Shown here in pieces: positions 1 to 35,661 of a stretch of 35,661 bases of DNA. The stretch is from contig NEWT02000033.1 in NCBI GenBank assembly GCA_002869925.2, forward strand, positions 60,734-96,394, read 5' to 3'. The notes beneath the pieces are model-generated. The model did no database searches and was not told where the DNA came from. It worked only from the letters and a program-made list of their open reading frames with translations. Both the position numbers and the translations under genes were made by a program. The first letter of the stretch is position 1. Each line of letters opens with the position of its first letter. Source of the DNA: Nitrospira sp. CG24A. Lineage in GTDB: Bacteria > Nitrospirota > Nitrospiria > Nitrospirales > Nitrospiraceae.

Positions 1-31
1 CGTTTCTCAGCAGGGCGGCCTGTTTGGGCTC

Positions 32-86
32 CCACTGCGCGTGTCGAACGAGCACTGTTTCATCGTGCGCGTTCCACGAGCAGTGG
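32..86. repeat. Imperfect hairpin repeat, copy A
   Basis: The stretch folds on itself: the left arm beginning CCACTGC and the right arm ending GCAGTGG pair over about 23 bases with a few mismatches, closed by the loop TGTTTCAT. The apex (50-70) recurs with one mismatch at 174-194 inside copy B. No gene is seen in 1-232. It lies downstream of the minus-strand gene at 233-1054, so it could act at that transcript's 3' end, but no T-run follows. Confidence 0.6.
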
Positions 87-141
87 AGATCAACTCCCCA
101 TTTTCTCTCGACCTTCTATCATCTAACGGAAGGAGGTGGAT

Positions 142-223
142 GGCTGTGGTGCTCCTCACTGCGCCCATCGAGGGAGCACTGTTTCACCGTGCGCACTCTG
201 GGAGTAGTGAGGAGCACCCAGCC
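142..223. repeat. Imperfect hairpin repeat, copy B
   Basis: GGTGCTCCTCACT at 148-160 is perfectly complementary to AGTGAGGAGCACC at 206-218. The pairing continues inward imperfectly to a loop reading TGTTTCAC, and outward to about 142/223 with one bulge. Apex and loop match copy A (32-86) while the outer stem has a different sequence. This suggests two members of a dispersed palindromic family with a conserved head and variable stem. Confidence 0.65.
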
Positions 224-232
224 GTCGCACCA

Positions 233-1054
233 TCACAACTTCTTCCGCACCTCCTTCCACTCCTTCGCCACCTTCGCCTTCCGAGGCGCCTCGCCTTTGG
301 CCGGTTCCGGCACCATCACAGCGTCGAGGCGTCGCTGGAGAAACGCTTCGGCAAAAGCCTTCGTACGCCCCACCCCTATTTTGAGCGTCTTCCAGCCAGC
401 GGCATGCAGTTCATCGAGTTTCGTGCCCCAGGCCTCTGGACCAGACGACAGCACGATGATATGCCCGACCGGAAACTTCTGATCCTTGAGCCATTGCCTG
501 GCTTGCGCATTCATCTGATCGTTAGTACCCACCGCCTTATTCTCCGTCATCACATAGAGCACGTTGTAGTAAAACTGTGTGAGCTTACCGAGTTCAGCCG
601 CGGCATCAGGCATCGGGTGTCTGCCTTCGGCGTCCTCCATGAGTGCTGCCACCTCCACCGCCATCATCGGACTACGACGTTCCCACACAATCAGATTCGC
701 CCCGGCTTCGACTCCCGCCATGCTCGAAGTGGTTCCAATGCGCACGGCAAATAGGATCACCCCCTTGGCCTTCGGGGTATACGACAAGAAAGCCCGCCCG
801 TCGCCGCCGGTCATCGCGGTTGCGACAACGTTGCCGGCGACAAGCAGTTCAATCGGTTCTCCTCCCAGACCAGCCTCCGTCAGGAGGCCCTTTCTCGTGA
901 GGGTCGCTTCAATGCTGGCCGGTTGGTTGGGAAAAGTGAGACTATCGTGAACCGTCAAGCTTGTGGAAGTCTTTTCAGCAGCGAAGAGGGTGGTAGTCGC
1001 AGTCAAAAAAAAGAGGGCGGTGAAGAAACCGGCCCTGCGGAAAAGAGCACTCAT
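233..1054 (-). CDS. Exported protein of unknown function
   Basis: The product has 273 residues. An N-terminal signal sequence is clear: basic residues (LFRRAG), then a hydrophobic stretch ending near FAAEK. Residues about 30-120 look beta-rich and Ig-like (SLTVHDSLTFPNQPASIEATL). The C-terminal half is alpha/beta with a very basic tail. That half loosely recalls the HAD-like end of lipin/App1-type proteins, but the DxDxT nucleophile motif is absent, so I assign no enzyme function. I chose the ATG at 1054; an in-frame GTG at 1069 would add five residues, and neither has a good ribosome-binding site. It is separated from bcp by the palindromic repeat at 1142-1261, so it is probably transcribed on its own. 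Confidence 0.75.
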   Translation of the reverse strand: MSALFRRAGFFTALFFLTATTTLFAAEKTSTSLTVHDSLTFPNQPASIEATLTRKGLLTEAGLGGEPIELLVAGNVVATAMTGGDGRAFLSYTPKAKGVILFAVRIGTTSSMAGVEAGANLIVWERRSPMMAVEVAALMEDAEGRHPMPDAAAELGKLTQFYYNVLYVMTENKAVGTNDQMNAQARQWLKDQKFPVGHIIVLSSGPEAWGTKLDELHAAGWKTLKIGVGRTKAFAEAFLQRRLDAVMVPEPAKGEAPRKAKVAKEWKEVRKKL

Positions 1055-1141
1055 AGGACGCACAGCCACACAATGAGCCTAGGGAAACACTATTATGGTG
1101 CGACGGATCGCCCATACAGCTAAAATTAAAACCTCGAACAA

Positions 1142-1261
1142 GACGCTCAAAAAGTCCGTCCAGCAAGGCCGCAGCCGATGAAAGCACCGGAGGCGTAGCC
1201 TCTGGGCTACGTTGAGGATGCTTTCGAGGGGAGAACGATGCTGGCGGGCTTTTTCAGCGTC
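1142..1261. repeat. Long imperfect palindromic intergenic repeat
   Basis: The two halves are reverse complements with scattered mismatches. The left half opens GACGCTCAAAAAGTCCG and the right half closes CGGGCTTTTTCAGCGTC. The centre is near GTAGCCTCTGGGCTAC, itself a short hairpin (GTAGCC/GGCTAC). It begins 9 bases after the bcp stop and fills most of the gap to the next minus-strand gene. From memory, Nitrospira genomes carry many elements of this look; that comparison was not run. It may serve as a transcript end or be a non-autonomous miniature element. Confidence 0.7.
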
Positions 1262-1269
1262 TTGTAAAG

Positions 1270-1737
1270 TTAGGTTTTCAGGGCTGCCAAAACTTCAGTA
1301 ACATGGCCGCCCACCTTAACCTTGCGAAAGATCGCCTTCAACTTGCCGGCCTGGTCGATCACAAACGTACTGCGCTCGATGCCCCAATACTTTCTGCCGT
1401 ACATGTTCTTCTCTTTATAACAACCGAAGGCCTTCGAGACAGTGGCTTTTTCATCGCTGAGCAGTGGGAAGGGCAGATCGAACTTCTTGATGAACTTCTG
1501 ATGAGACTCCTTGCCGTCCAGGCTCACACCGAGAATCACGGCTCCCGCCTTCTTGATCGATATCTCGGCATCGCGAAAGTCACACGATTCCGTCGTACAG
1601 CCAGGAGTATCGTCTTTAGGATAAAAGTACAGCACCACCTGCTTGCCTGTAAAATCTTTCAGGTTGATAGATTTTCCCGTTTGATCGGGAAGCGAGAGAG
1701 CGGGAGCTTTATCACCGACTGTGAGTTCCTTTGCCAT
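1270..1737 (-). CDS. bcp: Thioredoxin-dependent thiol peroxidase (Bcp-type peroxiredoxin)
   Basis: The product has 155 residues, the usual Bcp length. It reduces hydrogen peroxide and organic hydroperoxides with electrons from thioredoxin, in the cytoplasm. The peroxiredoxin fold is evident: FYPKDDTPGCTTESCDF holds the peroxidatic Cys47 and the putative resolving Cys52, the C-x4-C spacing of the atypical 2-Cys Bcp/PrxQ group. GVSLDGKESHQKF and ERSTFVIDQAGK are typical family segments. The frame stays open upstream to 1842, but the ATG at 1737 has AAGGAG nine bases ahead and gives the family N-terminus (MAKELTVGDKAP). It is the last gene of the minus-strand operon, 25 bases after the TPR lipoprotein gene. 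Confidence 0.93.
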   Translation of the reverse strand: MAKELTVGDKAPALSLPDQTGKSINLKDFTGKQVVLYFYPKDDTPGCTTESCDFRDAEISIKKAGAVILGVSLDGKESHQKFIKKFDLPFPLLSDEKATVSKAFGCYKEKNMYGRKYWGIERSTFVIDQAGKLKAIFRKVKVGGHVTEVLAALKT

Positions 1738-1762
1738 CTCCAATGACTCCTTCTTCAGTTTT

Positions 1763-2239
1763 CTAGTATCGAGGAGCAACGCCAGATCTGGTGGGTGCAC
1801 CAGGAAATTGTTTGTACTTTCTGGGAGACTCCGGATCTCCATACGGACGAAGCGCAGGCGAATCCCAGATTACTTGATCTCCCGGAGCCAGGTTCGCCGC
1901 TTCCATGAATTGTTGGCGCGCTTGCTCCGTATCGCCCAAGGCATACAAGGCCAAGGCATAGTTATAGTGTGCGGGACCCGATTGAGGAACCTCGGCCACC
2001 GCTTTGGAAAAATACTGCTTCGCTTCGTCGAATTGCTTCGCATGGTAGGCCAGCGTCCCCTGTTCCGTCAGGGTCATGACTTGGGGTTTCACTCCAGATT
2101 CGAGTGCCAATGGGACCAAGGGCTTCGCTTTGCTCGTCCAGGAACAGGAGACTGATGCGGCGAGCACGAGAATCACCCCGAGCATAGGCAGACATGTTCT
2201 TACGGCGTTACGCTCCCGCAGTGGCTTACCCCTTCGCAT
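1763..2239 (-). CDS. TPR-repeat lipoprotein
   Basis: The product has 158 residues. After a basic start (MRRGKPLRERN) comes a hydrophobic segment ending ASVSC, with Cys32 a plausible lipidation site, although Ser at -3 is not the classic lipobox residue. Two tetratricopeptide repeats follow: about residues 55-88 (GTLAYHAKQFDEAKQYFSKA) and 89-122 (YNYALALYALGDTEQARQQF). TPRs mediate protein-protein contacts, and small TPR lipoproteins of this kind often support envelope assemblies; the partner here is unknown. The ATG at 2239 overlaps the end of the upstream DUF507 gene by 14 bases, indicating translational coupling. A longer open frame to 2350 lies inside that gene and is not needed. Confidence 0.82.
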   Translation of the reverse strand: MRRGKPLRERNAVRTCLPMLGVILVLAASVSCSWTSKAKPLVPLALESGVKPQVMTLTEQGTLAYHAKQFDEAKQYFSKAVAEVPQSGPAHYNYALALYALGDTEQARQQFMEAANLAPGDQVIWDSPALRPYGDPESPRKYKQFPGAPTRSGVAPRY

Positions 2240-2501
2240 GTTTCCGCGTCTCTTCCTCGAATGTCTTCCGATACAGGACTTCCCATTCCGCGCTACCCTC
2301 GACAATCCCACGTGAGTAGGAGGCCAGCTTCGCCTTAACCTTTCGATCAATGTCTTCTTCTTGCGCTAACTCGGATGCGAGCACCCGCTTGATCTCTTTT
2401 AACACTCGCCCCTCATCGGCCTGCACTGTCACCAGTGGGCTTTTCTTGACCACTTGAAGAATGACGTGTGAAAGGTGGCTGATTTTATCTTCGCTCAACA
2501 T
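2226..2501 (-). CDS. DUF507 family protein, second copy
   Basis: The product has 91 residues and starts MLSEDKISHLSH. DUF507 proteins are short, largely helical, charged and of unknown function. The family pattern is visible: an N-terminal helix with KISHLSHVILQ, then a long charged helix (EIKRVLASELAQEEDIDRKVKAKL) and a Y-S-R-G segment before a Glu/Lys-rich end. The frame stays open to 2549, but that extension is encoded by the heptamer repeat, so I start at 2501. No strong ribosome-binding site is visible. The neighbouring gene at 2606-2887 is a diverged paralogue. Confidence 0.8.
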   Translation of the reverse strand: MLSEDKISHLSHVILQVVKKSPLVTVQADEGRVLKEIKRVLASELAQEEDIDRKVKAKLASYSRGIVEGSAEWEVLYRKTFEEETRKHAKG

Positions 2502-2510
2502 ATGGAGCCC

Positions 2511-2602
2511 GTGAAAAGTAAAAGGTAAAAAGTGAAAGGTGACCCGCACGGCGCCAGGCGTTCAAGCATTTCCCGTTTCACGTTTTACCTTTCACGTTTC
2601 AC
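2511..2602. repeat. Mirrored heptamer-repeat hairpin between the DUF507 paralogues
   Basis: Four 7-base units of the form GTRAAAN run from 2511 (gtgaaaa, gtaaaag, gtaaaaa, gtgaaag). The complementary strand of 2574-2602 carries four more (gtgaaac, gtgaaag, gtaaaac, gtgaaac). The two blocks are inverted and can pair over about 28 bases around a spacer of about 32 bases. The element lies in the transcribed gap between the two DUF507 genes. It resembles the short tandemly repeated heptamers described in cyanobacteria; that comparison is by form only. Confidence 0.75.
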
Positions 2603-2605
2603 GCC

Positions 2606-2887
2606 CTAAAGAATGATGCCCCGCTCCCGTGCCAGCTTACTCTTCACCAACGTGAACATCCGCTGATAGTCCACGTGTCCCCGCTCGATATCTTGTTCGT
2701 AGACCTTTAACATTTGGCGCACCTCGGCGTTCAAACGATCTTCCACAGACAGTTCCTCAAGAATGGCATGATCGATCTGCTCGACGAACGCCTTGTGATC
2801 TCCAACTATTGCCACCTGCCCCTCCTGCTGCAGCTTAGTGGCGAGAGACTCCGAGATGTGGCGAACTCGTTCTTTCGACAGTCTCAT
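2606..2887 (-). CDS. DUF507 family protein, first copy
   Basis: The product has 93 residues: MRLSKERVRHISESL, then a charged helical body ending in a basic tail (KSKLARERGIIL). It shares with the downstream copy the N-terminal helix followed by an Ile/Leu-Glu-Glu-Leu segment and E-D-x-x-x-x-V-x-x-x-L. The function of DUF507 is not known; side-by-side pairs are, to my knowledge, common where the family occurs. The ATG at 2887 overlaps the stop of the cyclophilin-like gene by four bases (ATGA), so the two are almost certainly co-translated. Confidence 0.85.
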   Translation of the reverse strand: MRLSKERVRHISESLATKLQQEGQVAIVGDHKAFVEQIDHAILEELSVEDRLNAEVRQMLKVYEQDIERGHVDYQRMFTLVKSKLARERGIIL

Positions 2888-3273
2888 GGTGATATTCGGT
2901 CGATTCGAATGGTCGGTACATCCATCACTCGCCTCAGTACCGAGGCATCCCCGAGAATGCGGCCGATGACATTGACGCGGTCGGCCGGAACGGGATCCTG
3001 CCCCATGCTCATCGGTGTGCGACCGAAGAAAATAGCCAGGACCTGTCCTGCACCCCAGAATGCGACATCGCCGACTTTGACCTGATTCGTTGCGGTCTCG
3101 CGATGGTCTTTCACCCCGGCCAGCTTAAAATAGAATTCTTCGCCCCACGTATTGACCGGGCTTTCTATCGGTAAAGCCGCATAAACTTCTTGCGCCGTTT
3201 TTGTCGACTTGAGTTCCGCGTCAAGCTGTACGGATCCAACGGTAATGCGAATTTTATTGAGAAGATCAGCCAT
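2884..3273 (-). CDS. Cyclophilin-like domain protein (TM1367 type)
   Basis: The product has 129 residues. Several segments match the small bacterial cyclophilin-like fold family typified by TM1367: LPIESPVNTWGEEFYFKL, then KVGDVAFWGAGQVLAIFFGRTPMS, then NVIGRI. These proteins share the cyclophilin barrel, but peptidyl-prolyl isomerase activity is not established for them. I start at ATG 3273 (MADLLNKIRITVGS); ten upstream residues in an open frame look non-conserved. It is the first gene of the five-gene minus-strand operon ending in bcp, and is divergent from the nuclease gene at 3379. Confidence 0.8.
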   Translation of the reverse strand: MADLLNKIRITVGSVQLDAELKSTKTAQEVYAALPIESPVNTWGEEFYFKLAGVKDHRETATNQVKVGDVAFWGAGQVLAIFFGRTPMSMGQDPVPADRVNVIGRILGDASVLRRVMDVPTIRIDRISP

Positions 3274-3337
3274 GGTGTTCGAGTGTGGACTCCCGGGGGC
3301 CATCAGGTGAAAACCCTTTCAGGACGCGGACTTTAGC

Positions 3338-3367
3338 TTGTTTATTCGGTGAAATCAAGGCTACAAT
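3338..3367 (+). promoter_or_regulatory. Candidate sigma70-type promoter for the nuclease-phosphatase pair
   Basis: TTGTTT (3338-3343), an 18-base spacer and TACAAT (3362-3367) resemble -35/-10 boxes. A start about 7 bases further would leave only about five bases before ATG 3379, giving an almost leaderless message. This agrees with the lack of any ribosome-binding site there and argues against the GTG at 3349. Confidence 0.4.
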
Positions 3368-3378
3368 CCCTCCAACAT

Positions 3379-4185
3379 ATGCTCGCGTCATCCTTCGTGC
3401 TTCTCAAAGGCATCGGCCAACATTCCGAACGCCGTCTCTGGCAGGAGGGCGTTCTCGACTGGACATCATTCATCCGATCTCCAACCCTACCCGGCATCTC
3501 CTCGACCAAAAAAGAGTGGTACGACCGCGAGCTCGCCACGGCCCAATTGCGCCTGGAAGAAGGTGACGCGCACTTCTTCGGCGCCTGCTTGAAAAGTCGA
3601 GAGCACTGGCGCCTTTTCGAAACATTTCGCCCCCGCACGCTCTATCTAGACATTGAAACGACAGGAATGTCCGCGCGCGAGGGACATGTCACGGTGGTCG
3701 GACTCTATCGAAACGGTCACATGACCAGCCTCGTTCGTGGAGAAACCTTAACCGAGGACCGATTGCACGCAGAACTGGAACAGACAGACCTCTTCATTAC
3801 ATTCTTCGGCAGCGGGTTCGATATTCCCTACTTGCAGGCAAAATTCCCCCGATTGAATTTCAAAAAACCGCACTTCGATCTCTGCTTCGCCGCGCGCAGA
3901 CTCGGCCTGCAGGGAGGACTGAAACGCATTGAACAGGACATGCACATTACTCGCGAGACCGACGTAATGGGACTCGATGGATGGGAAGCCGTCCGCCTCT
4001 GGCACCAGTGGTGCGCGGGAAACGAGGCCGCACGCGATCTGTTACTGAGATACAACGCGGCCGACACTCAAAATCTTGAACCGCTCGCTGCACGGCTCTA
4101 TGACCAGATGGTCGCCCGATTCGGCCCGTCTTCTGTAGGATTTCCACCGACCCGTTCCCAAAAACCGATCGAGGTCGCGCCATGA
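3379..4185 (+). CDS. DEDD-type 3'-5' exonuclease-like protein with HhH start (YprB-like)
   Basis: The product has 268 residues. The N-terminus has a helix-hairpin-helix-like segment (FVLLKGIGQHSERRLWQEGV). An RNase H-like domain follows: YLDIETTG supplies Asp91 and Glu93, FGSGFDIPYL supplies Asp148, and YNAADTQNLEPL supplies the Y225-x3-D229 pair of the DEDDy subgroup. All four acidic metal ligands are therefore present. By family it should cleave nucleic acid from the 3' end in the cytoplasm; the substrate is unknown. ATG 3379 gives the family-like start, whereas the longer GTG frame (3349) lies upstream of the predicted -10 box. Its stop overlaps the start of the PP2C gene by four bases. 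Confidence 0.82.
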   Translation: MLASSFVLLKGIGQHSERRLWQEGVLDWTSFIRSPTLPGISSTKKEWYDRELATAQLRLEEGDAHFFGACLKSREHWRLFETFRPRTLYLDIETTGMSAREGHVTVVGLYRNGHMTSLVRGETLTEDRLHAELEQTDLFITFFGSGFDIPYLQAKFPRLNFKKPHFDLCFAARRLGLQGGLKRIEQDMHITRETDVMGLDGWEAVRLWHQWCAGNEAARDLLLRYNAADTQNLEPLAARLYDQMVARFGPSSVGFPPTRSQKPIEVAP

Positions 4186-4961
4186 CGAACCCCCAGCGAT
4201 GGACCGGGATCGGACGAACTGAGACTGGGCATGTTCGCGCGTCGAACCAGGATGCACTGGCTCTTCTGAATGACTGTGGCGTCTGGATCGTGGCAGACGG
4301 CATGGGAGGACACCCGGCAGGAGATGTTGCGGCCCAGACCGCCGTGGCCGTGGCCACAGAGCGGGCGCGAGAGCGAGCATCCTGGCTCCATACGCACCCC
4401 GACAGTGCTGCCGAGTTCGTCACAAACCTCGTCACGAGCGCCAACCGACGAATCCATGATCTCATGCTGGAAAAACCCTCATTGCGAGGGATGGGCACGA
4501 CCTTCGTCGCCTTGACCATCACGATGACACCGATACCGGTCGCACATATCGCGCACTTGGGCGATAGTCGAGCATATCGCTATCGGGCAGGGCAACTCAC
4601 GCAATTGACACGCGATCACACCCTCGTGCAACAACTTGTGCAGCGTGGCTTGATCGATGAAGCCACCGCGCACGTACATCCTGAACGCCATGTCTTGACC
4701 AACGGTTTGGGAATGGGCGCAGATATGGAACCGGAGCTGACCTCGATACCGGTCATCCCTCAGGATATGATCGTACTGTGCAGCGACGGACTCACGAAAA
4801 TGTTAGAGGACGCAGCCATTGCATCGGTACTCTCCTGCGCGAACGACGATCCCCGCCAAGCCTGCCACAATCTCATTGAGGAGGCACTGAAGAGAGGGGG
4901 GGAAGACAATGTGACCGTCATCGTCGTGGCGGCGGAAGCATCTGCCGACACGGCAGATTAA
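4182..4961 (+). CDS. PP2C-family serine/threonine protein phosphatase (Stp1/PrpC type)
   Basis: The product has 259 residues, the length of compact bacterial PP2C enzymes. It removes phosphate from Ser/Thr in proteins using a two-metal centre. Motifs in order: GHVRASNQD (Asp24), VADGMGGHPAGD (Asp39-Gly40), GTTF, HLGDSRAYRYR, LTRDHT, LCSDGL (Asp202) and GGEDNVT (Asp242-Asn243); the core metal ligands are intact. There is no membrane segment, so it is cytosolic. It is translationally coupled to the nuclease-like gene (ATGA at 4182-4185). No Ser/Thr kinase gene is present in the window, so its partner is elsewhere. Confidence 0.93.
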   Translation: MTNPQRWTGIGRTETGHVRASNQDALALLNDCGVWIVADGMGGHPAGDVAAQTAVAVATERARERASWLHTHPDSAAEFVTNLVTSANRRIHDLMLEKPSLRGMGTTFVALTITMTPIPVAHIAHLGDSRAYRYRAGQLTQLTRDHTLVQQLVQRGLIDEATAHVHPERHVLTNGLGMGADMEPELTSIPVIPQDMIVLCSDGLTKMLEDAAIASVLSCANDDPRQACHNLIEEALKRGGEDNVTVIVVAAEASADTAD

Positions 4962-5053
4962 TCATTGACAAGACTCTCTCAGGCCTGTAGCCTCAGGTTC
5001 TAGCCAGGCAGTCTTTTCTCCCGTTTCCCTTGGAACTAGGCCGGAGAATTATC

Positions 5054-5941
5054 ATGAGTGGTCTCGTACTGTTTCGACTCATTGTGCTCCTGCTCATCGG
5101 AGCAGTATGGTGTGTCCCCACAGCGATGAGTGCGCCCGCAGATAACACCGGACTCGAAGCCACAGTTCGCGCCCTCGTGCGAGCGAATGCAGAGAAGGAT
5201 TTGTCCACCTTGTCCAAGCTGATGGCCCACGACGCCGATATCGTCAGCTATTCCATCGGGGGCCGAAAATACGTGGGATGGCCTGAGCTTGAACGGGATA
5301 TGAAAGAGGAGTTTGCCAACGCCACTGCGCTTGATCTCCGCATCTCCGAACTCAAAGTGTGGTCGAAGGGGGATATCGGGTGGTATGCGATGGAACTGGC
5401 CTATGGGCGTATCCTCGGCCATGGACCGGACCAGCAACGAACCGTCCTACCGTTACGGGAAACCGGTGTACTCGAGCATCGAAACGGCCAGTGGGTTCTC
5501 CTGTCCTGGCATGAGTCCTTTCGAAGTGTGAGCGACGCGTTGCCGGTCGATGCTCGAACGAGCGGGGCAACAGCACACACCGTGGCTTCATCAAGCAACC
5601 AACCCGCTGTCCTTGACGTGAGCGGGGAATGGGACATTCTGGAAGTGGAGGACGACAAACGTTACCGGGCCACTCTCGACAAAGCAGGCAACGGTCCTTA
5701 TACACAGCACGGTGGACAATTTGTGACCACGAAATTTACGGACCGTCTCTGGCAAGGCACCTGGCAACAACCCGGCAACGACCGCGAAGGAGGATTTGAA
5801 CTCCTCCTCTCAGACGATGGAACCCAGGCCAAAGGTGTATGGTGGTATTCTCGCGTCGGCACCCAGAAGAATATCCCTCCTCGTGAACACGGCGGCACCT
5901 ATCTCTGGAAACGATTGACTCCACCACCACCTGCACGATGA
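5054..5941 (+). CDS. Exported NTF2/SnoaL-like protein with extra C-terminal beta domain
   Basis: The product has 295 residues. A signal sequence (LVLFRLIVLLLIGAVWC...AMSAPADN) is followed at about 33-165 by an NTF2-like cone domain of the SnoaL/DUF4440 kind: VRALVRANAEKDLSTLSKL, VGWPELERDMKEEF and GVLEHRNGQWVLLSWHESF. Residues about 190-290 form a second Trp- and Gly-rich beta domain (SGEWDILEVEDDKRYRATL ... GVWWYSR) that I cannot name. NTF2-like domains bind small ligands or act as isomerases; the substrate here is unknown. GGAG seven bases before ATG 5054 fixes the start; an upstream in-frame start at 5030 has none. It lies 77 bases before the PHM-like gene and may be co-expressed with it. 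Confidence 0.8.
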   Translation: MSGLVLFRLIVLLLIGAVWCVPTAMSAPADNTGLEATVRALVRANAEKDLSTLSKLMAHDADIVSYSIGGRKYVGWPELERDMKEEFANATALDLRISELKVWSKGDIGWYAMELAYGRILGHGPDQQRTVLPLRETGVLEHRNGQWVLLSWHESFRSVSDALPVDARTSGATAHTVASSSNQPAVLDVSGEWDILEVEDDKRYRATLDKAGNGPYTQHGGQFVTTKFTDRLWQGTWQQPGNDREGGFELLLSDDGTQAKGVWWYSRVGTQKNIPPREHGGTYLWKRLTPPPPAR

Positions 5942-6018
5942 TATCCGCATATCACACAGACGCATACGACCGGCCAGCAGCATATTCACATGACCACTTT
6001 TTATTCATGGGAGGTTTT

Positions 6019-7023
6019 ATGCGTCAGGTAGTTCTTACTCTGCTCGCCGGCATCTGTCTCGCAACCCCTGTGTTCGCAGACGGCGGTCACGATCACCATG
6101 CTGTTCCGACACTCAACCATCAAACGGAGACGACCGTCTCAGTTCAGGGTAATGTGGTTACCCTCACCTTCGGTCCCATCGATCTCCCGGCTGCTCACGA
6201 TGGAGACCTGGCAGCATCGATGCCCAAGCATAGTTTTCAGCTTCCTAAGGATATGTATATGGTGGGGTATAAAACCGCAGTCTTCACCAAAGAAGGGAAG
6301 CCCCTCCCCAAAAACTATCTCCACCATATCCTGATGCTCAACAACAGCAAGCCGAGCGTCTCATGTGAGGGCGAACCATTGTTCTTTGCGGGAGCAGGGC
6401 TGGAGATGACCGAGACGCGTTTCCCAGAAGGCTATGGAGTCAAGCTTGCCAAGAGTGACCACCTGATGTCGATCGTCGCGTTTTATCATAAAGCGCCGGT
6501 GACCAAAGATGTCATGGCAACCTTCACCATGTACATGGCGCCCGAAGGCGCACCAGTCAAGGAAATGGACGTGTATCAAGTGGGAGTCAACATTGTGTGC
6601 TTCAGCAAGTTCTCCCAGCGAGGCCCAAACCAGACGGATGAAGGGATTGAAATTAACACCGGAGTTCAAGTCCACCGGGAGCCGCTCAAATTCAGGATGG
6701 ATGGCTGTGTGAAATTCGCCTATCCGCACGGGCATGACGAACTCCTCATGATCGGGCTGGACAATATGACCAGAAAGCAGACTTTGCTGCGAACGGTTCC
6801 CGATGTCGACAAAGACGGAACCTTTCTCCAGTTTCAACCGCATCAAGTCTATCAGGACAGTCAGGGGTTTCCTGTGACGAAGGCGGACGACTATGAAATG
6901 GTCATGGTCCATCATCATCCGTTACAGAAAAAAGACGCCCAACATGGGATGGGAAACTATTTATTGTATATGACCCCCGGCGCCTGCCCTTCGACGTCCC
7001 CATCGCCGCTCGCGTTTAGATAG
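6019..7023 (+). CDS. Exported copper protein resembling PHM-type (copper type II) monooxygenases
   Basis: The product has 334 residues. A signal peptide (VVLTLLAGICLATPVFA) leaves a His-rich N-terminus (DGGHDHHAVPTLNH). The body places candidate copper ligands as in peptidylglycine alpha-hydroxylating monooxygenase. His102-His103 (YLHHILML) recalls PHM His107-His108. His237-x-His239 (YPHGHDELLMIG) recalls His242/His244. Met311 in HGMGNYLLYM recalls Met314 in its DEMCNLYIMYYM segment. The distance from the His pair to the HxH is 135 residues in both. His157 or His148 could replace PHM His172. The GGGAGG box at 6009-6014 sets the start. This is a motif-level assignment: the protein could be a copper-binding relative without hydroxylase activity. 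It sits behind an exported NTF2-like protein and has no obvious metal-transport neighbours. Confidence 0.62.
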   Translation: MRQVVLTLLAGICLATPVFADGGHDHHAVPTLNHQTETTVSVQGNVVTLTFGPIDLPAAHDGDLAASMPKHSFQLPKDMYMVGYKTAVFTKEGKPLPKNYLHHILMLNNSKPSVSCEGEPLFFAGAGLEMTETRFPEGYGVKLAKSDHLMSIVAFYHKAPVTKDVMATFTMYMAPEGAPVKEMDVYQVGVNIVCFSKFSQRGPNQTDEGIEINTGVQVHREPLKFRMDGCVKFAYPHGHDELLMIGLDNMTRKQTLLRTVPDVDKDGTFLQFQPHQVYQDSQGFPVTKADDYEMVMVHHHPLQKKDAQHGMGNYLLYMTPGACPSTSPSPLAFR

Positions 7024-7038
7024 ACACCACGCACACCA

Positions 7039-7070
7039 CGGTACCCGCCGTAGAATCTGCGCGGGTACCG
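7039..7070 (+). terminator. Strong hairpin after the PHM-like gene, possible terminator
   Basis: CGGTACCCGC at 7039-7048 pairs perfectly with GCGGGTACCG at 7061-7070 across a 12-base loop, starting 16 bases after the stop codon. No T-run follows, so it is not a canonical intrinsic terminator. It may protect the 3' end or act with Rho. Confidence 0.4.
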
Positions 7071-7631
7071 AATCCTACATGTCCCCCCCCCGTTTCTTCG
7101 CCGCCCTTTCGGCAAACACCCTTGGGATCCCGGAACTGGGAGATCGCCCCCTTGCGGGCACTTCGCGATGTACACCTTCTCCCCATTCGTCGAATGTAAA
7201 GGGTGAGGCCCGATGACTGAGCACGTTGCGGAACAATTGGTTCGTCCATTGAGCATTACCAGAGGAACGCACACAGTCTGTCCACGCATGTGACAAAATT
7301 TGCCTCAGTGAGGACTATTCGCCTCTCCCGATCGGAAGCACATGAGGCTGTCACACACGTTGAGAATCATTTCAATCGGCAAAATCCGCGCGTCGGAAGA
7401 GCCGAAAAACCTTTGTCCACAATCTGTTAGATGCACCTCTGCCTCCATAAAAAATACGCTTGATTCCTCACATCATGAATCCTTTCTATGCTTAATTGAG
7501 ATACCCGCAGAGTCATCGCCAAAAGGATAAATCTGCTAGCTGAACATACTCTGGCCGTGTATACTCTCGCCTGTACATCTTTGAACACATAGAGATTTCA
7601 TGTTCCATCTGCATGTCTGCCAACAAGAGGG
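7071..7631. other. Long intergenic stretch without a recognisable gene
   Basis: There are no convincing coding frames on either strand. Overlapping minus-strand frames across 6957-7296 show no family features and run into the end of the PHM-like gene. A run of nine C lies at 7083-7091. The part from about 7340 on is visibly richer in A and T and should hold the kinase promoter, but no clear -35/-10 pair stands out. No riboswitch or RNA gene was recognised. Confidence 0.5.
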
Positions 7632-8936
7632 ATGGTGCTCGCGCACTCTCTGGTCGTTATGACAACACACCTTCCGCAGACCGACATCCTTCCTCATTTG
7701 GAACACGAACTCCTGAACATCGTGACGCAGTTTTCCGCCGAACTGGGAGCGATGACCGACCTGACGGCAATCGGGAATCGGATTATCCAAGAGCTCTGCC
7801 GAGCAGGCGCCACGACACATGGGGCGCTGTTTCTACTGGATCGCGAGCACGAATGTTATCGCCGAATCAGTATGATGGGCTCAGTCTCTCCTACACTGAT
7901 GCCGCTGACGCTCGCTATGGATCATCCTCTGCTCCACCACCTACTGACAACGAACAGGATCATCACACGGGACGACTTGACTGGCGATCTCCAAGAAGCC
8001 GATGCTGGAGGAGGCCCACATGCGGCGATGGAACACGTACAGGTGACACGCCTTGTGCCTCACTCCATTAAAGACCGCCTCATCGCCTTCTCGCTCCTCG
8101 GCACAACAACACCTGTCGCTGAAGAAAACGCACGGACTAAATCTGTACTCGCCGCACTCGCACAAATCGCCACAAACGCGCTTGACACGATCGTGCTATA
8201 CGAGGATCTTCACCGTTCACATATGCTCATGAAACGCACGGATCGGCTGAAATCCCTTGAAACAATCGCCGGCGGCTTTGCGCATGAAATTCGAAATCCT
8301 CTCACATCGATCAAAACGTTTATCCAATTAGCCCCACAACGAAAAGATGATCCTGAATTTATTCATGGATTCAGCAAAATGGTCCTCGACGATGTCTATC
8401 GGATCGAACGGCTGATTCAGGAGATTCTCGACTACGCGCGATACATGGAACCCAAGTTGACGGATGAGGACTTTAACGACATCGTCGCCTCGTGTTTGTA
8501 TTTTATCGATGTCAAGGCCAACCGTCAGGGGATCAAGATCGAAAAAGAGCTGGCGCCTGACCTGCCGCGTGTCATGCTGGACCGGCAGCAAATCAAGCAG
8601 GTCCTGCTCAATCTTCTCCTCAATGCCGTAGACTCGATGGCCAAATCAGGTGGGCGGTTACGCGTGCAGACTCGAAAGCTGGCAAAGCCGGGAGGCAATG
8701 TGTGGGCCCACATCGAGATCGAGGATACCGGTGAAGGAATTCACGAAACAAATCTCGATCATGTGTTCGATCCATTTTTCACGACGAAACACGCGAGTGG
8801 AGAGCACGAGGGGACGGGACTAGGCTTGACGATCGTCCATCAAATTATTCAAGAACATCACGGCGAAATTCGAGTGGAGAGTTCGGTCGGTGTCGGCACC
8901 ACGTTTTTCGTGAGCCTGCCCGCGCTACCCGCATAA
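7632..8936 (+). CDS. Cytosolic GAF-domain sensor histidine kinase
   Basis: The product has 434 residues and no membrane segment. Residues about 30-190 form a GAF-like sensor (ELGAMTDLTAIGNRIIQELC, GALFLLDREHECYRRIS). The dimerisation/phosphoacceptor domain has GGFAHEIRNPLTSIKTF with His218. The ATPase domain follows, with the N box (NLLLNAVDSM), G1 (IEDTGEGI), F box (VFDPFFTTK) and G2 (GTGLGLTIVHQI). It should autophosphorylate His218 and pass the phosphate to a response regulator; the adjacent regulator appears destroyed. The AGAGGG run touches ATG 7632 directly, so the start is uncertain; ATG 7659 is the alternative. Confidence 0.9.
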   Translation: MVLAHSLVVMTTHLPQTDILPHLEHELLNIVTQFSAELGAMTDLTAIGNRIIQELCRAGATTHGALFLLDREHECYRRISMMGSVSPTLMPLTLAMDHPLLHHLLTTNRIITRDDLTGDLQEADAGGGPHAAMEHVQVTRLVPHSIKDRLIAFSLLGTTTPVAEENARTKSVLAALAQIATNALDTIVLYEDLHRSHMLMKRTDRLKSLETIAGGFAHEIRNPLTSIKTFIQLAPQRKDDPEFIHGFSKMVLDDVYRIERLIQEILDYARYMEPKLTDEDFNDIVASCLYFIDVKANRQGIKIEKELAPDLPRVMLDRQQIKQVLLNLLLNAVDSMAKSGGRLRVQTRKLAKPGGNVWAHIEIEDTGEGIHETNLDHVFDPFFTTKHASGEHEGTGLGLTIVHQIIQEHHGEIRVESSVGVGTTFFVSLPALPA

Positions 8937-8951
8937 TTGTCAACACCCTAT

Positions 8952-8970
8952 AAAAAAAAAAAAAAAAAAA
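8952..8970. repeat. Homopolymer tract of 19 A
   Basis: An uninterrupted run of 19 adenines follows the kinase stop codon by 15 bases and runs straight into the response-regulator stub. Such tracts slip readily during replication and transcription. Its length is also vulnerable to sequencing error. Confidence 0.9.
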
Positions 8971-9036
8971 CGCGTGTTATTGATCGATGACGAGGCCCGG
9001 GTTCGGCGATCATACTGCTGGAAGACGTCTGCTGAG
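8971..9036 (+). pseudogene. Stub of a response-regulator receiver domain
   Basis: The frame beginning at 8971 reads RVLLIDDEARVRRS, the beta-1 strand and acidic pocket with which receiver domains start, and then loses all similarity before a stop near 9036. No start codon precedes it in frame apart from lysine codons in the A tract. The phosphorylation-site Asp and the rest of the domain are missing. Its place behind a histidine kinase is where a cognate regulator is expected, so I read it as the remnant of a deleted partner. Nothing recognisable lies between it and 9216. Confidence 0.55.
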
Positions 9037-9216
9037 ACATGAGGGCTCCCAATCTCGTCTCACCGAGCATAGGATAAGACGTCGAAAAAATCACGCATTG
9101 TTCAGTTTCTGCCGAGCCTGCACGCGTGGCGGCTCGCCTCACTGTAAACACTCGCCCAGCAAGATACGCACCTAAGAGTGGCAGAAAATGGACAGGAGGG
9201 GCGAACAGGACGATCG

Positions 9217-10230
9217 CTAGTTCTCTGGAGCTTCGACGATGTGATTCTCAAACCTGGTACAGCCCTCGGCGAGCAGCCGATTGGTCAACATTTCTCCAGG
9301 CCACTCGATGGGTAAATCGGCTGTGAAGATCCACACATCCGGAGAAGTCCAGACGGGGCCGTGGTCTTCGGGAAGTTCGGGATCGAATAGGTCTGTCCAG
9401 ACCGGCATGTAGACGCCGTTCCCACATTGCGTATGGAGATGCACGATTGTGCGGCCACGGACGAGCGGGTCCAGGTCTCGCCACACTGCCGCGGTTTCAT
9501 CCGCCAACCGATGGAGCCGCACGGCATTTTGCGCGTCGAACATGGCATAGGCGGCGTACACCGGTGCTTCGATCATATCGGGAGCCAATGCCAACTCTGG
9601 ACATTGTGCCGCAAGGCCTTCCAGAAGCGCCCGGCGATGCCGGTCTTCGAGTGAATCCGGCAATCCTGAATCCGGCACACCGATCAACTCAAAAAAGAGA
9701 AAGGCCGTGCTTTCAACAGGCGGATAGAGCCGAGCGGCAATTGACGTGGCCCGCTGGGAATCGACCACCATGCTCAAATGGTCATTCAAGCTCTGGAGAC
9801 TGAGCGGTTCCAGCGTCGAGTCCGTCAACAGGCGAGCCTCCACACGCACCACCGTCCCGGCAGAAAGCCGAAGATGCCGATGCAATAACTCGGCGGTCGA
9901 AACCGGATCGATTTTCAACTTGAGTGGGTGGGCCAGATTGGCTTGGAGAGGAAGTTCCAAGGCCGCCATAATGGCATACGACAATTTTTCATCGGCTGGT
10001 CCATCGATGAGGACGGAGCAGGAAGCCTCCGCGAGAAGATCGAAGAGCCATTCCGCCATATCCTCGTCTAACGCCGCCAACACGGTTAAGAGGTCGTACT
10101 CTCTCCCTTGCTCCAAGAAGGCTTGCAGCGTATCGATTGCCGCTTCGGTATCGCCATGGTCATGGCGCCGAGCATTGATCATATGGACAAGATCTCGTGT
10201 GAGGGGATCAGGGCGAGACCAACTCAACAT
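9217..10230 (-). CDS. Protein of unknown function, 337 residues
   Basis: I do not recognise a family. The N-terminal third is helical and acidic (AAIDTLQAFLEQGREYDLLTV, LAALDEDMAEWLFDLLAE). The middle contains LLHRHLRLSAGTVVRVEARLL. The C-terminal part is Trp- and Pro-rich (VWTDLFDPELPEDHGPVW, TSPDVWIFTADLPIEWPGE). There is no signal peptide or membrane segment and no obvious catalytic motif. The frame is long, begins at an ATG and matches the codon use of its neighbours, so it is likely a real gene. It runs on the same strand as the yjbQ-like gene, 124 bases upstream of it. Confidence 0.75.
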   Translation of the reverse strand: MLSWSRPDPLTRDLVHMINARRHDHGDTEAAIDTLQAFLEQGREYDLLTVLAALDEDMAEWLFDLLAEASCSVLIDGPADEKLSYAIMAALELPLQANLAHPLKLKIDPVSTAELLHRHLRLSAGTVVRVEARLLTDSTLEPLSLQSLNDHLSMVVDSQRATSIAARLYPPVESTAFLFFELIGVPDSGLPDSLEDRHRRALLEGLAAQCPELALAPDMIEAPVYAAYAMFDAQNAVRLHRLADETAAVWRDLDPLVRGRTIVHLHTQCGNGVYMPVWTDLFDPELPEDHGPVWTSPDVWIFTADLPIEWPGEMLTNRLLAEGCTRFENHIVEAPEN

Positions 10231-10354
10231 ATCGACACACTCCTATCACACCATCCAACGTCGTAATCCATGTTGCCAAACTTTTCCCGTGGTAGCAAGC
10301 GCTCAAATAATTTATTCCCGTCACGTTTTAGACACCGACTGAGTAGCATAGAGA

Positions 10355-10768
10355 TCACGACCCTATCACCTTCACCAAGACGCGTTTTCGCCGTCGTCCG
10401 TCGAACTCGCCATAGAAAATCTGTTCCCACGGGCCGAAGTCTAAGCGCCCGTCGGTTATTGCGACCACAACTTCTCGCCCCATCAGTTGACGCTTGATGT
10501 GGGCATCGCCGTTGTCTTCCCCCGTCTCGTTGTGCTGATAGACCGCTTCTTGAGGGACGAGCCCTTCCAAGAACCGGTCATAGTCCTTGAGTAGGCCTGG
10601 CTCATCGTCGTTAATATAGACACTTGCCGTAATATGCATGGCGTTGACCAGCACCAGCCCCTCTTGGACTCCGCTCTTCTTGATTGCCGCCTCAACCTGC
10701 CGGGTAATGTTGAGGTACGCGCGCCGCGTTTTTGTCTCGAACCAGAGTTCTTCGCGATAGGATTTCAT
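10355..10768 (-). CDS. yjbQ: YjbQ/UPF0047 family protein
   Basis: The product has 137 residues, a full-length match to the family. Conserved segments are visible: [58 protein letters not shown] and the closing [18 protein letters not shown]. Family members are annotated as secondary thiamine-phosphate synthases because the E. coli protein can partly replace ThiE. That is a weak side activity and the native role is unsettled. It is divergent from nrdJ and has no thiamine genes beside it. Confidence 0.92.
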
Positions 10769-10914
10769 GGCCGTCGATCAGTGGGATTCCATTCTGCCGA
10801 ACTGTGCGCTCCAGATGCAAGCGCGCGACGTCTCTCCCCCACGCCCTGAATAGAAACTCGCTACTGCATCTGCATGAAATTCGGGAAGAAGAATGAATCA
10901 GGCAGCTTCCGGTA

Positions 10915-10920
10915 TATAAT
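10915..10920 (+). promoter_or_regulatory. Candidate -10 box implying a leaderless nrdJ message
   Basis: A perfect TATAAT ends six bases before ATG 10927, so the predicted transcription start falls on or next to the A of the start codon. There is no purine-rich ribosome-binding site ahead of that ATG. No good -35 box lies at the right distance (AATGAA at 10892-10897). Confidence 0.4.
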
Positions 10921-10926
10921 GACACG

Positions 10927-12699
10927 ATGTCGGGAAAGAAAACGACTGCGCGTCTAGGCCCACCACACTATCCACGGCTTCGACTGTCAGCCCAAGCTAA
11001 CACCGTCCTTCGAGCGCGCTACCTGGCCAGGAACAGGGATGGGACGATTGTCGAGACGCCGAGGCAACTATTCTGGCGCGTCGCAACTGATATCGCGCAG
11101 GCTGAACAACAGTATCCCCCTCCCGGTTGGTTGTCCCATGCGGCCCAACGCTGGTATGAGTGCATGGCCAGGCTCGACTTTCTTCCCAATTCTCCAACAT
11201 TGATGAACGCCGGGCGACGCCTCCAGCAACTCTCCGCCTGTTTTGTCCTCCCAGTCGAAGATTCCCTGGTCTCCATTTACGACACCTTAAAACATCAAGC
11301 GCTCATTCACCAATCGGGCGGCGGCACGGGGTTCTCGTTCAGCCATATACGCCCGCACGACGATCAGGTCGCGTCATCGAATGGTGTGGCCTCCGGGCCA
11401 ATTTCATTTATGCGCCTCTTCAACCTCTCAACAGACGTTATCAAACAAGGCGGAACCAGGCGCGGCGCGAACATGGGTATTCTCCGTATCGACCATCCGG
11501 ACATTCTCGACTTCATCGCACTCAAACAAACACCGACCGAAATGACGAACTTCAATCTCTCTGTCGGCGTCACCGACTCGTTCATGCAGGCCCTCGCACG
11601 CCGCCGCACCTATGCCTTGATCAATCCCCATACCAATAAACTAACGCGGCGGATCCCAGCACAGCTCGTATTCAATCAGCTCGTCGCCGCCGCGTGGGCC
11701 AGCGGTGAACCAGGTCTGGTCTTTCTCGATACCATCAATCGCGCGAATCCTACTCCTCGCCTTGGCGCAATCGAATCGACAAATCCCTGCGGTGAACAGC
11801 CGCTTCTGGCCTATGAATCCTGCACTCTCGGCTCCATCAATGTAGTGAACTTCATCGAACAATCGGTTGCAGGCCCCGCCATTGACTTCACTCGATTAGC
11901 CGACGCTATTTCACTCGCCGTACGCTTTCTCGACAACGTGATCGATCGTAACTGCTTCCCACTACCTCAAATCGAACAGATCACGAAACAGACGAGAAAG
12001 ATCGGTCTAGGGATCATGGGATTTGCCGACCTGCTCATTGCCCTCAATATCCCCTACAACTCAGAAGCCGCCCTCCTCACGGCCACGGCACTCATGGAAT
12101 TTTTTCAATCACACGCCCACTTGTCGTCAGTGAAGTTGGCTGACGAACGGGGAGCCTTTCCTGCCTATCGAGGCAGCCGACTCCAGCCGCTTCACCGACG
12201 ACAACGACACGCGACCGTCACCACGATTGCGCCGACCGGCAGCATCAGTCTGATCGCTGGCTGCTCCCCCGGCATCGAACCGTTATACGGCGTCCAGGAG
12301 GTCCGCCGCGTCATGGACGGCGTCGTGCTGACCTCGCTTCATCCCGCTTTTCTCCGGCGCGCACGTGAACTGGGCCTCAACCTCGAGTCACTGCGACCTG
12401 ACCTGGCTGCTTCCCCCTCTATTCAACATGTGACTCAGATCCCCGAAGAGGTACGCCGACTATTTGTCACCGCGCACGATGTGTCTCCCGCACACCATGT
12501 GCGTATGCAATCGGTGTTTCAGCGATATAGCGACAGCGGAGTCTCGAAAACCATCAATCTGCCTGCCACGGCAACCAAGGCCGACGTGGCTGAAGCGTTT
12601 CTTCTCGCCTATCGACTTGAATGCAAAGGCCTCACTGTCTTCAGATCGGGCAGCAGAGAGCATCAAGTCTTTTCCTGCAGCCCGACGCAGCCCTGTTAA
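10927..12699 (+). CDS. nrdJ: Adenosylcobalamin-dependent (class II) ribonucleotide reductase
   Basis: The product has 590 residues. It reduces ribonucleotides to deoxyribonucleotides with a radical made from adenosylcobalamin, so it works with or without oxygen but needs vitamin B12. Key elements: LDFLPNSPTLMNAG near the start; Cys105 in SACFVLP and Cys299 in YESCTLGSIN as the redox pair; NPCGEQP with Cys288 (radical) and Glu290; QSGGGTGFSFSHIRP; APTGSISLIAGCSPGIEP. The tail ends SCSPTQPC (Cys584, Cys590), probably the swinging reductant pair. It is at the short end of the class, lacking the longer Zn-binding tail of some members. The gene stands alone, divergent from yjbQ. Confidence 0.95.
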   Translation: MSGKKTTARLGPPHYPRLRLSAQANTVLRARYLARNRDGTIVETPRQLFWRVATDIAQAEQQYPPPGWLSHAAQRWYECMARLDFLPNSPTLMNAGRRLQQLSACFVLPVEDSLVSIYDTLKHQALIHQSGGGTGFSFSHIRPHDDQVASSNGVASGPISFMRLFNLSTDVIKQGGTRRGANMGILRIDHPDILDFIALKQTPTEMTNFNLSVGVTDSFMQALARRRTYALINPHTNKLTRRIPAQLVFNQLVAAAWASGEPGLVFLDTINRANPTPRLGAIESTNPCGEQPLLAYESCTLGSINVVNFIEQSVAGPAIDFTRLADAISLAVRFLDNVIDRNCFPLPQIEQITKQTRKIGLGIMGFADLLIALNIPYNSEAALLTATALMEFFQSHAHLSSVKLADERGAFPAYRGSRLQPLHRRQRHATVTTIAPTGSISLIAGCSPGIEPLYGVQEVRRVMDGVVLTSLHPAFLRRARELGLNLESLRPDLAASPSIQHVTQIPEEVRRLFVTAHDVSPAHHVRMQSVFQRYSDSGVSKTINLPATATKADVAEAFLLAYRLECKGLTVFRSGSREHQVFSCSPTQPC

Positions 12700-12811
12700 A
12701 ACCTCTTGTACTCGCAGGATTCCTCGACAAAATTGACAGCACTCGACGATGATGATAGCTATTTCTACAGACGAATCCCCGTGCATTGAAGTCTCAGTAG
12801 GGAGGTGCTCG

Positions 12812-13504
12812 ATGGGTGCGCTTGTCGGCAACATGACATCGGCGTGGAGTTCTTTTAACTGGACACTTCTCTTTGCCCGCCAACCGGAACCAGATCTGGA
12901 GTTCACGGAAGAAGAACTCGATCAAACGAGCACCATGAATGCGAGAAGCCCAATGAGCCCTCGGAAGAAATCCGGGGGAGGAAGCCCGATCCTCTGGGTC
13001 CTTGTCCTGGCGCTTGTCGGTGGCATCGCCTATCTCTCGATGGAACAAGACAAGGTGGCTGAATGGCTGAGCCCGTACCTGGGGGAGAGCACTCCACCAC
13101 CAGTGGCCTTGAAACCGAAGCCGGTAGCCCCGGCACCGGTGCTTGCACCACCACAAGCCGCTGTCACTCCGAGCACCGACGCCCCAGTCACCCCTGTGTC
13201 TCCCGCGGTTGTCCCCCCACCTCAAATAGCAGCGCAACCCGTTGCCCCGGTTGCAACGCCTTCCGACCCGATGTTTAGCGAAGGACAAAAAGTAACCATC
13301 ACCGGAGATAACACGACTCCAGACGGAAACATTACGTTGTTTACAGAATCATCGAGCAATAAGCCTGGGCCAATCGTTCGTCCAGGAGTCTTGCTGACCG
13401 TCATGGACGGAGATTTACAGCCCGTGGGCTGGGTCTATTTGGTACGCACCGACGAAGGCGTTACAGGCTGGGTATCGGAGAAACGCCTTCGCTTAAAGTT
13501 CTAA
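12812..13504 (+). CDS. Single-pass membrane protein with Pro-rich linker and SH3-like domain
   Basis: The product has 230 residues. A cytosolic N-terminal segment of about 55 residues with acidic and basic patches precedes one membrane helix (about 59-75, ILWVLVLALVGGIAYL). Then come a Pro/Ala/Val-rich linker (about 94-150, with repeated APxPV units) and a C-terminal beta domain (about 153-230, EGQKVTITGDNTTP ... GWVSEKRLRLKF). The GWV-S/E-x-x-L ending is typical of bacterial SH3b domains, which bind cell-wall peptides. Likely topology is N-in with the SH3 domain in the periplasm. GGGAGG seven bases before ATG 12812 fixes the start, although the frame is open from 12749. Confidence 0.75.
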   Translation: MGALVGNMTSAWSSFNWTLLFARQPEPDLEFTEEELDQTSTMNARSPMSPRKKSGGGSPILWVLVLALVGGIAYLSMEQDKVAEWLSPYLGESTPPPVALKPKPVAPAPVLAPPQAAVTPSTDAPVTPVSPAVVPPPQIAAQPVAPVATPSDPMFSEGQKVTITGDNTTPDGNITLFTESSSNKPGPIVRPGVLLTVMDGDLQPVGWVYLVRTDEGVTGWVSEKRLRLKF

Positions 13505-13548
13505 CCACCGACCTTCTCTCACACGGGCCACCGACAGACCACACATAT

Positions 13549-13583
13549 TCTCGCCTGTTCAGGCGAGATCCCTGTGCTATAAT
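13549..13583 (+). promoter_or_regulatory. Extended -10 promoter with an overlapping 20-base palindrome
   Basis: TGCTATAAT (13575-13583) is an extended -10 element 50 bases ahead of ATG 13634. The 17-base-spaced -35 position (13555-13560, CTGTTC) is poor. It lies inside a perfect inverted repeat, TCTCGCCTG/TT/CAGGCGAGA (13549-13568), which could be an operator or the 3' hairpin of the preceding gene. Confidence 0.5.
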
Positions 13584-13633
13584 CCCCCCCAGTTTGTATC
13601 CCGTAACTACACCCGCACGATCGAAACGGTTCC

Positions 13634-14329
13634 ATGACGACACTCGCAGCGATGATCTTTGACTTTGACGGCGTGATTGCGGACACCGAGCCTCTTCATT
13701 TTTCCAGCTTCCGCCACACGCTCGCTGAAATCGGTATCGAGCTGACTGAATCCGACTACTATGCCCATTACTTGGGATACGATGATCGGGGCTGCTTTAT
13801 CGCGGCACTCACCGCGCACCAGCATCGCACAGATCCAACGACGCTCACGCAACTGATGCAACGAAAAGCCCATACTTATCTCGATTCAGTACGAGACCAT
13901 CAAGTCATTTTTCCAGGGGTCAGTGAGTTCGTGCGTGAATCCGCCGCCGCTTACCCCTTGGCAATCGCCTCCGGCGCCCTCCGCCATGAAATCGAGGTGA
14001 TCCTCGAACACGCGGGGCTCCGAAAAGAATTCCTTCACATCACCAGCGCGGAAGACGTGACCAGAGGAAAGCCTGATCCACAACCTTTTCTCCAGGCCCT
14101 CAACGGACTCAATCAACAACGCCGTGAACAGGCCATCACCGCCGGATCCTGCTTGGTCATCGAGGATTCGATCCCGGGAATCCGCGGCGCGAAAACTGCC
14201 GGAATGAAAGTCCTTGCCGTAGCCAATACACACGGGGCCCAAGATCTGCATGAGGCCGATGCGGTTGTCCAACACCTTTCGCGCATGTGCCTAAATGACC
14301 TTCGCGAACAGTTGTGGCCGGCCACGTAA
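13634..14329 (+). CDS. HAD-superfamily phosphatase / beta-phosphoglucomutase-like hydrolase
   Basis: The product has 231 residues. Motif I is FDFDGVIADTEPLH, with the nucleophile Asp10 and Asp12. Motif II is the SGAL region (LAIASGALRHEIE). Motif III and IV are at GKPDPQPFLQAL and CLVIEDSIPGIRGAKTAGM. A helical cap lies between motifs I and II, so this is a subclass IA enzyme. The DTEPLH and ED-S-x-x-G-I segments fit the phosphoglycolate phosphatase/beta-phosphoglucomutase branch; the substrate cannot be told from sequence. It is first in a tight operon, with the BtuF-like gene starting 12 bases after its stop. Confidence 0.9.
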   Translation: MTTLAAMIFDFDGVIADTEPLHFSSFRHTLAEIGIELTESDYYAHYLGYDDRGCFIAALTAHQHRTDPTTLTQLMQRKAHTYLDSVRDHQVIFPGVSEFVRESAAAYPLAIASGALRHEIEVILEHAGLRKEFLHITSAEDVTRGKPDPQPFLQALNGLNQQRREQAITAGSCLVIEDSIPGIRGAKTAGMKVLAVANTHGAQDLHEADAVVQHLSRMCLNDLREQLWPAT

Positions 14330-14341
14330 GAACGCATTGCT

Positions 14342-15277
14342 ATGAGAATCTGTTCTCTGCTTCCCAGTGCGACCGAAGTGATTGCCTCGCTCGGCCTTGG
14401 CGATGAATTAGTCGGGATCAGTCATGAGTGCGACTACCCGCCATCAATCAGACACCTACCCATCATGGTTGAACCGATGATTCCTTCCCATGGACTGGCC
14501 AGCGCCGCCATCGACACACACGTTCGTCAACTTGTGGCCTCAGGACAGCGACTCTATCGGCTGAAGGACCAGCTCTTGCGACAGGCTCAGCCTGAACTCA
14601 TCCTGTCTCAAGACCTCTGTCATGTCTGTGCCGTTACGCCGGACCAACTTCAGGACGCTATTGGTTCGATGCCTCGACAGCCAACCATCCTTACGTTGAA
14701 CCCCAGTTCGGTCCTTGATGTGATCAATGATGTCGTACGGATCGGTGACGCCGCCGGTCGGTCAGCGGACGGCCACCGTCTCGCTGCGCACTTACGTGAT
14801 CGACTCGATGCGGTGCACCGTCGACTTCAGACCATCTCACATCGCCCTCGTGTGGTCTGTATCGAATGGCTTTCTCCTCTCTACGTTGCAGGCCATTGGG
14901 TTCCTGAGATGGTTCAAAGAGCCGGGGGCCAGGATGTCCTCGCGCAGCCCGGGAGCCCTTCACGAGTGGTCACATGGGATGAGATCTTGGCCGCAGCGCC
15001 GGACGTTCTTCTGATCATGCCCTGCGGTTTTTCCGTTGAAAAAACCCACGAGGAGCTACTCCAATTGATGCAATATCCGGATCAATGGCGCCTTTCCCCT
15101 GCATTGGCAGAACACACATACCTGGTCAATGCCTCTTCCTATTTCAGCCGGCCAGGCCCTCGATTGATCGACGGCATCGAACTGCTGGCAACGATCCTGC
15201 ATCCATCAGACCACGACCACATCCATGAATCCATCGCCCGCCGGCTGGGACCACGACCGATTCACCAACGCCCATGA
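14342..15277 (+). CDS. BtuF-like cobalamin/metal-chelate binding protein without signal peptide
   Basis: The product has 311 residues of the helical-backbone (class III) periplasmic binding-protein fold. It opens MRICSLLPSATEVIASLGLGDELVGISHECDYP and contains LILSQDLCHVCAV, VCIEWLSPLYVAGHWVPEM and PDVLLIMPCGFSVEKT. This subfamily is commonly labelled cobalamin-binding, but several members lack a signal peptide, as here, so a periplasmic transport role is doubtful. No BtuC/BtuD permease or ATPase genes are adjacent. It overlaps the hpnD start by four bases (ATGA). The B12-dependent NrdJ encoded 1.6 kb upstream is consistent with a cobalamin theme, as inference only. Confidence 0.82.
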   Translation: MRICSLLPSATEVIASLGLGDELVGISHECDYPPSIRHLPIMVEPMIPSHGLASAAIDTHVRQLVASGQRLYRLKDQLLRQAQPELILSQDLCHVCAVTPDQLQDAIGSMPRQPTILTLNPSSVLDVINDVVRIGDAAGRSADGHRLAAHLRDRLDAVHRRLQTISHRPRVVCIEWLSPLYVAGHWVPEMVQRAGGQDVLAQPGSPSRVVTWDEILAAAPDVLLIMPCGFSVEKTHEELLQLMQYPDQWRLSPALAEHTYLVNASSYFSRPGPRLIDGIELLATILHPSDHDHIHESIARRLGPRPIHQRP

Positions 15278-16143
15278 CTTCACTCTCCGTCGCTGACGCG
15301 CAAGCCTACTGCACGGCTCTCACCAAGAAGAGCGGAAGCAACTTCTATTACTCCTTTCTCTTCCTGCCAAAAACACGACGAGCCGCAATGTACACAGTCT
15401 ATGCGTTCTGCAAAGAAGTCGACAATGCGGTCGATGAGCCGCCGGAAGGAAGTAACCCCCAGGAGGAACTGCGACGATGGCGAGACGAACTTGAAGCGGC
15501 CTATCACGGCACGCCGACTTTCCCGGTCACCATTAGCTTGGCCGAACACGTGAAGCAACTCGCGATTCCACAGACCTATTTCGATGAACTGATCAAAGGG
15601 GTTGAAATGGATCTGACGGCCTCACGGTACGCTTCCTTTCAAGACCTCTCGCTCTACTGCTATCGTGTGGCATCAGTCGTGGGATTGATCTGCCTTCATA
15701 TCTTCGGCTCCACATCGGCCAGAGCACAAGACTATGCCGTCGCGCTTGGTATGGCGTTCCAACTCACGAACATTCTACGGGATATCGGAACCGATGCGGC
15801 TCAAGCTCGCATCTATCTTCCACAAGAAGATCTCCACGAGCATGGCTGCACCGATCAGGCAATCCTTCAGCAGCAAGAAAACGACGCCATCCGCAAGCTG
15901 GTCCGTTTCGAAGCCGCGAGAGCCCATGAATACTACGCAAAAGCCCAGGCGGCGTTCGAAGCCTTGCCGGCAGGCGACCGGCGGGCGCTGACTGTCGCTG
16001 AAATCATGCGCGCCGTATATTTCAGAATTCTGAAAAAGATTGAGGAGCCGAATCATCGGATATTCGGCCCTCGCGCCCGGCTCGCAGCGAGCCATCGACT
16101 GGCGGTGGCCGCTGGAGTGTGGTTCCGTTCCCAATCCTCGTGA
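15274..16143 (+). CDS. hpnD: Presqualene diphosphate synthase-type squalene/phytoene synthase
   Basis: The product has 289 residues. It should join two C15 (farnesyl) diphosphates to presqualene diphosphate, the step from the MEP-derived pool towards squalene and hopanoids. Both Asp-rich motifs are present: CKEVDNAVDE (Asp50-x3-Asp54) and NILRDIGTDAAQARIYLP. NFYYSFLFLPKTRRAAMYTVYAFC is typical of the family. HpnD fits the length and the RIYLP-x-EDL segment; phytoene synthase is the main alternative. In hpn operons it is usually followed by a FAD-dependent desaturase (HpnE). Here the following frame starts like such an enzyme but is cut short. Confidence 0.88.
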   Translation: MTSLSVADAQAYCTALTKKSGSNFYYSFLFLPKTRRAAMYTVYAFCKEVDNAVDEPPEGSNPQEELRRWRDELEAAYHGTPTFPVTISLAEHVKQLAIPQTYFDELIKGVEMDLTASRYASFQDLSLYCYRVASVVGLICLHIFGSTSARAQDYAVALGMAFQLTNILRDIGTDAAQARIYLPQEDLHEHGCTDQAILQQQENDAIRKLVRFEAARAHEYYAKAQAAFEALPAGDRRALTVAEIMRAVYFRILKKIEEPNHRIFGPRARLAASHRLAVAAGVWFRSQSS

Positions 16144-16490
16144 CCTCTACTAGCGCACAGTCCGTCGTCATTCTTGGAGGAGGACCGGCCGGTCTCACAG
16201 CCGCCTACCGTCTCATCCGCCATGGCTATCGAGTCACGATCGTCGATCGGGGTTCTGCGGTTGGAAACGCCCTCTCAGGTGGAGATCTTCAACAGGTCCC
16301 TGATCAGTATATCCGGGACAAGCGCCTGACCCAGAAGCGGGCCGCTGAACGTCTTGGCGTGACGCAGCCTCGAATCAGCGACCTCATGCGTGGGAAAATC
16401 GCTCTATTCAGCGTGGACACCCTCATCACGATGCTGACGCACGCCGGCCTGAAGGTCGATGTGCGAGTCAGGCGCTCCGCCGCTGCGTGA
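16140..16490 (+). CDS. Chimeric gene: FAD-binding N-terminus fused to an XRE-type HTH C-terminus
   Basis: The product has 116 residues. Residues 9-42 are the Rossmann FAD-binding start of an amine-oxidase/HpnE-type flavoenzyme: ILGGGPAGLTAAYRL with the dinucleotide loop at 13-18, then VTIVDRGSAVGN with Asp36. The flavoenzyme stops there. From about 56 the sequence is a helix-turn-helix protein of the HigA/antitoxin type (LTQKRAAERLGVTQPRIS, DLMRGKIALFSVDTL). The join lies between about 16266 and 16305 and keeps one reading frame. GTG 16140 overlaps the hpnD stop (GTGA), so the first part sits where hpnE would. The FAD domain is too short to work; the HTH part may still bind DNA. The likely origin is a deletion joining two genes. 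Confidence 0.72.
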   Translation: MTSTSAQSVVILGGGPAGLTAAYRLIRHGYRVTIVDRGSAVGNALSGGDLQQVPDQYIRDKRLTQKRAAERLGVTQPRISDLMRGKIALFSVDTLITMLTHAGLKVDVRVRRSAAA

Positions 16491-16548
16491 CACAAGGCGT
16501 GCAGCAAGTAGGCCGTTAGGCTTTGGACTTGATTGTCGAGGAGGCGTC

Positions 16549-16971
16549 TCAATCTGAGGCCTCGCCGCCTTCTTCTTCGGCAGGTTTTTCTTCTTCCGGC
16601 ACATCGAACCAGGACACCAGCATCTCGTCCCACCAGGCCTCGTCGATCTCCTTCCCCGGATCACTCCCGAGAAATGCAACATCGTCCTTCGTCACGTTTG
16701 GACCGACCAGCTGAGGTTGAAACTTGGCTCGATCGATGATCTCCTTAGTCGCGTAGCCTCCAATAATCCAGGAATCAGGATCGGCCCGGCGTGATTTGTA
16801 GCCCTTGAGTCCGATCTTGAGATACATGAAAATCTGCTGTTGCGCAGGATCTCCGACTCCGGATTGCGGAAGCCCCAATGTCTTCTCAATCTTCTTGCGC
16901 CAATGCCGGTCGTCGTATCGCGACGTCACCAACTGGAGCATGGTCTTTCCGGTTTCGACATCGAGTGGCAT
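16549..16971 (-). CDS. Small acidic protein of unknown function
   Basis: The product has 140 residues and no signal or membrane segment. The N-terminal half is mixed alpha/beta (TGKTMLQLVTSRYDDRHW). The C-terminus is strongly acidic (FDVPEEEKPAEEEGGE). Two Trp-rich stretches (DSWIIGGYATKEIIDRAKF and DEAWWDEMLVSWFD) look conserved, but I do not recognise a family. ATG 16971 has AGAGGAA about ten bases upstream. The gene starts 17 bases after the stop of the dienelactone hydrolase-like gene, so the two probably form an operon. Confidence 0.72.
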   Translation of the reverse strand: MPLDVETGKTMLQLVTSRYDDRHWRKKIEKTLGLPQSGVGDPAQQQIFMYLKIGLKGYKSRRADPDSWIIGGYATKEIIDRAKFQPQLVGPNVTKDDVAFLGSDPGKEIDEAWWDEMLVSWFDVPEEEKPAEEEGGEASD

Positions 16972-16988
16972 GGTACGGTTGATTCCTC

Positions 16989-17699
16989 TTACGACAATCT
17001 CAGATGCTGTTTGAAAAATGCTGTGGCACGAACCCAGGCGTCTTTCGCCGCCTCTGGCCGATACACCGTCTTATCCGTGTCCCTAAAAAAAGCATGAGGC
17101 GCGCCGGGATAGGTTTTGATCTCGCCGGACTTATGATACTTCTTGAAACCTGCCGCAAGCCGCTGGACATCCGCCTTGGTGATCCAACCGTCATCTTCCC
17201 CATAGAGGTACAGCACAGGGGCGGACAATTGTTGCAACGGCGCATCAGGATTCGGCACCTGACCATAGAATGGTACAGCTGCCTTCACATCTTTGTTCAC
17301 ACATGGCAGCATGAGCGCATAGGACCCGCCCATACAGAATCCGGTCACCCCGATTTTCGTAGCATCGACTTCAGGAATGGACTTGAGATAGGTTACCGTG
17401 GCATTGAGATCCTTGAGTCCATCTTCCTGCTGGAGCGTATTCATCAACTTGCCTGCCTCACCAGGATCGGTAGTCAGGGCGTTCCCTAATCGGGAATAGA
17501 GATCAGGCGCAATCGCCACATACCCCTCAGCGGCATAGCGGCATGCCACGTCCTTGATGTGGTCGGTCAGTCCCCACCATTCTTGAATCACAATGATCGC
17601 AGGTCGTCGTTCCTTAGTTTGCGGGACTGCGACATAGGCCCGCATCGTCACTTTGTCGCTAGGATACTGGACCAACGTTTCTCTGATTGATTCAACCAC
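16989..17699 (-). CDS. Dienelactone hydrolase-family alpha/beta hydrolase
   Basis: The product has 236 residues, exactly the usual family length. The Cys-His-Asp triad is visible: Cys122 in TGFCMGGSYAL, Asp170 in YLYGEDDGWI and His202 in YPGAPHAFF. QEWWGLTDHIKDVACRYA carries the conserved Glu40. The fold cleaves esters or lactones; the physiological substrate is unknown, and no aromatic-degradation genes are nearby. The open frame runs to 17774, but GTG 17699 has GGAG seven bases upstream and yields the family N-terminus (VESIRETLVQYPS). There is no signal peptide from this start. Confidence 0.9.
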   Translation of the reverse strand: MVESIRETLVQYPSDKVTMRAYVAVPQTKERRPAIIVIQEWWGLTDHIKDVACRYAAEGYVAIAPDLYSRLGNALTTDPGEAGKLMNTLQQEDGLKDLNATVTYLKSIPEVDATKIGVTGFCMGGSYALMLPCVNKDVKAAVPFYGQVPNPDAPLQQLSAPVLYLYGEDDGWITKADVQRLAAGFKKYHKSGEIKTYPGAPHAFFRDTDKTVYRPEAAKDAWVRATAFFKQHLRLS

Positions 17700-17809
17700 A
17701 AGGCAACTCCAACCTGGCGCAATTATGAAGGGGGAATTGTAAATAATGAATTGGAATAGGAGTCCATCCAACACTCATCATTCAGCATGGCAAACGACCG
17801 CCAGAGCGA

Positions 17810-19177
17810 TCAGTCGCCCGCCACCATCATCTCGGCAATCTTCACGGTGGGGCTCGCAATGCGCCCGCGGAACACAAGGTCGCTACCGATCATCTCGATT
17901 CCTGCAAACATCTCTTTCAAGTTGCCAGCGATCGTGATTTCTTCCACAGGATAGGCCAACTCGCCCCCTTCGATCCAAAACCCGGCTGCCCCCCGCGAAT
18001 AATCACCCGTCACCATGTTGATGCCGAAACCGATGAGGTCCGTGACATAGAGGCCCTGTTTCACTGTTTTGATAATGTCTTGCGCGGTCTTGGTCCCAGG
18101 CACGAGAAAGAAATTCGTGGGGCCGACTGATGGATTTTCCCCGACGCTACGCGAAGCATTGCCGGTCGAGGGCAACCCAAGCTTCCTTCCTGAATAGGTA
18201 TCGAGCAGGTAGCTCTTCAACACGCCTCGCTCCACCACGGTCGTTTTTCTCGTCGGCAGACCTTCCCCATCGAAGGGTCGAGAACCCAGGCCTCCAACCA
18301 CCCGCCCATCGTCATAGACCGTCACGTACTCAGGGGCCAACGGCTTCTCTAATTGACCTGCCAGGAACGACGCCCCTTTATAGAGTGAATACCCTGACAC
18401 CGCACTGCACAGATTCCCCATGAGACTTCCGGCCGTTTCCGAGTCGAAGATGACAGGAACTCGTTGGGTTGCCACTTTCTTCGCTCCGAGCTTTCGAACC
18501 GTTCGCCGTGCCGCTTCCAGCCCTACCTCTTCCGGCGAATCCAACTTGGAAAATTTCCGTTGGACCGAGTACCAGGAATCACGTTGCATGGCTCCAGTCT
18601 CCGGATCGGTGGCGACGGGCGACACCGACATCGCGAAACTGGAACTTGGGTACTCGCCCAAGAACCCATGACTATTTCCCAGCACCACGCGCACCGAGGA
18701 GGAATCGAAATCGCCCCCTTCCGAGTTCGTCACACGCTCATCCATCGACATGGCAGCCGCCTCGACCCGTTTGGCCAATTCGATCTGCTGCTCCGTATTC
18801 AGCCTAGTCGAATCGTAGAGATCTAAATCCGGTTTCTCTCCCGCCATTTGATCCGCCGCCGGCAAGCCGGACACCTGATCCTCCACGACAGCCTTGGCCA
18901 GAGTGCACGTCTCGGTCACGAGTCGACCCAATGAGTCTGCTGAGAAATCTGATGTGGAGGTGCTGGCGGAGCGTTTTCCGACAAACACGCGCAAGCCGAG
19001 ATGCTTCTCCCGCGCTTTCGTGAGACGATCGACGGCGCCCAGCCGAACTTGCACTGAAAAGGTTTCACCATCCGCGATAATGATGTCCGCTTCCGTCGCC
19101 CCACCACGCTTCGCCTTGGCTAAGAGATCCGTGGCGAGCTGGCCATATCCATCCTGTTGCTGTAGGTGCTGATTCAT
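17810..19177 (-). CDS. pmbA: TldE/PmbA subunit of the TldD-TldE protease
   Basis: The product has 455 residues and is the partner of TldD, encoded immediately upstream. The TldD-TldE pair is a cytosolic metalloprotease that trims modified peptides such as microcin B17 precursor and degrades unfolded peptides. TldE carries no metal site, and none is seen here. Typical segments are VRLGAVDRLTKAREKHLGLRV, VIFDSETAGSLMGNL, GLPTRKTTVVERGVLKSYL, and the C-terminal GDYSRGAAGFWIEGGELAYP with EMFAGIEMIGSDLVFRG. ATG 19177 overlaps the tldD stop by four bases, consistent with a 1:1 complex. Confidence 0.93.
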   Translation of the reverse strand: MNQHLQQQDGYGQLATDLLAKAKRGGATEADIIIADGETFSVQVRLGAVDRLTKAREKHLGLRVFVGKRSASTSTSDFSADSLGRLVTETCTLAKAVVEDQVSGLPAADQMAGEKPDLDLYDSTRLNTEQQIELAKRVEAAAMSMDERVTNSEGGDFDSSSVRVVLGNSHGFLGEYPSSSFAMSVSPVATDPETGAMQRDSWYSVQRKFSKLDSPEEVGLEAARRTVRKLGAKKVATQRVPVIFDSETAGSLMGNLCSAVSGYSLYKGASFLAGQLEKPLAPEYVTVYDDGRVVGGLGSRPFDGEGLPTRKTTVVERGVLKSYLLDTYSGRKLGLPSTGNASRSVGENPSVGPTNFFLVPGTKTAQDIIKTVKQGLYVTDLIGFGINMVTGDYSRGAAGFWIEGGELAYPVEEITIAGNLKEMFAGIEMIGSDLVFRGRIASPTVKIAEMMVAGD

Positions 19178-20604
19178 CGCTGTGTCCCGCCAACAGTGAT
19201 TTCGTCGACCCTAATGGTCGGCAGACCGACACCCACTGGAACGGATTGCCCTTCTTTTCCACATGTACCGATGCCTTCATCGAGTTTAAGGTCATGCCCG
19301 ACCATCGAGACTTTGGTGAGGATCTCCGGTCCACTGCCGATCAATGTTGCCCCCTTGACCGGCCTCGTCACCTTCCCACCCTCGATCAAATAGGCCTCGC
19401 TGGCAGAAAACACGAATTTCCCGTTGGTGATATCCACCTGCCCTCCACCGAACGTCACCGCATAGAGTCCGCGATCGACCGAGCGAATGATGTCCTCAGG
19501 GTCCGACGTTCCAGCCAACATGAACGTATTCGTCATACGCGGCAGCACGACACTCTTGTAACTTTCGCGGCGCCCATTGCCGGTCACGGGAATGCCCATT
19601 AACCGTGCATTGAGTTTATCGGTGATAAAGCCGCGAAGAATCCCGCGTTCGATCAGCGTGGTGCGACCGGTGGGGGTTCCTTCGTCGTCCATGTTGAGCG
19701 AACCTCTTCGCCCCGGCAAGGTCCCATCATCCACAATCGTACAGACATCGGATGCCACTCGTTTCCCAAGGAGATTGGAAAACGCGGATGTTTTCTTGCG
19801 ATTGAAGTCCGCCTCAAGGCCATGGCCGATGGCTTCGTGTAACAAAATCCCCGGCCATCCTCCGCCCAATACAACCGGCATCACACCTGCCGGCGCCTCG
19901 ACCGCGGACAGATTAAGAATCGCTTCTCGTGCCGCTTCACGTGCAAAACGCAGATATCGATCGCCCTCATGATAGAACTGAAATCCGACACGACCCCCTC
20001 CACCGAATGAGCCGGCTTGCCGTTGGCCATTCTCTTCTGCGATACAGGTCACTTGTAGCCTCGAGAGTGGCTGCACATCTCCGATCAGCGTACCGTCCGA
20101 GGTGGCAACGATCACCACCTTGTACTCCGTATTAAACGAGGCCATGACATTCTTAATGCGCGGGTCATAGCGGCGCGCTTCAGCATCGATGGCGTTCAAG
20201 AGGGCCACGCGATCTGCCGTGGCGACTTCGGCCTGTACCCGTTCGATTGGATAAAGATCACGCGTGGGACGTTGACGGACAGGCGCTGGAACTTGCTCGG
20301 CTCCGCTCGGAGAATTGGCAATATAACGAGCCGTGTCTGCGGCCAGTTCGAGATCCTTCTTCGTCAGCTCATCGGAATAGGCAAAGCCGGTTTTTTCTCC
20401 CGCTGTTGCCCTCACCCCCACGCCCTGAGACACACTTTTTGTCGCACGCTTGACGAGCGACTCCTCCATCGAGACTGACTCCGATACGCAGGATTCAAAG
20501 TAGAGGTCGGCATAATCGACATCTCGAACTTTGACCCGCCCGAGCGCCCCAAGTACCTCGCCTTCGGTCAGACCGAAAGACGTCAACTGAACAAGTTCAC
20601 CCAT
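19174..20604 (-). CDS. tldD: TldD catalytic subunit of the TldD-TldE zinc protease
   Basis: The product has 476 residues. The family zinc motif HExxxH is present as HEAIGHGLEADF (His256, Glu257, His261). It is followed by SLNMDDEGTPTGRTTLIERG and a C-terminal GGGQVDITNGKFVFSASEAYLIEGG with further family metal-site residues. It acts as a heterodimer with TldE on unfolded or modified peptides in a narrow internal channel. No peptide-antibiotic biosynthesis genes accompany it, so a housekeeping role is more likely. It is divergent from uppS. Confidence 0.94.
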   Translation of the reverse strand: MGELVQLTSFGLTEGEVLGALGRVKVRDVDYADLYFESCVSESVSMEESLVKRATKSVSQGVGVRATAGEKTGFAYSDELTKKDLELAADTARYIANSPSGAEQVPAPVRQRPTRDLYPIERVQAEVATADRVALLNAIDAEARRYDPRIKNVMASFNTEYKVVIVATSDGTLIGDVQPLSRLQVTCIAEENGQRQAGSFGGGGRVGFQFYHEGDRYLRFAREAAREAILNLSAVEAPAGVMPVVLGGGWPGILLHEAIGHGLEADFNRKKTSAFSNLLGKRVASDVCTIVDDGTLPGRRGSLNMDDEGTPTGRTTLIERGILRGFITDKLNARLMGIPVTGNGRRESYKSVVLPRMTNTFMLAGTSDPEDIIRSVDRGLYAVTFGGGQVDITNGKFVFSASEAYLIEGGKVTRPVKGATLIGSGPEILTKVSMVGHDLKLDEGIGTCGKEGQSVPVGVGLPTIRVDEITVGGTQR

Positions 20605-20647
20605 GTTTGCGAGTCCTCACAACCGTTGACCGTCAAAATAGACGAGG

Positions 20648-20677
20648 AGTATAGCTGATCGCTTTCAATAGGCGCAA
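20648..20677 (-). promoter_or_regulatory. Candidate promoter for tldD-tldE
   Basis: On the minus strand TTGCGC (20677-20672) and TATACT (20653-20648) are 18 bases apart, about 44 bases before the tldD start. The -10 is good (5 of 6) and the -35 weak (TTG only). Confidence 0.4.
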
Positions 20678-20727
20678 CGAAAATTGATCCAACTATTCGC
20701 TTTTACAGGACTTTTAGTAAAATTCGT

Positions 20728-20756
20728 TTGACATTCTACACCCTCACCAGTAGACT
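20728..20756 (+). promoter_or_regulatory. Candidate sigma70 promoter for the uppS cluster
   Basis: A perfect TTGACA (20728-20733), a 17-base spacer and TAGACT (20751-20756, 4 of 6) precede uppS. The predicted start near 20763 gives a leader of about 70 bases, which is AT-rich compared with the surrounding genes. It would drive the uppS-cdsA-dxr-rseP run. Confidence 0.55.
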
Positions 20757-20831
20757 TTGCCTGCCTACCGTACATTCTTTCGCAACAGGATCTTTACTGA
20801 CTGTATTTATACTGCATTTATTGCGTTTATA

Positions 20832-21617
20832 ATGGACACGAAAGACTCATCAGCCATAGAGCAGCTCTCCTTAGAAGAGCTTGCCACAAGACTTGAACCA
20901 GACCTCCTACCCAAGCACATCGCCATCATTATGGATGGCAATGGCCGTTGGGCAGAACTGCGAAACCTCCCTCGTATTGCCGGGCATCGGGAAGGGATCA
21001 AATCCGTCCGCGAAATGATCACGGTCTGCTTGGAACTGGGCATCCACGCCCTGACCATTTATGCGTTTTCACAGGAGAATTGGAAGCGTCCCATCCAGGA
21101 AATCTCTTCACTCATGGGCTTGCTTGAATACTACCTTTCAACGGAACGCTCGAAGCTCATTGAGCAGGGTGTCAGATTACGCACAATCGGACGGCTCGAT
21201 TCCCTTCCAGCCTCCGCACTCCAATGGGTCCGGGCCGCCGAACAGGAAACCGCCCATCTCGACAAACTCCATCTCACAGTTGCCCTCAGCTACGGTGGAC
21301 GCGCGGAGATTGTGGATGCTGTGCGTGAGCTCCTCCATGAAGCCCAAGACGGAAAACTGCAGCCGGATGATGTGGATGAATCCCGTATCCAACAATGCCT
21401 TTACACCCATGATTTGCCCGATCCTGACTTATTAGTTCGCACCAGCGGCGAAACGCGCATCAGCAACTTTCTCCTCTGGCAGCTTGCCTATACCGAACTC
21501 TATTTTGCCCCAACACTGTGGCCTGATTTCCGTCGCCGTGAACTCTTGCTGGCCTTGCTCGAATATCAGCGACGTGAACGTCGGTTCGGCCGTGTCCTCA
21601 GCGGTATTTCGTCATAG
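20832..21617 (+). CDS. uppS: Undecaprenyl diphosphate synthase
   Basis: The product has 261 residues. It extends farnesyl diphosphate with isopentenyl units in cis to the C55 carrier used for peptidoglycan and surface polysaccharides. The cis-prenyltransferase signature IAIIMDGNGRWAELRNLPRIAGH includes catalytic Asp35. ALTIYAFSQENWKRP and the terminal DLLVRTSGETRISNFLLWQLAYTELYF region are also intact. ATG 20832 gives the expected length; an in-frame TTG at 20757 would add a hydrophobic extension with no support. No ribosome-binding site is seen. It heads the conserved uppS-cdsA-dxr-rseP order. Confidence 0.95.
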   Translation: MDTKDSSAIEQLSLEELATRLEPDLLPKHIAIIMDGNGRWAELRNLPRIAGHREGIKSVREMITVCLELGIHALTIYAFSQENWKRPIQEISSLMGLLEYYLSTERSKLIEQGVRLRTIGRLDSLPASALQWVRAAEQETAHLDKLHLTVALSYGGRAEIVDAVRELLHEAQDGKLQPDDVDESRIQQCLYTHDLPDPDLLVRTSGETRISNFLLWQLAYTELYFAPTLWPDFRRRELLLALLEYQRRERRFGRVLSGISS

Positions 21618-22513
21618 TGATCGATCTCAACCTTCCCATGCAGGAGTACAAAACCGTCAGCCAGCAGCAGGCTGAACCGCCACGCACGGTAGCGTCCCGA
21701 TTTGATCCGCGCAGAATCTATACTATTTTGGTCCTCGTGCCGCTCCTTTATGCCGTCATTCGCTATCTCCCGCCTCTCGTATTTTCTGGAATCGTCATCC
21801 TGGGAGGAGCGCTTGCCCTCTTCGAGTTCTACCGATTATGTTTTGGCGACCGTAGCCGCTCCTGGATGATCGGGATCGGCGTGATGGGGTTCGCCGCCCT
21901 GATTCTCGGAGCACATTGGCCGAGCGTCATCGTTCCAACCCTCCTCGCCACACTTGTCTGTACGATTTCCGTGCCGCTGTTCAGCCGCTCGCCCCTTGAA
22001 CAGAGCGTAAGAGACGGCGCGATGACCGTATTCGGCATACTCTATTTAGGTCTCACGCTCAGTACGCTCTCGATGACGAGGCTTCTGCCTCAAGGCGAAT
22101 GGCTCATCTTCTTTCTGCTGATGGTGACCTGGGCATCCGATACCGGCGCCTACTATATCGGCACACTCTATGGACGGCACCGCCTTGCTCCCACGATCAG
22201 TCCCAAAAAAACTGTGGAAGGCTTGCTCGGCGGTTTGATCGTTGCCATACTGGTTGCCTATGCGGCGCGTTGGTGGTTTTTTCCCGATTTTTCCGGTCTC
22301 GACTGTGTGATCTTGGCAATCCTGCTGACGCTATCAGGTCTCTGGGGCGACCTGACGGAATCAGCCATGAAACGTAGCGTCGGCATGAAAGACTCCGGCG
22401 GAATACTTCCTGGTCATGGAGGCATGCTCGATCGTCTCGATAGTCTCTTGTTCACTGCCCCCGTCTTCTACTACTATGTCACGATGGTGAGCCGGCTTCG
22501 AGTGATTGAGTGA
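21617..22513 (+). CDS. cdsA: Phosphatidate cytidylyltransferase
   Basis: The product has 298 residues from GTG 21617. It makes CDP-diacylglycerol from phosphatidic acid and CTP in the inner membrane, feeding all phospholipid synthesis. About seven or eight hydrophobic helices are visible. The CDS signature near the C-terminus is complete: SAMKRSVGMKDSGGILPGHG followed by MLDRLDS. The GTG overlaps the last base of the uppS stop; ATG 21638 (MQEYKTV) is a reasonable alternative start, and neither has a clear ribosome-binding site. Confidence 0.93.
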   Translation: MIDLNLPMQEYKTVSQQQAEPPRTVASRFDPRRIYTILVLVPLLYAVIRYLPPLVFSGIVILGGALALFEFYRLCFGDRSRSWMIGIGVMGFAALILGAHWPSVIVPTLLATLVCTISVPLFSRSPLEQSVRDGAMTVFGILYLGLTLSTLSMTRLLPQGEWLIFFLLMVTWASDTGAYYIGTLYGRHRLAPTISPKKTVEGLLGGLIVAILVAYAARWWFFPDFSGLDCVILAILLTLSGLWGDLTESAMKRSVGMKDSGGILPGHGGMLDRLDSLLFTAPVFYYYVTMVSRLRVIE

Positions 22514-22524
22514 AGGAGCTACGT

Positions 22525-23685
22525 ATGAAAACGATCGTCATCCTTGGATCGACCGGGTCGATCGGTACCAGCACCCTCGATATTGTGGACAGGTTCCCGG
22601 AAGAGTTTCGTGTGGCAGGGCTCACAGCCGGCAGCAATGACGAAAAGCTCGAGGAACAGATCCGCCGCTTCAAACCCCGCGTGGTCGCCTTATCGGATGC
22701 GGCCGCTGCCGCCAGGCTCCAGGAACGTTGTGAGGATCTGCCTGTCGAAATATTGTCTGGGCAAGACGGTCTCATTCAGGTCGCCTCTGCCTCTGAAGCA
22801 GATCTTGTCATCTCCGCCATCGTCGGTGGCGCAGGTCTCGTACCCACCCTTGCGGCCATCCGCACCGGAACGCAGATCGCCTTAGCCAATAAAGAGCCGA
22901 TGGTCATGGCAGGGAAGCTCATGCAGGACGAGGCCCGGCGGCATGGCGTACGCATCTTTCCCATCGACAGCGAACATAGTGCGATCTTCCAGTCGCTGGA
23001 AGGCCATCGTAAAGTGGACGTCCGCCGCCTGATCTTAACAGCGTCCGGAGGAGCCCTCTGGCCCCTAAGCAAGGAGGAGTTACACGACGTCACCCCTGAA
23101 CGAGCGCTCCAACATCCCAATTGGAAGATGGGTGCTAAAATCACGATCGATTCTGCTACCCTTATGAACAAAGGGTTGGAAGTCGTAGAAGCCCGCTGGC
23201 TCTTTGATATCCCGGAGTCACAAATCGAAGTCATGATCCATCGGGAAAGCATCATTCATTCTCTGGTAGAATATAGAGATCGCTCCATGATCGCCCAGTT
23301 AGGATTGCCGGATATGCGAACACCCATTTCTTATGCGATGAACTATCCTGGACGCATGCCGCTGGATCTGCCTTCGTTGGATCTGACCGAGATGGGGAAG
23401 TTGACATTTTGCAAACCGGATCACGACCGTTTCCCCTGCTTGAGTCTCGGCTATGAATCCCTTCGGATCGGCGGTACGATGCCCGCGACGATGAATGCAG
23501 CCAATGAAATTGCGGTCGAGGCATTCCTGAACGGAGGCATTCGGTTCACCGATATCGCAGGAATCATTCGTGGCACAATGGATCTCCACACCACCAAAGA
23601 CATCGAGTCGTTGGAAGACGCGCTGGAGGCGGATCGCTGGGCTCGAGAGAAGGCAGAATCGTTGGTAGTGGCGTTGGCACGCTAG
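22525..23685 (+). CDS. dxr: 1-deoxy-D-xylulose 5-phosphate reductoisomerase
   Basis: The product has 386 residues. It converts DXP to MEP with NADPH, the committed step of the non-mevalonate isoprenoid pathway that supplies UppS and HpnD. Features in order: the NADPH loop GSTGSIG (8-14), ALANKEPMVMAG, PIDSEHSAIFQ (metal-binding Asp/Glu), TASGGAL, HPNWKMGAKITIDSATLMNK and HRESIIHSLVEY. AAGGAG six bases before ATG 22525 fixes the start; an in-frame GTG at 22510 overlapping cdsA is less likely. NKEP replaces the commoner NKEA/S, a mild variation. Confidence 0.96.
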   Translation: MKTIVILGSTGSIGTSTLDIVDRFPEEFRVAGLTAGSNDEKLEEQIRRFKPRVVALSDAAAAARLQERCEDLPVEILSGQDGLIQVASASEADLVISAIVGGAGLVPTLAAIRTGTQIALANKEPMVMAGKLMQDEARRHGVRIFPIDSEHSAIFQSLEGHRKVDVRRLILTASGGALWPLSKEELHDVTPERALQHPNWKMGAKITIDSATLMNKGLEVVEARWLFDIPESQIEVMIHRESIIHSLVEYRDRSMIAQLGLPDMRTPISYAMNYPGRMPLDLPSLDLTEMGKLTFCKPDHDRFPCLSLGYESLRIGGTMPATMNAANEIAVEAFLNGGIRFTDIAGIIRGTMDLHTTKDIESLEDALEADRWAREKAESLVVALAR

Positions 23686-23708
23686 GTCTACACGAAGGAG
23701 CGTACACC

Positions 23709-25103
23709 GTGTTCATGGCAATTACCTGGTCCCCCGATACTGTCTGGCTGCTCATGCAGAAGGCATGGTGGTTTCTCATCGTGCTTGGCGTGCTCGTCGC
23801 ATTCCATGAACTCGGGCATTTCTTGGCCGCTCGCTGGGTCGGCGTCAAAGTCCTCAAATTTTCACTTGGATTCGGGCCGAAACTCTTCGGCAGAAAAATG
23901 GGCGAAACCGAATACCTCCTCTCGGCCATTCCCCTCGGTGGCTATGTCAAATTGTTCGGCGAAGATGAGACCGAGGCCACCACACAAGAAGATCGTGCGC
24001 GATCGTTTGCACACCAAAGCTTATGGGGCAAAGTCCTGATCGTCGCTGCAGGACCTGGGTTTAACTTCATCCTGGCCTATCTCATTTTTGCCGGATGGCT
24101 CGCGACCGGCGCCCCGCTTCCGATTCCATCATTTCAGGATCTCACCCCCGACGTTGAAGCGATGGTGCCCGGTTCTCCAGCCGATACCGCAGGCATGCAA
24201 ATCGGAGATCATATAAGCGGTGTCAACGGACACGATATTTCGACAAGGGCGGAACTCTTCGACGCAGTGGCGAAGAGTAAAGGGCAGCCGCTGACCCTTG
24301 AGATCAAACGAGGAGAACAGAGTAAAGCGCTGACCGTTACGCCCGCAATTTCACCCAGACCACAGCCCGCTGCGCAAGAACCCCTCTACTATCTCGGCAT
24401 TGAAGACGCGCCGCCCCTGGTCACGTCAGTAGTACAGAGTTCTCCTGCGGCAAAAGCCGGGATTCAAGTTGGGGACCATGTCGTCAAGATCGAAAGCCAA
24501 ACGATCCATACGTGGTTCCAGATGACTAGCCTGGTAAGAGAGAGCCCCAACCGCGAACTGCACATAGAAGTCTTACGGGATGGACAACGAGTCTCTCTGA
24601 CTGTGACACCTTCTGCCGAAAAAGAGATGGTCAACGGCCAGTCTGTGGAAGTCGGCAAGATCGGCCTTGCAGGACCGGGCAGCCGGTCACTGATACGCTC
24701 CAGCACTCCCTTGCTATCGCTGTATGACGGCTTGAGAGCCACATGGGGCTTGACCGAGCTGACGGTCATCGGTCTCTACAAGATGATCGTTGGGGATATC
24801 TCCAGTAAAAACATCGGGGGGCCGCTGACGATTGCAAATATATCTGGAGAAGCCGCTGCGCAGGGCGCCTCAAACGTCATCTATCTCATCGCCATGCTGA
24901 GTATCAATCTAGGGGTCCTCAATCTACTGCCCATTCCTATTCTCGACGGTGGACATCTCTTGTTTTTTCTGATTGAGGGCATCCTCCGCAAACCACTCGG
25001 TGAGCGCCAGAGAGAACTCGCGCAACAGGCCGGACTCGTGCTATTAGTGGGTATCATGATCTTTGCGTTCTGGAATGACATCGAGCGAATCTTCCTTAAA
25101 TAG
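23709..25103 (+). CDS. rseP: RIP metalloprotease RseP (site-2 protease)
   Basis: The product has 464 residues. It is an inner-membrane zinc protease that cuts substrates such as anti-sigma factors within the membrane during envelope stress. HELGH in the first membrane helix (His33, Glu34, His37) and LNLLPIPILDGG near the C-terminus provide the zinc ligands. Two PDZ domains lie between: about 125-210 (MVPGSPADTAGMQIGDHI) and 215-300 (VVQSSPAAKAGIQVGDHVV). The GxxxG-type segment FSLGFGPKLFG is also typical. GTG 23709 has AAGGAG eight bases ahead, better placed than for ATG 23715. Confidence 0.95.
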   Translation: MFMAITWSPDTVWLLMQKAWWFLIVLGVLVAFHELGHFLAARWVGVKVLKFSLGFGPKLFGRKMGETEYLLSAIPLGGYVKLFGEDETEATTQEDRARSFAHQSLWGKVLIVAAGPGFNFILAYLIFAGWLATGAPLPIPSFQDLTPDVEAMVPGSPADTAGMQIGDHISGVNGHDISTRAELFDAVAKSKGQPLTLEIKRGEQSKALTVTPAISPRPQPAAQEPLYYLGIEDAPPLVTSVVQSSPAAKAGIQVGDHVVKIESQTIHTWFQMTSLVRESPNRELHIEVLRDGQRVSLTVTPSAEKEMVNGQSVEVGKIGLAGPGSRSLIRSSTPLLSLYDGLRATWGLTELTVIGLYKMIVGDISSKNIGGPLTIANISGEAAAQGASNVIYLIAMLSINLGVLNLLPIPILDGGHLLFFLIEGILRKPLGERQRELAQQAGLVLLVGIMIFAFWNDIERIFLK

Positions 25104-25225
25104 GACAAGAGTTCGAACGTCTCAATGTCGAACTCATTATGCTTGCAAAACATTTCCTCTCTCACCGATGTGTCAGATGCGATGACCTTCAGGCCTGATG
25201 ACTTTTCCGCCTCTCTCACAACATC

Positions 25226-26926
25226 ATGAGAACATCTCAACTCTTAATCCCCACATTGCGAGAAGCCCCCGGCGAAGCGGAAACCGTCAGCCATACGCTC
25301 ATGCTCCGAGCCGGTCTGATTCGCAAAGTGGCAGCAGGCATCTACACCTACCTTCCACTCGGGCTTCGGGTCATTCGAAAAGTTGAACAGATCATCCGGG
25401 AGGAAATGAATCGGGCGGGAGCCCAGGAGCTCCTGATGCCCATCGCTTCTCCCGCAGAATTATGGCAAGAAACCGGCCGATGGAGTTTTTACGGCAAGGA
25501 ATTAGTCCGGTTCAAAGACCGCCACGAGCGCGAGTTTTGCTTGGGGCCGACCCATGAAGAAGTGATTACAGATCTATTCAGGCGTGAAGTTCGTTCCTAT
25601 CGGCAGATGCCGCTGAACTTCTATCAAATCCAAACCAAGTTTCGAGATGAAATCCGTCCCCGCTTCGGACTCATGCGCGGGCGTGAATTCATCATGAAGG
25701 ACGCCTACAGCTTCGATCAAGACGAAACAAGCGCCAGGGTCAGCTATCAAAAAATGTATGATGCCTATCATCGTATCTTCACCCGCTGTGGCCTCACCTT
25801 CCGTGCCGTGGAAGCCGACACAGGCCTGATCGGCGGCAGCTCCTCTCATGAGTTCATGGTGCTTGCAGACACAGGTGAAAACACCATCGTCTACAGCGAT
25901 ACCGGCACCTACGCCGCCAACATCGAGCAGGCTGAAGTGCTGCCTCCTACCGATATAGACACCGAAGTCGCGCGGCCACTTCGCTCCGTCCAAACGCCCC
26001 ACTGCCGGACCGTCGACGACGTGACAAAATTCCTGAACGTGTCCCCAGCGCATCTGGTAAAAACACTCCTCTATTCGATAGGAACAGACACGGTCGCCGT
26101 GCTGATACGGGGAGACCATGAGGCGAACGAGGTCAAGATTCAACGATTCCTACGAGTGACGGATCTTGCGCTTGCAGATCCTGCCGTTGTCGAGCGCGTC
26201 ACTGGCGCACCGGTTGGGTTTGCCGGCCCCATAGGCCTACAACACGTCAGAATCATTGCCGACCACGCGGTCAAAGCCATACGTAACGTGATCGTCGGGG
26301 CCAATCAGCGTGACACGCACTATGTCGATGCCAATTGGGATCGCGACTTTCAGGTCGAGCAGTTTGCCGATCTCCGCAGCGCGTGTGTAGGAGATCAGTC
26401 ACCGAAAAAAGACGGAACGTTGAAGACGACAAAAGGCATTGAAGTCGGACATGTCTTTATGCTTGGCACCAAATATAGCGAAGCCATGAAAGCCTCCTTC
26501 CTGGATCTTCATGGGAACGAGTGCCTCGCCGTGATGGGATGCTACGGCATCGGGGTCGGCAGAACTGCCGCGTCAGCAATTGAACAGAACCACGACGCAA
26601 AAGGGATAATCTGGCCTTATCCGATCGCGCCGTTCCATGTCCATCTCCTTCCGCTCACCCAATCAGCACACACCGCCACCATCACCGCGCAGCTCTACGA
26701 CGAACTGCAGGCGGCAGGGCTCGAAGTTCTCTGGGATGACCGCGACGAACGGGCAGGCGTAAAGTTCAACGATGCGGACCTGATAGGCGCTCCGTTTCAA
26801 ATCGTTGTGGGAGACAAGGGCCTCGCCGAAGGAGTGGTCGAGGTTAAAACTCGAAAGGACGGAGTAAAACTCAAGCTGCCTCCGGCACACGTCACCGCGC
26901 ATCTACTTCAACGACGATCAAGCTGA
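25226..26926 (+). CDS. proS: Prolyl-tRNA synthetase, bacterial type with editing domain
   Basis: The product has 566 residues, the full length of the bacterial class. It charges tRNA-Pro and clears mischarged Ala-tRNA-Pro. Class II motif 1 lies near residues 60-80 and motif 2 at FRDEIRPRFGLMRGREFIMKDAYSF (split here only by the reader's view). A YbaK-like insertion of about 180 residues follows (from about 225, with HLVKTLLYSIG and LIRGDHEANEVK). Motif 3 is CYGIGVGRTAASAIEQ, and an anticodon-binding domain ends the chain. It follows rseP after a 122-base gap with no clear signals, an order seen in many bacteria. Confidence 0.96.
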   Translation: MRTSQLLIPTLREAPGEAETVSHTLMLRAGLIRKVAAGIYTYLPLGLRVIRKVEQIIREEMNRAGAQELLMPIASPAELWQETGRWSFYGKELVRFKDRHEREFCLGPTHEEVITDLFRREVRSYRQMPLNFYQIQTKFRDEIRPRFGLMRGREFIMKDAYSFDQDETSARVSYQKMYDAYHRIFTRCGLTFRAVEADTGLIGGSSSHEFMVLADTGENTIVYSDTGTYAANIEQAEVLPPTDIDTEVARPLRSVQTPHCRTVDDVTKFLNVSPAHLVKTLLYSIGTDTVAVLIRGDHEANEVKIQRFLRVTDLALADPAVVERVTGAPVGFAGPIGLQHVRIIADHAVKAIRNVIVGANQRDTHYVDANWDRDFQVEQFADLRSACVGDQSPKKDGTLKTTKGIEVGHVFMLGTKYSEAMKASFLDLHGNECLAVMGCYGIGVGRTAASAIEQNHDAKGIIWPYPIAPFHVHLLPLTQSAHTATITAQLYDELQAAGLEVLWDDRDERAGVKFNDADLIGAPFQIVVGDKGLAEGVVEVKTRKDGVKLKLPPAHVTAHLLQRRSS

Positions 26927-27138
26927 ATGCCCTCTCACTCACCAATGGATTGATTGTCCATTTTGCTACTTCCGTCACCATTCCCAGTCTGAAACTGCCT
27001 TTTCCTTGCCTTCCAACCTCGATCAGCTACACTGAATTTCAATCCTTGCATCACAGCATGTGGATCACAGACATTCTACGCACGCTTCAATGAGCGTACG
27101 ACGATCGTCTTCATGGATGAAGGCTGGGAGCCCTTGAA

Positions 27139-29454
27139 ATGGAAGCCAATCCTGTCGCCAAAAGCCCTCAAGACCTTCAGCAGAAAATAGCATTCTCTGA
27201 ACATGTCAAGCGCATCACGGACCAAATCCATGCGGCGCGCGATCTTGACTATATTCTCCTCGATCTGCGCAAAGAAGTGCTCAGCGTCTTCGATGCCGAA
27301 GACCTCACCATCTTTGCGTTCGATCCGGAAAAGAAAGAGATTTTTTCTAAAGCCCCTCACATCGATAGCGTCGAGGAATTCCGCATTCCGATCTCAGAAC
27401 AAAGCCTGGCGGGGTTCTGCGCAAAATATCTCCGGCCAGTGAGCATCGCCGACGCGTACAATATCGCAGAGCTACAGGGCGTCCACCCCGCACTCGTCCA
27501 TGACACAACCTATGACAAACGGACCGGATTCAAAACGAAACAAGTTTTGACCTATCCGATCGTCGCAGACAACAAGTATTTGATGGGTGTCCTCCAACTT
27601 CTCAATAAAAAAACCGGCGGGCGATTTACACGAAAAGACGAAGAGTCCGTCGCGGAGATTGCAAAAGCACTCGGCATTGCCTTCTTCAACCTTCGCAAAG
27701 TCTCAAAGAAAAACCCGAGTAAGTTCGACCGTCTGGTCTCGAACAAGCACATTGCCCAGAACGACTTGGATAACGCTATTGCCGAGTCAAAAAAGGGGCT
27801 ATCAGACTTCGAGGGTATCTTAATCGAAAAGTACAAGGTGCCGAAAAGCGAGATCGGAAAATCGCTTGCCCAGTTTCACAAATGCCCCTATATCGAATAC
27901 AGCGAACGCACACTCGTCGACATCGAACTCCTGAAAAACCTCAACGTCGATTACCTCAAGAAGAACCATTGGATGCCTCTCAAGCGTGACCGAACTGCCA
28001 TCGAAATTCTCACGGATGACCCGAGTGATCTTGATCGCGTGGCGGATATAAAAAGGACGTTCCCTGGCCTGAACATTCGCTTTGCCATCAGTCTTCGTCG
28101 TGATATTGCCCAGTTCCTCGGTTCCGCTACAGGACAGGCAGACACGAACCTCACCCGAAAGCTGGACGAAAACGTCTCCGATATTCTTGGCGAGCTCGTC
28201 AACGAAGCCCAGGAAGCGGCCACTGAAGACGCCGGAGGCGGCCTCGATGAAAACGATAACGCTATCGTGCGACTTGCCAATCAGATCATCGCAGATGCGT
28301 ACCGACAAGGCGCCTCTGATATTCATGTCGAACCCTATGGCGAAAAACGTGAAACTCTTGTCCGATTTCGAGTCGATGGAGACTGTTTCGAGTACATGAA
28401 GATTCCGCAAAGCTATCGACGCGCCATCGTCTCGCGCCTAAAAATTATGGCCAGCCTCGATATTGCAGAACGGCGCAAACCTCAGGACGGTAAGATCAAA
28501 TTTAAATTGTCGGAGAGCAAGGACATCGAGTTACGTGTCGCGACCATTCCAACTGCCGGATACAACGAAGACGTGGTCATGCGCATCCTCGCCGCGAGCG
28601 AACCCTTGCCACTCGACAAAATGGGATTCTCGGAGCGAAATCTGACCGCCATCAAGGAGATCGCTGCAAAACCCTACGGCATTATTCTCTGCGTCGGGCC
28701 GACCGGATCAGGAAAAACCACAACTCTGCATTCGGTCCTTGGCTTCATCAATACGCCGGACATCAAGATCTGGACGGCTGAGGATCCCGTCGAAATCACT
28801 CAATACGGTCTCCGGCAAGTTCAAGTTCAGCCAAAGATCGATTTCACTTTTGCCAAAGCCATGCGCGCCTTTCTTCGGGCCGATCCTGACGTGATCATGG
28901 TTGGAGAAATGCGAGATAAAGAAACGGCAGAAATCGGCATTGAAGCCTCATTGACCGGACACCTCGTCATGAGCACCCTCCACACAAATAGTGCAGTAGA
29001 AACGGTCACTCGACTTCTCGATATGGGCTGCGATTCGTTTAGTTTTGCCGATGCAATGTTGGGAGTTCTCGCCCAGCGGCTCACTCGCCGAATTTGCAAG
29101 GACTGCAAGGAGCAGTACGTCGGAACAGCGGTAGAATACGAAGAAATCCGCCAGGGCTATGGGCCTAACCATTGGGATAAGCTTGGAATCCCACAAGACA
29201 ATACGTTCCGTCTGGCCCGAGGAAAGGGATGTGAAACCTGCAACCGTACTGGGTTTAAGGGACGTGTCGCCCTCCATGAGCTGCTTCTGGGATCGGACAC
29301 GCTCAAACGCTTGATTCAGAGCAAGGCGAGAACTGAAGAGATGCTACAAGCTGCCATTGAAGAGGGCATGACCACCCTTTTGCAGGACGGGGTTCAGAAA
29401 GTCCTACTTGGCCATACCACGTTTAAAGACGTCAAATCGGTTGCCATCAAGTAA
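27139..29454 (+). CDS. GAF-containing PilB/GspE-type assembly ATPase
   Basis: The product has 771 residues. Domains in order: GAF (about 20-185, FDAEDLTIFAFDPEKKEIF ... LMGVLQLLNKKTGG); an MshE-N/GspE-N type domain (about 200-330, GKSLAQFHKCPYIEY); and a secretion ATPase (about 370-765). The ATPase has Walker A GPTGSGKTTT (520-529), the Asp box around WTAEDPVEITQYG, Walker B RADPDVIMVGEMRD, the His box TGHLVMSTLHTNSA, and a four-Cys zinc site (CKDCKEQY and CETCNRTG). Such ATPases extend type IV pili or drive type II secretion. The extra GAF domain suggests control by a small ligand. GGGAG eight bases before ATG 27139 supports the start. No other pilus genes lie in this window. Confidence 0.88.
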   Translation: MEANPVAKSPQDLQQKIAFSEHVKRITDQIHAARDLDYILLDLRKEVLSVFDAEDLTIFAFDPEKKEIFSKAPHIDSVEEFRIPISEQSLAGFCAKYLRPVSIADAYNIAELQGVHPALVHDTTYDKRTGFKTKQVLTYPIVADNKYLMGVLQLLNKKTGGRFTRKDEESVAEIAKALGIAFFNLRKVSKKNPSKFDRLVSNKHIAQNDLDNAIAESKKGLSDFEGILIEKYKVPKSEIGKSLAQFHKCPYIEYSERTLVDIELLKNLNVDYLKKNHWMPLKRDRTAIEILTDDPSDLDRVADIKRTFPGLNIRFAISLRRDIAQFLGSATGQADTNLTRKLDENVSDILGELVNEAQEAATEDAGGGLDENDNAIVRLANQIIADAYRQGASDIHVEPYGEKRETLVRFRVDGDCFEYMKIPQSYRRAIVSRLKIMASLDIAERRKPQDGKIKFKLSESKDIELRVATIPTAGYNEDVVMRILAASEPLPLDKMGFSERNLTAIKEIAAKPYGIILCVGPTGSGKTTTLHSVLGFINTPDIKIWTAEDPVEITQYGLRQVQVQPKIDFTFAKAMRAFLRADPDVIMVGEMRDKETAEIGIEASLTGHLVMSTLHTNSAVETVTRLLDMGCDSFSFADAMLGVLAQRLTRRICKDCKEQYVGTAVEYEEIRQGYGPNHWDKLGIPQDNTFRLARGKGCETCNRTGFKGRVALHELLLGSDTLKRLIQSKARTEEMLQAAIEEGMTTLLQDGVQKVLLGHTTFKDVKSVAIK

Positions 29455-29883
29455 TCTGGCTCAAAGTACTCAGGTCACGCAGAATAACGAATGCATTACT
29501 CCATTGTTTTCATTTCATACGAAACACGCCCGCCCCATTACCTTCGCCCCATCACCTGAATAGATTTTAGCCTACGAGGCTTCTAACGCCTCCTCCGCTC
29601 TATGGATAGCGATTCGCAGTCGTACTCGAAGCGTCTGTATTTCAGAAAAAAAGAAAACTTTCATGCTTTGGATGGTTCTTCCTGAATCATCAACCTTGTT
29701 CAAGGACTGATACGCCGTGAAACAAGAGCATGCCATGGACCTGAAGAATTCTGTGTCTCGGTCATACCACAAAATGTACTTGCACTGTACTCTGTGAAGA
29801 GACGCGAGACAGAAGCATGAATCGTTGAGTGACGCGCAAGTCCCACCATTCACCTCAGCCAATCTGCCTCTCACCTGCGGCGA
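29455..29883. other. Intergenic stretch between the PilB-like gene and an IS remnant
   Basis: There is no confident gene, terminator or RNA here. The only coding-like signal is the minus-strand frame at 29572-29874, listed separately. AT content rises compared with the preceding genes. Confidence 0.5.
29572..29874 (-). CDS. Doubtful small protein or gene remnant
   Basis: The frame allows 100 residues. The last 60 or so look protein-like: helical and charged (FFRSMACSCFTAYQSLN, EIQTLRVRLRIAIHRAEEA). The first 30 are Cys-rich and unconvincing. The frame begins 10 bases from an insertion-sequence remnant, so the gene's true 5' end may have been lost. Internal ATG codons (for example MACSCFTAYQ) could be starts. 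No family was recognised. Confidence 0.3.
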   Translation of the reverse strand: MRGRLAEVNGGTCASLNDSCFCLASLHRVQCKYILWYDRDTEFFRSMACSCFTAYQSLNKVDDSGRTIQSMKVFFFSEIQTLRVRLRIAIHRAEEALEAS

Positions 29884-30305
29884 ACCAGTTTCTGACAGGC
29901 TATCTGCCGATCTACAATCAGCGCGTCACTGTTCCGCCACCCCAGGTCGCCGATCTGCATCGCCTCCGTCCTGCGAGCTGCGATCTGGACCGGAGCCTGT
30001 GGCTCAAGACCCCACGAGGCCGCGTCGGGATTGGACGGTGGCCCACCACGGGTACCTCTACCAGGTGCGGACCAATGTCAGGGCGCCCCTCGTGCTCGTG
30101 GAAGAGCGTGTGGATGGGGACCATGCGGATCACGCACCAGGGTCGGCCGCTCGCCTTTCACGCGATCATATCACGGCCCGTGAAGGTGGTTGAGGCCAAG
30201 ACGGTTCACTCACCCCGGCGCCCGGTCACGCCGAGGCCTGACCATCCGTGGCGCAAGCGCCTGCGGCCAGAACGCACAAGCCACGCGGCGGCGGCCGGAA
30301 CATAA
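29884..30305 (+). pseudogene. Broken 3' end of a transposase gene (ISNCY-like)
   Basis: The segment encodes the C-terminal part of a transposase with two frame changes. It starts NQFLTGYLPIYNQRVTVPP, continues after about 30015 in a second frame as RRDWTVAHHGYLYQV, and returns near 30117 to the first frame as ITHQGRPLAFHAI, ending in a basic tail (PWRKRLRPERTSHAAAA). The N-terminal and catalytic regions are absent. From memory the tail resembles ISNCY-family transposases common in Nitrospira; this was not checked. The gene cannot be functional. Confidence 0.72.
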
Positions 30306-30309
30306 CACC

Positions 30310-30358
30310 GGACATTTCTACTTGGGGAGGAAGAGGACATTTCTATTTGGGCTTGACA
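30310..30358. mobile_element. Right end of the IS remnant with a doubled 17-base motif
   Basis: GGACATTTCTACTTGGG (30310-30326) and GGACATTTCTATTTGGG (30335-30351) are direct copies with one difference, directly downstream of the transposase remnant. Reading inwards the outer copy gives TGTCAAGCCCAAATAG, a plausible terminal repeat. No matching left end was found. Confidence 0.55.
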
Positions 30359-30628
30359 CAAGCTAACTACACCATTTGACTCCCACCATGACCCATGGTA
30401 CTCTGATCCACACTAACAAGTTAACACTAGCCTTAGTGCGCATCGAGTTTCATTTAATGATTTCAGCGCAACGACTTGTGAATAGCCAGTGCGCTTTCGA
30501 TCCTTCGCATTCAGCGCATAGATGCCAGACGAATAGATGGACGGAACATGGTATTTCCATCTGGTCCCTCTGATCTCAATCGGATGGTATTCCACAATGG
30601 AAACAACCAGTTCCATAAAGGAGCATGT
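30359..30628. other. Leader region between the IS end and a small basic gene
   Basis: No gene is recognised. An open frame from 30548 runs into the gene at 30629, but the ribosome-binding site inside it points to 30629 as the start. No clear promoter was seen. Confidence 0.45.
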
Positions 30629-30904
30629 ATGAAGCTATCCTCTGGATGGCGAGCCGACAAAACGAGAAAGAATCGTGCACGGGCGACACGAAAGCCAAAG
30701 ATTCGTTGGGAGGTGCTTGGCCTACCCAATCCTCTTGATAACAGCCTAAGGACTTCAATGGAAGATATCCGTCGGCAAGTGTCAAACATGGCAAGCCGTG
30801 GGTTCGGCCAGGGTACCCGGTCACGCACAGCTGAGCGAGAAGCTAAGACTACTGGCCATGCTCCTGACTCAAGCAACAAGAGACGGCGTGGTGTGGCAGA
30901 ATAA
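30629..30904 (+). CDS. Small basic protein of unknown function
   Basis: The product has 91 residues and is very rich in Lys and Arg (WRADKTRKNRARATRKPKIR near the start, SNKRRRGVAE at the end). It has no hydrophobic segment. AAGGAG five bases before ATG 30629 is a strong ribosome-binding site and decides the start. The composition would suit a nucleic-acid- or ribosome-associated protein, which is inference only. It is followed 93 bases later by a second small basic gene on the same strand. Confidence 0.6.
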   Translation: MKLSSGWRADKTRKNRARATRKPKIRWEVLGLPNPLDNSLRTSMEDIRRQVSNMASRGFGQGTRSRTAEREAKTTGHAPDSSNKRRRGVAE

Positions 30905-30997
30905 TCCTAGTCCTCAATGAAAAGAATTTGCTGGAAACCCTAATAGACAGCAAGCAATTGGCGATTTAATATGAGTTGCTAGACCAAGGAGGACACC

Positions 30998-31189
30998 ATC
31001 GGACGAGCAGGGAAAACCACCATCGCAAAACGTGACCGCGAGAAGGCAAAGCAAATTCAGCGGCGTGAAAAAGATGCCCGTCGAGAACAGCGTAAAACTG
31101 AGAAACCGGTTCGCCCATTAAATACAGATGCAGGGGAAGATCCAGATTTGGCAGGGCTTCAATGGGGCCCCCAAGAGCCTCTGTATTAA
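30998..31189 (+). CDS. Small charged protein apparently starting at ATC
   Basis: The frame encodes 63 residues: GRAGKTTIAKRDREKAKQ, a Lys/Arg/Glu-rich helix, then an acidic end with DPDLAGLQWGPQEPLY. A near-perfect AAGGAGG (30986-30992) stands five bases before an ATC at 30998, where a start is expected. An in-frame TAG lies 18 bases upstream of that ATC. There is no ATG, GTG or TTG near the beginning. The ending resembles small proteins I recall from Nitrospira. Either ATC is used as a rare start codon, or an ATG has mutated, or the base is a sequencing error. Confidence 0.55.
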   Translation: MGRAGKTTIAKRDREKAKQIQRREKDARREQRKTEKPVRPLNTDAGEDPDLAGLQWGPQEPLY

Positions 31190-31486
31190 CGGTAACGTAA
31201 GCATAAGTCTCATACTTCACTCTCCCCGTGCTCGCCTTATAAAATGGTTACCAGCTAACCGTCGTCTAATGTTGTTGAGTCGCTAGTAGGCGATATCTGC
31301 TATGCTGTTGCGTCAAGTTATCTCTCAATAAATTTGTGCAAACAGCCTGGCCTCAATCGCCTATATCCAGCCTTCATATCTAGCGCAGAGCGTGAGCATT
31401 TTTGATGAGGCATATCCACTCTGTTTGATCTCCTCTAGCCGTACGGTTCTAATTTTAGAATTACGTCATCCTCCGATACGACAGAG
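31190..31486. other. Intergenic stretch between convergent genes
   Basis: No gene or RNA is recognised. A short AT-rich palindrome, TTCTAATTTTAGAA (31447-31460), lies 26 bases beyond the helicase stop and has no T-run suited to termination. Confidence 0.45.
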
Positions 31487-32710
31487 TCAATTGATGCCCG
31501 CTTTGGTCTTCCTCTGGTAGCCCCACTGCGGACGATCACCTCTTGGCCGTTCAGTCATTCTCACGTACGACCGATCAAGAAGGCTGGGGCTTCCCTCCGC
31601 CAATGGCAGAGAGTTCCCCAACAACGTTTCGATCGCGCAGAGCTGATCACGATCCTCAAAGGTCACAAAACTTGTGGCTCGCCCAGTCATCTTCATTCGA
31701 GCTGTCCGTCCAATGCGATGGATATAGTCCTCCGGGCAGTTTGGCATATCATAATTGACCACGTGGCCAATATTGGCTACATCAATTCCCCTGGCTGCAA
31801 TATCCGTCGCAACAAGAATTCTGACCTGCCCTCGCTTAAATCCGTCGAGAGCACGAAGGCGTTGAGGCAGACTTCTGTCTCCATGAATGACCGCAGCACG
31901 ATGACCAGCCTGCTCAAGGGCCTGACCGAGCCGATCGACCCGACTCTTTGTCCGAGCGAATATCAGGACTGTCCCTCGTTCCGTCGCCAGCAACGATACC
32001 AACAGCTTCGTTTTCTCCTGAGAACTCGTATGATGCACCGTCTGCGTCACACCTTCAGCCGTCGTTGAGGCAGGTGTTATCATCACACGAACAGCTCCGC
32101 GCAAGCTTGTTTGAACCAGGTGGGTCACATCTGTCTGAATCGTGGCAGAAAAAAGTAAGGTCTGTCTCTCTATCGGCAATGCGTCAAGAATCTGATTAAT
32201 CTGTGGGGCGAAACCCATATCAAGCATACGGTCGGCTTCATCGAGCACCAGAATCTTCATCGGAGCCAAGTTGACCGTCCCATTCCACATATGGTCCAGC
32301 AAACGCCCTGGCGTGGCGACCAGAACATCGGGCCGTTGGCGTAACCCTCTGATCTGCGCCTGCATGTCGCTCCCCCCTACGATGACCGTAGCAGAGATGT
32401 TGTGGCTCCGACCGAGCTTCTCAATTGCGCCAGAAATCTGCATGGCCAATTCTCGCGTCGGTGCGAGAATCAAAGCTTGCGGTTGACCTTTTGGCAGGGC
32501 TGCAAGCCGTTCGATCATGGGAATAACAAATGCAGCAGTCTTCCCCGTACCCGTTTGTGCACATCCAATGACATCCCGGCCCTCAAGAGCTGGTGGAATC
32601 GCTTGAGCCTGAATTGGAGTGGGAACCACCAGGCCGGCTGCGGCTAAATCCCGCAAGAGCGGTTCAGACAGACCAAGGGTATGAAAACTCGTGTGAACAG
32701 AAGTATGCAA
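31487..32710 (-). CDS. DEAD-box RNA helicase (RhlE-like)
   Basis: The product has 407 residues. It unwinds short RNA duplexes with ATP. Motifs in order: Q motif (FHTLGLSEPLL ... PTPIQAQAIP), Walker A AQTGTGKT (51-58), PTRELA, TPGRLLDH, DEAD (157-160), SAT (188-190), then the second domain with TVLIFARTKSRVD, ATDIAARGIDV and HRIGRTAR. The tail is short and basic, nearest to RhlE among known groups. The start is TTG 32710, with AAAGGA seven bases upstream; no better start exists. In several bacteria such helicases are induced by cold, and a desaturase and an RRM protein are encoded nearby. Confidence 0.93.
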   Translation of the reverse strand: MHTSVHTSFHTLGLSEPLLRDLAAAGLVVPTPIQAQAIPPALEGRDVIGCAQTGTGKTAAFVIPMIERLAALPKGQPQALILAPTRELAMQISGAIEKLGRSHNISATVIVGGSDMQAQIRGLRQRPDVLVATPGRLLDHMWNGTVNLAPMKILVLDEADRMLDMGFAPQINQILDALPIERQTLLFSATIQTDVTHLVQTSLRGAVRVMITPASTTAEGVTQTVHHTSSQEKTKLLVSLLATERGTVLIFARTKSRVDRLGQALEQAGHRAAVIHGDRSLPQRLRALDGFKRGQVRILVATDIAARGIDVANIGHVVNYDMPNCPEDYIHRIGRTARMKMTGRATSFVTFEDRDQLCAIETLLGNSLPLAEGSPSLLDRSYVRMTERPRGDRPQWGYQRKTKAGIN

Positions 32711-33086
32711 TGCACTATCCTTTCAGTGTGATCGCATGAAGACAGGATCAGAGAATCAAGGGGAGAGAAACCGGGAAGGCATCAACTCCGACAGGACCTA
32801 GTCGCGATGCGATCGCGAAGTCCGTTATGGTGTATACCGCGGTGTCGCCGGACTACTGCAACAATCACGTGGAAGTCATCGTACAGTAAGCCCTCTCTGT
32901 CGTCAACTTTCTTGAAAAGAAGCTTCGTTAGCACATGATCTGTCCGCTTTAGGATACGCCACAAGGAGGGTCACATGGCGGGACCTGGTCCTATCGCAGG
33001 GCCAAGAATATCCGCAGGATGCCGGACACTTGGCCTAAGCCCATAGTAGAAACGACAGCACAACCCATTGCCGGACATGATGTGAT
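32711..33086. other. Intergenic region upstream of the helicase
   Basis: Apart from the helicase ribosome-binding site, nothing definite was found. A short plus-strand frame at about 32809-32886 reads like protein but matches nothing I know. The last part may belong to the IS5-like remnant that follows. Confidence 0.4.
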
Positions 33087-33453
33087 ATGAGGATAGCGTA
33101 CCCCTGTGAGTTTGCATACGGGAATCGCCGTGTGGTCACGTTGATGCAACTCAGTTCCGACTTCTACATGCTGGAGGCCAAGGCTGACCATCACATTGGC
33201 GATCGGGCATATAACAGTGACGGGCTCGAAGACGGTCTCAAGCAGGACGGCGTGAACATGACCGGCCCACCCGGAAGCTCAAGACGCGAAACAGGCGCCA
33301 TCTCCGAGATATCAACGCCGCTGGCTTGTCGAGCGCTTCTTTGCATGGCTGCAATGGAAACGCCGCCTACTCGTTCGCTGGCAATATTGCGCCTCAAGCT
33401 TCCTTTGCTTTGTGCAGCTCGCCTCGACCACCATGTTTCTCAGTAAATTTTGA
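33087..33453 (+). pseudogene. Broken C-terminal part of an IS5-like transposase gene
   Basis: The first frame gives VTLMQLSSDFYMLEAKADHH and IGDRAYNSDGLEDGLKQDG, the second catalytic-Asp region (GDRAYDSD type). After about 33265 the reading shifts. From 33310 another frame gives YQRRWLVERFFAWLQWKRR, the YxxRxxxE region, and closes at a TGA at 33451. The 5' part with the first Asp is missing. No terminal repeats or target duplication were found. Confidence 0.68.
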
Positions 33454-33945
33454 GATAGATTCTCGCCTCTTGATCGTTACCGTTCCACTCTTCTCCCCCA
33501 TTGGCACCTCGTGTCTGCTAACGGCAAACCAGCAAGCTGTCGCCCTTATGCCAGGGAGACGCTTTACCTGTGAGTAATTATTGTAGACCGAGAACACCAC
33601 GGTGCACGATTGTTACCACCAGATACGACTTTTCGCCAAAAGGGATGAACGATTGATACATGAGGATCACGAAATCGAGATCGAGTGAACGACCCGTATC
33701 TGGCTCATTTGTGTCCTGGAACACTGACAGGTTCGCTATACCATGCGGTCTGTGTTAAACTCCGAACACATATAGTTGGGTCAGGCCCTGTCCCTCGCGC
33801 CTTCACTCCCTCCTTCTAAACTCTGCGCGATCGAAGTTCTAATTTTTGGTCGGTTCTACACCTACGGCTTATAAAGGAAGCCGTCGGGCATCATGCATCT
33901 GTGCCCCGCTTGCCCCTGCCAGCTCATTAAGGATGAAGAGGGCCC
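33454..33945. other. Long leader/intergenic region before the desaturase
   Basis: No gene is recognised in this stretch of nearly 500 bases. Its notable feature is a hairpin, ACGGCTT/ATAAAGG/AAGCCGT (33864-33884), about 60 bases before the desaturase start, with AAAGG exposed in the loop. No confident promoter pair was found. Confidence 0.45.
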
Positions 33946-34872
33946 ATGAACCAGACAAAACAGCAATCTGAGAGTTCACAATCACCCACATTTGCCATCA
34001 CTCCCTCAGGCGTCGCGATCAGGATCAACAGTCGTCGTGGCATCTGGACCGCCCTTATCTTTTGCTCAATTTCTGCTGGCGCAATAATTGGGGTTCCCCT
34101 CTATGGATATCTGTACCACTACACATGGATCGATTGGTCGCTATTTGGACTGCTCTATGTCGTCAGTGGATTAGGCATCACCGTCGGCTATCATCGGTTG
34201 ATGGCCCATCGGAGCTTTAACTGTCCAAGCTGGGTCAAATGCACACTCTTAATCGGAGGTGCCTGGGCGCTACAGAACTCCGCCATCAAATGGGCCGCTG
34301 ATCATCTGCGTCATCACGCGCATTGTGACGAGGAGAAAGATCCATACAATGCACAACACGGCTTCTGGCACAGCCACTGTGGATGGCTCTTTATCACCGA
34401 TCGATACGCCGAGCCAAAGTATGCGACGCGTGTCGCAACCGATCCCGTGGCCATCTGGCAACATAGATACTACCCCCTTCTGCTCCTCGCGGGCCTGGCC
34501 GGCACGTTTCTCGTGGGCTTTCTCTTCAATGGCATGATGGGTGGAATCGGTTGTTTTCTCCTCGCCGGCGTCGGACGCACATTCGCCGTGCTGAATTCGA
34601 CGTTTTTCATCAACTCCATCTGTCATCTATGGGGACGGCAGCCGCACAGCACTTCAAACTCCAGTAGAGATAGCTGGCTCGTGTCCCTCGTAACATTTGG
34701 CGAGGGGTACCATAACTACCATCACATGCACCCAACCGATTACCGGAACGGTACACGCTGGTACCACTTCGATCCCTCAAAATGGGTCATCCACGGCCTC
34801 TACTCACTCGGTCTTGCCACATCATTGCGGACTGGCTCGTATAACGAAAACTCGTTGGCTCGAACGAACTGA
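33946..34872 (+). CDS. Membrane fatty-acid desaturase (acyl-lipid/acyl-CoA type)
   Basis: The product has 308 residues. It introduces a double bond into saturated acyl chains with a di-iron centre and oxygen, raising membrane fluidity. The three His boxes are intact: HRLMAH (83-88), HLRHHAH (120-126) and HNYHH (256-260). Four or so hydrophobic segments surround them, and GWLF and NSICHLWG segments match the delta-9 group. ATG 33946 follows an AGAGGG. The RRM gene follows within about 20 bases, so they probably form one transcript. Confidence 0.93.
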   Translation: MNQTKQQSESSQSPTFAITPSGVAIRINSRRGIWTALIFCSISAGAIIGVPLYGYLYHYTWIDWSLFGLLYVVSGLGITVGYHRLMAHRSFNCPSWVKCTLLIGGAWALQNSAIKWAADHLRHHAHCDEEKDPYNAQHGFWHSHCGWLFITDRYAEPKYATRVATDPVAIWQHRYYPLLLLAGLAGTFLVGFLFNGMMGGIGCFLLAGVGRTFAVLNSTFFINSICHLWGRQPHSTSNSSRDSWLVSLVTFGEGYHNYHHMHPTDYRNGTRWYHFDPSKWVIHGLYSLGLATSLRTGSYNENSLARTN

Positions 34873-34893
34873 CCCATGACAAAGGACATCACG

Positions 34894-35157
34894 ATGGGAA
34901 AACGAATCCTATATGTGGGGGGACTTCCGGAGAGCATTTCGGACTGCGAGTTACGCGGCATCTTCACCTCTTACGGTCTCGTTGCCAGAGCGTACGTGGT
35001 CAGATTCAAACATACAGGAAGATCCGCCGGGTATGGATTTGTAGAAATGGGGTCCGGTGAACAGGCCTTAAACGCCGTGGTCGCTCTTGAAGGAACGGAA
35101 TGGGATGGGCACCTCCTTAGACTGTATGTCACTCCCTACGCAAACCAAGCCGTATAA
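34894..35157 (+). CDS. Small single-RRM RNA-binding protein
   Basis: The product has 87 residues, essentially one RNA recognition motif. RNP2 is ILYVGGL and RNP1 is SAGYGFVEM, with the beta-alpha-beta order complete. It should bind single-stranded RNA, like the small RRM proteins of cyanobacteria, several of which are cold-induced. AAAGGA seven bases ahead of ATG 34894 favours this start over ATG 34876, which would add six residues. It lies directly behind the desaturase gene. Confidence 0.88.
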   Translation: MGKRILYVGGLPESISDCELRGIFTSYGLVARAYVVRFKHTGRSAGYGFVEMGSGEQALNAVVALEGTEWDGHLLRLYVTPYANQAV

Positions 35158-35187
35158 AATTAAACACGTGATGGAAGGGACAGATAT

Positions 35188-35490
35188 ATGAGCCGTACCA
35201 ACTTGGACCCCATCGTCACGTTTCCAGATGGATCACATCTATTGATCAGCACTGCCTGCTCAAAAGAAGGAAGTTTTTCATGTGCCCTCTACATGGCAAC
35301 CATCGCAGCAGATGACCGTGGGACCTTCCACGTCATCTCCAACCATCTCGATGCAGCCACGTGCCTCGTTGCACAAGAAGACGCCTATAGTTATGCCCAG
35401 CGTCTCTACCCGCGATCAGCGGAGACGATGAAACGGCCCCCCTATCTCATCTGGCCTGGCCCAGGCCCCACCGGTAATGCGGATGTATAA
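35188..35490 (+). CDS. Small protein of unknown function
   Basis: The product has 100 residues with no signal or membrane segment. It reads as a compact mixed alpha/beta domain (PDGSHLLISTACSKEG, SCALYMATIAADDRGTF, EDAYSYAQRLYPRSAE) with a Pro-rich end (YLIWPGPGPTG). AAGGGA about 9 bases before ATG 35188 supports the start. It follows the RRM gene by 30 bases and is likely in the same operon. I do not recognise a family. Confidence 0.62.
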   Translation: MSRTNLDPIVTFPDGSHLLISTACSKEGSFSCALYMATIAADDRGTFHVISNHLDAATCLVAQEDAYSYAQRLYPRSAETMKRPPYLIWPGPGPTGNADV

Positions 35491-35661
35491 GTTGGCGGTC
35501 TGCCCCACTCGCACTGTCTGGCAACCTCAATCCTGCCCTCTCATATCATTCATACAATCTATCTTTCATCGGGCAGGCACTTCACAATGAGGAAATCCTA
35601 AGTCTACGCAATGTTGCCGTAAATATCCGACAGTCCATAGTACCCTATGGACATGCAGACA

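Follow-up and report, generated by a model that had tools for sequence, protein, structure and literature searches.

Bacterial genes with non-canonical start codons are already known, with infC, pcnB, sigR and cvfC1 as examples, but according to PMC5472188 experimental characterisation exists for very few such codons. In infC, the gene for IF3, the start codon is ATC in Streptomyces (PMC5472188), AUU in E. coli and AUA in S. aureus, and it is accompanied by a Shine-Dalgarno (SD) site. IF3 is described as repressing non-canonical starts, and the autoregulation of infC as established (PMC5472188). The same source presents Streptomyces sigR, a previously misannotated sigma factor gene, as starting at a clade-conserved non-canonical codon (GTC in 32 of 34 cases, GTT in 2) behind a strong SD site, with experimental evidence of repression by IF3. 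E. coli pcnB (AUU; PMC9410913) is a second chromosomal AUH-start gene besides infC. In S. aureus, as reported in PMC13009471, cvfC1 (AUU) and ccpN (AUA) combine conserved AUH starts with strong SD sites and are backed by ribosome-profiling and reporter data; cvfC1 encodes a small protein of 61 residues whose function is little known. AUU and AUA starts with an extended SD site are reported there to give ~ 10% of the AUG output in poor medium, and among the three sites tested, that of ccpN alone responded clearly to the medium (PMC13009471). For AUC itself, a start codon mutation in a B. subtilis fusion is described as leading to much lower expression (PMC10303841), and an ATC start has been proposed for the archaeal gene L12ae of Staphylothermus marinus by alignment to canonical-start relatives (PMC2678158).

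The gene considered here is a new, Nitrospira member of this kind. It was found in the window, that is, the whole stretch of 35,661 nucleotides of Nitrospira sp. CG24A that was analysed, where it occupies positions 30998–31189 of the forward strand (stop included) and encodes a basic protein of 63 residues; the assignment draws on purifying selection, alignment and a predicted helix. The ATC start codon (30998–31000, forward strand) was read from the sequence and the homolog alignment. It is preceded on the same strand by the SD site AAGGAGG (30986–30992) at a distance of 5 nt, the spacer being ACACC (30993–30997), and from it the translation runs through 63 residues free of stops to the TAA at 31187–31189. 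The frame is closed upstream by an in-frame TAG (30980–30982, forward strand) 18 nt before the ATC, which is also found at −18 in three related loci (L002, L003 and L011), and no ATG, GTG or TTG lies between this TAG and the ATC. Each element of the first-pass annotation's description, namely AAGGAGG five bases before ATC, a 63-residue frame, an in-frame stop upstream and the absence of a standard start, was thus read at 30980–31189. The list of open reading frames with ATG, GTG or TTG starts and at least 30 aa has no entry for this frame, which is probably a working gene overlooked by ordinary gene finders. At the level of sequence, the existence of the gene, its conservation, its ATC start and its strong SD site are established.

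With infC the small gene shares an AUH start and an SD site, but the two are non-homologous, and control by IF3, established for infC through its autoregulation (PMC5472188), is for the small gene a conjecture, as it is in comparison with the experimentally studied sigR. Like cvfC1 and ccpN, the gene has a conserved AUH start and a strong SD site, and like cvfC1 it encodes a small protein; the S. aureus genes, however, encode other proteins in another phylum, start at AUU or AUA and are described with expression data (PMC13009471), whereas here the evidence is sequence. The sigR gene differs in its GTC start and its sigma factor product (PMC5472188), and pcnB in the protein encoded (PMC9410913). 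The ATC of L12ae, as described, concerns one archaeal gene in one genome (PMC2678158), while the Nitrospira ATC is conserved across genera. Among the literature matches listed on AUC/ATC starts, infC, IF3 and Nitrospira, we found no account of a 63-residue ATC gene of Nitrospira.

Could such a site be a product of chance? In the genome to which the window belongs (3.36 Mb, 40 contigs), the exact pattern AAGGAGG-N5-ATC occurs at 10 sites, compared with 2 for the reversed control pattern. Only the window site opens a frame of more than 50 codons without a directly adjacent canonical start; the others run into an adjacent ATG or GTG, sit within a longer frame or yield short frames. The looser pattern AGGAGG-N4..8-ATH is found at 389 sites, compared with 266 for the reversed control. 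When the first 30 loci returned, a non-random sample in which the site was read in 29, were passed through a loose filter (at least 40 codons, canonical start absent nearby), one locus (L235) remained. These counts served as a chance control. A lone sighting in a single genome could be chance and is suggestive, short of proof; therefore, the verdict on the start site rests on conservation.

A protein search of genome contigs revealed 35 loci in records of Nitrospira, Nitrospirae, Nitrospiraceae and Nitrospirota. At 34 of them the aligned first codon is ATC, and in all 34 cases GGAGG lies exactly 5 nt before it. A homolog is present in 160 of the 175 genomes of the window's family. From the matches listed, with identical 250-nt contexts counted once, we drew 150 distinct loci (145 genomes), which contain the window's own locus and the 34 ATC loci of the contig search and leave out L036, a remote paralog with an ATG of its own. 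The start is ATC at 148 of these loci, which are related and far from 148 independent events, and ATG at two (L111 and L182, the only loci read from genera g12 and g21); ATT, ATA, GTG and TTG were not encountered in this set. AAGGAGG at the exact 5-nt spacing is present in 133 of the 150 loci and GGAGG at 5 nt in 141, and at L107, two N just before the ATC make the SD site unreadable. A search of 24 genomes (weak, unlisted or absent match) gave loci in 10. Of ten loci added later, one (L337) was dropped for a context identical to that of L310, and the remaining nine distinct loci of the main subfamily comprise eight ATC and one ATG. In total, 156 of the 159 distinct loci of the main subfamily start with ATC and three with ATG; the partly degenerate ATC copy L309 is counted here, while remote, partial or broken loci (L306–L308, L344–L346 and L348) and a divergent subfamily with GTG or ATG at the start (L302–L305 and L339–L343) are left out. 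The ATC gene is present in 14 genera, 13 within the 150 loci and g13 through L338.

Two other subfamilies (L302–L308 and L339–L344) occur in the window's family. The MPTHPKVTAAKRQRERDKAEKRKEK-type subfamily, with ATG or GTG, was observed in genera g7, g10, g19, g20 and g22 and resembles the proteins of families f5 and f9; the MSxTxxKRHREQ-type subfamily has ATG, and its host genomes may also carry an ATC copy. Some genomes (G111, G116 and G117) harbor two or three gene copies (L309–L313 and L315), and in G116 a paralog with ATG (L315) accompanies the ATC copy L138 and L309, which looks partly degenerate.

A search across 395 genomes from the phylum listed 19 homologs in outgroup families that belong to the same order and class; a match in f2 (G408) was left out, and all 18 loci read show ATG at the position aligned with the window's ATC (f2 9/9, f5 3/3, f9 5/5 and f13 1/1), e.g. 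MGRPTKVTQAKRNRE against IGRAGKTTIAKRDRE. Family f3 has ATC (2/2, in two genera) and family f4 has ATA (3/3), a change of start within the AUH class. By outgroup comparison ATG is probably the ancestral state, and on the IF3 tree one gain of ATC and one change to ATA would suffice for the small gene. Its simplest history would involve an ancestral ATG, ATC arising before the split of f1, f3 and f4, ATA in f4 and a few returns to ATG. In the comparison with relatives that the first-pass annotation had called for, close relatives carry ATC; ATG relatives, part of one of its refuting conditions, do exist, but in other families or rarely (3 of the 159 loci of the main subfamily). As regards the AUH class, the sequences display an AUH start with no usable canonical alternative, its conservation as a non-canonical codon (148/150, with the ATC of f3 and the ATA of f4) and a strong, well-spaced SD site (AAGGAGG at 5 nt, 133/150).

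The parallel with infC proved closer than the first-pass annotation could know, since in the family itself ATC also stands at the aligned start of infC, in all 34 loci read (L185, L196–L225 and L316–L318). The context is ATC GTN followed by CCN AAR or by AAR, and the ATC is preceded by AGAGGTG- or AGGAGGTG-like sites. In L205, L215 and L317, for example, a stop two codons upstream rules out other starts; some infC frames hold canonical codons further upstream, and there the ATC start was read from the alignment. Families f3, f4, f5, f9 and f13 likewise have ATC in infC (12/12 loci). In the sister family f2, ATG is the likely infC start (6/6: L323–L326, L329 and L333), with an in-frame ATC three codons after the ATG in L326, so that f2 has ATG in both infC (6/6) and the small gene (9/9). 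The infC ATG of f2 suggests that the classical start-codon feedback of infC was lost there.

Elsewhere the two genes part: in f5, f9 and f13, infC has ATC yet the small gene ATG, and genomes G173 and G014, whose main small-gene copy has ATG, keep ATC in infC (L199 and L316). Among the loci read, an AUH small gene is found only where infC has an AUH start, but the converse fails (f5, f9, f13, G173 and G014). The pairing is thus loose, compatible with a shared IF3 circuit and short of demonstrating one. In the IF3 protein tree (midpoint root, support 82/76 for f1+f3+f4, long f13 branch), f2 stands beside f1+f3+f4, and f5, f9 and f13 stand apart; the simplest history of infC would be an ancestral ATC with ATG in f2.

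These data raise a key question: does the AUC start place the small gene under the influence of IF3, or does it simply hold its expression down? We consider it reasonably probable that this is a functional AUC-start gene with a strong SD site and a low, IF3-sensitive output, parallel to infC. In such a mechanism, the near-perfect SD site at a fixed 5-nt spacing would recruit the 30S subunit, and the fMet-tRNA would read AUC with a third-position mismatch. IF3 would reject initiation complexes on codons other than AUG, GUG and UUG and so keep the output of the AUC gene low. When IF3 becomes scarce relative to 30S subunits, the output of the small gene would rise, and infC, apparently with the same AUC start, would respond in parallel. 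Both parts, the lowering of output by AUC in the Nitrospira gene and the control by IF3, are what we infer from the analysis; the first-pass annotation's proposal of a rare start and hence weak, regulated expression fits the evidence. Alternatively, AUC could be a fixed low-output setting, with weak expression and no regulation by IF3, a possibility that we regard as serious though rather doubtful. The same sequence evidence suits it, the genomes with ATC in infC and ATG in the small gene indicate that strict coupling is absent, and for E. coli pcnB the AUU start is described as limiting (PMC9410913). Two observations speak for IF3 and against a fixed setting, although they stop short of proof: infC, too, has an AUC start and an SD site, and f2 has ATG in both genes.

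Another important question is whether the aligned ATC is the start codon or an ordinary isoleucine codon. At residue 9 of the same proteins, isoleucine is encoded by ATC in 57 cases and ATT in 8, and the isoleucine codons of four window genes are divided among ATC (59), ATT (42) and ATA (6). Since an ordinary isoleucine codon should vary and the first codon does not, the aligned ATC can be taken as the start, the more so because distant families carry ATG at this position (18/18). The third position is A in 148 of the 150 loci at codon 2 and likewise at codon 4, compared with 41 loci at codon 8 and 47 at codon 10. It is improbable that translation begins at another codon or in another frame and enters the reading frame by frameshifting or readthrough. 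In its favor, some canonical in-frame codon is present upstream in 23 of the 150 loci; 127 have none. From −4 to +7, moreover, the 150 loci are free of canonical codons in any frame, apart from the ATG of the two loci that start with it and a single ATG at −4, which is also the only one at SD distance in another frame. The ATG outgroups begin at exactly the same codon, and the distance to the SD site is constant.

The small protein is under strong purifying selection, with intact frames, as judged by sequence divergence. Between the window and L039, pS is 0.60 and pN 0.014; between the window and L067 of genus g14, the values are 0.64 and 0.12; and the medians over 147 loci are 0.75 and 0.20. 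The 35-row protein alignment contains 20 invariant columns. The first-pass annotation had offered as its other option that the gene had just been silenced, which would mean a start codon lost in Nitrospira sp. CG24A. Although ATG is probably ancestral and an ATG-to-ATC change in a disrupted gene is described in Neisseria (PMC10210955), ATC is common to 14 genera of the family and two of f3, and pN lies far below pS; because strong purifying selection stands behind the conserved ATC, silencing is excluded for practical purposes. A sequencing or assembly error at 30998–31000, conceivable in an assembly of 40 contigs and allowed for at the outset, deserves virtually no credence, since independent assemblies agree on the codon: it is shared by 34 of the 35 further records, among them the complete N. 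defluvii chromosome FP929003 (L026), whose predicted protein begins [M]ARAGK.

The leader contains a hairpin (30960–30980, forward strand) whose stem, 30960–30967 with 30973–30980, ends five bases before the SD site. The stability of the window sequence alone is not unusual (z 0.01). In an alignment of 24 rows, of which 22 are distinct, from genus g1, that of the window, pairing holds for 94.3% of 176 cells, compared with 22–58% when the stem is slid. Both-sided changes occur in five cells, a count reached by 1 of 500 shuffles, but in only two pairs, a count reached by 185 of 500, and the further pair types were matched by 165 of 500 shuffles. Genus g14 has a different stem abutting the SD site, with no both-sided changes in 11 loci (L025–L035 at 2955–3003, L027 at 487–535). 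The hairpins of g1 and g14 lie directly 5′ of the SD site and are unrelated in sequence, that of g1 with some covariation. Conserved RNA structure was rejected as a general explanation: the two stems differ, and by eye, among the folds listed, other genera share none. We regard the g1 hairpin as a local feature that leaves the SD site free and is of secondary importance. A promoter and terminator scan gave 2 and 2 sites, compared with 1.6 and 1.0 in shuffles, and Rfam matches with an E value of 1 or below were absent from 30300–31486.

As for the encoded protein, no match was found in Pfam at E 1 or better or in PHROGs and NCBIfam, the homolog L182 having PHROGs matches at E 0.21–0.5 only, and a profile of the homolog alignment matched no chain among PDB sequences at E 1 or better. 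The small protein is not IF3 itself, which was ruled out by the lack of a Pfam match and by the location of the genome's one IF3_N match on another contig (C19). AlphaFold predicts one helix (residues 9–35, mean pLDDT 76.6, pTM 0.40), a shape too simple for fold comparison, and the majority sequence of the tail in the alignment is GEDPDLAGLxWGPQxPLY. From charge and shape, our guess is that the basic helix may bind RNA or the ribosome.

A separate ORF of 91 aa (30629–30904, forward strand), which begins with a regular ATG, lies upstream of the AUC gene, as it does in 33 of the 34 contig-search loci; it has no match in Pfam or NCBIfam. A DEAD-box helicase (Pfam) on the other strand is likewise near the gene in 33 of the 34, and these loci belong to the window's genus and g14, so the helicase is a neighbor in two genera. 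The surroundings of the g15 locus L134 differ from those of the window. Further upstream, the spacer at ~ 29825–30366, between what we take to be a pilus-type ATPase gene and the 91-aa ORF, appears longer than in L003. Its overlapping frames have no significant match in Pfam, the motif GGACATTTCTAyTTGGG occurs in it twice, and it is perhaps a decayed mobile element.

Nitrospira are nitrite oxidisers. The retention of AUC in 14 genera and two of f3, with ATG or ATA outside, amounts to a natural experiment on keeping a weak start codon, and it concerns a conserved small-protein family that gene callers restricted to ATG, GTG and TTG would overlook in Nitrospira. One can go further and suggest, as a tentative idea that we think has some chance but would not presume, a two-gene start-codon regulon of Nitrospirales read by IF3. 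It would consist of infC and the gene of the small basic protein, whose target would be the ribosome or its RNA (in subunit assembly, storage or cold adaptation, for instance, the gene having a DEAD-box helicase as neighbor in two genera) and which would be made when IF3 is short relative to 30S subunits; f2 would have dropped, or never joined, the circuit. If this idea is true, free IF3 would set the expression of both infC and the small gene.
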